DNA from: Prevotella sp.
GTDB taxonomy: Bacteria; Bacteroidota; Bacteroidia; Bacteroidales; Bacteroidaceae
Reading direction: 5' to 3'
Assembly (NCBI GenBank): GCA_016287755.1
Contig: JAEEWT010000003.1
Span: 180,193-244,192 of the forward strand
Length of the DNA: 64,000 nucleotides
The position numbers and the translations under genes were made by a program. Of this stretch, positions 1 to 64,000 are shown piece after piece (the first letter of the stretch is position 1; each line of letters begins with the position of its first letter). The notes under the pieces are model-generated. The model saw only the letters and a program-made list of their open reading frames with translations, was not told the origin of the DNA and did not search any database.

Positions 1-596
1 AACTGAGCGGTACCTCTGTGGCTCGTGACTTCGTTGAGATGCCTTCGCAGTTCAACGAGTCGTTTGCTGCTATCCCAGAGGTATTCGATCATTATGCCCG
101 TCATTACAAGACTGGAGAGCCCATGCCTGCCGATCTGAAGGAGCGTATGCTGAAGAGTATCAATTTCCAACCGTGCTATGCCCTGGGTGAGAATCTTGCT
201 GCCACCTGTGTCGATCTGGCTTGGCACATGCTCTCATCGAAGGATATCCCAACGGCTGAAAAGGCGATTGAGTTCGAGACAGAGTCGTTGCGTAAGGTGG
301 GACTTCTGAATCCTTTTATTCCAATTCCGCCACGCTATCACACTAGTTACTTCAATCATGTGTGGGGTGGTGGTTATGCAGCAGGTTACTATAGTTATCT
401 GTGGACAGAGGTGCTGGCTGACAACATTGCTGATGTCTTTGCAAAGCGTGGTCCGCTGCTTCCTGAAACGGGTCAGGACTTCCGCGATAAGATATTGAGT
501 CGGGGTAATACAGGCGACCTGATGCAGATGTTTACTGATTTTACTGGAATGAAGAGTCCCGATGTTTCCAGCTTACTCAGGGCAAGGGGATTATAA
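1..596 (+). CDS. M3 family metallopeptidase (peptidyl-dipeptidase Dcp-like), 5' truncated by window start
   Basis: Open frame from the window edge: LSGTSVARDFVEMPSQFNE...YHTSYFNHVWGGGYAAGYYSYLWTEVLADN, typical of the M3 C-terminal region; stop at 594-596. Confidence 0.9.
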   Translation, partial: LSGTSVARDFVEMPSQFNESFAAIPEVFDHYARHYKTGEPMPADLKERMLKSINFQPCYALGENLAATCVDLAWHMLSSKDIPTAEKAIEFETESLRKVGLLNPFIPIPPRYHTSYFNHVWGGGYAAGYYSYLWTEVLADNIADVFAKRGPLLPETGQDFRDKILSRGNTGDLMQMFTDFTGMKSPDVSSLLRARGL

Positions 597-614
597 TATA
601 TATTTATAATAGGT

Positions 615-1838
615 ATGAAAAAACGTATATACTGCCTGTTGGCAATGATGGTGATGCTAAGCACTGCCATGGCGCAGAAACTGGTTCTTGTTGGTCGTTA
701 CGGTAAAGTCTGGAAGACGGAAAGCGTGTCTAACAAGAATAAGCCTAATGGTAACATGTTCCGACTTCGTCAGGATGTGCAGCGCACCGATCTGCCTCGG
801 GTGCCTGAGACCGAAGGCTTGGAGTTGTATATCTCGGAACCGATAGATATGGGATGGCTGGGGTTCTATAGACTGCCGACAAGTGACGATAACTATAACT
901 TCGTGGTGGTGATCTATAATAACGACCTGAAGCCGATACATGTGCTGAACCTGTGTGATATAGCCAACAACCGCTATTGCGAGGTGCAGGATGTGCGTTG
1001 GGATGCTGATAACCACAACCTGCTGTTCAATATGGCTTGTCCGAGTTATGCAGAGTTGATTAACGGTAAAGGCAGTAAACTTTATTGCTATAGCGTAGCC
1101 GACCAGCGTATTGTCTGGGAAACGGATTATCTGGTAAGCAATGATATCTTCATCCTCAATGATAAATATGTGTTCTGCTCGTATGGCTTTACCTCGGAGA
1201 AGAAGTTCCTGTATATGCTCGACAAGCTGACGGGTAAGGTATATAGTAAGCTTCCCATGGTGTATAAGGTGGAGTATATGGAGCTGCAGGAGGTGAACGG
1301 TAAGGAGATGCTCTATGTTGTTGATTACAATGACAATCTCTATACTTACAACATCAGTAAAGGACAGACTGCTGCGAGAAGCAGCGGCATGCAGAAACCG
1401 AAGGTATTCACGGTGGTCTATGCTACATCTAATGACGGTTTCCTGAATGTCAGGGCAGGGGCTTCAACCAAGTCGAAGGTCTTGACAAAGCTATATGGAC
1501 AGATGCATGGCCTTGGCTCAGGCGTATTACTGGAGAAGGGAAACACATGGAGTAAGATCAGTGTGGATCGTGTGACGGGCTGGGTATATAACAAATACCT
1601 GGGATCTCAGAACTGGTATGATGGCAGTGGCAAGACGGTCTTGATTGCCAATCGCGACAATATGCCTATCTATGGGGAGAACTATGTGGGTGAAGGCGAT
1701 GATCCAGTGTTCACTACTGTTCCTAAAGGAACTGTTATAGCCGACCAATATGATGAGCATGGCGACTACTATGAACTGAGGACAGGGCATGATTATCTGT
1801 TCATCAAGAAGAATGATGTGAGGATCGAGAAGAGATGA
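615..1838 (+). CDS. Secreted protein with SH3-like domain
   Basis: Signal peptide MKKRIYCLLAMMVMLSTAMAQ; SH3b-like segment NDGFLNVRAGASTKSKVLTKLYGQ...WSKISVDRVTGWVYNKYL. Confidence 0.75.
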   Translation: MKKRIYCLLAMMVMLSTAMAQKLVLVGRYGKVWKTESVSNKNKPNGNMFRLRQDVQRTDLPRVPETEGLELYISEPIDMGWLGFYRLPTSDDNYNFVVVIYNNDLKPIHVLNLCDIANNRYCEVQDVRWDADNHNLLFNMACPSYAELINGKGSKLYCYSVADQRIVWETDYLVSNDIFILNDKYVFCSYGFTSEKKFLYMLDKLTGKVYSKLPMVYKVEYMELQEVNGKEMLYVVDYNDNLYTYNISKGQTAARSSGMQKPKVFTVVYATSNDGFLNVRAGASTKSKVLTKLYGQMHGLGSGVLLEKGNTWSKISVDRVTGWVYNKYLGSQNWYDGSGKTVLIANRDNMPIYGENYVGEGDDPVFTTVPKGTVIADQYDEHGDYYELRTGHDYLFIKKNDVRIEKR

Positions 1839-2833
1839 GAAAGCAGGTAACCAGACTTCTCTTGATGGCATTGTTGACTTCAGTCACTTTATGTGTTGAG
1901 GCTCAACAAAGGATAGTGATGCCTACGCCTATGAAGACTGGTGATACCATTGCTGTAATCTCTCCATCGAGCGTTCCTGATTCTGCTACGGTGGCAAAAG
2001 GTTGCGCTACGCTTCGCTCATGGGGCTATGTGCCTGTGGTGGGAGCCCATGCGTTAAACAGTTATCATGGCTTTGCAGGAACGGCAGATGAACGGGCTGC
2101 AGATTTGCTATGGGCCTTGAGGGAACCTTCCGTCAAGGCCATCATCTGCAGTCGAGGGGGCGATGGTGCCGTACAAGTACTACAGCGCATTCCCTTAAAG
2201 GAGTTCCGTAATCATCCAAAGTGGATCATGGGGTTCAGTGATGTAACGGCTTTACATAGTGCTGAGGTTGCAGCGGGCGTGATGAGTATCCATAGTTCGA
2301 TGTGTGACGGCATCGCCATGAGAGGGGAACGCGACTCGGTGAATATGATTCTTCGTAAGCTGTTACAAGGTGAGCTTCCTACTTATCAGGCACCTGTCCA
2401 TCCCTTGAACCAACAAGGGGAGGCCTCAGGAATACTCGTTGGTGGTAACTTTTCTGTTTTCTGCGGTTTGGCTGGTTCGGAATATGATTTCCTGAACCGG
2501 GCGGATGAGGGTCTGATACTTTTCATTGAAGATACTGATGAGTCGATGACAAAGGTTGACCGGATGTTACATCAGTTAGAGATTCGTGGTGTTCTCTCTA
2601 AGCTCAATGGCATCATTGTAGGACATTTCTCCAAATACAAATCTCCAGAGAATGGTTTTGCTGATATGTACGAGATGCTTCACGAGTACTTACAGCACTA
2701 CCATATCCCTGTCTGCTATGATTTCCCCGTAGGTCATCATAGCGGCAAGAACTATCCGATGGTGGAAGGTTGTAGGGTGAATCTAAAAGTAGGGCAGGAT
2801 GGTACGCTGATTCAGTTCGTACATCCTGAATGA
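1835..2833 (+). CDS. LD-carboxypeptidase (S66 family, LdcA/MccF-like) with signal peptide
   Basis: ICSRGGDGAVQVLQRI, IMGFSDVTALH, GGNFSVFCGLAGSEYDF, FPVGHHSGKNYPMVEGCRV; 4-bp ATGA overlap with the upstream CDS. Confidence 0.88.
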   Translation: MRKQVTRLLLMALLTSVTLCVEAQQRIVMPTPMKTGDTIAVISPSSVPDSATVAKGCATLRSWGYVPVVGAHALNSYHGFAGTADERAADLLWALREPSVKAIICSRGGDGAVQVLQRIPLKEFRNHPKWIMGFSDVTALHSAEVAAGVMSIHSSMCDGIAMRGERDSVNMILRKLLQGELPTYQAPVHPLNQQGEASGILVGGNFSVFCGLAGSEYDFLNRADEGLILFIEDTDESMTKVDRMLHQLEIRGVLSKLNGIIVGHFSKYKSPENGFADMYEMLHEYLQHYHIPVCYDFPVGHHSGKNYPMVEGCRVNLKVGQDGTLIQFVHPE

Positions 2834-2842
2834 TGAGAGGAA

Positions 2843-3832
2843 TCAGAACTCATCGTCCATGGGGTAGTGTACGCCCCATTTCTTCCGGAAATCATCCATC
2901 AGCTGCATGATATAGAGCGTTTCCTCATGCGGCATTTCCCGAGGCTCCAGGAGTCCTTCAATCAGTGCTTCACGACAAGCTAAGAACTGATACTCATAGC
3001 CTGTGATCTGTTGTGGTACATGGATATCCTCTACGAACTCACGATCGTGGGTGTTCACGGTAATCTTCTGCGGATTATTGATATTGTCGATAATCAGATT
3101 CCCGTCGGTACCTGCAATCACACCGATGTTATCACCTACACAGGCAGCACTCGACTGCAGGTTACAAAGTAAGCCATCCTCGAGTACCAGACTGATGGCA
3201 TTCGTGAGATCCATGCCCGTTTTGCTCTTCACGCACTGACTCTCTATCTGAACAATGTTTGCAGGGAAGAACATACGCACGAAATTCAGGGCATAAACAC
3301 CTAAATCCAACAAGGCACCGCCACAGAGGTCGGCCCGCATGATACGAGGCTTATCGCCCATGGAATAGCCTAAGGTGGCTGTAACGAGTCGTGGTGTTCC
3401 AATGCGACCACTGCTGATCAGATCACGCACCATCTTGACCACTGGCTGATATCGTGTCCAGATGGCCTCAGCCAGGAACACCTTTCGTTCGTGAGCCAAT
3501 TGGATTATCTCTGCCGACTGTCGGTAGTTTGCCATGAAAGCCTTCTCCACCAGACAAGGTTTATCATTCAGCAATGCCTCTTTGGTCACATCAAAGTGGT
3601 GCGAATGAGGCGTGCCCACATATACAAGGTCGACCGCCTCATCCGCAATCAGTTCGCTATAGGAACCATACGCCTTCTTCACCTTCCATTGCTTGGCAAA
3701 AGCCTCAGCCTTCTCCAATGTACGTGAAGCAACGGCATAGCATTCACACTCAGTGAGTCCGTTTAACGTGATGGCTGCCTTCTCGGCAATCCATCCTGTT
3801 CCTATAATGCCTACACGCAGAATCTTCTCCAT
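2843..3832 (-). CDS. Gfo/Idh/MocA family oxidoreductase
   Basis: MEKILRVGIIGTGWIAEKAAITL...VYVGTPHSHHFDVTKEALLNDKPCLVEKAF; start taken at 3832 because the longer ORF runs into the upstream CDS. Confidence 0.9.
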   Translation of the reverse strand: MEKILRVGIIGTGWIAEKAAITLNGLTECECYAVASRTLEKAEAFAKQWKVKKAYGSYSELIADEAVDLVYVGTPHSHHFDVTKEALLNDKPCLVEKAFMANYRQSAEIIQLAHERKVFLAEAIWTRYQPVVKMVRDLISSGRIGTPRLVTATLGYSMGDKPRIMRADLCGGALLDLGVYALNFVRMFFPANIVQIESQCVKSKTGMDLTNAISLVLEDGLLCNLQSSAACVGDNIGVIAGTDGNLIIDNINNPQKITVNTHDREFVEDIHVPQQITGYEYQFLACREALIEGLLEPREMPHEETLYIMQLMDDFRKKWGVHYPMDDEF

Positions 3833-4344
3833 TACTTTACTCTCCATACATTCAGTACGATACCTTGGAAGCCCTGTGAGAACGAGGGAGCGCAAAGGAA
3901 GAGAGAGTTGTTCAGCCACGCATACTTACTATCTGAGGGTGCCTCAAACTGAGGAGCACATCTGAAATAGAAAGACGGTCTGCCTTCTTCTGCTTGACCA
4001 GAGGCGATGATACCTCTGTTACGGATATGGATATAGATGCCATCATCGGTCTTGATGCTGTAGATGGCCTCAATCTCCGTACGTCCTCCATTTGCCAACT
4101 GATAGTCGGCTCCGCCATTCAGAATGGTTCCTTTGATGTTAGGACCCTCAAAGGTGCCGCCCGTAATGGGGATAACGGTACGACGGCCGTGTTGTGTCTC
4201 ACCGCAGGAGTAGGTTTCTCCCAAAGTTACTTTCAGTTGCATGACAAACTCCAGTTGAGGAGCGTCAGCACCCACCTGATTCTGTGCGCTGACATTCAGT
4301 ACGAATGCCAGCAGCACAGCGATCAATGTTATAGTCTTTTTCAT
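3832..4344 (-). CDS. Secreted DUF3237-like protein
   Basis: Signal peptide plus GGTFEGPNIKGTILNGGADYQLANGGRTEIEAIYSIKTDDGIYIHIRNRG, DUF3237-like; stop overlaps the downstream start (TAATG). Confidence 0.75.
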   Translation of the reverse strand: MKKTITLIAVLLAFVLNVSAQNQVGADAPQLEFVMQLKVTLGETYSCGETQHGRRTVIPITGGTFEGPNIKGTILNGGADYQLANGGRTEIEAIYSIKTDDGIYIHIRNRGIIASGQAEEGRPSFYFRCAPQFEAPSDSKYAWLNNSLFLCAPSFSQGFQGIVLNVWRVK

Positions 4345-6972
4345 TTATTTATTGATGATTTTCTTACCGTTCTGGATGATGATGCCCTTATAGCTGTCGT
4401 TCACCTTACGTCCGAAGAGATCGTAGCTGCCCTGCTGTGAGGCTGCATCGTTATTGATATCAATGATACCAGTGGCTGTATTGGTGAACTGGATCTTGTC
4501 GATATTACAGTTAGAACCCGTAATAACGATACGAAGAATCTGCTCGCCGGCCTCCAATGGCTGACTAAGTGTTCCCTCTACCACTCTGTAGGTATCCCAG
4601 CTGTTACTACCGGTCTGAGGAACCTTGATGTCAGCCAGCTTCGTAATCTTACCGTTCTTATTCAGGTTGATAGAGAAGCCAGAGTTGTTGACACCAGAAG
4701 AGACGGTGGCCTTGAAGGAATAGTTTCCTGCTTCCTGTACATCGATGGTGTATTCCACCCATTCGCCAGTACTTGTATAACCGAGGGCCCTGCCGCCATT
4801 ACCGTTTACGATATCCACGCCTTCGCTGGCTCGGTAGTTGGCATCGCCTTGGTTCTGAGCATCGTTATCATGATAAGCAGCGCCTTCACCACCCTTGTCA
4901 TAATACTCAGTCTGAAGAGTTCCAGGAAGAGTAGCGGGCTTACCAGCTGTGAACGGCTCACGCTTGGCAGTCACTTTCATTGTATAGGATGCAGAATTAG
5001 AGCGACCTTCAGCATCTGTAGCGATAGCCATAACGGTAACTTTACCATTTCCTGTTGGTTCATATTCAACGGCGTAAGGAGCCTCCGTCAGCGTGGCAAC
5101 CAGCAGGTTGTTGATATATACCTTCACGTTATTGATGGTACTTGTCTTTGAAGAAGCATCCACTGTGATAGTGGCTTTCTCGCCTCCAAGAATCTCGGCA
5201 GGTGAATCAACAAAGCTAACACTGATATTCTCATCCTGTTCTTCTTTCTGGAACGCTATACTCTTGATATAGAAACCACCCTTGTCGATATTCAGACAGA
5301 TTCTATGTTGACCAGCAGTCAACGGCATCTTCAATTCTCCATGCATCACCTGGAAGTCAGTTGTACTACCTGTATTTGGCACTGCAATGAAATCAGAAAG
5401 ATACTTCAGTCCGTCGAGAGAATACTCTGCCAGGTGGAAGACACCAGATGAGCTTGTTGAGGCAACCTCAGCATCGAACGAATAGATGCCATCTTCCTTT
5501 ACGTCAACCGTATATTCCATCCAGCCGTCAGATTGCATGGATGATGTGGCAGTGCGAGATGCTTTGTTGTAAGAAACAGTCTGAGCACCTTTATCGAATT
5601 CAGTCACATTAATAGTACCAGGCAGTTCAACCGGAGTTCCATTGAAAGGCTCTCTCAGCTCGGTTGAATTGAGCACATTGAAGCGTGAGTAACGCTCGTA
5701 GGTAGAGCCATCGGTAGCTGTAATGACAGCCTTCAGTTCCTTCCATCCTGCTTCAGCATCTGCGGGAACAGCATATTCTGTGAGATAAGGAGCCTCTGTC
5801 AAGGTGGCAATCAGCTCTTCACCCACATAGAGGTCGATCTTCTCGATGGTCTTGGTGGCCATGCTTGCACGAAGCTTGATAGGCAGCTTGTCGCCTTTAG
5901 CCACATTCATATCTGCCGGTCGGATATAAACCGAAGCCTCTTTCTTCATTCCAGGGAACGGACTCTTGGCATTCTTAGCAGCATCACTTTGCATATACTC
6001 ACGCAACCAGGTCATGGCAGGACGGTCCTTACCGTTCTTGATGATACCCGAGTTATCCACCCAGGTGGCACCATGAATATATCCCCAGATGGTAACACCG
6101 GCACACTGTTCTGCTTCCCACATAATAGGGAAGATATTCTCATATTGCTTCTTTTGTTTATTGTCGTCAGCGACGTTGATATCCAACTCCGTGATATACA
6201 TCGGCATCTTCAATCCGTCATTCAGCGTTTTCATCGAGCTTTTCAGCTTATCCACGCTGATATCATCCACATCATGCGACTGGTTTCCATAGGCATCAAT
6301 GGGAGCTCCGAAATCACGCAGTGTTCTTACAAGTTCCAGATAGCTATTGGTGTCATGCTGGAAGGTGTTGAAGTCGTTGTAGATCAAGATAGCATCGGGA
6401 TAACGCTCATAAGCCATCTCAAAGGCTCTGATGAGCCAGTCGTAACCGGTTTTTCCACCACCGCCCAACGACTCCTTCATCAAGGGGTTGCCTTGCTGGT
6501 GCATACCTACGGCTTCGTTCACCACATCAATCATGGGCAACTCAGGATACTTTTTCTTTACGGCATCAAACCATGTGACAATGGCTTTATAGCGTTCGCT
6601 GATGGACATTCTGTTACTAAACCAATTGGGATACTGTGCTCCCCAAACGAAAGCATGGAACTTATAGGTGAACCCATATTTCTTAGCATAGTTGAAGGGA
6701 GTGTCGCATCCCCAGTTGAAGCTACCTCTTGTTCCTTCAACCGATCCCCACTTTGATTCGTTCTCAGGAGTTACTTGGTTCCAGAGCTTGTAATACGGAT
6801 CTACACCGCCTCCAGCATCCATCTGGTACCTTGTTGTGATGTTCCCAAGGAACTTATCAGGGTTAGACGACAACTGGGCATTGACTTTCATCGGAGAAAG
6901 GCAAGCCAACATGGTTACGTAACAAAGAGTTCTCTGTTTTCGAGAGCGTAGTAAGGTAGAAATTTTCATCAT
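4345..6972 (-). CDS. GH10 endo-1,4-beta-xylanase with Ig-like and two CBM6-like modules
   Basis: KFHAFVWGAQYPNWF, PMIDVVNEAVG, DAILIYNDFN, MPMYITELDIN, GVTIWGYIHGATW (GH10 motifs); two TVDV(K/Q)E...YSF CBM6-like blocks; C-terminal YDLFGRKV...GIIIQNGKKIINK tail. Confidence 0.92.
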   Translation of the reverse strand: MMKISTLLRSRKQRTLCYVTMLACLSPMKVNAQLSSNPDKFLGNITTRYQMDAGGGVDPYYKLWNQVTPENESKWGSVEGTRGSFNWGCDTPFNYAKKYGFTYKFHAFVWGAQYPNWFSNRMSISERYKAIVTWFDAVKKKYPELPMIDVVNEAVGMHQQGNPLMKESLGGGGKTGYDWLIRAFEMAYERYPDAILIYNDFNTFQHDTNSYLELVRTLRDFGAPIDAYGNQSHDVDDISVDKLKSSMKTLNDGLKMPMYITELDINVADDNKQKKQYENIFPIMWEAEQCAGVTIWGYIHGATWVDNSGIIKNGKDRPAMTWLREYMQSDAAKNAKSPFPGMKKEASVYIRPADMNVAKGDKLPIKLRASMATKTIEKIDLYVGEELIATLTEAPYLTEYAVPADAEAGWKELKAVITATDGSTYERYSRFNVLNSTELREPFNGTPVELPGTINVTEFDKGAQTVSYNKASRTATSSMQSDGWMEYTVDVKEDGIYSFDAEVASTSSSGVFHLAEYSLDGLKYLSDFIAVPNTGSTTDFQVMHGELKMPLTAGQHRICLNIDKGGFYIKSIAFQKEEQDENISVSFVDSPAEILGGEKATITVDASSKTSTINNVKVYINNLLVATLTEAPYAVEYEPTGNGKVTVMAIATDAEGRSNSASYTMKVTAKREPFTAGKPATLPGTLQTEYYDKGGEGAAYHDNDAQNQGDANYRASEGVDIVNGNGGRALGYTSTGEWVEYTIDVQEAGNYSFKATVSSGVNNSGFSINLNKNGKITKLADIKVPQTGSNSWDTYRVVEGTLSQPLEAGEQILRIVITGSNCNIDKIQFTNTATGIIDINNDAASQQGSYDLFGRKVNDSYKGIIIQNGKKIINK

Positions 6973-7130
6973 GTTGTTTTAAATGATAATTGTTAGTAAG
7001 TACATATTACGTTGCAAAGATATAAAAAACTTGTAATAGTTGTTTTGTAAATCGTAATAAAAATGTTATTCTGTGAATCATTTCTTACTGAAAAAGCCCG
7101 ATAACGGGCATACATGATAAAAAAACTACG

Positions 7131-7200
7131 AGAGAATTCATGAGGAAGTGGCATACTTTCAGATGGAAAGTGCCATAGTTTCTCACAAATTCTCTCGAGA
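7131..7200. repeat. Nested imperfect inverted repeat (hairpin)
   Basis: Outer arms CGAGAGAATT / AATTCTCTCG; inner TGGCATACTTTC agatg GAAAGTGCCA. Confidence 0.7.
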
Positions 7201-7257
7201 ATGATTCAGTAAGTGCGCCACTTGGTGGCGGCATCTTACTTGCTATGTTTTGCTAAC

Positions 7258-8763
7258 TTATTTTACGTACTCTGCAAAGTCGGTCAGCTTCATGTCGCCC
7301 TTGCGAGCCAATGTGTCGTGCATAGCGAAGGCGGCAGGCAGATTATGACGAGTCTGTCCCATCTTCGCAATCTTCAGGTAATCCCACAGCAGCTGCTTAT
7401 AGTCAGGATGAGCACAATTCTCGATGATCGTTTCTGCGCGCTGGATGGGACCCTTACCACGAAGGTCGGCCACACCCTGCTCGGTTACGATAATGTTCAC
7501 ATCGTGCTCTGAGCTGTCCTGATGTGAGACGAACGGAACGATGGAAGAGATGACACCGCCCTTGGCCACTGACGGACAAGTGAAGATGGACAGATAAGCG
7601 TTGCGGATGAAGTCGCCTGAACCGCCAATACCGTTCATCATCTTCGTTCCACTGATATGGGTGGAGTTCACATTTCCGTAGAGATCGGCCTCGATGGCAG
7701 TGTTGATAGCAATAACACCTAATCGGCGAATAATCTCAGGACTATTGGAGATCTCGCTTTGACGCAGGGTGAGGTGGTTCTTGAAGTAGTCCATATTGTC
7801 GTATACCTGCATCAAGCACTCGTTGCTTACTGTCAGAGAGCAGGCAGAAGCATCCTTTACACGACCGCTAAGCATCATGGCCACCACGCTGTCTTGCAGC
7901 ACTTCGGTGTAGATATTGAAGTCGGGTACGTGCTTATCCTGTCCAAGAGCGCCGAGGATGGCATTGGCTGTAGAACCCACACCACTCTGTAACGGAAGGA
8001 ATTCCTTGGGGATACGACCCTTGTGCATCTCCTCTACGAGGAACTCAGCTGTAAGGAAACCAATCTTATCAGTAACAGGATCTGAATCCTTGAAGGCGCG
8101 AGCCTCATCGGGGATATTGCATTCTACCACGCATACCACCTTCTCTTTCGGGATGGAAACGTATGGTACACCAATGCGATCGCTTACATGCTCAATGGGA
8201 ATAGCCTTGCGGTAAGGCGGATCGAGCGGTTCATATACATCATGGATGTGCTTTGCGTTCGGATTGTGGAAAGAGTTCAGCTCCAGAATCACATGCTTGG
8301 CCAGACGGGCAGCAGTAGGAGAGATACCACCTGCAGCAGTCAGGTATACATGATAGTCGTTACCTACTTCCTCAATGTCGCACACCTCAAGGATAGCCCA
8401 GTCAACATCTCCATAGAAGCCATAGCGAAGCTCCTGTGCCATATGGCTCAGGTGCAGGTCGTTATAGGGGATTTCACCCAAGTTGACATGCTTGCGGAAA
8501 TCAGGATTGGTGGTGTAGGGAGCACGATAAAGGATAGCCTGGGCATTGGCCAGGTCGCCATCAGTGCTCTGTCCTGTTGAGGCTCCGGTAAAGATAGCTA
8601 CTTTGAATTCCCTTCCAGCCTCATGTTCGGCAACGGCGATTTTTGCTAACTCCTTTGTAGTGGCTTTGGCAACACCAGCAGGTGTGAAGCCACTCATGGC
8701 GATATGGTCACCATTTTTAATCAGTGCTGCAGCTTCGGCAGCGGTCATACGTGTATAAGCCAT
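7258..8763 (-). CDS. Acetyl-CoA hydrolase/transferase family protein (succinate CoA-transferase-like)
   Basis: MAYTRMTAAEAAALIKNGDHIAMSGFTPAG...GIGGSGDFIRNAYLSIFTCPS...VTEQGVADLRGKGP. Confidence 0.9.
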   Translation of the reverse strand: MAYTRMTAAEAAALIKNGDHIAMSGFTPAGVAKATTKELAKIAVAEHEAGREFKVAIFTGASTGQSTDGDLANAQAILYRAPYTTNPDFRKHVNLGEIPYNDLHLSHMAQELRYGFYGDVDWAILEVCDIEEVGNDYHVYLTAAGGISPTAARLAKHVILELNSFHNPNAKHIHDVYEPLDPPYRKAIPIEHVSDRIGVPYVSIPKEKVVCVVECNIPDEARAFKDSDPVTDKIGFLTAEFLVEEMHKGRIPKEFLPLQSGVGSTANAILGALGQDKHVPDFNIYTEVLQDSVVAMMLSGRVKDASACSLTVSNECLMQVYDNMDYFKNHLTLRQSEISNSPEIIRRLGVIAINTAIEADLYGNVNSTHISGTKMMNGIGGSGDFIRNAYLSIFTCPSVAKGGVISSIVPFVSHQDSSEHDVNIIVTEQGVADLRGKGPIQRAETIIENCAHPDYKQLLWDYLKIAKMGQTRHNLPAAFAMHDTLARKGDMKLTDFAEYVK

Positions 8764-8900
8764 GATCTGATAATAAAATTGTATATTGATTATTTGGTGC
8801 AAAGGTACTTCAAATCAGCGGGATTACAAAATTTCTATATGTTTTTTTAGAATATCATGTCACAAATTCCGTTATATTACGTAATAAGGGTAAACAAGTC

Positions 8901-9374
8901 ATGATGACGCAAGAGGAATTCAAACAGGAAGTGAAACGGATCAGATCCCATCTGGTGATAACCGCCCAGCGGTATCTCCATGATGCCGACGAGGCGGAAG
9001 ACATCGTACAGGATGTGCTGCTGCAGCTTTGGCAGATGATCGAAACCTTGCGGATTCCTTTTGATTCCCTGGCTGGAATCCTGGTGCGAAACCGCTGTAT
9101 TGACAAGGTGAGACGGCAAAAGCCTGTAGTACGGATGGAACAGCTGGTGGATGTTTATGAGGAAGATGTTGATTATGACCTGTTGGAACGCACCATGCGC
9201 ATGGTGGAAACATTGCCTGATATGCAGCAGACCATTATCCGGCTCCGCCATATGGAGGGAATGCAGATGAGTGAAATAGCACAGCTAACAGGTTCCACTG
9301 AGGTGGCAGTGCGGAAAGCTTTGAGCAGGGCACGTAAAGCCCTGGCGATGAAAGTTAAAGGTTTGGATTATTAG
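8901..9374 (+). CDS. RNA polymerase sigma-70 factor, ECF type
   Basis: DADEAEDIVQDVLLQLWQM...LAGILVRNRCIDKVRR...MQQTIIRLRHMEGMQMSEIAQLTGSTEVAVRKALSRARKAL. Confidence 0.92.
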   Translation: MMTQEEFKQEVKRIRSHLVITAQRYLHDADEAEDIVQDVLLQLWQMIETLRIPFDSLAGILVRNRCIDKVRRQKPVVRMEQLVDVYEEDVDYDLLERTMRMVETLPDMQQTIIRLRHMEGMQMSEIAQLTGSTEVAVRKALSRARKALAMKVKGLDY

Positions 9375-9404
9375 TTAGAGGATTAGAAATAAGGAGATTG
9401 AGAT

Positions 9405-9833
9405 ATGAGTAATATATTGAGAATACGGACATTGACCGATCGTTTCCTGGAAGGAGAGACGACACTGGAAGAAGAGCGCGAGCTGTATGCGTTCTACCGC
9501 AGTGAGGAAGTCCCTGACGACCTGCTGTCTTTACGACCGCTGTTCGTTGGTCTGGAAGAGATACAGTTAGAAACTCCATCCATCACTCCCAAGAAAAAGA
9601 CGGGTGACTGGCGTAAGTGGGTGATGATTGCTGCATCTGTTCTTGTGCTCTTCCTCCTTGGCGGAAGCTTCCTCTGGCAGCAACAGCAGAACGAATGTGT
9701 GGCGTATGTCTATGGTGAAAGAGTAACCGATCGTGATTTGATCATGCAAGAGATGGAACGAAGCATCGGAACCATGACCGAAGGTCAGAACGATATAGAG
9801 AATCAGTTAAACGATATGTTCAATATAAACTAA
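9405..9833 (+). CDS. Single-pass membrane protein, possible anti-sigma factor
   Basis: Directly downstream of the ECF sigma gene; N-terminal LTDRFLEGETTLEEERELYAFY segment, TM helix WVMIAASVLVLFLLGGSFLW. Confidence 0.6.
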   Translation: MSNILRIRTLTDRFLEGETTLEEERELYAFYRSEEVPDDLLSLRPLFVGLEEIQLETPSITPKKKTGDWRKWVMIAASVLVLFLLGGSFLWQQQQNECVAYVYGERVTDRDLIMQEMERSIGTMTEGQNDIENQLNDMFNIN

Positions 9834-9840
9834 GTATAAC

Positions 9841-10287
9841 ATGAAAAGAATAGGTATCATACTTGTCATATTACATGCTGCGCTATTGGTACATGCGCAG
9901 CAAGGATTGCCGATAGATAAGCTGTTTCAAGGACAGGTGATTCCTCAGGAACGGATGATGGAGACAAAGGTACGTGGGAAGATGGTTGCCAAATACCAAC
10001 TGTCGTACTTCCATAGTCTGAGGTTCTTTGCTACTCCTAGCGAGGCGCACCTCATCATGACCCTTATTGACATGGGTGACCCCCACAAAGAATCCAAGCA
10101 GGAGAAGAGCGTGATGAGTACCAATACCACAGAAACCCGTATGATCCGTTTGGAACCGCAAGGGAAACAGAACCGTTATCTCTGTGCGAAAATGAATAAG
10201 AAAAACTCGAAGCGGGTCGAGATGGTGGTTATCTACATGGAAGGCGCCCTCTCATCGTTGGAGAAAATGAAAGAGATACTAAAATAA
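9841..10287 (+). CDS. Secreted hypothetical protein in the sigma-factor operon
   Basis: Signal peptide MKRIGIILVILHAALLVHAQ; 7-bp gap from upstream CDS. Confidence 0.55.
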   Translation: MKRIGIILVILHAALLVHAQQGLPIDKLFQGQVIPQERMMETKVRGKMVAKYQLSYFHSLRFFATPSEAHLIMTLIDMGDPHKESKQEKSVMSTNTTETRMIRLEPQGKQNRYLCAKMNKKNSKRVEMVVIYMEGALSSLEKMKEILK

Positions 10288-10329
10288 AACGTAAACACTT
10301 AATACCGTAATAACAAAAAGATCAATAAT

Positions 10330-11208
10330 ATGGAAAGGTTTATTATTTTGATGGCAGCAGCATTACTGCAAACATCGGCTTTTGCCCAGTCGAACAACAA
10401 TACTGTAGTGATTAACAATCCGAAAAGGGTAACCATCGTCACAGGTGATTCCATCCAAAAGGTCATCGTGAAAGGTAAGGAGGGTGATGATAACTACGAG
10501 TATAGCAGCACGATCCAGTTGGTGGACAGTAATTATGTGAGTAAAGAGGAGATCAACAAAGACAGTTGGTTCCTGAAGGACATCTTTCCTTCTGTCAGCA
10601 TGACTGGCAATAATGAGCAGAAAGGTGGAGCAGAAGTGATTCTCGGTGGTCCCCTAATGATTGGTTTCACAGCGCCCACTCATACCGATTCAGGCACAGA
10701 CTTCAGTACGTTCCGTTCTTGGGAGTTTGCCCTGCCGTTCATTGAGGCCACAGCCTTTTTCGATAAGAGTCATAGGAACGCCATTGCTGTTCAGACCTTC
10801 TTCAACTGGCGAAATTATCGTATGACGGGTGATACACGCTTCGTGAAAAACGAACATGGAAACGTGGAATTAGCGCCCTATCCAGAAGGATCTAAGCCCA
10901 AGTTCTCGCGTGTCAAGGTATTCAGCTTCTCTGGTGCGCTTCTCTACTCCTACAGTAACAAAAAATGGGGATTCTCCATCGGACCGGTTATCAACTTCAA
11001 TACCTATGCCAGTCTGAAGACCCGCTATAGAATCGATGGTGGAAAATACAAGGATGTGGATAAGCATATCAACCAGCGGAAGGTTACCTTCGATATTATG
11101 GGTATTCTGGAGACACCCGAGATTGATCTGTATCTGAAGTACAGTCCGAATAACGTATTGAAAGATGGCGTGAAGTTCCGCTCACTTACTTTTGGTGTAG
11201 CATTATAA
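10330..11208 (+). CDS. Putative outer-membrane beta-barrel protein
   Basis: Signal peptide; alternating aromatic/amphipathic C-terminal strands (GALLYSYSNKKWGFSIGPVINF); last gene before a strong terminator. Confidence 0.55.
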   Translation: MERFIILMAAALLQTSAFAQSNNNTVVINNPKRVTIVTGDSIQKVIVKGKEGDDNYEYSSTIQLVDSNYVSKEEINKDSWFLKDIFPSVSMTGNNEQKGGAEVILGGPLMIGFTAPTHTDSGTDFSTFRSWEFALPFIEATAFFDKSHRNAIAVQTFFNWRNYRMTGDTRFVKNEHGNVELAPYPEGSKPKFSRVKVFSFSGALLYSYSNKKWGFSIGPVINFNTYASLKTRYRIDGGKYKDVDKHINQRKVTFDIMGILETPEIDLYLKYSPNNVLKDGVKFRSLTFGVAL

Positions 11209-11240
11209 AATACCTCTCGTTCTATTGTTTGATTCATGAT

Positions 11241-11269
11241 GCCTTCGGATTCATTCCGAAGGCTTTTTT
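11241..11269 (+). terminator. Rho-independent terminator
   Basis: GCCTTCGGA ttcat TCCGAAGGC TTTTTT. Confidence 0.85.
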
Positions 11270-11362
11270 CGTAAATTCTTCACGTTCAAGCAAACAAATG
11301 TAAATGTTTCCTTTTCACTTACTCAGAATTTTAGTACCTTTGCACCCAAAATGTAAAGGATT

Positions 11363-12853
11363 ATGGAACAGACATTATTGATATACAACACCCTTCATCG
11401 TCAGAAGGAGCGTTTCGAACCTCTTCATGCCCCCAATGTGGGCATGTATGTATGTGGCCCTACCGTGTATGGTGATCCCCATTTGGGACATGCCCGTCCT
11501 GCTATCACCTTCGATATCCTCTTCCGTTACCTGAAGCATCTGGGATATAAGGTGCGCTATGTGCGAAACATCACCGATGTGGGTCATCTGGAGCATGATG
11601 CAGACGAGGGTGAGGATAAGATTGCCAAGAAGGCACGATTGGAGCAGCTGGAGCCGATGGAGATTGCACAGTATTACACCAACCGCTACCATCAGGCCAT
11701 GGAGGCACTGAATGTGTTGCCGCCAAGTATTGAGCCACATGCCACAGGACATATCATCGAGCAGCAGCAGCTGGTGCAGGAGATTCTCGACAATGGCTTC
11801 GCCTATATCAGTAATGGCAGTGTGTATTTCGATATTGAGGCATATAACAAGAAATACCATTACGGTAAGCTGTCTGGTCGTTCCTTGGAGAACGTCATCA
11901 ACGAGAGTCGTGCCCTTGATGGCATAGGCGAGAAGCGCAACCAAGCCGACTTCGCCTTGTGGAAGAAAGCTTCACCAGAGCATATCATGCGCTGGCCGAG
12001 TCATTGGAGTGAGGGCTTCCCCGGCTGGCACTGTGAATGTACGGCCATGGGACGAAAATACTTAGGCAATCATTTCGACATTCACGGTGGAGGTATGGAT
12101 CTGGTATTCCCACACCATGAGTGTGAGATTGCACAAGCCACAGCTTCTCAGGGTGACGATATGGTGAAGTACTGGATGCACAATAACATGATTACCATCA
12201 ACGGACAGAAGATGGGTAAATCGTTGGGCAACTTCATTACCTTGGAGCAGTTCTTCACAGGTAACCATGAGCTGTTGAGTCAGCCCTATTCACCCATGAC
12301 CATCCGCTTCTTCATCCTCTCTGCCCACTATCGTAGCACGGTAGATTTTTCGGATGAGGCTTTGAAGGCCAGTGAGAAAGGATTGGAACGATTGATGAAC
12401 GGCATCAACGACCTGCAGCGTGTTCCTGTATCTGATAAGTGTGATCCTGAAACAGAGCAGTTTGTGAAGTCACTGCGTCAGAAGTGCTATGATGCGATGA
12501 ACGATGATTTCCTGACACAGATCGTAATCAGTCATCTCTTCGAGGCCTGTCGTGTGGTGAACACCTTGCTCGACCATAAGGCACAGATTTGCGCCGATTG
12601 TCTGAAGGAACTCTCTGACACCATGCATCTCTTTGCAATCGACCTCTTAGGACTCCGCAATGACAAGGGTTCTAACAACGATGCCCGTGAGGAGGCCTAT
12701 GGTAAGGTGGTGGATATGGTTCTCGATCTGCGTGCCAAGGCTAAGGCATCCAAGGATTGGGCCACCAGCGACCAGATCCGTGATGCCCTTGCAGCCGCGG
12801 GATTCGAGGTGAAGGACACCAAGGATGGGGTGACGTGGAAACTGAATGTTTAA
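11363..12853 (+). CDS. cysS: Cysteine--tRNA ligase
   Basis: [66 protein letters not shown]. Confidence 0.97.
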
Positions 12854-15078
12854 TCAACAATCGTAAAATCAAGCTGTCGCTTTTCGATATTCGCTTTGGC
12901 TACCTTAATACGGATGGGGTCGCCTAACATATATTTGTTATGGCGCCTCCGTCCCACTAACTGGTAGTTCCTCTCATCAAAGTCGTAGTAGTCATCATCG
13001 AGGTCGTGCAAAGGTATCATACCCTCGCAATGGTTCTCGTCGATTTCCGCATAGATGCCGAAGGCGGTGATGCCGCTGATATGCGCATCGAACTCTTCCC
13101 CGATATATTCCGACATAAACTCCACCATCTTATATTTAATGGAGTCGCGTTCTGCATTCTGTGCAATCTGCTCCATGTCACTGCTGTGCTCGCAGAGTTC
13201 CTCATAATGGTCGCGGTTAGCACTTCGTCCTCCTTCCTGATAGCGGGTAAGCAGACGGTGGACCATCGTGTCAGGATAACGACGTATAGGAGAAGTGAAA
13301 TGTGTATAGTAATCAAAGGCCAGTCCGTAGTGCCCGATATTGAACACGCTGTACTTTGCCTTCATCATGGCCCTCAGCGCCACACTCTCAATCACATTCT
13401 GTTCCCGTTTACCGTTCACATCGTCCATCAGTTTGTTCAGACTCTTCGAGATATCCTCTTTAGAGCCCGTGGTCTTCACCTTATAGCCGAAATGAGTAAT
13501 GAACTCACGCAGTCGTTCCAGCTTGGTGGGATCCGGCTGGTCGTGTATTCGGTAGGGTAGCGTCTTGGCTTTCTCGCCTCTCTTCACCTTACCTATTGAT
13601 TCAGCCACCTGACGGTTGGCCAAGAGCATGAACTCCTCGATGAGCTTGTTAGCATCTTTCGACTTCTTGAAATAAGCGCGTGTGGGCTTACCGTTCTCAT
13701 CTACATCGAAGTGCAGCTCCTCACGGTCGAACTTCACCGATCCGTTCTTGAAACGTTTCTTTCGCAGCTCTTTGGCAAGCGCATCCAAAGTAATCAATTC
13801 CTTCGCGTATTCACCCTCATAGCTCTTGCGGGCAGGTGCAGGTTCGCCTGTTCCATCTTTCACACCATTCTTCTCCAAGATCTCCTGAACCTCCTCGTAT
13901 GCAAAGCGGCGGTTACTCTTGATGACCGTATGGGCCAAATGCCAGTCCTTGATGTTCGCCTCACCGTCGAGAACGAAGATTACGCTATAGCACAACTTCT
14001 CCTCATCAGGGCGCAAGGAACAGATAAAGTTACACAGACGTTCGGGTAACATCGGAATGGTGCGGTCAACGAGATACACACTGGTAGCCCTCTTCTGAGC
14101 TTCCTTGTCGATAACGGAGCCTTCCTTGACATAGTGGGAAACATCAGCGATATGAACACCTACCTCCCACAGTTTCGGGGGTGCGGAGGTGCGGGAGTGC
14201 GGGAGTGCGAGATTACCTTCGTACTCTCGTATAGATAGTGCATCATCAAAGTCCTTGGCATCCTTGGGGTCGATGGTAAAGGTAGTAACATCACGGAAGT
14301 CCTCTCTTCGGGCAATCTCCTGCTCAGTGATGCCCGGATCGATTCTATTGGCCGCCTCCTCCACGTTCTTCGGGTACTTATACGGCAGTCCGTATTGAGC
14401 AAGAATAGCATGCATCTCAGCATTGTTCTCGCCAATCTTTCCCAATACGTCAATCACTTCGCCCACAATGTTCTTCGACTCCTTTGAAGGCCATTGTGTG
14501 ATCTTTACAACCGCCTTATCATCCGTCTTACCCCCCTTCAGTTTCTTCTTGGGGATGAAGATATCGTGAACGAACAAGTTTCCATCGGGAATCAGGAAGG
14601 CAAAATCGCGTTCCACCTGCAGTCTTCCCACCACCTGGTCATGAGCCCTGCGAATAATCTCCGTGACCATTGCCTCCTTGATATGCTTCTCGCGGCGTGC
14701 CATCATCGTAACCTTAACACGGTCGCCATTGAGTGCAAACATCGAGTTGCGTTCAGCAATAAACACAGGCTTGTCACTTCCATCGGCAAGGAACGAGTTC
14801 TTTCCATTGGCCTTACGGATGAAAATACCTTCGGCCACCTGTCCTCTTAAGTTCAGTCGGTAGCTATGCTCAGAGGGCTTACTCAAGAAATCGTCCCAGC
14901 TCATATCCTCGAGGATATCCATGGCAAGCATCTTCGAGGGATGGTTGTCAAGGTGCAGTGTCTTGAAGATCTGCTTGATGGTATATGTTTCGTTAGGGTT
15001 CTGTTGGAATAAGGTCTGCAGCATTTCGCTCAGCTTATTCTTGGTGAGGCGTTTGCCTTTGTTCTTACCTTTTGCCAT
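12850..15078 (-). CDS. rnr: Ribonuclease R
   Basis: RNB motif [49 protein letters not shown]-terminal S1 domain; start at [11 protein letters not shown]. Confidence 0.93.
14176..14211. repeat. Octad repeat tract inside rnr
   Basis: GGGGGTGC GGAGGTGC GGGAGTGC GGGAGTGC GAG; encodes the extra [13 protein letters not shown] segment. Confidence 0.75.
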
Positions 15079-15172
15079 AGTCGTTATGTTTAATAGAATC
15101 GTGATGCAAATATACATAATTTCCATGAAAGGAGTGTTTTTTTGCCTAAAAATATGTACTTTTGCAGTCAAA

Positions 15173-16171
15173 ATGGATAAGATACTGATTACAGGCGCCT
15201 CAGGATTCATCGGTAGCTTTATCGTGGAAGAGGCATTGAAACGCAACATGGAAGTATGGGCAGCCGTCAGGAGAAGCAGTTCTCGCGAATGGCTGCAGGA
15301 TGAACGTATCCATTTCATTGAACTGAATCTTTCCTCCGAGGACGAGCTGAAGAAGCAGCTTCAGGATCATGTCTTCGATTATGTGGTTCATGCCGCAGGT
15401 GTAACGAAATGTCTTCGTAAAGAGCAGTTCTATGCGGTGAACACCGAGGGAACGAAACATCTGGTGAATGCCTTACTCGCTTTGCAGATGCCTTTGAAGA
15501 AGTTCATCTACCTGAGCAGTCTGAGTATCTTCGGAGCCATTCGTGAACAGCAGCCTTACGAGGCCATCCGTGAAACCGATACGCCTCTGCCTAACACGGA
15601 ATATGGTAAGAGTAAATTGGAGGCAGAAACCTTCCTGAAGGAAGCAGCCGATAGACTCCCTTACGTCATCTTGCGCCCCACAGGTGTCTATGGTCCTCGC
15701 GAAAAAGACTATTTCCTGATGGTAAAGAGTATCCAGTCGCATTCGGATTTCTCCGTGGGCTTCAAACGTCAGGATATCACCTTTGTTTATGTTAAAGATG
15801 TGGTGCAGGCCATATTTCTGGCCATGGAACGCGGTAAGAGCGGCAGGTGCTATTTCCTGAGTGATGGCCAGGTGTATCAGTCGGCTACGTTCAGTAATCT
15901 GCTTATCCGCGAACTTGGCAACCCCTGGTGTCTGCGCATCAAAGCCCCCATCTGGGTACTGCGCATTGTTACCTTCTTTGGCGAGCAGGTGGGTAGGATA
16001 ACGGGAAAGATATCCGCGCTGAACAACGATAAGTATCATATCCTGAAGCAGCGCAACTGGCGGTGCGATATTCAGCCAGCAATCGATGAACTGGGCTATC
16101 AGCCGGAATACCAACTGGAGCGTGGGGTAAAGGAAACGGTTGCGTGGTATAAGGAGCATCATTGGATATAA
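15173..16171 (+). CDS. NAD-dependent epimerase/dehydratase
   Basis: MDKILITGASGFIGSFIVEEAL; YxxxK motif TEYGKSKLEAE; RPTGVYGPRE. The longer upstream start lies antisense to rnr and is rejected. Confidence 0.9.
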   Translation: MDKILITGASGFIGSFIVEEALKRNMEVWAAVRRSSSREWLQDERIHFIELNLSSEDELKKQLQDHVFDYVVHAAGVTKCLRKEQFYAVNTEGTKHLVNALLALQMPLKKFIYLSSLSIFGAIREQQPYEAIRETDTPLPNTEYGKSKLEAETFLKEAADRLPYVILRPTGVYGPREKDYFLMVKSIQSHSDFSVGFKRQDITFVYVKDVVQAIFLAMERGKSGRCYFLSDGQVYQSATFSNLLIRELGNPWCLRIKAPIWVLRIVTFFGEQVGRITGKISALNNDKYHILKQRNWRCDIQPAIDELGYQPEYQLERGVKETVAWYKEHHWI

Positions 16172-16173
16172 TA

Positions 16174-16211
16174 GAAGCAAGAGGCAAGAGGCAAGAAGCA
16201 AGAAGCAAGAA
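16174..16211. repeat. Heptad repeat tract
   Basis: GAAGCAA GAGGCAA GAGGCAA GAAGCAA GAAGCAA GAAC. Confidence 0.8.
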
Positions 16212-16215
16212 CTTT

Positions 16216-16262
16216 TGGAGCAGCGAGTGCCACCATGCTTGCATGATTGGCCGAGTCGTGAC
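16216..16262 (+). other. Conserved-flank stem-loop element, copy 1
   Basis: TGGAGCAGCGAGTG [CCACCATGC tt GCATGATTGG] CCGAGTCGTGAC; conserved flanks shared with 51706-51756. Confidence 0.6.
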
Positions 16263-16282
16263 GAAAGTCAACGAAGTTAAAA

Positions 16283-17233
16283 ATGAGAAATCTGTTTGCG
16301 ATAGAGAAGAAACCCTATAAGGGGTTGTTTGCGTATGAGTGGGTGGTGGCAGCTTATCTGTTGCTCACCCTGATCGTCATCTTCTTTTGTTATACCAAGA
16401 TGCCGAATGCGCAGGCAATGATTTGGGGACGAGTGAGAGTGGTTGTTACAACGGCAGCCATGATTCTGATCTATCGACTCATTCCTTGTCGTTTTACCCG
16501 TTTGGCGCGTGCCACCCTTCAGCTGGCATTACTTTCCTGGTGGTATCCCGATACCTATGAAATCAACCGCGTCTTCCCCAACCTCGATCATCTTTTTGCC
16601 CAATGGGAACAGCAGCTCTTCAGCTGTCAGCCAGCATTCCACTTCTCGCAGCTGATGCCTTGGCCGTGGTTCAGCGAACTGATGGATTTAGGCTATGTGT
16701 CGTATTTCCCCATGATAGTCACGGTGGTCATCTTCTATTTCTTCTTCCGTTACGAAGAGTTCCATCGCACCGTATTCATCATTTTAGGCGCCTTCTTCAT
16801 CTACTATGTCATCTTCATCTTCCTGCCAGTAACAGGTCCGCAATATTACTATGGAGCCATTGGAATGGATCAGGTGGCGCAAGGTATTTTCCCCAACATA
16901 CACGACTATTTCAACTTCTCGATGGAGCGAATGACGAGTCCTGGATATGCCAAAGGAATTTTCTACCAGATGGTGGAAGATGCACATAATGCAGGCGAAC
17001 GCCCAACGGCAGCCTTCCCCAGCAGTCATGTGGGCATCACTACCGTACTCATGTTCCTCGCTTGGCACAGCAAGAGCAAACGTCTGTTCTTCATCCTTTT
17101 ACCCTTCTTCATCCTGATGTTTTTTGCCACGGTTTATATCCAGGCACACTATGCCATTGATGCCCTTGCCGGATTGCTTACAGGAGCCTTATTATATGGC
17201 GTTTTGAGCAGATTTTGTACCTACAAATGGTGA
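16283..17233 (+). CDS. Phosphatase PAP2 family membrane protein
   Basis: AAFPSSHVGITTVLM and HYAIDALAGLLTG motifs in a multi-TM protein. Confidence 0.85.
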   Translation: MRNLFAIEKKPYKGLFAYEWVVAAYLLLTLIVIFFCYTKMPNAQAMIWGRVRVVVTTAAMILIYRLIPCRFTRLARATLQLALLSWWYPDTYEINRVFPNLDHLFAQWEQQLFSCQPAFHFSQLMPWPWFSELMDLGYVSYFPMIVTVVIFYFFFRYEEFHRTVFIILGAFFIYYVIFIFLPVTGPQYYYGAIGMDQVAQGIFPNIHDYFNFSMERMTSPGYAKGIFYQMVEDAHNAGERPTAAFPSSHVGITTVLMFLAWHSKSKRLFFILLPFFILMFFATVYIQAHYAIDALAGLLTGALLYGVLSRFCTYKW

Positions 17234-17344
17234 TATAGGGTTAATAAATCTTAATTTCTTGGTTTTTTTGGTATAACGCATGCGAATAAATTGTATATTT
17301 GTGCGTTCTATCAAATATAATTAATTCAAGAAATTGGTGTCCCT

Positions 17345-19930
17345 ATGGATAAGAAGAAGTATTATAGTATATTCCTTATTGCCCTATTCCTGAGCATTTT
17401 ACCGCTATGTAAATTGGCTGCACAAGAACAGACAGAAGATACACATGCCCATGCCTCAAGTCTGAAGTGGAAAGGTATTGATATAGACGAAGTATTTGGT
17501 AACACTGACTATCTGGCTACCAAAGATAATTATTCTAATAAGAATGGTATGCGATTCTTTCTCTATAACGTGGGTACAGGCCGATTTGTTATAGAGGGAG
17601 GCAACTGGGGAATGGAAGGCAGACTCTTTCATGAGACCTTCGGGCGACCGATGGAACTGCTCTACTTACAATTGAATGGTAATAAATATGGAATTGTAAA
17701 AAGTGGAATTAGCGAAAGCACGGATAAAAATTTATTTGGTTGCAATGCACCAGGTGCTTTTCATACTCAATCTAATTGGGAGAATTATGAACAATACAGT
17801 TTCACTATCATGATGGATGCAAGCAAGACCAAACGGAATGGATGGACTTTTGAGCGTGTGGATGGTGAAACAGGAGACACATACACCTACTATATGTACG
17901 AAACTTCCAATCAAAATAATTATAAAAACAACAAGTATTATCTAGGAGCAGTGTATGGTGATTGGAAGAAAGATAATAGTAATACCGAAACTGATAAGCT
18001 TGTATATAGAGACTATGATCGTGCAACATGGACAACCAAAGAAGACGTAAAAAACATAACAACAAAATATGAGGTTAAAGAAGAGTTTAAAACGGAGATG
18101 ATTCCTTTAAACGAACTTTACCAATGGCGACTTGTGCCAGAAAAAGAATTTCTGGATATGCTTGATAATGATGAAATCGGACTGAATCCCAGTGTCTCTG
18201 TTCAGATTTACGATCGTGACTTCACGCGAAATGCAGAGCAATTTAGTACAAATTGGATAACGGAGAACAAAAGTGGTGTAAATTATAATGTTAAAGGTCG
18301 GTATGGGTTTACTTTTGGATCTACTGGTAATAAATACAATACTCAGCAAAAACAGTATAACAATGATGCATGGAATAAACCATTGAGACTGAAAAACATA
18401 TTCGAAAAGGTTGACGGATCACAAGCAGAAAATTTTAAATACGGACTGAAGAATGGAAAGTATGGCTTCCTTACCTTCGAGGGGATTGGACGCACTTATA
18501 CAAAGGTGGAGGTGCCAAGAGCTGGATGGTATCTTGTTCAGTGCTACGGATTTGTGTATAGTGATTCTGGACATGATGCTTACCTCTTTGCAAAAGTTGA
18601 GGGTAGTAATGAGACATCTTCAACTGGAGGGGAATCAAAGAATAATCTTCGTCATATAAGTACTAGTACTCTAAGTAATGAAATATTAACGGGGAAAAAT
18701 GATAGAGAAAAATGTCTTAAGGTGGGCAAGTTTCTTACGCAACCAAAAACAAGTGAGAGCGAAGGAGAAACGAAAGAAGACTATTTGACTACGTTGTGGA
18801 TTTGTATAACCGAAGAACAGTTCGAGAATGGAATCAAAACATTACAGATAGGTGTTGGTAAAGACGAGGCAACACAAAGCGAGGGGATAGTGAACAATGG
18901 AAAAACCTATTACTACGACACCGACTGGGTATGTGTTGACGACTTCCGCATGTCATACCTTGGTCTTCGTCCTGCGTTCTTCTATGAGGAAGAGGAAAAT
19001 CTCAACTATTTGGATCCCACCTCATCCGATTATATCGATTCTGAAACAAACAAAGCGAAACAGTATCAGGGTGCTTCACCCACAGGACAATATGCCGGTG
19101 CGATATGTATTGAGCGTTCGCTATTGACAGACCAGTGGAATACGTTCAGTTTCCCACTAAATCTGACAGGTGAGCAGATACGCCAAGCATTTGGCGAAGA
19201 TGCACAATTGGCGTATATACATAGCGTTGGCGGTTTGTCACAACATGATAATGTCATCGACTTCCAGACTAAAACATTGTTTACGTCAGAGACTGTGGTA
19301 GAGCCAGGACAGTTCTATTTGCTGAAGCCGACAAAACTCCCTCTCAAGGGCATCGATCCACGGGGACGCGAAGCAGAGTATTATGAACTGGGTCGGAAAT
19401 ACTTTTCAGTTAATGACGAACCTGATAGTTATAAACACGACCTCTTGGCAGCCGGAACAAAGATGGAGAACAAAGAGACCATTAAGATGGGTGACGGTAG
19501 ACAAGGCGGCACAGCATCGGTGACCTACGTGCAAACCTCTGATGTGACAAATTTCCATGTGAATTCAGATGGTATCTATACCGGAACCAATATCTATGCT
19601 CCCAAAGGTTCTTACGCTGTGAGTGTCAAATCCGACAAAGCCACCATCTTCCATTTAAAGAGAGATACTCCTATCAAGGGCTTCAGGGGCTGGATCAATC
19701 TGGATAATGAGTTAGATCAGCAGTCGTCGAAAGAATTCTCGATGGAAATATACGGTATGTTCTTTAAAGAGCCTTCAGGAGTGACTACTGATGCTGAACT
19801 ACCAAGTATACAGATTCTGAGCAACGATGAGGCTGTCTATGACCTTACCGGACGTAAGGTGGGAACCCTTGGTAAGAACCTGCCTAAGGGAATTTATATC
19901 GTGAAGGGCAAAAAGTTCTTCGTGAATTAG
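17345..19930 (+). CDS. Large secreted/surface hypothetical protein with C-terminal sorting-like tail
   Basis: Signal peptide; ends ...AVYDLTGRKVGTLGKNLPKGIYIVKGKKFFVN. Confidence 0.7.
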   Translation: MDKKKYYSIFLIALFLSILPLCKLAAQEQTEDTHAHASSLKWKGIDIDEVFGNTDYLATKDNYSNKNGMRFFLYNVGTGRFVIEGGNWGMEGRLFHETFGRPMELLYLQLNGNKYGIVKSGISESTDKNLFGCNAPGAFHTQSNWENYEQYSFTIMMDASKTKRNGWTFERVDGETGDTYTYYMYETSNQNNYKNNKYYLGAVYGDWKKDNSNTETDKLVYRDYDRATWTTKEDVKNITTKYEVKEEFKTEMIPLNELYQWRLVPEKEFLDMLDNDEIGLNPSVSVQIYDRDFTRNAEQFSTNWITENKSGVNYNVKGRYGFTFGSTGNKYNTQQKQYNNDAWNKPLRLKNIFEKVDGSQAENFKYGLKNGKYGFLTFEGIGRTYTKVEVPRAGWYLVQCYGFVYSDSGHDAYLFAKVEGSNETSSTGGESKNNLRHISTSTLSNEILTGKNDREKCLKVGKFLTQPKTSESEGETKEDYLTTLWICITEEQFENGIKTLQIGVGKDEATQSEGIVNNGKTYYYDTDWVCVDDFRMSYLGLRPAFFYEEEENLNYLDPTSSDYIDSETNKAKQYQGASPTGQYAGAICIERSLLTDQWNTFSFPLNLTGEQIRQAFGEDAQLAYIHSVGGLSQHDNVIDFQTKTLFTSETVVEPGQFYLLKPTKLPLKGIDPRGREAEYYELGRKYFSVNDEPDSYKHDLLAAGTKMENKETIKMGDGRQGGTASVTYVQTSDVTNFHVNSDGIYTGTNIYAPKGSYAVSVKSDKATIFHLKRDTPIKGFRGWINLDNELDQQSSKEFSMEIYGMFFKEPSGVTTDAELPSIQILSNDEAVYDLTGRKVGTLGKNLPKGIYIVKGKKFFVN

Positions 19931-19947
19931 GTTAGAGGTTAGAAGAG

Positions 19948-20127
19948 ATGAAGAAGGAGTACATAGCACCTGAGATGTGGGTAACCCCGTATGAGGCTAC
20001 CCACATCCTTGCGCGTTCAAAGCCGGGCTATGCCATCGATAATGAAGAACATGACGATAGCAATATCATCGACATTGAGGAAGATCCGTGGGATGGCGAT
20101 GACGACGAATGGCTCGATTTGTGGTAA
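19948..20127 (+). CDS. 59-aa acidic micro-ORF (absent from the >=60 aa ORF track)
   Basis: ATG...TAA reads MKKEYIAPEMWVTPYEATHILARSKPGYAIDNEEHDDSNIIDIEEDPWDGDDDEWLDLW; 17 bp after the upstream CDS. Confidence 0.65.
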   Translation: MKKEYIAPEMWVTPYEATHILARSKPGYAIDNEEHDDSNIIDIEEDPWDGDDDEWLDLW

Positions 20128-20329
20128 TTGTGACATTTGTGACATGTGACATTTGTGACAATAAGCTTTTTTACATGTGGATTTGAAGGGTTATATTATA
20201 TATATAATATAAAATATAATTACTTATAATATATAATCTAATGTTCATTTCTCAACATCGAAAATCATCGTTTCTCAACATCGAAAATCCTTAATGTCAC
20301 AAATGTCACATGTCACAAATGTCACAATT
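20126..20329. repeat. 204-bp element bounded by 39-bp inverted repeats
   Basis: 20126-20164 AATTGTGACATTTGTGACATGTGACATTTGTGACAATAA matches the reverse complement of 20291-20329 at 38/39; each arm contains 2x TGTGACATTTGTGACA; interior has a 2x 19-bp TTTCTCAACATCGAAAATC repeat. Confidence 0.85.
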
Positions 20330-20578
20330 TGTATCGGAATGTCGAGGTGTCGTTATAACTTATAACGTAATCCCGTAATAACGAAAAGGGAAAGTGCCAC
20401 ACTTTGCGCTAAAAACTATGGCAGTTTCCAATTGAAAGTGCCTCAAACGCTGATTGTGGGAACGTCATTCTCTGATAGCGTTTACGGCGTTCAGTGTTTT
20501 TTAACGTTAGAATCTTGTTTGTTAAAGGATTTTCACGCGCTGTAGGGGGTCGATATTTGGTGGTTACAATAATTATAC

Positions 20579-20586
20579 GTACCTTT
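20579..20586 (+). promoter_or_regulatory. -7 promoter element (TACCTTTG) of miaB
   Basis: TACCTTTG matches the Bacteroidetes TAnnTTTG motif and overlaps the upstream TTG pseudo-start. Confidence 0.6.
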
Positions 20587-20605
20587 GTCACCAAATAACA
20601 AAATA

Positions 20606-22009
20606 GTGAAGAAACTCTATATAGAAACATATGGGTGCCAGATGAACGTGGCCGACTCAGAGGTTGTTGCCTCTGTGATGCAGATGGCCGACTATGAGGT
20701 CACCACAGATATTCAGGATGCAGATGCGGTATTCTTGAACACCTGTTCGGTAAGAGACAATGCCGAACAGAAGATCTACCACCGCTTGGAAGAGCTGAAT
20801 GCGATGCGCAATAAGCGCACCAGCGACTCAAACGGCGCTCCACACACCACACCCCACACTCCTCGGTTAATCATAGGTGTTCTTGGCTGTATGGCCGAGC
20901 GGGTGAAGGATGATCTGATTAAGAACCATCATGTGGATCTGGTGGCAGGACCGGATGCCTATCTTTCGTTGCCCGACTTGATTGCGCAGTGCGAACTGGG
21001 GCAGAAAGCAATCAATATCGAACTCTCCAATACCGAAACCTACCGTGATATTCTTCCCCAACGACTGCATACTGCCAAGGTGGGCGGCTTCGTGAGTATC
21101 ATGCGCGGCTGTAATAACTTCTGTCATTACTGCATCGTGCCTTATACCCGAGGAAGGGAACGCTCAAGAGATGTGGAGAGTATTTTGCGCGAGGTTCAAG
21201 ACCTGCAGCAGCGGGGATTCAAAGAGGTGACGCTGTTGGGACAGAATGTGAACAGCTATGGATTGTCTCCCAGCGGGAAACCACTGCCCGATGGAACGAG
21301 TTTTGCTGAACTGCTGAGAAAGGTGGCAAAGGCTGTTCCTGAGATGCGCGTGCGTTTTACCACATCCAATCCCGAGGATATGAGCGAGGACATCCTCCAC
21401 GCCATTGCCGAGGAACCGAATCTGTGTCGACATATCCACTTCCCGGCGCAAAGCGGAAGTAACCATACCCTGAAACTGATGAACCGCAAATATACGCGTG
21501 AGGACTATCTGAACAAGGTGGAGGCCATCAGAAGGATTATCCCTGATTGCGGTCTTTCAACAGATATCTTCGTGGGCTACTGCGATGAAACGGAAGAGGA
21601 CTTCCAGCAGACACTCTCGTTGGTGCGTGAGGTGCAGTTCGATTCCGCGTTTATGTTCAAATACTCGGAACGACCAGGTACCTATGCTGCCAAGCACTTG
21701 GCGGATAATGTGCCTGAGGAGGAGAAGATTCGCCGACTGAACGAGCTGATAACGCTGCAGACACAGATCTCAGCCGACCGTAATAAGCTGGATGTGGGAA
21801 AGGTGTTCGACGTGCTGGTGGAAGGATTCAGTAAGCGCTCTCGTGAGCAGCTGATGGGACGCAACGAGCAGAACAAGGCCGTGGTGTTCAACAAAGACGG
21901 GCATCATATCGGTGAAACGGTTCGTGTAAAAATCACTGAGAGTTCCAGCGCCACGCTGAAAGGTACTATTATCGACGAAGGAGGAAGGAGGAAGGACGAA
22001 GGAGAATAG
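20606..22009 (+). CDS. miaB: tRNA-2-methylthio-N6-dimethylallyladenosine synthase
   Basis: KKLYIETYGCQMNVADSEV; radical-SAM RGCNNFCHYCIVPYTRGRERSR; GTG start preferred because the TTG at 20585 overlaps the -7 element. Confidence 0.92.
   Translation: MKKLYIETYGCQMNVADSEVVASVMQMADYEVTTDIQDADAVFLNTCSVRDNAEQKIYHRLEELNAMRNKRTSDSNGAPHTTPHTPRLIIGVLGCMAERVKDDLIKNHHVDLVAGPDAYLSLPDLIAQCELGQKAINIELSNTETYRDILPQRLHTAKVGGFVSIMRGCNNFCHYCIVPYTRGRERSRDVESILREVQDLQQRGFKEVTLLGQNVNSYGLSPSGKPLPDGTSFAELLRKVAKAVPEMRVRFTTSNPEDMSEDILHAIAEEPNLCRHIHFPAQSGSNHTLKLMNRKYTREDYLNKVEAIRRIIPDCGLSTDIFVGYCDETEEDFQQTLSLVREVQFDSAFMFKYSERPGTYAAKHLADNVPEEEKIRRLNELITLQTQISADRNKLDVGKVFDVLVEGFSKRSREQLMGRNEQNKAVVFNKDGHHIGETVRVKITESSSATLKGTIIDEGGRRKDEGE
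20840..20864. repeat. Heptad-like tract inside miaB
   Basis: CACACAC CACACCC CACACTC CTCGG; encodes GAPHTTPHTPR between MRNK and LIIGVLGCMAER. Confidence 0.65.
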
Positions 22010-22090
22010 AATAGAGATACAAATAAGGGGTATAGAGGTCCTGATGCATGATGCAAATCTCCTTCCTCTTTCCTCCTTCCTCCTTCCTCG
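21976..22090. repeat. 115-bp element with heptad inverted termini
   Basis: Left CGAAGGAGGAAGGAGGAAGGACGAAGGAG, right CTCCTTCCTCTTTCCTCCTTCCTCCTTCCTCG; left end encodes the MiaB tail DEGGRRKDEGE. Confidence 0.75.
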
Positions 22091-22108
22091 AAAAAAATAT
22101 TAGAAAGC

Positions 22109-23944
22109 ATGAAAGAATTCTTAAAGGTATTAAAACGCTTCATACCACCCTACAGGAAGTATTTGTTCCTAACGGTGCTCTTCAATATCCTCAGTGCGGT
22201 ATTGAATATCTTCTCATTCATGACCATCATCCCCTTGCTGAACATCCTCTTCCAGACGGAATCGGGTATGCGCCAGACGGAATGGATAGAGTGGGGCGAG
22301 ATGAACCTGAAGAACTGCACCGAGGTGGTAAGCAACAATGCGAACTGTCTGGTACAGGATATGGTGCTGAACTTAGGTGCTACCACGTCGTTGCTGGTTA
22401 TCGGACTCTTCCTGGCGTTCATGACCTTCCTGAAGACGGGTGCTTACTTCTTGTCGTCGGCCACCATCATCCCCATTAGAACAGGTGTGGTGCGTGATAT
22501 CCGTAACCAGCTGTACCAGAAAATCACTTCGCTGCCTTTAGGTTTCTTCAGCGAGGAACGCAAGGGTGACATCATTGCACGTATGAGTGGTGATGTACAG
22601 GAAATAGAAACATCCATCATGGCGAGTCTTGATATGTTGTTCAAGAACCCCATCCTGATCATCGCCTATTTCACCACATTGCTCATCGTTTCATGGAAAC
22701 TCACCCTCTTCACCATTATCTTCGCCCCGCTTTTCGGCTGGTTCATGGGCTTTGTGGGCAGGAAACTGAAGGCCAAGAGTATCAGGGCACAGTCGTTGTG
22801 GAGCGATACGATGAGTCAGGTGGAGGAGACCTTAGGTGGCTTGCGTATCATCAAGGCCTTCAACGCTGAGGAGAAGATGAACCGCAGGTTCGACCATGTG
22901 AACTCTTCGTATCGTAACGATATCATGCGCGTGAATATCCGTCAGCAGATGGCGCACCCCATGAGTGAGTTCTTGGGAACGGTAATGATTGTTATCGTGC
23001 TCTGGTTCGGTGGTATCCAGGTGTTGAACAATGCCTCCATCAGCGGACCAACCTTTATCTACTACCTCGTCATTCTCTACAGCATCATCAATCCGCTGAA
23101 AGAGTTCTCCAAGGCCAGCTATAACATCCCCAAGGGATTGGCTTCGATGGAGCGTGTGGATAAGATTCTGCTGGCCGAGAATAATATTAAGGAGCCCGAG
23201 AATCCCAAGCATATCGATAGCTTCGAACATCAGATAGAGTTCCGTAACGTGTCGTTCAAATATGCCGACCAATGGGTGCTGCGCGACATCAATCTGGTTA
23301 TTGAGAAAGGTAAGACCATCGCTTTGGTGGGACAGAGCGGTGGCGGAAAATCTACATTGGTGGATCTGATTCCGCGCTATTACGATGTGCAGGAAGGTGA
23401 GGTGCTGATAGATGGCATCAACGTGAAGGATCTGGGTATTCACGACCTGCGTAAGCTGATCGGTAATGTGAACCAGGAGGCCATCCTCTTCAACGACACC
23501 TTCTTCAATAATATCTCCTTCGGCGTGGAAAATGCTACACGCGAAGAGGTGGAACATGCGGCAAAGATTGCCAATGCCCACCAGTTCATTATGGCTGCCG
23601 AACAGGGGTATGATACGAATATCGGTGATCGTGGCGACCGCCTCAGTGGCGGTCAGCGCCAACGTGTAAGTATTGCCCGGGCCATCCTGAAGAACCCGCC
23701 TATCTTGATTCTCGATGAGGCTACATCGGCACTGGATACGGAAAGTGAACGACTGGTGCAGGATGCGCTCGAACGACTGATGAAGACGCGTACCACTGTG
23801 GCCATTGCGCACCGTTTGAGTACCATCAAGAACTCGGATGAGATCTGCGTGCTCCATGAAGGACGCATCGTTGAACGCGGCTCGCATGAGCAGTTGCTCA
23901 ACAGCGACGGATATTACAAGAAACTCCATGAGATGCAATCGTAG
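22109..23944 (+). CDS. ABC transporter ATP-binding/permease (MsbA-like)
   Basis: TM domain, Walker A ALVGQSGGGKSTL, signature LSGGQRQRVSIARA, Walker B ILILDEATSALD. Confidence 0.93.
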   Translation: MKEFLKVLKRFIPPYRKYLFLTVLFNILSAVLNIFSFMTIIPLLNILFQTESGMRQTEWIEWGEMNLKNCTEVVSNNANCLVQDMVLNLGATTSLLVIGLFLAFMTFLKTGAYFLSSATIIPIRTGVVRDIRNQLYQKITSLPLGFFSEERKGDIIARMSGDVQEIETSIMASLDMLFKNPILIIAYFTTLLIVSWKLTLFTIIFAPLFGWFMGFVGRKLKAKSIRAQSLWSDTMSQVEETLGGLRIIKAFNAEEKMNRRFDHVNSSYRNDIMRVNIRQQMAHPMSEFLGTVMIVIVLWFGGIQVLNNASISGPTFIYYLVILYSIINPLKEFSKASYNIPKGLASMERVDKILLAENNIKEPENPKHIDSFEHQIEFRNVSFKYADQWVLRDINLVIEKGKTIALVGQSGGGKSTLVDLIPRYYDVQEGEVLIDGINVKDLGIHDLRKLIGNVNQEAILFNDTFFNNISFGVENATREEVEHAAKIANAHQFIMAAEQGYDTNIGDRGDRLSGGQRQRVSIARAILKNPPILILDEATSALDTESERLVQDALERLMKTRTTVAIAHRLSTIKNSDEICVLHEGRIVERGSHEQLLNSDGYYKKLHEMQS

Positions 23945-23947
23945 GAA

Positions 23948-24919
23948 ATGAAAGGGGGGATAGGATATAAGTTGCTATATGGTTGTGCCTATGCGGTATC
24001 GTTGTTGCCGTATAGCATCTTGTATGTGGTCTCCGATTTCTTCTATCTGCTGGTGTATCACCTTGTGGGCTATCGTAAGAAGGTGGTCAGAAAGAACCTG
24101 TCTTCTTCGTTCCCCGAGAAGGATAAACAGGAACTGAAGAAGATCGAGAAGGCCTTCTATCACTGGTTGTGCGACTACTTCGTTGAGACGTTGAAACTGC
24201 TGAGTGTATCGGATGAGACGCTGCTGAAGCACATCGAGTTCCGCAATGCCGAAGAGATAGAGCAGTGCTTCGACAAAGGACAGTCGTGCGCGGCCTTCCT
24301 GGGGCATTACTGCAATTGGGAACTGCTATCTACAACAGCCTTGGCCATGTCGCGCTGGAAAGAAACCACGAACGAACGGCAGTCGGCTGTAATGGGACTG
24401 ATTTACCATCCGCTCAGGAACAAGGCGTTCGACCGTCTGTTCATCCAGCTACGACAGAAGAAACAGGGTACTTGTATCCCCAAGAAGGAGATTCTTCGCT
24501 ATCTGGCTAAATACAGAAAGGAGCAGCGGATGTCGCTGTTCGGCTATATCGCCGACCAGAATCCGAAGTGGGAGAATATCCATCTGTGGCTGCCGTTCCT
24601 GAATCATGACACGCCTGTGTTTACCGGCGCAGAGAGGATCGTAAGGAAAATGAACAATGCGGTGTTCTATGTCGATATGGAACGACCTGAACGGGGGAAG
24701 TATATCTGTACTTTCAAGCGGATGAGTGATGCGCCGGGACAACTGGAGGAATATGAACTGACACGACAGTTCTTCCAGATGCTCGAGGAAACGATTCGTA
24801 GGGCACCGCAATACTACCTCTGGACGCATAACCGATGGAAGCGGACGCATGAAGAGTTTGATAGGAGGAAGGACGAAGGAGGAGGGAGGAAGGATTCCCT
24901 CCGGGAAGGACGAAGTTGA
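23948..24919 (+). CDS. Lysophospholipid/lipid A acyltransferase family (LpxL/HtrB-like)
   Basis: FLGHYCNWELLSTTAL, GYIADQNPKWENIHLWLPFLNHDTPVFTGAERI, YYLWTHNRWKR. Confidence 0.88.
   Translation: MKGGIGYKLLYGCAYAVSLLPYSILYVVSDFFYLLVYHLVGYRKKVVRKNLSSSFPEKDKQELKKIEKAFYHWLCDYFVETLKLLSVSDETLLKHIEFRNAEEIEQCFDKGQSCAAFLGHYCNWELLSTTALAMSRWKETTNERQSAVMGLIYHPLRNKAFDRLFIQLRQKKQGTCIPKKEILRYLAKYRKEQRMSLFGYIADQNPKWENIHLWLPFLNHDTPVFTGAERIVRKMNNAVFYVDMERPERGKYICTFKRMSDAPGQLEEYELTRQFFQMLEETIRRAPQYYLWTHNRWKRTHEEFDRRKDEGGGRKDSLREGRS
24863..24915. repeat. Heptad GGAAGGA-type tract at acyltransferase 3' end
   Basis: AGGAGGAAGGACGAAGGAGGAGGGAGGAAGGATTCCCTCCGGGAAGGACGAAG; encodes DRRKDEGGGRKDSLREGRS. Confidence 0.7.
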
Positions 24920-25675
24920 ATGAGTAGAAAACTGATTCTCAGAGAGAAATACAAGGACCTGAAAGAGTTTGTGGCACAGATTCCCAGACGGTTTGAACAA
25001 GAGGGCCGCACCATCTACAAGGGGCGGAACCTCATCAAGGTGTTTGATGGACCTAACGACTTGCAGATGAACGTAAAACGCTATCGCATCCCTAAGGGCA
25101 TCAACCGCCTTGTCTATTCCCTCGGCATCCGCAAGGCGAAGGGTCTGCGGGGCTATCAGTATCCGCGGGTCTTATTGGAAAAGGGAATAGATACACCTGA
25201 GCCTATTGCCTATATCGAGGATAGGAAAGGCGGACTCATCACCTATTCTTATCTCATTACCGTGCAAAGCAAGCTGCAACATACCTTGTATGAGTTCGGT
25301 AATGCGCCGAAAGAGCAATGGTTGCCGATGGTGGAGCCCCTTGCTGCCTTTGCTGCCAAGATCCATGAGCAAAACCTCATGCACCGCGATTTCTCTCCAG
25401 GCAATGTGCTGTGGGACGTGATTGACGGTACTTATCAGTTCTCAGTGGTGGATATCAACCGTATGTATTTCGGTGAGGTGGACATGAAGCAGGGATGTGA
25501 GAACTTCGCTCGTCTCTGGGGACCGAAGGAGTTCTTCTGTGAGTTGATACGTTCCTACGCCAAAAACCGCCATTTCAACGAGGAAGAGGCTATACGCATT
25601 GCCCTGTCTGCCAGGGAACGCTTTTGGACAAGATACCGGAAAAGGCATGAGGTGATGTTTGATCTGGAACTGTAA
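24920..25675 (+). CDS. Lipopolysaccharide (Kdo/heptose) kinase family protein
   Basis: IHEQNLMHRDFSPGNVLWDVIDGTYQFSVVDINRM kinase motif; ATGA overlap with the acyltransferase gene. Confidence 0.8.
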   Translation: MSRKLILREKYKDLKEFVAQIPRRFEQEGRTIYKGRNLIKVFDGPNDLQMNVKRYRIPKGINRLVYSLGIRKAKGLRGYQYPRVLLEKGIDTPEPIAYIEDRKGGLITYSYLITVQSKLQHTLYEFGNAPKEQWLPMVEPLAAFAAKIHEQNLMHRDFSPGNVLWDVIDGTYQFSVVDINRMYFGEVDMKQGCENFARLWGPKEFFCELIRSYAKNRHFNEEEAIRIALSARERFWTRYRKRHEVMFDLEL

Positions 25676-25693
25676 CGATGATTGTATTGAGCG

Positions 25694-26728
25694 ATGATGA
25701 ACCGATTATGTTTTATTTCAAGAAACTACCGCGGCACGAGTAGTGCGGGTAATAAGGCAAAGACCGATTACGAACAGATCCTGCGCGATATGGGGGCAAC
25801 GAATCTCGGATTAGAGACCACGTTCTCCACCAGTCAGGTGGTTTCGTTCGTACGTAACCTCATGGGCATCATCCATATGTCCTCCAAGGTGCAGAAGGGT
25901 GATATCATCGTCCTCCAGTATCCCGTCAAGAAATATTTCAGTCTGATTTGCCGCATTGCCCATCGTCGTGGGGCGAAAACCATTGCGCTCATACACGATT
26001 TGGGCTGCATGCGCAGGAAGAAGCTTACCGAGCAGGAGGAGATCAACCGACTGATGCATGCGGATGGTGTGATAGCCACCAATGCGGTCATGATGCAATG
26101 GCTCAAGGAGAAAGGATATACGAAGACGTTGGATTACTTAGGGTTGCACGACTACCTCTCGGATTCTGTTTCACGACCGCCTGTTCAGCACTCGCCCTTA
26201 AAGGTTGTTTATGCCGGAACGCTTGCCCTGCGCAAGAATGCCTTCTTGATGGATATGGCTAAGCAAGTGGGTAATTACGAGCTGGTGATCTACGGAAAGC
26301 ACAAGGGTTTGCCACGCCTTCAAACCCGTGGTCATGTAAAGGTGAACCCCTTCCTCTCTGCCGATACGTTCATCCGTGAGGTGGAAGGTGACTTCGGTTT
26401 GGTGTGGGATGGTGATTCCCTCGATACATGCAGCGGTCATTTCGGGGAGTATCTTCGTTGGAACACGCCCCATAAAGTGTCGTTCTATATACGTGCCGGA
26501 TTGCCCATGATTGTGTGGCGACAGTCGGCTGTCGCCCCCATTGTGCAGCAGGAAGGTATCGGTTTCTGTATTGATTCGATAGAAGAGCTGAACACCCTTC
26601 TTCCTACCATTACTCCTGAACAGTTATCCGAGATGCGCCAGCGGGTGGCCAACGTGAGTTCACGAATGGCCCAAGGCTGCTATCTCAAAGAGGCGGTCGG
26701 AAGAATTCTTCAATCTTTCAATTCTTAG
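25694..26728 (+). CDS. Glycosyltransferase (galactofuranosyltransferase-like)
   Basis: AKTDYEQILRDMGATNLGL, VQKGDIIVLQYPVKKYFSLICRIAHRRGAKTIALIHDLGCMRRK, NTPHKVSFYIRAGLPMIVW. Confidence 0.8.
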   Translation: MMNRLCFISRNYRGTSSAGNKAKTDYEQILRDMGATNLGLETTFSTSQVVSFVRNLMGIIHMSSKVQKGDIIVLQYPVKKYFSLICRIAHRRGAKTIALIHDLGCMRRKKLTEQEEINRLMHADGVIATNAVMMQWLKEKGYTKTLDYLGLHDYLSDSVSRPPVQHSPLKVVYAGTLALRKNAFLMDMAKQVGNYELVIYGKHKGLPRLQTRGHVKVNPFLSADTFIREVEGDFGLVWDGDSLDTCSGHFGEYLRWNTPHKVSFYIRAGLPMIVWRQSAVAPIVQQEGIGFCIDSIEELNTLLPTITPEQLSEMRQRVANVSSRMAQGCYLKEAVGRILQSFNS

Positions 26729-26771
26729 CTTCGTTAACTTCAATTTTTCAATTCTTCAATTCTTCAATTTT
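26707..26771. repeat. Octad repeat tract
   Basis: Repeated TTCAATTC units (TTCAATTCTTCAATTCTTCAATT). Confidence 0.65.
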
Positions 26772-28678
26772 CTAAATAAGAACTCCGCTGTCTGTTCCAT
26801 GGCAAACACATAACGGCGCAGCGAAGCAAAGGGTTCTTCGTTGTGCGTCTGGATGAGCTGTCCGTCCTGACTGATATCATAGCAGAAACTCTTTTTCATC
26901 TGAGGATGATAGAGGAAACAGCGGGTGGAATCCCTTGCCACAATCTGGTTATCGGCCGAATAGAACACCATCTGTCGCTGCTGGTGTAGCAAATCCGTAC
27001 CGAAACCGTTGTAGTCGTAGTCGATACCTAACATATTTAATAAGGTAGGCATCACATCTACCTGCATACCCAGTTGCGTATATTCTTGCGATGGAATGCC
27101 TGCGCCGAAGATCATCAGTGGGATATGGTTATACGACTGCGGTAGCTCGGAGTCGGCCGTCCCTACCAGCTTACCATGATCAGCCAGCACAACAAACACC
27201 GTATTGTCGTACCAACTCTCCTTCTTTGCCTTCTTCAGGAAATCACCGATACACCAGTCGGCATACTCCACAATCTGTGTTTCTGGCTCTTTCGACGAAG
27301 ACTTGAACCAATCGGGAATGATATACGGCGGATGGTTACTGATGGTGAGCAGGGTGGCCATGAACGGCTGCTGCTGTTTTGCTGTGTTGTTCAGTTTCCC
27401 TAAGGCAAAGTCAAAGAGGAAATGATCCGACACCCCGAAACTGTTCACGATTTCCTCCTTCGGATAGTCCTCCTGAGCGTAGATTTCGTCGTAGCCGTTG
27501 GTACGGAAGAACGCGTTCATGTTATCATACTGCGCCTCATGCGTCATGAAGAACAGGTTATGCCAGCCGTTCTGTTTCAGCACCGTGGGCAGTCCGTCGC
27601 GTTTAGGTGTTACGGTACCCTTCATCAGGTTCCTTTTCATCAGGGCCGGGAACGAATACAGCGTGGCGGTCATGCCATGGTTGGTATGAATACCTGCCGA
27701 GTAGAAGTTACTGAAGTAGAGCGATTGTGTCTTCAAACTGTCGAGTACGGGTGTATAACCCTTTCCTAAGAGTGCCGATGACATCGATTCCATGAGGATG
27801 ATCACGATGTTCGGCTTTGTGACGGTCAATATCTTCTCCTCCTTCTGATCACTGTTCCTCATCTGTCGCAACAGGATTTGTGTTGAATCAGCAGGACCTG
27901 TGATATTCAACGAATTGCGCACATAGGTAATAGCCTCGTCATACGGCATCAGCATCAGCTCCGCATTCTCCTTCCGCATGTCATCCAGCGCACTGGTAAG
28001 CAGGTTAAAGGCAGGATTGATGCCCAGCTGATTCAGGAACGGGTCGTTGCTGTAGTATGCCTGACTGATCTTGATGGGGTTATAACCCGTTCTGCCGCGG
28101 ATGCCGAACAGACAAAGTGCTATCAAGGCCACCGTTATCAGTAGCGAGGGCAGCCAGTGTTTCCTGCTCGTTGTCGTAAGGGTGGTTCTTTCCATGATCT
28201 TCCACACCAACCAGCAGAACACCGCTGTCAGCACGAAGTACAAGGCAATATACACCCACCACGTCTTCTCTTGGAACACCATCCCCGCTGTTGTACCCGT
28301 ATAGCCAAACCACTCGAAGATCGACGAGTTGATGTTCTTGAAGAAATAGGCAAAGTAGGGGATATTTGCGGCCGAGGCCATCATCAGCAGTGCATACAGC
28401 ACACAGAACCACACAGCTACAGTCCGCAGCATCCACCGTCGGCAGTAGCCAAAACAGGCAGCCAATAATACCAGTGCCAGCGGAATAATCATCACATAGC
28501 AGCCCATCACATTGTCGAACCACAATCCCCTGATAAAGGCAGGAGCAACGGCGGTTGTCTGGTCAGTAATCATGCCCCGCAGCACGAAAAACTCCATGCA
28601 GCGGTAGAAAGAGAGGAACAGTAAGCCCAGCACATGAATGCCCAGCAAACTCCCAAGTATGCGTAAAAACTGTTTCAT
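26756..28678 (-). CDS. LTA synthase-like sulfatase-family membrane protein
   Basis: N-terminal TM helices; NIVIILMESMSSALLGK, GIHTNHGMTATLYSFPAL, VFVVLADHGK, YNHIPLMIFGAG. Confidence 0.9.
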   Translation of the reverse strand: MKQFLRILGSLLGIHVLGLLFLSFYRCMEFFVLRGMITDQTTAVAPAFIRGLWFDNVMGCYVMIIPLALVLLAACFGYCRRWMLRTVAVWFCVLYALLMMASAANIPYFAYFFKNINSSIFEWFGYTGTTAGMVFQEKTWWVYIALYFVLTAVFCWLVWKIMERTTLTTTSRKHWLPSLLITVALIALCLFGIRGRTGYNPIKISQAYYSNDPFLNQLGINPAFNLLTSALDDMRKENAELMLMPYDEAITYVRNSLNITGPADSTQILLRQMRNSDQKEEKILTVTKPNIVIILMESMSSALLGKGYTPVLDSLKTQSLYFSNFYSAGIHTNHGMTATLYSFPALMKRNLMKGTVTPKRDGLPTVLKQNGWHNLFFMTHEAQYDNMNAFFRTNGYDEIYAQEDYPKEEIVNSFGVSDHFLFDFALGKLNNTAKQQQPFMATLLTISNHPPYIIPDWFKSSSKEPETQIVEYADWCIGDFLKKAKKESWYDNTVFVVLADHGKLVGTADSELPQSYNHIPLMIFGAGIPSQEYTQLGMQVDVMPTLLNMLGIDYDYNGFGTDLLHQQRQMVFYSADNQIVARDSTRCFLYHPQMKKSFCYDISQDGQLIQTHNEEPFASLRRYVFAMEQTAEFLFRKLKN

Positions 28679-28683
28679 ATTTT

Positions 28684-28746
28684 AGAGGTGAGAGGTGAGA
28701 AGTGAGAGGTGAGAACTCCCCCTCCCTATGGAGGGGCTAGGGGTGG
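28684..28746. repeat. Heptad tract adjoining a GC-rich hairpin
   Basis: GAGGTGA GAGGTGA GAAGTGA GAGGTGA then CTCCCCCTCCCTATGGAGGGGCTAGGGGTGG; contains the stop codon of the TerC-like gene. Confidence 0.7.
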
Positions 28747-29765
28747 CTTAATTTCTTCGTCGCTAATGTCGAGAGTACCATCGAGAGCACCAACGTGCCG
28801 AAAATGATGCTCAAAGAGAGACCAGTAGATATCTCCACATGCGGCATGGTAACAGGGATTCCGAGCCATGCCAGTACCGCATTCACATATTCGTTCATGG
28901 CCAACAGCATCTTCACTCCCACGAAGATCAGGATGATGCCCAATCCATATTTCAGATACTGGAAATACTTGGCGATGGCAGCTAAGGCGAAGTAGAGCGC
29001 CCGCAAGCCGAGAATAGCGAAGATATTACTGGTGAGCAGGATAAACGGATCGCACGACACGCTGAACACCGCAGGGATAGAATCCACGGCAAAGGCCACA
29101 TCCGAGGTCTCAATGGTGATCAAGGCAATCAGCAGCGGTGTCACCATCAGCTTTCCGTTCTCACGTACCGTAAAGCGGTCACCATGCAGTTGCATGGTCA
29201 CGGGAAACAGTCGGTTACACCATCTCACAATCACGTTCTTCGACAGGTCATCGGTCTGCTCCTCCTGATGGGTGAACATCTTCGCTCCCGTATAGAGCAG
29301 GAAGAGACCGAAGATGCCCAGCACCCATTCAAAGCGTTGCACCACGGCCACGCCCGCAAAGATGAAGATGCTGCGCAGTACCAAGGCCCCGAAGATTCCC
29401 CAGAAGAGCACCTCGTGCTGGTATTTGCGTTCAATGCCGAAGAACGAGAACAGCATCAGAAACACGAAGAGGTTATCCATCGATAGCGACTTCTCGATGA
29501 GGTAGGCCGACAGGAACTCCATGGCTTTCTCATGACTGTCCACGGGATAGAACAGATAGATGCCTGCGCAGAAGATGAGTGAAACGATAATCCATACCGC
29601 CGTCATCTTCAGGGCTTCGCCCACGTTCACCTCATGCTGTCCTTTCCGCCCGAACATCTTCAGGTCGGCCACCAGCATCAGGATGACCAATATATAGAAA
29701 AGCACCCATCCCCATGCGGGAATCACTTCCGAGTGGAATGCACTTGTTGCTAATAGGTTTATCAT
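28737..29765 (-). CDS. TerC/Alx family membrane protein
   Basis: YLIEKSLSMDNLFVFLMLFSFFGI, TSDVAFAVDSIPAVFSVSCDPFILLTSNIFAILGLRALYF. Confidence 0.92.
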   Translation of the reverse strand: MINLLATSAFHSEVIPAWGWVLFYILVILMLVADLKMFGRKGQHEVNVGEALKMTAVWIIVSLIFCAGIYLFYPVDSHEKAMEFLSAYLIEKSLSMDNLFVFLMLFSFFGIERKYQHEVLFWGIFGALVLRSIFIFAGVAVVQRFEWVLGIFGLFLLYTGAKMFTHQEEQTDDLSKNVIVRWCNRLFPVTMQLHGDRFTVRENGKLMVTPLLIALITIETSDVAFAVDSIPAVFSVSCDPFILLTSNIFAILGLRALYFALAAIAKYFQYLKYGLGIILIFVGVKMLLAMNEYVNAVLAWLGIPVTMPHVEISTGLSLSIIFGTLVLSMVLSTLATKKLSHP

Positions 29766-29781
29766 CTTGTTTTATTATTGT

Positions 29782-29927
29782 CGAGGAAGGAGGAAGGAGG
29801 AACGAGGAAGGAGAATACCTTTGTGTACAATATTCATTCCTTCGATTCCTATTTCCTATTCTTCCACTTTTTTATCTTGTATCTCAGTATCATATCTCAC
29901 TCCTCACTCCACACTCCTCACTCCTCG
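29782..29927. repeat. 146-bp element with heptad termini, copy A
   Basis: Left CGAGGAAGGAGGAAGGAGGAACGAGGAAGGAG; interior ATACCTTTGTGTACAATATTCATTC...CTTGTATCTCAGTATCATAT; right CTCACTCCTCACTCCACACTCCTCACTCCTCG. Confidence 0.8.
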
Positions 29928-30985
29928 AAATACTTCTCACGGCAGTGAGAAAGTATTCCCTCCAGTTCCTCCAGCGTATTTGCCCGCAGCATGGCGATGC
30001 GCGTCTGGCGGAAATCGGGAATGCCTTTGAAGATCGGTGTGGCAGCCAGGTGCCGACGGGTATGCAGGATGCCCCGATACTCGTTCTCGCTGATATCCTT
30101 ACCCTTGATGGCATGGATGCGCTCAATGTTGATGTGCAGCTGCTCAATCAGGATATCCAGCTTCTCAGAGTTCGTCAGTGGATGAGGAATTCCTTCCTCC
30201 TTCGTCCTTGGCTTTCCCCGTAGGCGCCGACCGTTGGTTCCTCCTTCGTCGAGATAATCCCTGATCTCCTGGAATATCCATGGTCTTCCAAAGGTGGCAC
30301 GTCCAATCATCACCGCATCCACCCCATAGCGTTCAAACGCCTGTTTGGCCTGCTCGGGGGTGGTGATATCACCATTGCCGATGATAGGGATATGGATGCG
30401 CGGGTTTGCTTTCACCTCACCTATCAAGGTCCAGTCGGCCTCGCCTGTGTACATCTGCGAACGCGTTCTGCCATGAATGGTCAGTGCCTGTATGCCGCAG
30501 TCCTGCAGCTGTTCTGCCAGCGTGGTAATCACCAGTTGCTCCTTGTTCCACCCCAGTCGTGTCTTTACCGTTACGGGTGTCTTTACCGCCTTCACCACCT
30601 CGCGTGTGATGTCCAGCAGCAGCGGAATGTTCTGCAGCATGCCAGCTCCAGCGCCTTTGCCCGCCACCTTCTTCACCGGGCATCCGAAGTTCAGGTCGAT
30701 CACGTCGGGATGCGCCTGTTCCTCTACGATTTGTGCTGCCTCCACCATCTGTGGCACATCACGTCCATAGATTTGTATGCCCACAGGTCGTTCCGCATCA
30801 TCGATGGTCAGCTTACTAATGGTGCTCTTCACCGAACGCACCAATGCCTCGGCGCTCACGAACTCCGTATATACCATAGCCGCGCCGAAGCGTTTGCATA
30901 GCTGTCGGAATCCGATATCCGTCACATCCTCCATCGGTGCGAGGAACAGCGGTCTGTCTCCAAATTGTATATTACCAATGTTCAT
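29918..30985 (-). CDS. dusB: tRNA-dihydrouridine synthase
   Basis: FLAPMEDVTDIGFRQLCKRFGA, VIDLNFGCPVKKVAGKGAGAGML, LTIHGRTRSQMYTG, VDAVMIGRATFGRPWIF. Confidence 0.88.
   Translation of the reverse strand: MNIGNIQFGDRPLFLAPMEDVTDIGFRQLCKRFGAAMVYTEFVSAEALVRSVKSTISKLTIDDAERPVGIQIYGRDVPQMVEAAQIVEEQAHPDVIDLNFGCPVKKVAGKGAGAGMLQNIPLLLDITREVVKAVKTPVTVKTRLGWNKEQLVITTLAEQLQDCGIQALTIHGRTRSQMYTGEADWTLIGEVKANPRIHIPIIGNGDITTPEQAKQAFERYGVDAVMIGRATFGRPWIFQEIRDYLDEGGTNGRRLRGKPRTKEEGIPHPLTNSEKLDILIEQLHINIERIHAIKGKDISENEYRGILHTRRHLAATPIFKGIPDFRQTRIAMLRANTLEELEGILSHCREKYFEE
30188..30252. repeat. Heptad-containing in-frame insertion in the dus gene
   Basis: On the minus strand GACGAAGGAGGAA occurs twice flanking ~31 bp; encodes EGGTNGRRLRGKPRTKEEG. 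Confidence 0.65.
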
Positions 30986-32110
30986 TTACATCAAATGATA
31001 TCCTCCTCCCGCCAACGTCCTTACCATACCCTTCATCTCCATTTCGAAGAGGAGAGAGGTAAGATGCCCCACGGGGATATTCGTGTTCACAGCCAGTCGG
31101 TTCACCGGCTGATCATTTTGTTTCTTCAGTGCTTCAAAAACCGCGGTTTCATCGGGTGACAGTTCGGGAAACAGACTGCGTTCTATTCCCTGCTGCTGGG
31201 CCTTTACCAGTGCGGCATCCTCCTCCCATCCCATGGCGTGGATGAAATCCTCCGCATTATTGATCAAGGCTGCCCCATTGTCGCGTATCAGGTTGTTACA
31301 CCCCTCAGAGTAACGATCGTTCGTTCTGCCTGGGAAAGCGAATACGTCGCGGTTATACTCGCGCGACAGCCGACAGGTAATCAATCCACCGCCTCTGGCT
31401 GCACTCTCCACGAGGATACAAGCATCGCTCATCCCCGCCACGATGCGGTTTCTTCTTACGAAATTCATCTTCTCTGCATTCGTCTGCGTGAAATGCTCCG
31501 TCAGCAGTCCGCCCTGTGTCAGCATTTCCTTAGCCGTTGCCTTGTGCTGTTGCGGGTAGAGGTAGTCGAGGCCATGCGCCAGTACGGCCACTGTCTCATA
31601 CCCATTCTGCAACGCCTCTCGGTGCGCGTGGATATCCACGCCGTAGGCCATTCCGCTCACGATGAGCACCTGTGGACAATATTGTCTCAGTTCCTGTACA
31701 AACCGTCGGATAACATCCTGACCGTAGGCCGTGCAATGGCGTGTTCCCACGATATTGATCACCCTTTGCTGGTTCAGGTCGGCTGTACCCATGTAGAACA
31801 GTACCAACGGAGCATCTTCACACTCCTTCAACCGTTGTGGGTAACGATTGTCGTTCATGGTAATGACCTGTATGCCATATCGCTGGTCATACTCCCATTC
31901 CGTTTCCGCTCGTTTCATCGCGTCTCCAAGGTCCTTTAGACCGCTTAGCAGTCGCGGTGAAACCTCAGGAATCATCTCCTTAAGGTGTTCCTGGTTCTCA
32001 ACAATCGCCGTCGCACTTCCCAACTCCCTATACAGCTGCAGCAGCCCTGCCAGGTTGAAGTAGTTCATGCGCGTCAGCGCCATCGTGTATATCGTCTCCT
32101 GTTCGTTCAT
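30986..32110 (-). CDS. dprA: DNA-processing protein DprA
   Basis: VINIVGTRHCTAYGQDVIRRF, VSGMAYGVDIHAHREAL, VLAHGLDYLYPQQH, FVRRNRIVAGMSDACILVESAARGGGLIT. Confidence 0.93.
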   Translation of the reverse strand: MNEQETIYTMALTRMNYFNLAGLLQLYRELGSATAIVENQEHLKEMIPEVSPRLLSGLKDLGDAMKRAETEWEYDQRYGIQVITMNDNRYPQRLKECEDAPLVLFYMGTADLNQQRVINIVGTRHCTAYGQDVIRRFVQELRQYCPQVLIVSGMAYGVDIHAHREALQNGYETVAVLAHGLDYLYPQQHKATAKEMLTQGGLLTEHFTQTNAEKMNFVRRNRIVAGMSDACILVESAARGGGLITCRLSREYNRDVFAFPGRTNDRYSEGCNNLIRDNGAALINNAEDFIHAMGWEEDAALVKAQQQGIERSLFPELSPDETAVFEALKKQNDQPVNRLAVNTNIPVGHLTSLLFEMEMKGMVRTLAGGGYHLM

Positions 32111-32116
32111 TGTTTT

Positions 32117-32262
32117 CGAGGAAGGAGGAAGGAGGAACGAGGAAGGAGAATACCTTTGTGTACAGTATTCATTCTCTCGATTCCTATCTCCTGTTCTTCC
32201 ACTATTATTTCTTGTATCTCAGTATCATATCTCCTTCGTCCCTCCTCCTTCCTCCTTCCTCG
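32117..32262. repeat. 146-bp element with heptad inverted termini, copy B
   Basis: Same left 32 nt and interior as copy A; right CTCCTTCGTCCCTCCTCCTTCCTCCTTCCTCG, approximately the reverse complement of the left end. Confidence 0.82.
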
Positions 32263-32271
32263 ATATGCGCG

Positions 32272-32664
32272 TTAGCGCAGTAGCGCCTTGTCGTATTCCT
32301 CGCTCTCTCCCAGTTTCCCATTCACCAGGCACACCAGTTCCACATTTGCGCGGAAGCACAGTTTATTGTCTGATGCGCGGTTGATTTGCTGGTAGAAGAT
32401 ATACTTGATGCCCTCTTTCTTCAGTGCCAGTCGTGAGTAGAACTCATCGTCGCAGCGCAGGGGCACCTTGAACTGCATATTGACTCTGGCCACCACTGCA
32501 TCAACACCTTTGTTATGCATCTCCGCGAAGCTCAGTCCGCGTTCCTTTAGGAAGAGGTGACGTGTATGTTCAATGTAATGCAGGTAGTTGGCATTGTTTA
32601 CAATGCCTTCGATGTCGCACTCATAGTCGCGAACCATCATCTTTGTTTCAAATATATACTCCAT
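32272..32664 (-). CDS. Acyl-CoA thioesterase (4HBT/YbgC-like)
   Basis: VRDYECDIEGIVNNANYLHYIEHTRHLFLKERGLSF hotdog-fold motif. Confidence 0.85.
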   Translation of the reverse strand: MEYIFETKMMVRDYECDIEGIVNNANYLHYIEHTRHLFLKERGLSFAEMHNKGVDAVVARVNMQFKVPLRCDDEFYSRLALKKEGIKYIFYQQINRASDNKLCFRANVELVCLVNGKLGESEEYDKALLR

Positions 32665-32798
32665 AATCAGAATTGTGGTGCAAAGATACTATGTTTTCAT
32701 GGGAAACCAAAAAAACGGGGGTGTGCATCGCGTAAAATTCTGTTAACAAATGGAAGATATTCCGTTAAATAAACTTAGTGCGTTACTTACTATCACAA

Positions 32799-32838
32799 AG
32801 TATGGCACTTTCTGAAAGAAAGTATGGCACTTTTTTTC
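32799..32838. repeat. Direct/inverted repeat AAAGTATGGCACTTT x2
   Basis: AAAGTATGGCACTTTC TGAAA GAAAGTATGGCACTTT. Confidence 0.65.
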
Positions 32839-32899
32839 ATAAAAATGTGGAATATTGCACGTTTTTCATTACTTTTGCATTCAAAAATAAGAATATAAC

Positions 32900-33235
32900 A
32901 TGCAAGAGACAAGACAAAACAGGATATCCCGTCTGCTGCAGAAGGAGCTGAGTCTCATCTTCCAAAGTCAGACACGCATGATGCATGGGGTGATGGTGAG
33001 TGTGACGAGAGTGAAGATCTCGCCCGACCTGAGCGTCTGCACCGCCTATCTCAGCATCTTCCCCAGCGACAAAGGAGAGGAGTTGCTGACGAATATCCAG
33101 ACAAACGAGAAGACCATTAGGTACGAATTGGGAACACGAGTAAGGAATCAGCTGCGCATCATTCCCGAGCTGCGTTTCTTTATTGACGACTCGCTCGACT
33201 ACATCGAGCATATCGATGAACTGCTCAAGAAGTGA
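32900..33235 (+). CDS. rbfA: 30S ribosome-binding factor RbfA
   Basis: MQETRQNRISRLLQKELSLIFQ...VMVSVTRVKISPDLSVCTAYLSIFP...LRFFIDDSLDYIEHIDELLKK. Confidence 0.92.
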   Translation: MQETRQNRISRLLQKELSLIFQSQTRMMHGVMVSVTRVKISPDLSVCTAYLSIFPSDKGEELLTNIQTNEKTIRYELGTRVRNQLRIIPELRFFIDDSLDYIEHIDELLKK

Positions 33236-33245
33236 GAAGTGATTC

Positions 33246-34475
33246 ATGAATTTCCCGTTCTACATAGCCAAACGGTATTTATTCTCGAAGAAGAGCACGA
33301 ATGCCATTAACCTGATCAGTGCTATCAGCGTGATCGGTGTGGCGGTTGCCACCATGGCACTGGTGGTGACACTGAGTGTGTTCAATGGGTTTCATGACAT
33401 GGTAGCTACGTTCTTTACGGCCTTTGATCCGCAACTGAAGATAACCCCTGTAACGGGAAAAACAGCTCCTGCTGATGATCCTGTTCTTACGCAGATTCGT
33501 CAGTTGCCACAGGTGGATGTAGCTACGGAGAGTCTGGAAGATAATGCCCTTGCCATGTATCGCGACCGACAGGCCATGGTGGTAGTGAAAGGTGTGGATG
33601 ATAACTTCGCCGAGCTTACACACATCACCGAGATTCTCTATGGCGATGGAGAGTTTGAGCTTCAGGCTGCCAACCTGCAGTATGGTGTATTGGGTTTAAG
33701 ACTGGCTGCGGAACTGGCCACCGGTGCCCGATGGAACGACTATCTGAAGGTGTATGCACCGAAGCGTGAAGGACAGTTGGATATGTCGAACCCTGAAGAG
33801 GCCTTTGTGGAGGATTCGCTACTCTCGCCAGGAGTGATCTTCTCGGTGAAACAGGCGAAATACGATAAGAACTACATGATTGTTCCCATTGCCTTTGCTC
33901 GCAACCTCTTCTGGCAGGAGGGGATGATCTCCTCGCTGGAACTGCGACTGAAACAAGGTAGTGATATTGATGCCGTGAAGAAGCAGATGCAGAAAATAGC
34001 AGGGGATAAATACAAGGTAGAGGACCGCTATGAGCAGCAGGCTGACACTTTCCGCATCATGGAGATCGAGAAGTTCATTGCCTATATTTTCCTCACCTTT
34101 ATCCTGGTGGTGGCCTGCTTCAACATCATCGGTTCACTCTCGATGCTCATTATCGACAAGAAAGATGATGTGGTGACACTGAGAAATCTGGGCGCGAGCG
34201 ATAAGCAGATCATCAGGATCTTCCTCTTTGAGGGGCGACTGATTTCTTTCTTCGGTGCGGTGATTGGTATTGCGGTAGGATTGCTTTTGTGCTGGCTGCA
34301 GCAAACCTTCGGACTGGTGAGTTTAGGACAGTCGAGCGGTTCCTTTGTGGTGGATGCCTACCCCGTAAGTGTTCATCCTACGGATATCATCCTGGTATTC
34401 TTCACCGTGCTCGTTGTGGGATTCCTTGCAGTTTGGTATCCTGTGCGGTATTTTGCAAGAAGACTGCTGGAGTAG
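33246..34475 (+). CDS. FtsX-like/LolC-E-type ABC transporter permease
   Basis: N-terminal FYIAKRYLFSKKSTNAINLISAISVIGVAVATMALVVTLSVFNGF; four TM helices with periplasmic domain. Confidence 0.9.
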   Translation: MNFPFYIAKRYLFSKKSTNAINLISAISVIGVAVATMALVVTLSVFNGFHDMVATFFTAFDPQLKITPVTGKTAPADDPVLTQIRQLPQVDVATESLEDNALAMYRDRQAMVVVKGVDDNFAELTHITEILYGDGEFELQAANLQYGVLGLRLAAELATGARWNDYLKVYAPKREGQLDMSNPEEAFVEDSLLSPGVIFSVKQAKYDKNYMIVPIAFARNLFWQEGMISSLELRLKQGSDIDAVKKQMQKIAGDKYKVEDRYEQQADTFRIMEIEKFIAYIFLTFILVVACFNIIGSLSMLIIDKKDDVVTLRNLGASDKQIIRIFLFEGRLISFFGAVIGIAVGLLLCWLQQTFGLVSLGQSSGSFVVDAYPVSVHPTDIILVFFTVLVVGFLAVWYPVRYFARRLLE

Positions 34476-34518
34476 GGTTGAATGGAGTAAATGTGAAACG
34501 TAAAAAGAAAATACAGAT

Positions 34519-36453
34519 ATGAAGGAAAGGATTTTTTATTTGATTAGGATTTACGTCTTCATGGTATTGATGCTGATTCTGGCCAAGCCGGCATTCATGC
34601 TTTATCACCATGCTAATCATTCGTTTACTTTCGGCGACGTGATGCAGGTTATCGGTCATGGAATCACGCTCGATTTGTCAACGGCGTTGTATCTGATCAT
34701 CGTTCCTTTCCTTATCATCCTCCTCTCCATCTGGCTTTGGAGCTGGAATGGTCTTTACCGGTTGCTGAAGGTGTATTATGTGCTCGCGGCCTTTGTGCTG
34801 GCACTGGCATTCGTCTCGGATACCAGTCTGTATGAGTTCTGGGGCTTCAAACTGGATGCTTCCGTGCTTCCATATCTGTCAACGCCCAAGGAAGCTTTTG
34901 CCAGTGTGTCTGTATGGTATCTGTTGATACGCGGACTGGTCATCCTTCTTCTCACATTCATTTTCTATAAGATCATGGTTTGGCTCACCCCAGTGCAACG
35001 GGAAAGGCGCCGTAGTATCAGTCAGATCGGCTACTCCAGAAGGAGTCAGAGGCAGCATGGATTATTCTTCATCAGTCCTGTAAAACCCATAGGCACTCGT
35101 CTGCTCAGCACCCTTATCGGAATCTTGCTCATTCCGTTGTTTGTAGTAGGAATGCGGGGTGGAACCAGTGTATCAACCAGTAATGTAGGACAGGTTTATT
35201 TCTCGCAGGATCAGTTCTTGAACCACTCTGCTGTAAACCCGATCTTCAGTTTCCTCTCATCGATAGGTAAGACGGCTACGGCAGTGAAGACGAATAAAGA
35301 CGAGAAGGGTGAATATGAATACTTCAGTCAGAAAGCACTGAAGAAACAGCTCAAAGGAATCTTCGATACGCAAAGCGTTGATCCTGATACGCTGCTGAAC
35401 ACCAAACGCCCCAATGTCTTGGTGATTATCATGGAGAGCTGCGGCAGTATCTTTACTGAGGCCAATGGTAACGGACATGTAACGCCTAACCTGACAAAAC
35501 TGATGCAGGAGGGTGTGTATTTCACCAATTGCGTGGCTAATAGCTGGCGAACCGACCGCGGTATGGTTAGCATTCTGAGCGGTTATCCAGCCTTCCCTGA
35601 TAAGTCGGTCATGAAGATGGCACAGAAATGTGAGACACTTCCTTCTATAGCCCGCACACTGAAAGCGAACGGCTACTCCACCACATTCCTTTATGGCGGT
35701 GATGCAAACTTCACCAATACCCGTGGCTATCTGATGAGTACAGGCTACGAGAAGATCATCAGCGAGGATGATTTCTCGAAGAAGGAAAGAGGCGACTCGA
35801 AATGGGGCGTGAACGACTGGGTGGTATTCGGTCGTTTGTTAGATATCATCAAAGAGAAAACAGCAGCAGAACAAGGTGAATCAACGGCTAATCCATGGTT
35901 CACTACGATGCTCACCCTAAGTAGTCATGAACCTTGGACGGTTCCGATGAAAAAGAAGTTCGATGATCCGATCTTCAATGCATTCTACTTCCTGGATATC
36001 TGCTTAGGCGACTTCATCAACAAACTGAAGAAAACCCCCGCATGGGAGAACACACTCGTGGTGATTCTGCCCGACCATAGTGTGCAGTACAAGGATATTG
36101 ATCAGACCAAGCCTATGCGCCATATGATTCCGATGATCTGGACGGGTGGTGCTGTGAAGACTGCTAAGCGCATCGGAATGGCATGTAACCAAACCGACCT
36201 GCCTGCTACGTTGTTCGGACAGATGGGCATCAAGCACGACGATTTCACTTTCAGTCGTGATATCCTCAGCAAGACTTACCAACGGCAGTTTGCCATGACC
36301 AACTGGACAGAGGGCTTTGCTACTTATGATGCCTCGGGCTTCAATGCCTATAACCTGAAGAGTAAGCAGGTGGTGGCAGGTAAGGATGGTGAAGCCATCG
36401 AGATTGGAAAGGCCATCTTGCAGATCACCAATGAGGATCTGGCAAATAGATAG
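34519..36453 (+). CDS. LTA synthase-like sulfatase-family membrane protein
   Basis: NVLVIIMESCGSIFTEANGNG, NSWRTDRGMVSILSGYPAFPD, LVVILPDHS. Confidence 0.9.
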   Translation: MKERIFYLIRIYVFMVLMLILAKPAFMLYHHANHSFTFGDVMQVIGHGITLDLSTALYLIIVPFLIILLSIWLWSWNGLYRLLKVYYVLAAFVLALAFVSDTSLYEFWGFKLDASVLPYLSTPKEAFASVSVWYLLIRGLVILLLTFIFYKIMVWLTPVQRERRRSISQIGYSRRSQRQHGLFFISPVKPIGTRLLSTLIGILLIPLFVVGMRGGTSVSTSNVGQVYFSQDQFLNHSAVNPIFSFLSSIGKTATAVKTNKDEKGEYEYFSQKALKKQLKGIFDTQSVDPDTLLNTKRPNVLVIIMESCGSIFTEANGNGHVTPNLTKLMQEGVYFTNCVANSWRTDRGMVSILSGYPAFPDKSVMKMAQKCETLPSIARTLKANGYSTTFLYGGDANFTNTRGYLMSTGYEKIISEDDFSKKERGDSKWGVNDWVVFGRLLDIIKEKTAAEQGESTANPWFTTMLTLSSHEPWTVPMKKKFDDPIFNAFYFLDICLGDFINKLKKTPAWENTLVVILPDHSVQYKDIDQTKPMRHMIPMIWTGGAVKTAKRIGMACNQTDLPATLFGQMGIKHDDFTFSRDILSKTYQRQFAMTNWTEGFATYDASGFNAYNLKSKQVVAGKDGEAIEIGKAILQITNEDLANR

Positions 36454-36482
36454 AAGGTCTCTTGGAAACGTTTATAGAATAA

Positions 36483-37334
36483 ATGAGGAAGGGGCTGGTA
36501 TTGGAAGGAGGCGCCATGCGGGGATTGTTCTCTGCAGGTGTGATGGATGTGATGATGGAAAGAGGCGTGACCTTCGATGGCATCATCGGTGTTTCTGCCG
36601 GGGCTGCCTTCGGCTGTAACTATAAGTCAGGGCAGATAGGGCGCGCCATCCGCTATAACATGCGATTTGCCCACGACAAGAAGTATTGCAGCCTGCAGTC
36701 ATACCTGAAAACAGGCGATCTCTTTGGAGCGGAATATGCTTACCATATAGTTCCCGAGGAATATGATAAGTTCGACAACGAAGCCTTTGAGCGGAACCCT
36801 ATGGAGTTCTATGTTGTTTGTACGGATGTGAAGACGGGTAAGCCTATATATAAGAAATGTACGCGAGGAGGACATCAGACATACGACTGGATTCGGGCTT
36901 CGGCCTCCATGCCCGTGGTGTCGCATGTGGTGGAGTTGGAAGGATACCAGCTACTCGATGGTGGGATGACCGACAGTATTCCTTTGGCTTACTTCCAGCA
37001 GATCGGATTCCAGCGGAATGTCGTGATTCTCACACAGCCGATGGGATATCAGAAAACGCCTAACCCGCTCATGCCACTGATCAAAGTAGGATTGCGCCAC
37101 TATCCCCAAGCATTGGCGGCCATGCGTAATCGACCAGAGATGTATAACCGTCAGCTGGCCTATCTTGAACAGGAGGAGCAGAAAGGAGACACGCTTGTCA
37201 TCCGACCGCAGGAGAAATTGCCCATCGGTCATATATCACATAATCCAGAAGAAATGAAACGTGTTTATGATATCGGTCGTGAAATGGGTGAACAACGCAT
37301 CCAAGAAATCCGCGATTTCTTAATTGATAATTAA
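36483..37334 (+). CDS. Patatin-like phospholipase family protein
   Basis: LVLEGGAMRGLFSAGVMDVMME, GVSAGAAFGCNY, LLDGGMTDSIPL. Confidence 0.92.
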   Translation: MRKGLVLEGGAMRGLFSAGVMDVMMERGVTFDGIIGVSAGAAFGCNYKSGQIGRAIRYNMRFAHDKKYCSLQSYLKTGDLFGAEYAYHIVPEEYDKFDNEAFERNPMEFYVVCTDVKTGKPIYKKCTRGGHQTYDWIRASASMPVVSHVVELEGYQLLDGGMTDSIPLAYFQQIGFQRNVVILTQPMGYQKTPNPLMPLIKVGLRHYPQALAAMRNRPEMYNRQLAYLEQEEQKGDTLVIRPQEKLPIGHISHNPEEMKRVYDIGREMGEQRIQEIRDFLIDN

Positions 37335-37360
37335 ATATTAATAATTGAAAATTAAGAAGA

Positions 37361-38296
37361 ATGAAAATTCTAATTGTCATACCTTGTTACCATGAGGAAG
37401 AAGTACTGCCGCTCACGATGGAGAAGATGCAGGTTGTTATCGGACGACTGAAGGATGAGCTGCAGGTTGAGGGCAGGATCCTGTTCGTTGACGATGGAAG
37501 CAAAGACCGTACCTGGCAGATCATCTCGGCCTTTTGTGCTCAGAACGATGCTGTATCGGGCATCAAGCTTTCTCACAACCGCGGTCATCAGAACGCCCTT
37601 TGGGCTGGCATGGAAGAGAGCATCGACAAATGTGATGCAATGGTCTCCATTGATGCCGACTTGCAAGATGACGAGCAGGTTATTGTTGATATGGCCCGGC
37701 AGGTAAAGGAGGGGTGTGACATTGTGTATGGGGTAAGGAAGGAACGCAAGACCGACACCTTCTTCAAGCGGTTTACGGCACAGATGTTCTATCGTTTGAT
37801 GCGCAGCACCGACAAGGAGATTATCTATAACCATGCAGATTTCCGCATGATGAGTAACCGTACCGTGAAGGCGCTGATGGAATATCCGGAAAGGAATGTT
37901 TTCCTGCGAGGACTAGTACGGCAATTAGGATTCAAGGAGGGTTTCGTGTATTACGACCGAAAGGCTCGCGAGGCAGGAGAGTCTAAATACCCGTTGAAGA
38001 AGATGCTGAGCTTCTCTGTTGACGGTATTACCTCTTTCTCTGTAGCCCCCTTGAAGTTCATTTCTGTGGCAGGTATCTTAATGACATTGGTTGCCCTTGT
38101 CGTGATGATCTATGCACTTATCAGCTATTCCCGTCACAACGTCATTCAAGGATGGACTTCCATCCTCATCTCACTTTGGTTCATTGGTGGGGTGGTGACA
38201 ACAGGTGTCGGCATCACAGGTATCTATATCGGTAAGATCTACACCGAGGTGAAACGCCGTCCCCGCTATTTTATCGAGGAGCGGTTGAACCTGTAG
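37361..38296 (+). CDS. Glycosyltransferase family 2 (DPM1/GtrB-like)
   Basis: MKILIVIPCYHEEEVLPLT, ILFVDDGSKDRTWQII, VSIDADLQDDEQVIVDM; two C-terminal TM helices. Confidence 0.92.
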   Translation: MKILIVIPCYHEEEVLPLTMEKMQVVIGRLKDELQVEGRILFVDDGSKDRTWQIISAFCAQNDAVSGIKLSHNRGHQNALWAGMEESIDKCDAMVSIDADLQDDEQVIVDMARQVKEGCDIVYGVRKERKTDTFFKRFTAQMFYRLMRSTDKEIIYNHADFRMMSNRTVKALMEYPERNVFLRGLVRQLGFKEGFVYYDRKAREAGESKYPLKKMLSFSVDGITSFSVAPLKFISVAGILMTLVALVVMIYALISYSRHNVIQGWTSILISLWFIGGVVTTGVGITGIYIGKIYTEVKRRPRYFIEERLNL

Positions 38297-39927
38297 AAAT
38301 ACACCGTGTCTTTCATCTCTGACATCCGTCGTTTGGTTCGTTCAACAGGGACAAAAGAATAATCACTGAACCTGCTGAAGAACTCATCACGGTCTTTACC
38401 CACAATCATGAGTACTCCCTGATCGGGCTTAGTACGCAGGAACTGTCCCATCTTGTCACCTGTATAGAAGTTCGTGCCGAAGAAATGAAGCATATCAATA
38501 GAGGTGTACATATATACTTTCTCTCCCTGATCGATAAAGTCTTTCTTCACCCTGTTGGCTAAAGTCCTGTCGCTGCGAGTGTTCAACGCAGTGGGTTGGA
38601 AGAGTCCGTCAAGGGAAGCAAAGATAACAAAGATGGCGAGTAGGGCAGACAACAGGGTACGTCTCCGCAAGGCATAGACTCCTGCAGCGAGCAGAGCAAC
38701 TAATACGATCACCATCCAAACACCTTGGGTGTTCTCCAAGGCGGAAAGCATTTGGATATTCTCTGCAGCATGCTTCCCATGGAAAAGGGAATGGGGAACC
38801 CATCCCGCCTTAACGATAACGAAGGCTGCTGTGAGTAAAAGGGCAATCGCTCCCATGACACCAGCGAAGATTTTCATGGATAAGACATGGCGACGTACCA
38901 GCCACAAGACATATTGTGCCAGTAGATAGGCCATGAAGGGATATACCGGTAGGAGATACACGCTACGCTTACTCTTGGGGATACAGTAGAAGAACAGGAT
39001 GAGCAGGAATGCCAACCAAGTAAAGAGCTGAACTGCCGACATCTTCTTCCACGAGAAATGACGGAGTGATGTACGCTTCGTATAGAGTACCGGTAAGGAG
39101 ATGAGCAACAGGACTGTCCAGGGAAGCCATCCGGTAATCAACGTGATGAAGTTATAGTAGAAAGGGTTCTCGTGCGACTCATAGGTCATCTTCCCCATAA
39201 ACCGTCCGAGGTTCTCTTCCTTTACCAGGTCGAGGAACGCATCTCCTCCCTGTTGCCAGGCAGCCACATACCATAAGGCAGGAAGGATACAGGCAAGTAC
39301 CGCAAAGAGAAACAATTGTCCGACAATGCCCCAGAAGCGTTCTTTCCGTAGCAGTAGGAAAACGCCCATGACGAAGCAGGGAAGGATAATCCCCACAGGA
39401 CCTTTGGTCAGCGTACCCATACTCATGCAGAGGATGGCAAGCCACGGTACACTGTTACGCCCCTTTTCATACCATCGATACAATAAGTAGAGGGCGCATA
39501 CGATACAAGCGGTAAGTACCATATCCACCCTGCAGTTCATTCCTGCACGATGGACCTCGAAGGCGGTCAGTGTGAGAAAAGAAGCAACAAAGGCCGTAGG
39601 TTCATCACCACGACGGGCAAAGAACCGATAACCCATCACCACCATTACAATCAAGGCTAAAGCCGACGGTAATCGGGCAGTGAACTCACTCACATAGCCA
39701 GGCAGTAACGAGAATAAGGCGATGAGCCAATGGAAGAACGGGGGTTTGTAGGGTATATCACCGCCATTGTTGATAGGCAGGATCCAGTTCCCGTCGTTGA
39801 TCATTGACAAGGCAACAACAGCCTCCCGGGGCTCACCCTTGGTATTAAACTCCGTTAATCCGATAAACGGCAATAATGTGACTGCCGCAATGGCCAGAAT
39901 CAGCCAGCATCGTTTATTGTTCATCAT
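38266..39927 (-). CDS. ArnT-like glycosyltransferase family 39 protein
   Basis: EFNTKGEPREAVVALSMINDGNWILPINNGGDIPYKPPFFHWLIALFSLL; multi-TM. Confidence 0.88.
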   Translation of the reverse strand: MMNNKRCWLILAIAAVTLLPFIGLTEFNTKGEPREAVVALSMINDGNWILPINNGGDIPYKPPFFHWLIALFSLLPGYVSEFTARLPSALALIVMVVMGYRFFARRGDEPTAFVASFLTLTAFEVHRAGMNCRVDMVLTACIVCALYLLYRWYEKGRNSVPWLAILCMSMGTLTKGPVGIILPCFVMGVFLLLRKERFWGIVGQLFLFAVLACILPALWYVAAWQQGGDAFLDLVKEENLGRFMGKMTYESHENPFYYNFITLITGWLPWTVLLLISLPVLYTKRTSLRHFSWKKMSAVQLFTWLAFLLILFFYCIPKSKRSVYLLPVYPFMAYLLAQYVLWLVRRHVLSMKIFAGVMGAIALLLTAAFVIVKAGWVPHSLFHGKHAAENIQMLSALENTQGVWMVIVLVALLAAGVYALRRRTLLSALLAIFVIFASLDGLFQPTALNTRSDRTLANRVKKDFIDQGEKVYMYTSIDMLHFFGTNFYTGDKMGQFLRTKPDQGVLMIVGKDRDEFFSRFSDYSFVPVERTKRRMSEMKDTVYFYRFNRSSIK

Positions 39928-40109
39928 TCCACGTTTTTATTGTCTTCTTTGTTAGGCGACAAAGGTAACAAAAAAATGGATGAAAACTAAAGAAATCCTT
40001 CTTTTTTTGCCAAAGAGTATCCTATCATTGTTTTTTTTACTATATTTGCACATTCTTAGGATACTCATATCCTGTGACGATGTCGTAAACCTAACTAAAA
40101 TAGTATAAA

Positions 40110-40925
40110 ATGGTTATTGGAATAGACGTGGGCACCAGTACCACAAAGATTGTAGGACTACGTGACAATGAAGTGATTTCACCGATTCGCATCAGGGCAA
40201 CCGACCCTGTGACTTCTCTTTATGGTGCATTCGGAAAGTTCCTGCACGACAATGGTATCTCGCTCAACGAGATCAAACAGGTAATGCTGACTGGTGTTGG
40301 AAGTGCGTATGTCAACGAGCCTATTTACGGACTGTCCACCAGCAAGGCCGAGGAGTTTATGGCTGATGGTCTTGGTGCGCAGTTTGAATCGAAGCAGGAC
40401 CGTATGCTGGTAGTGAGTATGGGTACGGGTACTTCCATCGTCAAGGTGGAAGGAAACGATATCAAGCACATCGGTGGTATGGGTATCGGTGGCGGTACAC
40501 TGAAAGGTTTGGCTCAACTGCTGTTGAATACCGACGACATGAAGCTGGTGGCACAGATGGCTGAAGGGGGCGATTTCAATAATGTCAACCTGAACATCGG
40601 TGATATCAGTAACGTACCATTACCTGGTCTGCCCCTTGATGTGACAGCTTCTATTCTTGGTAAGGTAACCAGCAATTCCCGTCGTGAGGATATCGCTGCT
40701 GGATTGATCTGTACCGTGATACAGACCATCGGTTCAGCCACCTATCTTGCATCATTGGGCAGCGGCATCAAGGAATTCGTCATGATTGGTAATCTTACCC
40801 TGATGCCCCAATGCCACCAGATCTTCCCTATGATGGAAAAGCTCTACAATGTGCATTTCATTGTCCCTGAGTATGCTGAGTTCTGCACGGCTATTGGTGC
40901 AGCATTATGCTATAAGAAACTTTAA
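40110..40925 (+). CDS. coaW: Type II pantothenate kinase
   Basis: MVIGIDVGTSTTKIVGL, VVSMGTGTSIV, GGMGIGGGTLKGL, FVMIGNLTLMP. Confidence 0.85.
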   Translation: MVIGIDVGTSTTKIVGLRDNEVISPIRIRATDPVTSLYGAFGKFLHDNGISLNEIKQVMLTGVGSAYVNEPIYGLSTSKAEEFMADGLGAQFESKQDRMLVVSMGTGTSIVKVEGNDIKHIGGMGIGGGTLKGLAQLLLNTDDMKLVAQMAEGGDFNNVNLNIGDISNVPLPGLPLDVTASILGKVTSNSRREDIAAGLICTVIQTIGSATYLASLGSGIKEFVMIGNLTLMPQCHQIFPMMEKLYNVHFIVPEYAEFCTAIGAALCYKKL

Positions 40926-40985
40926 GAGGGTATGTCAGTACACCATAGTATGGCGTAAAGACACACCCTCTTAAAGGTGTTTTTT
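40922..40985 (+). terminator. Terminator hairpin after pantothenate kinase gene
   Basis: AAGAGGGTATGTC ... GACACACCCTCTT followed by GTGTTTTTTTC. Confidence 0.7.
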
Positions 40986-40993
40986 TCATGGAA

Positions 40994-41689
40994 TCAGAAG
41001 TTCACACCCAGACTGAGCATCAATGCTCCGTTCTTACTGGTGTCGAAATCATCTTTGCAGATATTAGCCAGACCTAAGTCGTAACTGAGTTCGGCATAGA
41101 ACATGTCTATCTGCAAACCGCAACCTGTTCTCAATCCTGCATCCATACGACGGAAGGAGTAAGGACTGTCGGAAAAGGAGTTATAGGCAGCCCGTTCACC
41201 AAAGTCCTTGATCTTACCACCAATACCGCAGGCAACATATCCTCCTAAGAACGGCTGGATTGAGCAATAGCGGTCGATGTCGATGTAATACTTCATCACC
41301 AGTGGCATTTCCAGATAGTTGAGGTTATAGGTGAACTTGTCGCCTGCAACATTTCCTTTACCACCCTTCTCGGTGTAGTACAATCCTGTTTCAAGATACA
41401 AAGGACCGCGAGGCATCACAGAGAAGCCTGCTGCCATTCCTACGTTCAGACCGGCCTTCACATCGCTTCCATCGAGATACTTGTCATCACTGTTCACAGT
41501 AGTGAAGGCAGGACCGAGTCGGAAGCCGAAAAACGCATCGTCGTTCCAATAGTAGCCACGGTGATTGCGGTGACTGTAGTCAAGACGACCGCTACGCTGG
41601 TTGTAGTACTTACTATGGCGATAGCTTTGCGCCTGTATGGGCATGACAGTCAGCAGACTGAGCATGGTCATGATAATAGTCTTTTTCAT
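40994..41689 (-). CDS. Outer-membrane beta-barrel (porin family) protein
   Basis: Signal peptide; FFGFRLGPAFTTVNSDD...GLNVGMAAGFSVMPRGPLYLETGLYYTEKG...LMLSLGVNF. Confidence 0.8.
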   Translation of the reverse strand: MKKTIIMTMLSLLTVMPIQAQSYRHSKYYNQRSGRLDYSHRNHRGYYWNDDAFFGFRLGPAFTTVNSDDKYLDGSDVKAGLNVGMAAGFSVMPRGPLYLETGLYYTEKGGKGNVAGDKFTYNLNYLEMPLVMKYYIDIDRYCSIQPFLGGYVACGIGGKIKDFGERAAYNSFSDSPYSFRRMDAGLRTGCGLQIDMFYAELSYDLGLANICKDDFDTSKNGALMLSLGVNF

Positions 41690-41747
41690 TCTCTCTTCGG
41701 GTTTTAGTACAACAATCTTTTCTTTATCGGTGGCAAAGTAACGAAAA

Positions 41748-41776
41748 ACCCCGCAAACGCTTGCGGGGTTTTTTCC
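41748..41776. terminator. Bidirectional terminator hairpin
   Basis: AACCCCGCAAACGCTTGCGGGGTTTTTT. Confidence 0.75.
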
Positions 41777-41800
41777 TAATTGTTAAGGGGAAATCCCTAT

Positions 41801-43513
41801 TTATGCCTCTCGTTGCTTGGTACCCATACGAGCCTCAACAACGTTGATGATGTAGTCGCCCAGTTTCTCGCACTCACTGATGATATCCATGTAGATGGTA
41901 CCGATGCCGTAGGTATAGACATGGTTGTTCACATCGTTGATGTTCTGACTCTTCAGCTGGTCGCGGAAATTGTTGATCTCGTTCTCGATATTGAACGAAC
42001 GGTTCACATTAAAGCTCTCCTTTCGTCCGCCCATCAAGTTGTTCAACTGTGTGAGGGCGCTGTCGGTAAGTTCCATCATCTGGTGCATGTGCTCATATTG
42101 ACGGGTGGTGAAGTGTTCGTTCTTACCTTGCACCTTACGGTTAATGGTGCGGGCCATATTGTAGCATGAATCACCGATACTCTCCAGCTCGGAGATCTCA
42201 CGGAGCATGGCACGGATCTTACCTTTGGTTTCGTCAGAGAGATGTGCATCGGAAACCTGTTCCAGATAGGAGGCTATCTCTATCTCCATATTATCGGAAA
42301 TGCTCTCATATTTCTCGATGCGTGTAAAGAGCTTGGTGAATTTCTGGTCATCTTTCTCAGTCAACAGCTCACGTACCATTCCGAACATCCTTTGCATACG
42401 TTCACTGAAACTGACGATCTCTTTCTGAGCCTCCAGCACGGAAAGTTCCGGGGTCTTCAACAGACCGGCAGTAATGAAGTGCAGACGGAAGTCCTCTTCC
42501 TCATCCACCTTCTTAGTCTTGATGACCCAGCACACGAAGCGCTCAATCTGAGGAATCAACCAGATCAGGATGCCGGCGTTGATGATGTTGAAACAAGAGT
42601 GGAAGGCTGCCAGCACGAAATTCAGCTTCTCGTTGGAATCCATATTGTTCATATCCTTACCCAGCAGGTTTCCTACATAGTCAACGAGCCATACCACACC
42701 ATCGATGAACCAATGGAAGACGAACAGGATCCAGATTACACCGAACACATTAAAGAACATATGGGCTAAAGCAGCTCGACGGGCCTGGGTGTTAGCTGAC
42801 AATGCAGCGAGGTTTGAGGTAATGGTGGTACCGATATTCTCACCCAGCACCAAAGCGATACCCTGATAGATAGGCATGGCGCCAGTGGAACAGAGTAACA
42901 TGGTAATGGCCATGACGGCAGCACTAGATTGCACGCAGAAGGTCATGATACCACCTAAGAACAGGAAGATGATCGTTGTGAGGAACGAGTTAGGATCGAA
43001 CGACCGGAAGAAAGCTGTTACTGCCTCATTATGACCTAAGTCCATGGCTGTACCCGTGGCTTTCAGGGTTGTCAGACCCAGTAGTAGGAAGGCCAGACCG
43101 AAGAGGAAGTCACCGATATACCGGTGTTTCTTCAGATAGATCAGGATAATGCCGAGGAAGAAACCGGGATAGACGGCCACGCTGATGTCGAACGATGTTC
43201 CCAGCGCCATGATCCATGCCGTAAGCGTGGTACCGATATTGGCACCCATGATGACGGAGATAGCCTGCGCCAACGTGAGCAGTCCGGCATTAACAAACGA
43301 TACAGTCATGACAGTTGTTGCTGTTGATGACTGTACGGAAGCTGTGACGACAGCACCTGTTAGGAGCCCGGTGAAACGATTGGTGGTCATAGCACCCAAG
43401 GCGTGTCGTAACTGCGGACCTGCCATCTTCTGCAGGGCCTCACTCATTGACTTCATACCGAACATCAGCAAAGCCAATGAGCCTAAAAGCTTAAAGACAA
43501 TCCAAATAGACAT
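41801..43513 (-). CDS. Na/Pi cotransporter family protein with PhoU-like C-terminus
   Basis: LFGMKSMSEALQKMAG, GALVTASVQSSTATTVMTVSFV-type and VQSSAAVMAITM repeats; C-terminal helical PhoU-like region. Confidence 0.92.
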   Translation of the reverse strand: MSIWIVFKLLGSLALLMFGMKSMSEALQKMAGPQLRHALGAMTTNRFTGLLTGAVVTASVQSSTATTVMTVSFVNAGLLTLAQAISVIMGANIGTTLTAWIMALGTSFDISVAVYPGFFLGIILIYLKKHRYIGDFLFGLAFLLLGLTTLKATGTAMDLGHNEAVTAFFRSFDPNSFLTTIIFLFLGGIMTFCVQSSAAVMAITMLLCSTGAMPIYQGIALVLGENIGTTITSNLAALSANTQARRAALAHMFFNVFGVIWILFVFHWFIDGVVWLVDYVGNLLGKDMNNMDSNEKLNFVLAAFHSCFNIINAGILIWLIPQIERFVCWVIKTKKVDEEEDFRLHFITAGLLKTPELSVLEAQKEIVSFSERMQRMFGMVRELLTEKDDQKFTKLFTRIEKYESISDNMEIEIASYLEQVSDAHLSDETKGKIRAMLREISELESIGDSCYNMARTINRKVQGKNEHFTTRQYEHMHQMMELTDSALTQLNNLMGGRKESFNVNRSFNIENEINNFRDQLKSQNINDVNNHVYTYGIGTIYMDIISECEKLGDYIINVVEARMGTKQREA

Positions 43514-43611
43514 ACTGATAGTATAATAATTCTTAATTCCTCATCCTTCATTCGAATTTTTGAAGGCTCTCCTCCAAAAAATCCCTATCTTTGTCAAAAA
43601 AAAGATCGAAT

Positions 43612-45273
43612 ATGGCTAAAACCATCCAAATTTTCTGCAAAAATAATAATAAAAAATTAGAAATCCCCATCGGAAGCACACTTTCTGACATTTTTTCTGC
43701 ATTCGGGCTTGAAATGAAGTACGGACCGATCTGTGCAAGGGTGAATAACAAGGTGGAAGGGATGCATTTTCGTGTCTATAATCCCAAAACGGTGGAGTTC
43801 CTCGACATCACCGCTCCCAGTGGGGCACGTACCTATACTCGTACGCTGTTCTTTGTGCTCTGCAAGGCCATGCACGACCTCTACGACGAGTGTTCGGTGA
43901 GCATCGACACACCTGTGAGCAACGGTTACTACGTGGATCTGGAGATTGGCAGACCCGTCACCTTGAAAGATGTGGGCGATATCCGAGCCCGTATGAACGA
44001 GATTATCCAGGCCGCCCTGCCCATCCACCGTCATGAGACCACTACCGAGGAGGCCATCAGTCTGTTCGAGAAAATCGGTGCCACCTCGAAGGTGAAGCTT
44101 CTCAAGAGTACGGGAAAGTGCTACACTGTGTTCTACGACATCGATGGTTACTACGACTACTATTACGGGGCACTGCTCACCAATACGTCACAGCTGTACC
44201 TGTTCGGTGTGGAGAAATACTTCGACGGTCTGCTGCTTCGTATCCCCTCGAATACAGAGCCTGACGAGCTGGGTGAGATTACCCATCAGGACAAGATGTT
44301 CAGCATCTTCCGTGAACACCATAGCTGGCAGAAGATTCTTGGTATGCGCACCATTGGTGATCTGAACGAGCTGATTGAAAAAGGATGGGCTTCGCAGCTT
44401 ATTCAGGTGTCGGAAGCCTTGCAGGAGAAAAAGATTGCCCAGATTGCCGACGAGATAGCCAACAGGAAGGGCATACGCATGGTGTTGATTGCCGGTCCTT
44501 CATCATCAGGTAAGACAACCACCTGCAAACGACTGTCGGTGCAGCTGGTTACCAACGGTTACAAGCCGGTGCCCATCTCGCTTGACGACTACTTTGTGGA
44601 TCGGGAGAAAACACCGCGTGATGAAACGGGCGACTATGACTACGAGCATCTTCATTCACTGAACCTTCCTTTGTTGAACGAGCAACTCAAGGCCCTCTTT
44701 GCTGGAGAGGAGATTCAGTTACCCAAATATAATTTCCAGACAGGTAAGAGCACGATGAACGGACGGCGTCTGCAGTTGCACGACGATGAGATCCTGATTG
44801 TGGAGGGTATCCATGCCCTGAACCCCGAGTTGACGGCAGAAATCCCTCGCAACCAGATATACCGCGTGTATGCTTCGGCCCTTACCACCTTGCTGCTCGA
44901 TGCACATAATTATATACCCACCACCGACAACCGTTTGCTGCGCCGCATCATCCGCGACCATAAGTACCGCGGGGTAAGTGCTCGTGAAACCATCCATCGA
45001 TGGGCAAGCGTCAGGGCGGGCGAGAACAAATGGATCTTCCCCTTCCAGGAGAATGCCGATGCGATGTTCAACACCGCCATGCTCTTTGAGCTGGCCGTGA
45101 TTAAAGGACAGGCGGAGCCGATGCTCGAACAGGTTCCTGAGAACTGTGTCGAATATGCAGAAGCCCATCGTCTGCTGAAGTTCCTGAAATACATCAAACC
45201 TATTCCCGATAGTGACATTCCTCCTACCTCTTTATTAAGAGAGTTCCTTGGAGGATCATCATTTAAGTATTAA
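43612..45273 (+). CDS. Nucleoside (uridine-like) kinase with N-terminal TGS-like domain
   Basis: IRMVLIAGPSSSGKTTTCKRLSVQL, ISLDDYFVDREKTP, ILIVEGIHALNPELT; start at MAKTIQIF. Confidence 0.85.
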   Translation: MAKTIQIFCKNNNKKLEIPIGSTLSDIFSAFGLEMKYGPICARVNNKVEGMHFRVYNPKTVEFLDITAPSGARTYTRTLFFVLCKAMHDLYDECSVSIDTPVSNGYYVDLEIGRPVTLKDVGDIRARMNEIIQAALPIHRHETTTEEAISLFEKIGATSKVKLLKSTGKCYTVFYDIDGYYDYYYGALLTNTSQLYLFGVEKYFDGLLLRIPSNTEPDELGEITHQDKMFSIFREHHSWQKILGMRTIGDLNELIEKGWASQLIQVSEALQEKKIAQIADEIANRKGIRMVLIAGPSSSGKTTTCKRLSVQLVTNGYKPVPISLDDYFVDREKTPRDETGDYDYEHLHSLNLPLLNEQLKALFAGEEIQLPKYNFQTGKSTMNGRRLQLHDDEILIVEGIHALNPELTAEIPRNQIYRVYASALTTLLLDAHNYIPTTDNRLLRRIIRDHKYRGVSARETIHRWASVRAGENKWIFPFQENADAMFNTAMLFELAVIKGQAEPMLEQVPENCVEYAEAHRLLKFLKYIKPIPDSDIPPTSLLREFLGGSSFKY

Positions 45274-45429
45274 GGAATCTGTTGCGCCCAAAACGTATTG
45301 CCATTCAAAAACTATTCATTTTGGGTGGCAATATGTGCATTTTTATTCGAAAATGCTTGGCCGTTTCGCAAAAAATAGCGAACTTTGCACCCGATTTTGC
45401 AAAAATATAGAATTCAAAGACATATACGT

Positions 45430-47277
45430 ATGGCAGAACAACTTGAAGTGAAAGAGCTCGACCAGGTGGTCGTACGCTTCTCTGGTGACTCCGGCGATGG
45501 TATGCAGCTTGCCGGTAACATTTTCTCTACGGTCAGTGCCACCGTAGGTAACGGTATCTCTACGTTTCCCGACTATCCCGCAGATATCCGTGCCCCGCAA
45601 GGATCACTGACAGGTGTGAGCGGATTCCAGGTGCACATCGGTGCTGGAAAGGTTTATACGCCTGGTGATCTGTGTGATGTGTTGGTGGCCATGAATGCCG
45701 CAGCGCTGAAGACTCAGTATCGCTACGCCAAGCCACAGGCTACCATCATCATCGATACAGACTCCTTCGGACCGAATGATCTCAAGAAGGCTGCGTTCCA
45801 GACAGAGGATTATCTGGGAGAGATGGGTATTGATCCCGACCGTGTGATTCAGTGTCCGCTGACAACCATGGTAAAAGAGTGTCTTCAAGACAGCGGTATG
45901 GACAACAAGGCTGTCCTCAAGTGCCGTAATATGTTCGCCCTCGGATTGGTGTGCTGGCTGTTCAACCGTGATCTGAACCTGGTGGCTAATTTCCTTCGTG
46001 AGAAGTTTGCCAAGAAACCAGCTATCGCCGAGAACAACATCAAGGTGGTACAGGCAGGTTTCGACTATGGTCATAACACCCATGCCAGTGTGCCCGCCAC
46101 CTATCGTATTGAATCTAAGGAAAAGGTGCCTGGAAGATATATGGATATCACAGGTAATAAGGCTACCGCCTACGGACTGATTGCTGCTGCTGAGAAAGCA
46201 GGTCTCCGTTTGTATCTGGGTAGTTATCCTATTACTCCTGCCACCGATATCCTTCATGAATTGTCTAAGCATAAGAGCTGCGGTGTTATCACCGTTCAGT
46301 GCGAGGATGAGATCAGCGGTTGTGCCAGTTCTGTAGGTGCTGCCTTTGCAGGTGCCCTGGCTGTAACCTCTACCTCTGGTCCTGGTATCTGTCTGAAGTC
46401 AGAGGCCATGAACCTGGCAGTGATCGATGAGCTCCCTCTGGTAATCGTTGATGTTCAGCGTGGCGGTCCTTCAACAGGTCTTCCCACCAAGAGTGAACAG
46501 ACCGACTTGCTGCAGGCGCTCTATGGAAGAAATGGTGAGAGTCCGATGCCCGTGATTGCAGCTACCAGTCCTACCGACTGCTTTGATGCTGCCTACGAGG
46601 CTTCTAAGATTGCCTTGGAGCATCTTACTCCTGTGGTATTGCTCACCGATGCTTTCATCGCTAATGGCTCTGCCGCTTGGAAACTGCCGAAGATGGAAGA
46701 GCTGCCTGTCATCAAGCCTCACTATGTGACTCCTGAGATGAAGGGTAACTACACTCCGTATTTCCGCGACGAGGAGACCAAGGTACGCTATTGGGCTATT
46801 CCTGGACAGGAAGGCTACACCCACATCCTTGGTGGTCTGGAGAAAGACGGTAAGACAGGTGCTATCTCTACAGAGCCTGAGAACCATGATATGATGTGCC
46901 GTCTGCGTGCAGAGAAGGTGGCTAAGATTCCTGTTCCTGACCTGACGGTTGAAGGCGACAAGGATGCCGACCTGCTCATTGTGGGCTTCGGTTCAACCTA
47001 CGGTCATCTGCATGCTGCCATGGACGAGCTTCGTGCAAAAGGCAACAAGGTGGCCTTGGCCCAGTTCAAGTACATCAACCCGCTGCCGAAGAATACAGCA
47101 GAGGTGCTCTCTAAGTTTAAGAAAGTGGTGGTAGCAGAACAGAATCTCGGACAGCTTGCCGCATACCTGCGTTCCAAGGTAGATGGTTTCGTTCCCTATC
47201 AGTTCAATCAGGTAAAGGGACAGCCTTTCGTGGTGAGTGAACTCGTAAATGCATTCGAACAGATAATCAAGAATTAA
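45430..47277 (+). CDS. korA: 2-oxoacid:acceptor oxidoreductase subunit alpha
   Basis: VVRFSGDSGDGMQLAGNIFS, GSYPITPATDILHELSKH, TSTSGPGICLKSEAMNLA, DVQRGGPSTGLPTKSEQTDLLQALYGRNGE. Confidence 0.92.
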   Translation: MAEQLEVKELDQVVVRFSGDSGDGMQLAGNIFSTVSATVGNGISTFPDYPADIRAPQGSLTGVSGFQVHIGAGKVYTPGDLCDVLVAMNAAALKTQYRYAKPQATIIIDTDSFGPNDLKKAAFQTEDYLGEMGIDPDRVIQCPLTTMVKECLQDSGMDNKAVLKCRNMFALGLVCWLFNRDLNLVANFLREKFAKKPAIAENNIKVVQAGFDYGHNTHASVPATYRIESKEKVPGRYMDITGNKATAYGLIAAAEKAGLRLYLGSYPITPATDILHELSKHKSCGVITVQCEDEISGCASSVGAAFAGALAVTSTSGPGICLKSEAMNLAVIDELPLVIVDVQRGGPSTGLPTKSEQTDLLQALYGRNGESPMPVIAATSPTDCFDAAYEASKIALEHLTPVVLLTDAFIANGSAAWKLPKMEELPVIKPHYVTPEMKGNYTPYFRDEETKVRYWAIPGQEGYTHILGGLEKDGKTGAISTEPENHDMMCRLRAEKVAKIPVPDLTVEGDKDADLLIVGFGSTYGHLHAAMDELRAKGNKVALAQFKYINPLPKNTAEVLSKFKKVVVAEQNLGQLAAYLRSKVDGFVPYQFNQVKGQPFVVSELVNAFEQIIKN

Positions 47278-48285
47278 ATGAGTATGTTTACAGCAAATGA
47301 TTATAAAAAGGGACAGCCCCGTTGGTGTCCCGGTTGCGGCGATCACTTCTTCCTTGCTTCGCTGCATAAGGCCATGGCCGAGGTAGGTGTTGCACCTCAT
47401 GAGATGGCCGTGATCTCAGGTATCGGTTGTTCCAGCCGTCTGCCTTATTATGTCAGCACTTATGCCATGCAGACCATTCATGGTCGTGCTGCTTCTATTG
47501 CCACTGGTGCCAAGGTTGTCAATCCCGACCTCACCATCTGGCAGATCTCAGGCGATGGTGACGGACTGGCTATTGGTGGTAACCACTTCATCCATGCCAT
47601 GCGCCGTAATATCGACCTGAACATGATTCTGCTGAACAACAGGATCTATGGTTTGACCAAGGGACAGTACTCGCCGACCTCTCCTCGCGGATTCGTCAGC
47701 AAGTCATCTCCTTATGGTACAGTAGAAGATCCGTTCCGTCCTGCTGAGCTCTGCTTCGGTGCTCGCGGTAAGTTCTTTGCCCGTTCAGTGGCTACCGATA
47801 ATGCCGAGACAGTGGAGATCCTGAAGGCTGCCTACAACCATAAAGGTGCTGCTGTGTGCGAGATTCTGCAGAACTGCGTCATCTTCAACAACGGCTGTTA
47901 CGATCCCATCTATACCAAAGAAGGTAGAAAGAAGAACTGTATCTATGTACGCCACGGCGAGAAACTGGTGTTCGGCGAGAACAACGAGTTCGGTCTGGTA
48001 CAGGAGGGTTTCGGTCTGAAGGTAGTAACAATCGGTCAGGATGGTTATACCCTTGATGATGTATTGGTACATGATGCTCACTGCGAGGATGATACCCTGC
48101 AACTGAAGCTCGCTATGATGGACAATGAGCATGGCTTCCCCGTAGCACTTGGTGTGATTCGCGATGTGGCTGCTCCTACCTATAACGAAGCCGTGCATGC
48201 ACAGCTCGCTGAGGTCTCAGAACAGAAGAAGTACCATAACTTCATGGAATTGCTTGAAACGAACGATACTTGGGAGGTGAAATAA
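47278..48285 (+). CDS. korB: 2-oxoacid:ferredoxin oxidoreductase subunit beta
   Basis: PRWCPGCGDHFFLASL, ISGIGCSSRLPYYVSTYAMQTIHGRA, QISGDGDGLAIGGNHFIHAMRRN. Confidence 0.93.
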   Translation: MSMFTANDYKKGQPRWCPGCGDHFFLASLHKAMAEVGVAPHEMAVISGIGCSSRLPYYVSTYAMQTIHGRAASIATGAKVVNPDLTIWQISGDGDGLAIGGNHFIHAMRRNIDLNMILLNNRIYGLTKGQYSPTSPRGFVSKSSPYGTVEDPFRPAELCFGARGKFFARSVATDNAETVEILKAAYNHKGAAVCEILQNCVIFNNGCYDPIYTKEGRKKNCIYVRHGEKLVFGENNEFGLVQEGFGLKVVTIGQDGYTLDDVLVHDAHCEDDTLQLKLAMMDNEHGFPVALGVIRDVAAPTYNEAVHAQLAEVSEQKKYHNFMELLETNDTWEVK

Positions 48286-48351
48286 TCACCCCCCAAGTAC
48301 CTATCTCTCTGAAATAACTATTTACTTTTTACTAACTAACAATCCTTGCTT

Positions 48352-48993
48352 ATGAAGCGCATTCTCTTTACAATGATTCTCATGCTGGCGATGCTGAAAG
48401 GTGTTGCCCAGCAGATCACGTCTGCCCTTACTGTCTATCAGGATTTCCGTCCGGCTACTATTCTGTTGACAAACGGGGGTAAGCTGAAGGTTCCTTTGGC
48501 AAACATTTTCTTGAAAAACAGTTCCCTTCTTTACATGAGTGACAAGCTGGTCAAAGAGGCCGACATGAAGAGGGTGATGCAAGTCGATTTCGACGACCGC
48601 ACCTATATCCGCATCGACAGCGTGTTAGCTTATCAGGTGGGAGCCGTCGGAGAGAATGCGCTCTATTGTGCCAACGTAATCGATCTGAAATCCTATAAAC
48701 AGACGATTGCCAATAGTGCGAACATCACGAACTTCGACCTGAGCAATCTCACCAACTTGAACATGCTCAGCTTCAACACCATTGATGCTATCGGAAAGGA
48801 TAGTGTGCAGTTCCCTGTTATCCCTATCTACTATTTCCGCATAGACAACAAGTTCGTGCTTGTTCATGAGCGGCATCTCAAGCGCTTCCTGTCCAAAGAG
48901 AAAGTCAGACTCATGGAGTCGGCCACGAATCTTCCGAAATTCAGCTGGACCGATGAGCAGTCGCTGCTGAAGATGCTGGAGATGCTCAAATAG
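48352..48993 (+). CDS. Secreted hypothetical protein
   Basis: Signal peptide MKRILFTMILMLAMLKGVAQ; complete ORF, no recognised domain. Confidence 0.6.
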   Translation: MKRILFTMILMLAMLKGVAQQITSALTVYQDFRPATILLTNGGKLKVPLANIFLKNSSLLYMSDKLVKEADMKRVMQVDFDDRTYIRIDSVLAYQVGAVGENALYCANVIDLKSYKQTIANSANITNFDLSNLTNLNMLSFNTIDAIGKDSVQFPVIPIYYFRIDNKFVLVHERHLKRFLSKEKVRLMESATNLPKFSWTDEQSLLKMLEMLK

Positions 48994-48999
48994 GATTTC

Positions 49000-49656
49000 C
49001 TACAATTTCTCGCCGTAACACAGATCACCTGCATCGCCGAATCCGGGAACGATATACTTATGCTCGTTCATACCTGGGTCGATGGCGGCGCACCAAACAA
49101 TAGCGTTTTCAGGTAAGGTCTGTTTCACCATGTCTATGCCTTCCGGTGTGGCAATCACGCAGGCTACATGAATCTGCTTGGGCTTGCCTGTTTTCACCAG
49201 GGCCTCAATGGCAGCAGCCATGCTTCCACCAGTGGCGAGCATGGGGTCGGCAATAATCAGTGTCTTTCCCTTCACGCTGGGCGAAGCCATATATTCCGTA
49301 TGGATACCCACCTCGGTATGTTCACGATTGGTGTACATACGATAGGCTGATACGAAGGCATTCTCAGCCTTGTCGAAAACCTGCAGGAAACCTTCGTGGA
49401 ACGGTAATCCGGCCCTAAGCACTGTAGCCACCACAATCTCATCCTTTGGTAAGGGGATGTCGAGGGTTCCCAGCGGAGTGGTTACGGTCTTCGACTTGTA
49501 TTCCAATGTCTTCGACAGCTCAAAGGCCATCATCTCGCCAACCCGTTTGATATTGTTTCTGAAAAGCAGGCGGTTCTGCTGATACTTCTTGTCGCGCAAT
49601 TCAGCCATGTACTGGTTCATGATGCTGTTGCTTTCACTGAAATTGATTACTTGCAT
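49000..49656 (-). CDS. upp: Uracil phosphoribosyltransferase
   Basis: VATVLRAGLPFHEGFLQVFDKAENAFVSAYR, LIIADPMLATGGSMAAAIEAL, YIVPGFGDAGDLCYGEKL. Confidence 0.93.
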   Translation of the reverse strand: MQVINFSESNSIMNQYMAELRDKKYQQNRLLFRNNIKRVGEMMAFELSKTLEYKSKTVTTPLGTLDIPLPKDEIVVATVLRAGLPFHEGFLQVFDKAENAFVSAYRMYTNREHTEVGIHTEYMASPSVKGKTLIIADPMLATGGSMAAAIEALVKTGKPKQIHVACVIATPEGIDMVKQTLPENAIVWCAAIDPGMNEHKYIVPGFGDAGDLCYGEKL

Positions 49657-49932
49657 AGTTGTATATGAAATTAAGCGCAAAGATACTTTCGCTCGACAAA
49701 GTTAGTAAAAGTTGAAACAATTTTGCAAAGTCAGTTTTGCAAAAGAGCGAAGTCGGTCGGAATTTTTAATTTCTTTAACCTAAAAAGAATTGTGTGCGCG
49801 CAAAATAATCTAATTTCTTGATTCTTAATTCTTAATAAATTCGTAACTTTGCAGCCGTGATTAAAGGTATTAGGTTTTCCCTTCTACTGAAAGATTGATT
49901 GAGGATTCATAACTTAAATTTTTATAGATAAT

Positions 49933-51546
49933 ATGGCAAAGTTAGATTTGACACAGTATGGCATCACTGGTTCAACCGTGATTGCTCATAACCCGTCGTA
50001 TGAATTCCTTTTCGAGGAGGAAATGAAGTCTGAACTGACTGGCTTTGACAAGGGCCAACTCACTGAATTGGATGCCGTGAACGTGATGACTGGTATCTTC
50101 ACCGGACGTTCACCTAAGGACAAGTACATCGTGAAGGATGCCCAGAGCGAGGATAAGGTGTGGTGGACCACCGAGGAATATCCTAACGACAACCACCCCA
50201 TGAGCGAGGAGGTTTGGGCAAAGGTAAAGGAAATCGCCATCAAGGAGCTCTGCAACAAGAATCTGTATGTAGTGGACGCTTTCTGCGGTGCCAACGAGGC
50301 AACACGTCTGCGTGTTCGTTTCATCGTTGAGGTGGCTTGGCAGGCTCACTTCGTGAAGAACATGTTCATCCAGCCTACCGCTGAGGAACTGGAGAGCTTC
50401 GAGCCTAACTTCGTGATCTACAATGCTTCTAAGGCAAAGGTTGAGAACTTCAAGGAGCTGGGAATGCGCAGCGAGACTTGCGCAGCCTTCAATACCACTA
50501 GCCGCGAGCAGGTTATCATCAACACCTGGTACGGTGGTGAGATGAAGAAGGGTATGTTCTCTATGATGAACTACTATCTGCCGCTGCAGGGTATCGCTTC
50601 TATGCACTGCTCTGCTAACACCGATATGGAGGGTAAGAACACCGCTATCTTCTTCGGTCTGTCTGGTACAGGTAAGACCACTTTGTCAACCGATCCTAAG
50701 CGTCTGCTGATTGGTGACGACGAGCACGGATGGGACGATGAGGGTGTATTCAACTTCGAGGGTGGCTGCTATGCTAAGGTCATCAACCTTGACAAGGAGA
50801 GCGAGCCCGATATCTACAACGCTATCCGCCGCGACGCTCTGCTCGAGAACGTGACTGTTGACGCCAACGGTAAGATCGACTTCGCCGACAAGAGCGTAAC
50901 CGAGAATACTCGCGTGAGCTATCCAATCAACCATATTGAGAAGATTGCCCAGAAGGTAAATGGTAAGAGTGCTGGTCCTGAGGCCAAGAACGTGATCTTC
51001 CTCAGTGCTGATGCATTCGGTGTACTGCCTCCGGTTTCTATCCTGACTCCTGAGCAGACCAAGTACTACTTCCTCTCTGGCTTCACCGCTAAGCTGGCTG
51101 GTACAGAGCGTGGTATCACAGAGCCTACTCCTACCTTCAGCGCTTGCTTCGGTCAGGCATTCCTCGAGCTGCATCCTACAAAGTATGCTGAGGAGCTCGT
51201 AAAGAAGATGGAGAAGAGCGGTGCTAAGGCATATCTCGTAAACACTGGTTGGAACGGAACAGGCAAGCGTATCTCTATCAAGGATACTCGTGGTATCATC
51301 GATGCTATCCTGGGTGGTGCTATCCTGAAGGCTCCTACCAAGAAGATTCCTTACTTCGACTTCGAGGTTCCCACAGAGCTCGAGGGCGTAGCTACCAACA
51401 TCCTCGATCCGCGCGACACTTATGCAGATGCTGCTGAGTGGAACAAGAAGGCTGAGGATCTGGCTGCCCGCTTCATCAAGAATTTCAAGAAGTACGAGGG
51501 TAACGAGGCTGGTAAGGCACTTGTAGCTGCTGGTCCGAAACTCTAA
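49933..51546 (+). CDS. pckA: Phosphoenolpyruvate carboxykinase (ATP)
   Basis: [61 protein letters not shown]. Confidence 0.97.
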
Positions 51547-51588
51547 TTTCAGACAAAGACAGGAAGTAACAAACTTCCATCCATTCAT

Positions 51589-51618
51589 AACTCCATCACT
51601 TTCGTGGTGGAGTTTTTT
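51589..51618 (+). terminator. Terminator of pckA
   Basis: AACTCCATCAC tttc GTGGTGGAGTTTTTTT. Confidence 0.85.
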
Positions 51619-51678
51619 TGTGGAACAGATGAGTTAGAGAAAGATCCAACCTGTGCTAAAATTGCACAAGTTCGTCGA

Positions 51679-51756
51679 CTTAGAAATGGCCATGGCGAGA
51701 ACCGATGGAGCAGCGAGTGCAATGCCAAATGTATTTGGGCGTTGCCGAGTCGTGAC
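51679..51756 (+). repeat. Partial leader fragment plus conserved-flank stem-loop, copy 2
   Basis: CTTAGAAATGGCCATGGCGAGAA (leader fragment) then TGGAGCAGCGAGTG [CAATGCCAAAT gt ATTTGGGCGTTG] CCGAGTCGTGAC. Confidence 0.65.
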
Positions 51757-51799
51757 TGAGGAAGAATAAAATTCAAAAAGTCTAACGAATGTGAACTTT

Positions 51800-51930
51800 T
51801 TCGATAAGCCAAATGAGCCATTCAAGCTTGCTTAGAAATGGCCATGGCGAGAAAAAGTCTAACGAATGTGAACTTTTGTGAACTTTTTCCCTGCGATTTA
51901 TTTGGAACTTTCATTGGTCGTTTCTATCTT
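51800..51930 (+). promoter_or_regulatory. Leader block L0: hairpin region plus promoter
   Basis: CGATAAGCCAAATGAGCCATTCAAGCTTGCTTAGAAATGGCCATGGCGAG...GTGAACTTTTTCCCTGCG...TCTATCTTTGCAC; repeated at 55.2, 58.7 and 60.5 kb. Confidence 0.8.
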
Positions 51931-51950
51931 TGCACGATTTATGTAAAGAT

Positions 51951-53708
51951 ATGAAGCGAATTGCGTATATTGTTGTTATTTTATGCATGTTCCTGTCTTG
52001 CGGCATAAGACGGGAGTATAAAGATGCCTTGCTGCGGGCAGAGGCGGTCATGGACGAGCACCCTGATTCTGCCCTGCAGATTCTCGACAGCTTGGGACAA
52101 TACGAGAGTGAGTTCACCCGCCACTTCCGTATGCAGTATCAGCTGCATCGGCAGAACGCCGTGAACAAGACCAGCGATAAGTTCACTTCCGACTCCCTTT
52201 GCCAGGTGCTTGTTAGCTACTTCGACCGCCACGGCACCGTTAATGAACGCGTACTCGCCCACTATCTCTTAGGCCGTGCCTACACGGATATGGGGGACGC
52301 CCCGCAAGCTATTAGTAGTTATCAGGATGCCATTAGTGCGGCAGATACAACAGTTACTGGTTTCAAATTCAGCACGTTGAATCGTATCTATGCACAGATG
52401 GCAGATATTTATCATCATCAACTCCTTTTGACTGATGAAATAGAAACACGTAAAAAGGCCAGTTACTATGCTTTCCGTGCCAACCAGCCTAAATGGGGCA
52501 TTTACAATCAAGCCATGATGGCAAATGCCTACATTCTTTTAAACCAGAAAGACACTGCTGAAACCATTCTAAAAGCTGTACGTGAACAGTTTCGTAAACA
52601 CGGCTATACCCAAGAGGCATTGCGGTATTCAAGACCACTTATGCATCTCTATACCAACCCACCTCAGCGACTGACTGAGGCTAAGGCATTGATGGATCAG
52701 TTTGAGGCAGAGTCTGAATTGTTTGACGAGCGCCACGAGCTCCCGCCCTCACAACGCAAATACTACGAATACAAAGGCAAGTACTATGAGGGCATCAACA
52801 AGCTTGACTCGGCAGAGTTTTATTACAGGAAAACAAGATACCCTAATATGGATTATACCGCGCAAGACCCGATGTACAAAGGTCTTCTGAGTGTATTTAC
52901 CAAGCGGCATCAGGCGGACTCCATTGCCAAATATGCCCGATTGTATTGCATGGCTAACGACTCCTCCATCGCCCTCAAGGATCGGGACGCTGTGGCCCAG
53001 ATGACCGCCACATACAACTACAGCCGACTGCAAAAGGAGGCGCACGAGAATGAGGTTAAGGCCTACAAGACACTGCTTGGCCTAATTATCGCGGCTGCTG
53101 TTGCCGTTCTTGCCTTGGTGGCTGTTTTCCTCGTTTGGAAACGATTCCGCAGGAAGTATCAACAGGAGATTATGCAGTTAAAGACGGAGTATGCCAACGC
53201 TTCCTACGAATATGAGGAGAACCTGCGTGAGCTGCAGCTGCTTGAATCTGCCCATCAAGAAAACGAGAGTGAGAGGAAGAGACTTCTGGACGAGAACGTG
53301 GAGTTGCAGAGCAGGATCCGGGAGCTCCAGAAGGAAAAGGCCATATCCAGGAACCTTTCTGCTTCCGCATTGTTTGCGGAAGAACCCATTGTCAAAAGGT
53401 TCCATGAAATAGCCGTTCAGCCGTTGGCGAACGTGAAAGAGGAGGAATGGGCAGAGCTGACAGACACGTTTGCCAACAGTTATCCGGATTTGTTCCTCGA
53501 CCTTTGTCAGTATTGCAACACCCCGCAGAGCATCCGTGTCTGCATGCTGACGGTCATGGGTCTCGGCAACAACGAGCAGGCGAATCTGCTGGGTACCACC
53601 AGTTCGAGAATATCCAATGTCAAGCTGGCTCTTAACAAGGCCCTCTTCAATGAATCATCCTCACGCACCCTGAACAAGAACTTGTTAATGCAGTATAGTG
53701 TGTATTAA
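51951..53708 (+). CDS. Membrane-anchored TPR protein with C-terminal HTH-like region (putative regulator)
   Basis: Lipobox-like LCMFLSCG; TPR-like repeats; TM LLGLIIAAAVAVLALVAVFLVW; C-terminal LTVMGLGNNEQANLLGTTSSRISNVKLALNKALF. Confidence 0.65.
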   Translation: MKRIAYIVVILCMFLSCGIRREYKDALLRAEAVMDEHPDSALQILDSLGQYESEFTRHFRMQYQLHRQNAVNKTSDKFTSDSLCQVLVSYFDRHGTVNERVLAHYLLGRAYTDMGDAPQAISSYQDAISAADTTVTGFKFSTLNRIYAQMADIYHHQLLLTDEIETRKKASYYAFRANQPKWGIYNQAMMANAYILLNQKDTAETILKAVREQFRKHGYTQEALRYSRPLMHLYTNPPQRLTEAKALMDQFEAESELFDERHELPPSQRKYYEYKGKYYEGINKLDSAEFYYRKTRYPNMDYTAQDPMYKGLLSVFTKRHQADSIAKYARLYCMANDSSIALKDRDAVAQMTATYNYSRLQKEAHENEVKAYKTLLGLIIAAAVAVLALVAVFLVWKRFRRKYQQEIMQLKTEYANASYEYEENLRELQLLESAHQENESERKRLLDENVELQSRIRELQKEKAISRNLSASALFAEEPIVKRFHEIAVQPLANVKEEEWAELTDTFANSYPDLFLDLCQYCNTPQSIRVCMLTVMGLGNNEQANLLGTTSSRISNVKLALNKALFNESSSRTLNKNLLMQYSVY

Positions 53709-53745
53709 GCCACCCATCATGCCATGACAGGCAAATGGGTGGTTT
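53709..53745 (+). terminator. Repeated nested terminator hairpin T1
   Basis: GCCACCCATCATGCCATGACAGGCAAATGGGTGGTTT; recurs at 57569, 59473 and 63617. Confidence 0.85.
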
Positions 53746-53800
53746 CGTTTACGCAGCGCAAATTACGCATTTTTCTAGTAAACCACCAAATACCTGCCCA

Positions 53801-54000
53801 CATTTATTTTGTATTGTGCTCGCTTAATCGTACATTGGCTTTGCCGAAGATACTCTCGCTCGACTATAAAAATAAATACAAATTTATTTTGTATTGTGCT
53901 CGCTTAATCGTACATTGGCTTTGCCGAAGATACTTTCGCTCGACAATAAAAATAAATACAAATTTATTTTGTATTGTGCTCGCTTAATCGTATCTTTGCA
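53801..54000 (+). repeat. 80-bp tandem repeat of a promoter module (about 2.4 copies)
   Basis: TTTATTTTGTATTGTGCTCGCTTAATCGTA starts at 53803, 53883 and 53963 (period 80); only the last carries TATCTTTG. Confidence 0.85.
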
Positions 54001-54006
54001 GCACCA

Positions 54007-54037
54007 TTACGCAATTTGCGTTACGCAATTTGCGTAA
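54007..54037. promoter_or_regulatory. Candidate tandem palindromic operator
   Basis: TTACGCAATTTGCG TTACGCAATTTGCGTAA immediately downstream of the -7 element. Confidence 0.5.
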
Positions 54038-54056
54038 TAAACATAAACTGCATGAT

Positions 54057-55184
54057 ATGAACAAGATAGAAAATCCTTTCCTCGTTTATGGCTATGAGGG
54101 GCCAACCTATTTCTGCGACAGACAGAAAGAAACTGATGATGTTATTTCTGCATTGACCAATGGATGCAATCTAACATTGATGAGTCCGCGGCGCTATGGG
54201 AAGACAGGGCTTATCCATAATGTTTTCCATCGACTAAAAGAACAGGATAAAAATATATCTTGTTTCTATGTAGATATCTATGCAACAAATACGCTGAGTG
54301 ATTTTGTGCGTGTATTAGGTAAGTCCGTCGTTGGTAAGTTGGATACGCCATTGCAGAAGGCAGAAGGACTTATAAGTAAGTTCTTTAGGAATAGTCAGAT
54401 TACCATGTCACAAGATCCTTTAACGGGTCTTCCACAACTTGGACTCGCGTTTAATCCCCAACAAGCAGAACAGACGCTCGAAGAAATCTTCGCATATCTT
54501 TCGCATACAAACCGATCTTGTTTCATTGCCATTGACGAGTTCCAGCAAATTGCAGAGTATCCGGAGAAGAACGTGGAAGCCTTGTTGCGGACTTATGTCC
54601 AGCAATTGCATCAAGTACATTTCATATTTGCTGGAAGCAAGATGCATATGATGTCTGAAATGTTCGATTCCCCCAAGCATCCATTCTATAAGAGTACGGA
54701 AAAACTGTATCTTGATGTAATCCGGGAAGCTGATTACTATGAGTTCGCTGCTGAAAAGATGAAGGAAAAGAGTATCGTATTATCTGCTGAGGCTTTTCAT
54801 CAGATATATAGTATGGTGGATGGCGTTACCTGGTTTGTGCAGTCTGTTCTGAATCGACTTTATCGATTTGAACCTGGCGTGATTACAGATGTTGAGCTCC
54901 GTCAGGCTGTTGGTCAGATTATTTCCACTGAGGAGGAAAACTATAAACGAATATTCCACCTTCTTACTCAGAACCAGACACAGTTGCTAAAAGCAATTGC
55001 CATGGAAGGTTTAGTTAAGGAACCTCTTTCTGGACTTTTCCTGCGGACACATCATTTGAAGTCGTCAAGTAGTGTGCAGAGGGCATTACAGTTCCTAACA
55101 GAAAAAGAGTATGTTTACCAAACTGGAGACGGATTCATTGTATATGACCGCTTTTTCAGCATGTGGTTAAGAAATAAAGATTAA
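54057..55184 (+). CDS. AAA-family ATP-binding protein
   Basis: Walker A-like LMSPRRYGKTGLIHNVF, Walker B CFIAIDEFQQIAEYPEKNVEALLRTY, HFIFAGSKMHMMSEMF. Confidence 0.88.
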   Translation: MNKIENPFLVYGYEGPTYFCDRQKETDDVISALTNGCNLTLMSPRRYGKTGLIHNVFHRLKEQDKNISCFYVDIYATNTLSDFVRVLGKSVVGKLDTPLQKAEGLISKFFRNSQITMSQDPLTGLPQLGLAFNPQQAEQTLEEIFAYLSHTNRSCFIAIDEFQQIAEYPEKNVEALLRTYVQQLHQVHFIFAGSKMHMMSEMFDSPKHPFYKSTEKLYLDVIREADYYEFAAEKMKEKSIVLSAEAFHQIYSMVDGVTWFVQSVLNRLYRFEPGVITDVELRQAVGQIISTEEENYKRIFHLLTQNQTQLLKAIAMEGLVKEPLSGLFLRTHHLKSSSSVQRALQFLTEKEYVYQTGDGFIVYDRFFSMWLRNKD

Positions 55185-55228
55185 GATTTCTGGCCATCAT
55201 ACAAGTTGTATATACGAATGTGCCTTTT

Positions 55229-55490
55229 TTCGATAAGCCAAATGAGCCATTCAAGCTTGCTTAGAAATGGCCATGGCGAGGAAAAGTCTAACGATGTGAA
55301 CTTTTGTGAACTTTTTTCTCGCGAATTATTTGGAACTATCATTTGTAGTATCTATATTTGCACCGGATTCGTGGGGTTCACTTTAGAAGTGTTCCTTCGA
55401 TTCACAAATGAAGTATACACTTTATATGGTGTTTAACATTATTTCTTATTTGCAGATGCAGTATTTCGCAATCTTCGTGTTTAGAGTTAA
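55229..55490 (+). promoter_or_regulatory. Leader block L1 (hairpins, promoter, conserved 5'UTR)
   Basis: Matches L2 and L3; TATATTTGCACCGGATTCGTGGGGTTCACTTTAGAAGTGTTCCTTCGATTCACAAATGAAG... Confidence 0.85.
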
Positions 55491-55531
55491 GAGAATTGTA
55501 AACCATATAGAAAACAAATAAAACTACAACA

Positions 55532-56812
55532 ATGATGAAAAAGGTGTTTTTTATTTCGTTATTTTTAGGCTTTGCCCTGGTGAGCTGTAATAGCGATCCG
55601 GAGGAAAACATCGGGGAACAGCCTAACCAGCCCAACCAGACAGAGGAATCTGTCAAGAACGATGATCAGAAAGAGGAAATGGAGGAGCTGGAATCCTTGA
55701 TACTTACCCGTGCTCAGATGAATCAGGTAAGTGTGAGCAACGACTTTGCATTCCGTCTGGCGCAAGCCACTATGCAAAGCAATACAAGTGAAGTTCTTTC
55801 TCCTCTCAGCGTATCCTATGTGGTAGGTATGCTGGCCAACGGCGTGAGTGAGAAGACTCTAGGTGAAGTGACTGCTGCTATGGGTATGGACAATATGACG
55901 CTCAGCGAGATAAACGATTACTTCGAATTAATGCTGAAAGACCTACCCCGTCTTGACCTGTCATCCGAACTACTTCAAAGCAATGCGATCTTTGTGAATC
56001 GCGATTATTCATTGCTTGATGACTATGTTAATACTGTGGGCAAGACGTATTCAGCTGATTTCACCTCGCTTGATTTCAGGTTAGACAGTTCCGTGGATTA
56101 CATCAACCTGTGGGCATCTGACCATACCAAAGGCATGATCGACGAAGTGGTTAATTTTTTAAACCCGGCTGCTGTGGCATACGGTCTCAATGCTGTATAT
56201 TTCAAAGGCAGTTGGGTGGATAAGTTCGATGTAAACAATACGAAGGATGAAGCGTTCGGCAAGGGAGGTAAGCAGGTACCCATGATGCACCTTGAAGCCC
56301 AACTTAAATACGCATCTAACGAATACTGCCAGCTCTTGCAGATGCCCTATGGCAACGGTGCATTCCAGATGACTGTATTGCTGCCTAATGAAGGGATTAG
56401 TACCACTGAGTTGATGGGTATGATGAACGACAAACAGTTCAATAATATGTTGTATGGTCTAAGCAGGTGTAAGACGGATGTGAAGATTCCTCGTTTTGAA
56501 ACATCATGCAAACTGGGACTGAATGATGCACTGAAGAAAATAGGTTTGTCTTCACTCTACTCTCCTGAAGAGCGTTATGACAAGATGTCCATGGAAAAAC
56601 TCGTTCTGGAAAAAGTGGCTCAGACAGCTCGTATCAGGGTTGATGAGGAAGGCTCAGAAGCAGCCGCAGTCACCCATTGGGAGGCTACCAGCTCTGGTAA
56701 AGAGCAAGAGGTGAAGAACGCAGTCTTCCATGCCAACCGTCCGTTTATTTATCTCATCAGCGAGAAGGATCACGGCATCATCCTGTTTGTTGGTCACTAC
56801 GAAGGAGAGTAA
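55532..56812 (+). CDS. Serpin family lipoprotein (serine/cysteine protease inhibitor)
   Basis: Lipobox FALVSC; N-terminal NDFAFRLAQATMQSNTSEVLSPLSVSYVVGMLANGVSEKT; hinge VDEEGSEAAAVTHWEATSSGKEQEV; C-terminal ANRPFIYLISEKDHGIILFVGHY. Confidence 0.93.
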   Translation: MMKKVFFISLFLGFALVSCNSDPEENIGEQPNQPNQTEESVKNDDQKEEMEELESLILTRAQMNQVSVSNDFAFRLAQATMQSNTSEVLSPLSVSYVVGMLANGVSEKTLGEVTAAMGMDNMTLSEINDYFELMLKDLPRLDLSSELLQSNAIFVNRDYSLLDDYVNTVGKTYSADFTSLDFRLDSSVDYINLWASDHTKGMIDEVVNFLNPAAVAYGLNAVYFKGSWVDKFDVNNTKDEAFGKGGKQVPMMHLEAQLKYASNEYCQLLQMPYGNGAFQMTVLLPNEGISTTELMGMMNDKQFNNMLYGLSRCKTDVKIPRFETSCKLGLNDALKKIGLSSLYSPEERYDKMSMEKLVLEKVAQTARIRVDEEGSEAAAVTHWEATSSGKEQEVKNAVFHANRPFIYLISEKDHGIILFVGHYEGE

Positions 56813-56882
56813 AGTCTTTGGCCCATTTAGGCTTCTCAATCTTTGCATTTATGATAATAGAATCAAACAAATATAGAAGAAT

Positions 56883-57542
56883 ATGAAAAGAAGAATCATC
56901 ATTATCTGTGCAGGATTGCTGATAGCACTCCCTATTGTAGCGCAGGAGTTCAGGCCAGGTGTTCTGGCAGGATTGAATCTCAATGCGCCAAGTAACATGG
57001 AGTCTAGATATGGTTTCCGTATGGGCGTAAAGGGTGAACTGACATTCCCCAAGGTGGTCAAAGGTCTTTACGCTGAATCCGGTCTGATTCTCTCTTCCCT
57101 TCCATGGAAGTCAGAGAAGCACATTTACCCCAAAATAGGGATTGTATCGCAGACTAAGGCAACTCCTTACTACCTGAACATCCCTCTTCGTGCCGGATTC
57201 AAACTGAACTGCGGAAGGTTTGCAAAATTCTATGTAAATGCTGGTCCGTATTTGAATATTGGACTCTTTGGTAATATCAAAGAGTTTCTGAGATCCGCGA
57301 ATAACGAGCCATTACCTTGGTATAATGCGGACTCCAGTGGTTATTTCGATTATGTGGGTAGCGATCATATAGTTGACTGGGGCTTGGGGTTCGGCACAGG
57401 CATTGAAGTGGCAAGTCACTATCAGGTATCATTGGGTTACGAGTGGGGCATGCGTGACATTATGAAGTCTTCGTTTGACGACCGTATAATATACGATTCC
57501 CGTATGCGAACCTTCACGCTTCAACTTGCCTATATGTTCTGA
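56883..57542 (+). CDS. Outer-membrane beta-barrel (porin family) protein
   Basis: Signal peptide; FRPGVLAGLNLNAPSNMESRYGFRMGVKGEL...YYLNIPLRAGFKLN...LQLAYMF. Confidence 0.8.
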   Translation: MKRRIIIICAGLLIALPIVAQEFRPGVLAGLNLNAPSNMESRYGFRMGVKGELTFPKVVKGLYAESGLILSSLPWKSEKHIYPKIGIVSQTKATPYYLNIPLRAGFKLNCGRFAKFYVNAGPYLNIGLFGNIKEFLRSANNEPLPWYNADSSGYFDYVGSDHIVDWGLGFGTGIEVASHYQVSLGYEWGMRDIMKSSFDDRIIYDSRMRTFTLQLAYMF

Positions 57543-57568
57543 GCTTTTTAAAGTCTTTCTGATATTAA

Positions 57569-57606
57569 GCCACCCATCTTGCCATGACAGGCAAATGGGT
57601 GGTTCT
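57569..57606 (+). terminator. Repeated nested terminator hairpin T2
   Basis: GCCACCCATCTTGCCATGACAGGCAAATGGGTGGTTC. Confidence 0.85.
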
Positions 57607-57663
57607 TTGTTTCAGAAAACAGTCTATAATTTTGGACGTTTCAAAGGAAAACCAAAACAAGCT

Positions 57664-57783
57664 TTTTAGATACTTTCGCTCGACAATAAAAATAAACTCA
57701 CATTTATTTTGTATTGTGCTCGCTTAATCGTATCTTTGCACAAGTTTTGTAGCAACTATAGTATAACTATTAAATTTGACATT
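57664..57783 (+). promoter_or_regulatory. RhuM-A promoter/5'UTR block
   Basis: TTTTAGATACTTTCGCTCGACAATAAAAATAAACTCACATTTATTTTGTATTGTGCTCGCTTAATCGTATCTTTGCACAAGTTTTGTAGC; near-identical to 59549-59669 and related to 53801-54000. Confidence 0.8.
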
Positions 57784-58638
57784 ATGGAGAACATAGAATC
57801 CTGCAAGGGTGAGATTGTGATGTATCAGCCGGATGAAACCATTCGTCTAGAAGTACGAGTAGAGAATGAGACAGTATGGCTGACTCAACAGCAGATGGCA
57901 GTTTTATTTAATGCCACCAAGCAGAATGTCAGCTTGCATATCAGTAACATCTACAATGAAGGAGAACTTGACGAGATCTCAACTGTCAAGGATTCCTTGA
58001 CTGTTCGTCAAGAAGGTAATAGAACAGTACGACGATATGTCAAATACTATAATCTTGATGTGATCATCTCTGTGGGTTATCGAGTAAAATCATTGAGAGG
58101 AACAAGATTCCGCCAATGGGCAAATCGCATTTTAAAAGACTATTTATTACATGGATATTCTATTAATAGGCGATTTGAGCAGATTGAACACCGTTTAGTA
58201 GTTGCAGAGGGGAAAATCGACTTTTTTGTACAAAAATCTTTACCTCCCGTTGAAGGCATCTTCTACGACGGGCAGATATTCGATGCGTATGCGCAGATTG
58301 TTAGCATGATCAAACAGGCTAAGCGGTCTATTGTTTTGGTGGATAACTATGTTGATGAAACAACTTTGACGATGCTGAGTAAGCGGGGTGCTAATGTATC
58401 AGCAACCATCTACACCAAACAGACTGCTCAGCAGTTCCAACTTGATGTGCAACGGCATAACCAGCAATACCCTCCCATAACGATTCATGCCTGTCAGCAC
58501 AACCACGATAGGTTCCTGATTATCGATGATGTGGTATATCTGTTCGGCGCCAGCCTGAAGGATGCAGGGAAGAAACTCTTTGCCTATATCCAGATGCAGG
58601 AAACATCAGCGGCTGACTTATTGAACTGGATCAGATAG
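57784..58638 (+). CDS. RhuM-like protein with C-terminal PLD-like domain (copy A)
   Basis: WLTQQQMAVLFNATKQNVSLHISNIY, YYNLDVIISVGYRVKSLRGTRFRQWAN; C-terminal VDNYVDETTLTMLSKR...HDRFLIIDDVVYLFGASLKDAGKK. Confidence 0.85.
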   Translation: MENIESCKGEIVMYQPDETIRLEVRVENETVWLTQQQMAVLFNATKQNVSLHISNIYNEGELDEISTVKDSLTVRQEGNRTVRRYVKYYNLDVIISVGYRVKSLRGTRFRQWANRILKDYLLHGYSINRRFEQIEHRLVVAEGKIDFFVQKSLPPVEGIFYDGQIFDAYAQIVSMIKQAKRSIVLVDNYVDETTLTMLSKRGANVSATIYTKQTAQQFQLDVQRHNQQYPPITIHACQHNHDRFLIIDDVVYLFGASLKDAGKKLFAYIQMQETSAADLLNWIR

Positions 58639-58656
58639 TCTTCTTTTGTGCTTTTT

Positions 58657-58918
58657 TTCGATAAGCCAAATGAGTCATTCAGGCTTGCTTAGAAATGGCC
58701 GTGGCGAGGAAAAGTCTAACGAATGTGAACTTTTGTGAACTTTTTTCTTGCTAATTATTTGGAACTATCATTTGTAGTATCTATATTTGCACCGGATTCG
58801 TGGGGTTCACTTTAGAAGTGTTCCTTCGATTCACAAATGAAGTATACACTTTATATGGTGTTTAACATTATTTATTATTTGCAGAAGCAAGGTTTCGCAA
58901 TCTTCGCATTTATATAGT
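58657..58918 (+). promoter_or_regulatory. Leader block L2
   Basis: Near-identical to L1 including CACTTTAGAAGTG hairpin and TATATTTGCACCGG promoter. Confidence 0.85.
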
Positions 58919-58962
58919 AAAGAGAATTGCAAACCCTATAGAAAACAATTAAAACTACAACA

Positions 58963-59445
58963 ATGATGAAAAAGGTTTATCTAATAGTGTCAATTATGTT
59001 CCTGGTTAGTACAGGAATCATACTTACAGCTTGTAGCAGTGATGATGACTCCTCAACAACGTATAGCGAGGCAGATCTTCAGAAGATGGTTGAAACAAGA
59101 ATGGGCAGTGCAAATCAAAATGCCCTTCCTGATGAAGAACTTCCTGAATGGATTAAAGAATGGATGCAGGAGAAAACTGCATCTTTGAGTAAAGATAAAG
59201 AATTCTACAAGGATTTCTCTGAACTCGGATTCTTACAATACCAGTATAGAATATATCAATGTAAGTGGAATGAAGAAGTGTTCTACTTCATCTATCCATA
59301 TGGTGATTCTTGTTTCTGGTGCAATGCTGTTTACAGTGCAGACGGCACAAAAAGGGATTGGGCGAGTGTTGAAGACACGAAAGACTTTGTCACAAATAGT
59401 ACATCATGGAGGTGCGTGGTTGACTTGTTATCAGAAGGGGAATAA
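58963..59445 (+). CDS. Small lipoprotein, unknown function
   Basis: Lipobox ILTACSSDDD; globular LQYQYRIYQCKWNEEVFYFIYPYGDSCFWCNAVYSADG. Confidence 0.65.
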   Translation: MMKKVYLIVSIMFLVSTGIILTACSSDDDSSTTYSEADLQKMVETRMGSANQNALPDEELPEWIKEWMQEKTASLSKDKEFYKDFSELGFLQYQYRIYQCKWNEEVFYFIYPYGDSCFWCNAVYSADGTKRDWASVEDTKDFVTNSTSWRCVVDLLSEGE

Positions 59446-59472
59446 GAAAACATAATAATCCTCTGATTGCGA

Positions 59473-59509
59473 AACCACCCATCATGCCACAACTGGCAGA
59501 TGGGTGGTT
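59473..59509 (+). terminator. Repeated nested terminator hairpin T3
   Basis: AACCACCCATCATGCCACAACTGGCAGATGGGTGGTT. Confidence 0.85.
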
Positions 59510-59548
59510 CTTTGACTTTCAAAGGAAAAGCCTATCTTTAAAACTAGT

Positions 59549-59669
59549 TTTTTAGATACTCACGCTCGACAATAAAAATAAACTCACATTTATTTTGTAT
59601 TGTGCTCGCTTAATCGTATTTTTGCACAAGTTTTGTAGCAACTATAGTATAACTATTAAATTTATGATT
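59549..59669 (+). promoter_or_regulatory. RhuM-B promoter/5'UTR block
   Basis: Near-identical to the RhuM-A block; -7 reads TATTTTTG instead of TATCTTTG. Confidence 0.8.
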
Positions 59670-60527
59670 ATGGAGAACATAGAATCCTGCAAGGGTGAGA
59701 TTGTGATGTATCAGCCGGATGAAACCATTCGGTTGGAGGTGAGAATGGGTGAAGATACCGTGTGGCTTAGTGCTAACCAAATGGCATGTTTGTTCGAAAG
59801 AGACGAAAAAACAATAAGAAAGCATATTAACAATGTGTTTTCTGATGAAGAAGTGCCAAAAGATATTAACACGCATTTTTTGCGTGTTGATGGAGTTAAG
59901 CAACCTGTTGCTTTTTACACCCTTGATGTTATTATTTCAGTTGGATACAGGGTGAAGAGCAAACGAGGTACAGCCTTCCGCCAATGGGCAAACAAAGTCC
60001 TAAAAGAGTATCTACTTCAAGGCTATTCCATCAATCATAATTTGAAAGAAGTGCAAAATCAGTTAGGCACACACGACAAAAGAATCAATGCATTAGAGGA
60101 AAAGGTTTCCTTCTTTGTCCGTTCGTCCTTACCTCCCGTAGAGGGAATCTTCTACGACGGTCAGATATTCGATGCGTATGCGCAGATTGTTAGCATGATC
60201 AAACAAGCTAAGCGGTCTATCGTTTTGGTGGATAACTATGTTGATGAAACAACTTTGACGATGTTGAGTAAACGGGGTGCTAATGTATCAGCAACCATCT
60301 ACACCAAACAGACTGCTCAGCAGTTCCAACTTGATGTACAGAGGCATAATCAGCAATACCCACCCATTACGATTCATGCCTGTCAACGTAATCACGACAG
60401 GTTCCTGATTATCGATGATGTGGTATATCTGTTTGGTGCCAGTCTGAAGGATGCAGGGAAGAAACTCTTTGCCTATATCCAGATGCAGGAAACATCAGCG
60501 GCTGACGTATTGAACTGGATAAGATAA
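59670..60527 (+). CDS. RhuM-like protein with C-terminal PLD-like domain (copy B)
   Basis: N-terminal ~22 aa and C-terminal ~130 aa nearly identical to copy A; central WLSANQMACLFERDEKTIRKHINNVFSDEEVPKD differs. Confidence 0.85.
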   Translation: MENIESCKGEIVMYQPDETIRLEVRMGEDTVWLSANQMACLFERDEKTIRKHINNVFSDEEVPKDINTHFLRVDGVKQPVAFYTLDVIISVGYRVKSKRGTAFRQWANKVLKEYLLQGYSINHNLKEVQNQLGTHDKRINALEEKVSFFVRSSLPPVEGIFYDGQIFDAYAQIVSMIKQAKRSIVLVDNYVDETTLTMLSKRGANVSATIYTKQTAQQFQLDVQRHNQQYPPITIHACQRNHDRFLIIDDVVYLFGASLKDAGKKLFAYIQMQETSAADVLNWIR

Positions 60528-60544
60528 TCTTCTTTTGTGCTTTT

Positions 60545-60785
60545 TTCGATAAGCCAAATGAGCCATTCAAGCTTGCTTAGAAATGGCCATGGCGAGAAAA
60601 AGTCTAACGAATGTGAACTTTTGTGAACTCTTTTCCTGCGAATTATTTGGAACTATCATTTGTAGTATCTATATTTGCATCGGATTCGTAGGGTTCGTTT
60701 CAAAAGCGTTCCTCCGATTCACGAATGAAGTATACATCCAAGCGGTGTTTAACATTGTTTAATATTGGCAGATGCAGTATTTCGT
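60545..60785 (+). promoter_or_regulatory. Leader block L3
   Basis: Homologous to L1/L2 with more substitutions; 5'UTR hairpin CGTTTCAAAAGCG. Confidence 0.82.
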
Positions 60786-60829
60786 AATTATCTGATTATC
60801 AGAATAAGAGTCAAACTAAAAAGAAGATT

Positions 60830-62599
60830 ATGAAAAAGTTATTTTCTTTATTATTAATGGTGGTCATCTCCGTTGGTGTAAATGCACAGGCGGTAATTGC
60901 AGAGGTTGATTGGACTCAAGAATCAGACTATTATAATGATGTGTGGTTCTCTCCGTTTACTATTAATTATTCTGTTACCAGTAGAGGACTGGAAATAGAA
61001 TCCCTTTCTCATGACTGTGAACAAATCTGGGAAGCACAGATACCAATCATTGCACATATTAAAGAACTTAAGGGTGGAGGACAGTATCAAGTTAAACTTA
61101 CTATAGATGCTCCTTATGCCAGTGATATTCGTTTGGATTTACGTGACTGGGCAGTTATTCAAGTCAATTATCTAAGTATAGAGGCAGGTGAGCACGAATA
61201 TACTGTTGACTTCCTTGATTATCCTGATGAATGTACTGATGCTTTTTTAATGTACCAGTGTGGTTATTCACCTGGTATACATGTGATTAAGAAAGTTCAG
61301 GTTATTGATCTGGAAGCCGGTCAAGAAAAAGGGATTATTTATAATTACGATACAAACAATAAAACCGCAGTGGTAAAAGGAATTTCCAAGTATTCTCAAG
61401 AAAGAATAGAGATTCCCAAAACGGTTATCCATCAAGGGGAAGAATTCACAGTTACCAGAATCGGAGAAGGTGCTTTTCAGGGTTGCAATGACCTGATTGT
61501 TGTAAAAATCCCCAACAGTGTAACAGCTATCGGCAGTAACGCTTTTGCATATTGCACCAACCTGGCTTTTGTTGATATGCCAAACAGTGTGACTCGTATT
61601 GATGAAGAAGCTTTCTATGGCTGTAGCAGTCTGGTTTCAATAAACTTGCCTGAAAATCTGTCTCGCATCGGCCATTGGGCCTTCGCCAATTGCAGCAGTT
61701 TGGTATCAATAGACATACCCCGAGTAACACCGTTCATTTCCAACCATGCTTTCGCCGGTTGCACCAGTCTGACTTCTGTAACTTTCCGGAATAGTTTCAT
61801 CAACCTCAGTGAGTATGTTTTTTATGGTTGCAGAAGTCTTTCTGAGATAAAGATTGTTGTATATGATGAATATTCATTCTGCCAAAATGCCATTCTAAGT
61901 CAATTGAAGAAAGACAATGTTGATTGTCCAATTACCTTATTAAAAGAAAATGGAAATGAAATCAAAGAACTCAAAATACCCGAACTTGTTACGTCTATCG
62001 GATTTGGAGCTTTCTATAATTGTAAAGGCTTAACGTCCGTAAGTATCCACAATGGAGTAACGTCCATCGGTGAATCAGCATTCGAGAATTGCTCTAATAT
62101 AACTTCTGTGTCAATACCCAATAGTGTAACTTCTATCGGAGGAAGAGCATTTTATAACTGCGCAGGGCTAACCTCCTTAGTTTTACCTTATGATTTATCA
62201 ATTATCAAGAAGCAAGCTTTCTATGGCTGTGCCAACCTAGAAGCCGTTACCATTCCTGCTTCTGTGGAATATATCTTCCAAGAAGCATTCGCGGGATGTA
62301 ATAATATACAACAAGTGAATGCGCTGCCAAAGATTCCACCTTTCATGTTTGCCAACTCTTTCTCCAACTACGATGCCACCTTGAAAGTGCCTGACTCTTC
62401 GATAGATTTATATAAGAACTCTGATCCTTGGAGCAGATTTAAGATGATTGTGACAACATCAATACAGAATCCTTCCGTCGCTACCCATCCTGGTATCATC
62501 TCCGATGTGCCACTCTACGATCTTGGAGGTCGCAGAGTACAGGGTACACCGAAGAAGGGAGTGTATATACAAAACGGTAAAAAACATGTGGTGAGATAA
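60830..62599 (+). CDS. BspA-type leucine-rich repeat surface protein
   Basis: Repeated IGxxAFxxCxxLxxVxIPxSVTxIGxxAFxxC units; C-terminal VPLYDLGGRRVQGTPKKGVYIQNGKKHVVR. Confidence 0.93.
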   Translation: MKKLFSLLLMVVISVGVNAQAVIAEVDWTQESDYYNDVWFSPFTINYSVTSRGLEIESLSHDCEQIWEAQIPIIAHIKELKGGGQYQVKLTIDAPYASDIRLDLRDWAVIQVNYLSIEAGEHEYTVDFLDYPDECTDAFLMYQCGYSPGIHVIKKVQVIDLEAGQEKGIIYNYDTNNKTAVVKGISKYSQERIEIPKTVIHQGEEFTVTRIGEGAFQGCNDLIVVKIPNSVTAIGSNAFAYCTNLAFVDMPNSVTRIDEEAFYGCSSLVSINLPENLSRIGHWAFANCSSLVSIDIPRVTPFISNHAFAGCTSLTSVTFRNSFINLSEYVFYGCRSLSEIKIVVYDEYSFCQNAILSQLKKDNVDCPITLLKENGNEIKELKIPELVTSIGFGAFYNCKGLTSVSIHNGVTSIGESAFENCSNITSVSIPNSVTSIGGRAFYNCAGLTSLVLPYDLSIIKKQAFYGCANLEAVTIPASVEYIFQEAFAGCNNIQQVNALPKIPPFMFANSFSNYDATLKVPDSSIDLYKNSDPWSRFKMIVTTSIQNPSVATHPGIISDVPLYDLGGRRVQGTPKKGVYIQNGKKHVVR

Positions 62600-62614
62600 T
62601 TCAAAATAAGTTGG

Positions 62615-62745
62615 TTGTATCTATATTTGCACCGGATTCGTGGGGTTCACTTTAGAAGTGTTCCTTCGGATTCACGAATGAAGTACATGCCAGCGGCGTT
62701 TAACATTATTTAATGTTGGCGGGTGCAGTATTTCGTAATCTTTGA
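62615..62745 (+). promoter_or_regulatory. Truncated leader block L4 (promoter and 5'UTR only)
   Basis: GTATCTATATTTGCACCGGATTCGTGGGGTTCACTTTAGAAGTGTTCCTTCGGATTCACGAATGAAG; upstream hairpin region missing. Confidence 0.82.
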
Positions 62746-62782
62746 ATTAATAGAATAAAAAGTCTACTAAAAACGGACGAAT

Positions 62783-63541
62783 ATGAAAAAGGTTTTGTAT
62801 ATATGGTGCGTTTTTGCTCTGCTCGCCTTTGTAGGCTGCAGTAGCGACAAAGACGACATGGAAGATGATTCTCTGAATGAGGAGGTATTTCTTTCACAGG
62901 CAAATTTAAAACCTGAGTTCAGTAAAGGTTATAGGAGTTCCCGTGGTCAAGACACGAGTTATACTGATGAGAATAATGCTGAGGTAACGCGTGACTGCAA
63001 TGGGGTGGTAAAATTTGTATATTACAACAACACGCCAACAAATAGTCGTCCTCGGTCGCCAGAACAGTTCGTTTCCACCTATTTAGGTGTTGACTTAAAT
63101 GCGAACTTCAAGAAGTATCGAGAGGAAGTGGATGAATATGGTAATCTTCATTCATGGTATAGACAATACTATAAGGATGTAGAAGTTGAGAATCATGGGT
63201 ATGTATTCCATAGCAGCAAGAAAGACTACCGTATTTCAAGTGTCAACGGCTCGTTCCTACCCGTCAGTAATTTGGATGTTGTTCCTGCCTTCAGCGAAAC
63301 AACTGCTCGTAAGATCTATGCCAAGTATTTAAATCTACCCTTGGAATACATAGGAGGACCAATCCTTTACATAGTTGAATTTCCATTATCGGCAGAATCC
63401 GATTTGTGGGCACCGCGTTTGGTATATTATCTCGGTGTCGTTGGCACCGAAGAGATACAATATCTTTCTGATGAAGGACAATGCTATATTGATGCAAAGA
63501 CAGGAAGGATACTCTATGTGTGGCCCAACTACAAACACTGA
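62783..63541 (+). CDS. Lipoprotein resembling a stand-alone FTP/PepSY thermolysin-type propeptide
   Basis: Lipobox LLAFVGCSSD; SPEQFVSTYLGVDLNANFKKYREEVDEYGNLHSWYRQYYKDVEVENHGYVFHSS...ISSVNGSF; no HExxH catalytic domain before the stop. Confidence 0.7.
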   Translation: MKKVLYIWCVFALLAFVGCSSDKDDMEDDSLNEEVFLSQANLKPEFSKGYRSSRGQDTSYTDENNAEVTRDCNGVVKFVYYNNTPTNSRPRSPEQFVSTYLGVDLNANFKKYREEVDEYGNLHSWYRQYYKDVEVENHGYVFHSSKKDYRISSVNGSFLPVSNLDVVPAFSETTARKIYAKYLNLPLEYIGGPILYIVEFPLSAESDLWAPRLVYYLGVVGTEEIQYLSDEGQCYIDAKTGRILYVWPNYKH

Positions 63542-63616
63542 CAACGGCTTGAAAAGTGCAGCTCTGTGCTCCTTCCCTGAACTACAAAGAGAAAGCATAA
63601 TAGTCCTCTGATTGTG

Positions 63617-63655
63617 AAACCATCCATCATGCCATGACTGGCAAATGGGTGGTTT
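63617..63655 (+). terminator. Repeated nested terminator hairpin T4
   Basis: AAACCATCCATCATGCCATGACTGGCAAATGGGTGGTTT. Confidence 0.85.
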
Positions 63656-63707
63656 CGTTTTCTATCCTTCCTCTTCTTGAATGAAGCCGATGCGGCCCTT
63701 TGTTCAT

Positions 63708-63793
63708 GGTCACAATTTGTGACCTTGAAGAAGCAGAATCTTCCAAGAGTCCTTTGTTCGCAGGACTTTCCAAGGTCACAACTTGCGACCTTG
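63708..63793. repeat. Pair of palindromes with an intervening hairpin
   Basis: GGTCACAATTTGTGACC (63708-63724), AGTCCT...AGGACT, CAAGGTCACAACTTGCGACCTTG (63771-63793). Confidence 0.7.
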
Positions 63794-64000
63794 AACGAGC
63801 AAACGTCGCTTCGCATATTTCTCCGCCAGATCAATGTAATTGCATGATTACCAGAAGATTCGTGGCGGAGGATTTTAGTGGGCTTATGTATCAGAAAAGG
63901 GTATGGCCACCAATAGTTTGGGAGCATGATAACACACCTTATCATATAATTGCTCCGCCATCAACTTGCTGACCATAAGTTGATTAGGTATAATAGCGGA

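Follow-up and report, generated by a model that had tools for sequence, protein, structure and literature searches.

The two stem-loops of the window, a 64-kb stretch of a 3.2-Mb rumen-type Prevotella genome (G000, contig C38, 180193-244192), are members of a large family of hairpin repeats of about 70 bases that are mobile in Prevotella genomes. We consider it probable (roughly 70%) that these are palindromic DNA repeats of about 69–77 bp, REP/RPE-like, mobile but non-autonomous, which have spread through Prevotella and related Bacteroidaceae. The element combines a conserved core and three covarying helices with precise insertion of the whole unit, polymorphism, in-frame insertion, and heptad enrichment.

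Searching for GGAGCAGCGAGTG-N-CCGAGTCGTGAC, in which N stands for the variable part, resulted in exactly two occurrences in the window (16217-16262 and 51707-51756; chance expectation 0.00 in 100 shuffles) and in four occurrences in the whole genome, with none for the reversed-pattern control. An earlier note on this DNA had described common flanks at two distant loci enclosing stems that differ in sequence yet pair, and computed pairing of both window copies agreed with this description. The unit delimited there included the core and the inner hairpin but was too short, since the outer stem and a tail mini-hairpin had been missed. Copy 1 (16210-16278, plus strand, 69 bp; covariance model (CM) score of 80.9 bits, E = 5.6e-29) lies in the gap separating an epimerase gene from a PAP2 gene, with 4 bp between it and the PAP2 ATG that follows, and the sequence of this copy is also present at two other loci of G000. 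Its 5' outer arm AACTTTTG (16210-16217, plus) forms a covarying helix with the 3' outer arm CGAAAGT (16262-16268, plus; partner ACTTTTG), followed by the tail mini-hairpin AAC-GAA-GTT (16270-16278, plus), the third helix covarying family-wide, and the inner stem-loop (16230-16250, plus) is variable. The heptad tract noticed beside this copy is real, and such tracts recur genome-wide; it consists of AAGCAAG/AGGCAAG units (16173-16209, plus), is in register with the left end of copy 1, and contains two heptads more than in the sister genome G178. Copy 2 (51700-51774, plus; CM 72.0 bits, E = 1.9e-25) is a 75-bp insertion splitting the cassette-leader repeat GGCGAG / AAAAAGTC. On the plus strand it is composed of the 5' outer arm AACCGATG (51700-51707), the conserved 5' half of the core GGAGCAGCGAGTG (51707-51719), a variable inner stem-loop CAATGCCAAAT GT ATTTGGGCGTTG (51720-51744), the conserved 3' half of the core CCGAGTCGTGAC (51745-51756), and the tail mini-hairpin GAATAAAATTC (51764-51774). 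The outer stem, which is variable and covarying family-wide, is weak in this copy, with three non-standard pairs in the CM alignment.

Generally, a unit of about 69–77 bp is built from a 5' arm AANNNNN(G), the core GGAGCAGCGAGnG, a variable hairpin, the core CCGAGTCGTGAC, and a 3' arm complementing the 5' arm, followed by a linker (TC or GAA), a tail mini-hairpin NNN-GAA-NNN, and AA in the flank. An intrinsic terminator was rejected, as this arrangement behind the outer stem has no T-run. The inner stem has a bulged A that is conserved, its loop is frequently GCTTGC, and the core displays conserved non-canonical contacts (tandem G-A, G-T). Pairing without sequence identity, as first proposed from the two window copies, extended to the many further copies found, in which the stems are kept and covary: 79 distinct inner stems were present among 120 distinct exact-core copies, and in an alignment of 42 sequences 93% of the pair cells were standard and 16 pairs had changed on both sides. 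The covariation score of this alignment (0.449) was far above that of shuffled (0.152) and slid registers (<0.1). In tests with separate shuffles, the values were 4.44 of 6 for the inner stem (2.81 shuffled), 5.44 of 8 for the outer stem (3.32 shuffled), and 1.97 of 3 for the tail helix (1.14 shuffled). Of 139 copies, the plus strand had the more stable fold in 133 when RNA parameters were applied and in 126 when DNA parameters were applied, probably because of the non-canonical core contacts, and DNA folding of isolated single copies revealed nothing exceptional. Some units deviate from this organization. An extra insert AAGGCTACGGGTAGGCGAGC... between core and 3' arm was detected at loci L027, L031, L083, and L101 in several genomes, which suggests nested repeats, and at L090 a copy adjoins a shortened version, GGAGCAGTCGTGAC, lacking the entire inner hairpin as if cleanly deleted.

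The three covarying helices and the RNA fold favouring the plus strand (133/139) would also fit a hairpin acting as RNA, i.e., a 3'- or 5'-UTR element or small RNA whose covariation reflects selection on the RNA at each locus. Comparison of 110 copies with mechanically called ORFs revealed 40 intergenic co-directional copies, 22 antisense to both neighbours, and 23 mixed ones, the rest being located inside an ORF (19) or at edges (6). While the mild co-directional intergenic excess (40:22) and the short distance of copy 1 to a start codon speak for an RNA, copies occur in either orientation and inside ORFs, match no Rfam 15 covariance model, and turn over rapidly between relatives of about 96% identity. 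In addition, in the few orthologous copies shared by G000 and G178 we found no compensatory change as a sign of selection on resident copies, and one stem was broken. We therefore regard a resident RNA as unlikely; an RNA role is not needed to explain the data. Of the two options left by the earlier note, a structured RNA or a recombination-site-like element, clean empty sites strongly favour the mobile, recombination-like branch, and the resident structured RNA or regulator is not supported.

Genome G178 is about 95–97% identical to G000 and largely syntenic. For 11 core-type copies of G000 the orthologous region was located, with eight of them being absent from G178, two shared, and one present as a remnant, and 11 copies of G178 were missing in G000. 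Since both genomes are draft assemblies, some of these presence/absence differences could be assembly effects; the in-frame sites were nevertheless aligned through. The first of these is in the gene for leucyl-tRNA synthetase (LeuRS), identified by its LeuRS domains, in which GAAAACGGACAATAC of G000 corresponds to GAAAACGGAC[...]AACGGACAATAC of G178, an in-frame insertion of 69 bp that places 23 extra residues a short distance ahead of the KMSKS motif. The second, a 72-bp in-frame insertion adding 24 residues, was identified in a membrane acyltransferase-like gene, named by sequence appearance only. In both cases the orthologues lacking the element are intact. A further clean site showed a 69-bp insertion preceding AAATCACAG, and in the window the insertion in the leader is exactly 75 bp (51700-51774), with the leaders at 51831, 55260, 58688, and 60576 of the same array being uninterrupted. 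Insertion took place directly 5' of A or AA (AA at the LeuRS, acyltransferase-like, AAATCACAG, and leader sites). Where target and 5' arm are identical, up to 7 bases of uncertainty attach to the exact left boundary.

The leaders belong to a cassette array (51.7–63 kb) that includes serpin and RhuM-family genes. Two uninterrupted leader repeats on the plus strand represent paralogous empty sites, one at 51831-51877, a diverged hairpin of the same architecture as the element (CM 13 bits), and one at 60576-60622 (GGCGAG/AAAAAGTC). Together with 55260-55306 and 58688-58734 they are all diverged hairpins with the architecture of the element, having outer arms ACTTTTT/AAAAAGT and inner CCATTCAAGCTTGCTTAGAAATGG. 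The position of copy 2 at the head of this repeated-leader array, the conserved ends around a variable pairing centre, and the strand asymmetry recall a site for site-specific recombination, integron attC-like or of another type, that folds as a single strand. However, attC requires conserved GTT/AAC cleavage triplets, and the terminal GTT is unconserved in the family (tail ends GTT, GCT, GTC, GCC, and GGTC); moreover, the copies are single and dispersed rather than placed between cassettes. Together with the absence of the insertion from the array leaders, this makes such a site very improbable.

Two other kinds of hairpins were observed. A weak relative on the minus strand at 53915-53999 (CM 23.5 bits, E = 3.4e-6; core GATTAAGCGAG / CGAGCGAAAG) overlaps promoter-like sequence and belongs to a second sub-family, with further members in the window at 57655-57739 and 59541-59625 (both minus) and one at 98992-99067 of contig C38, where G000 has one unit more than G178. 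This sub-family is characterized by the core G(A)ATTAAGCGAG / CGAGCGAAAG and a GACGAAGTC-like tail, and it overlaps, on the plus strand, a Bacteroidetes-type promoter sequence TTTG...TATCTTTG. Another palindromic repeat has heptad-tandem inverted arms (e.g., CGAGGAAGGAGGAAGG..., AGTGTGGAGTGTGG...) enclosing a core similar to AATAGTACTGAGATA...TATCTCAGTATCAT; it was found in the window at 21964-22099 and on contig C38 at 24515-24670, 52955-53105, 65380-65520, and 98155-98300, and its arm sequences differ between copies and still pair.

Period-7 tandem tracts numbered about 41 in 244 kb (one of them an N-run) compared to at most six for most other periods, and none were found in shuffled sequence. 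A four-unit tract of this period flanked 18% of the copies versus 0.4% of nearby control positions, the 7-mers on either side of the element were 68% identical versus 43% with shuffled partners, and 7-bp direct repeats at the element borders were enriched (z about 9.6). A fixed 7-bp target duplication everywhere was nevertheless rejected, as several clean sites lack a duplication: AACGGAC is duplicated at the LeuRS site, and no duplication was detected at the leader, L281, and L185 sites. Some orthologous empty sites retain heptads, so that the tracts can exist without the element. The flanking tracts, their abundance, the heptads often retained at empty sites, and the finding that all copies of genome G049 lie in (A/G)ATTGAA-type sequence would be expected if recombination or gene conversion, without any transposase, carried hairpins from one dispersed heptad tract to another. 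The clean insertions in the LeuRS gene, the acyltransferase-like gene, and the cassette leader are free of heptads, though, and homologous spread through heptads cannot explain these sites; we thus consider it improbable. There is also a similarity (z about 7) between an element's own 5' arm and the 7-mer that follows its right end. Since the 3' arm pairs with AANNNNN and the downstream sequence tends to resemble the 5' arm, one tentative and rather doubtful idea, drawn from sequence comparison, is that the outer arm may serve as a re-programmable guide, in which case the target would be chosen by pairing with the element's own arm, arm and target would co-evolve, and heptad tracts would be targets or scars.

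In regard to copy number, G000 revealed at least 87 CM matches at E<=0.1, probably a lower bound as 150 of 913 first-look candidates were scored; all such counts depend on the model, whose training set was exact-core copies. The exact pattern was present in 9 of 200 genomes of the genus. In GTDB genomes it occurred in 108 stretches, nearly all of them from Bacteroidales and most from rumen Prevotellaceae. Using the covariance model, we detected the element in 53 of the 60 genomes sampled from the genus (copy numbers ranging from 0 to 76), and in 66 of 121 genomes of the family representing 19 of 22 genera, and no match in any of 117 other genomes across the phylum (118 drawn including G000 itself). 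Genome G049 harbored more than 20 near-identical copies at different loci, often as tandem units of 70–80 bp. Viral sequences gave one match, close to the end of the examined stretch of a viral contig, and the plasmid sequences searched did not contain the element.

No mobilizing enzyme was found, and the obvious candidate, a Y1/RAYT transposase, fails in genome, correlation, and flank searches. G000 had no match to Y1_Tnp, Y1 genes did not correlate with copy number across 60 genomes (Spearman 0.19, p 0.15), and around the six best Y1 genes in the genus the covariance model gave nothing significant out to about 1.5 kb. Based on these three results, mobilization by a resident Y1/RAYT enzyme and an IS200 origin were rejected. 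A local GC-skew proxy showed no replication-strand bias (44 vs 49), a result that speaks against insertion via lagging-strand ssDNA as in IS200/IS605. The loci examined contained no autonomous or split version with a transposase, unpaired half-elements being degenerate copies or chance, and the stretches between neighbouring copies hold ordinary host genes. For the mobile repeat favoured here, we propose that the plus strand would be recognized as a folded single strand and moved by a putative enzyme acting in trans. The protein would then touch the invariant internal loop GGAGCAGCGAG/CCGAGTCGTGAC, which holds the tandem G-A and G-T contacts. Of the three helices (outer, inner, tail) it would require no more than that they are helices, so that their sequences could drift with pairing kept.

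In rumen and gut, few genera are as common as Prevotella. If the proposed mobility is correct, a recently active high-copy hairpin element without the known REP transposase reshapes intergenic regions in this genus and adds new peptides in frame to essential enzymes, leucyl-tRNA synthetase being one example. The pair G000 and G178 offers clean filled and empty sites for testing a mobilizing enzyme. Furthermore, since mobile DNA too can show covariation, covariation by itself is not proof of functional RNA in microbiome RNA-motif surveys.

Rickettsia palindromic elements (RPE) are short palindromes located in frame in protein genes, and no transposase is known for them. The Prevotella element likewise inserts in frame inside coding genes (23 aa in LeuRS, 24 aa in the second gene), but it is unrelated in sequence and lineage and is mainly located between genes and in heptad tracts. 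RPE-4 and RPE-6 were described as CGTC-tagged REPs (PMC3733652). The open-access literature on REP, MITE, and other palindromic repeats, heptanucleotide repeats, and RAYT covers related systems and not this family, which appears to be previously undescribed as far as that literature shows. Similar to Bacteroidetes MITEs, e.g., MITE/BrickBuilt of P. gingivalis (PMC4596501), the element is non-autonomous, short, palindromic, and mobile. Its outer arms are inverted repeats that vary by covariation and are not fixed terminal inverted repeats, the loci examined contained no parental insertion sequence, and the direct repeats at its borders are not a simple target duplication everywhere. REP/BIME sequences moved by RAYT (TnpAREP) HUH transposases are high-copy, short imperfect palindromes, extragenic and sometimes in frame in genes, which form strand-asymmetric mismatched hairpins and tandem arrays and keep their fold as the sequence diverges (PMC3733652, PMC6006769). 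In comparison to REPs of 20–40 bp, the Prevotella element is about twice as long (69–77 bp), with a covarying outer stem and a hairpin at its tail, and it has no 5' GTAG/CGTC tag outside the hairpin: the position of GT[AG]G at the hairpin foot is taken by AANNNNN(G) of the outer stem, and GGAG sits in the invariant core. Unlike RAYT-mobilised REPs, it is found in a genome lacking a Y1/RAYT gene, and the six top Y1 genes are not flanked by it. For Bacteroidetes TnpAY1 subclass 2.6, atypical flanking hairpins are also reported that lack GT[AG]G and recur at other places in the genome (PMC6006769); compared by description rather than sequence, G000 has many copies and no Y1 gene. In the broad sense, the Prevotella element resembles REPs in its many dispersed copies with a conserved imperfect-palindrome hairpin.
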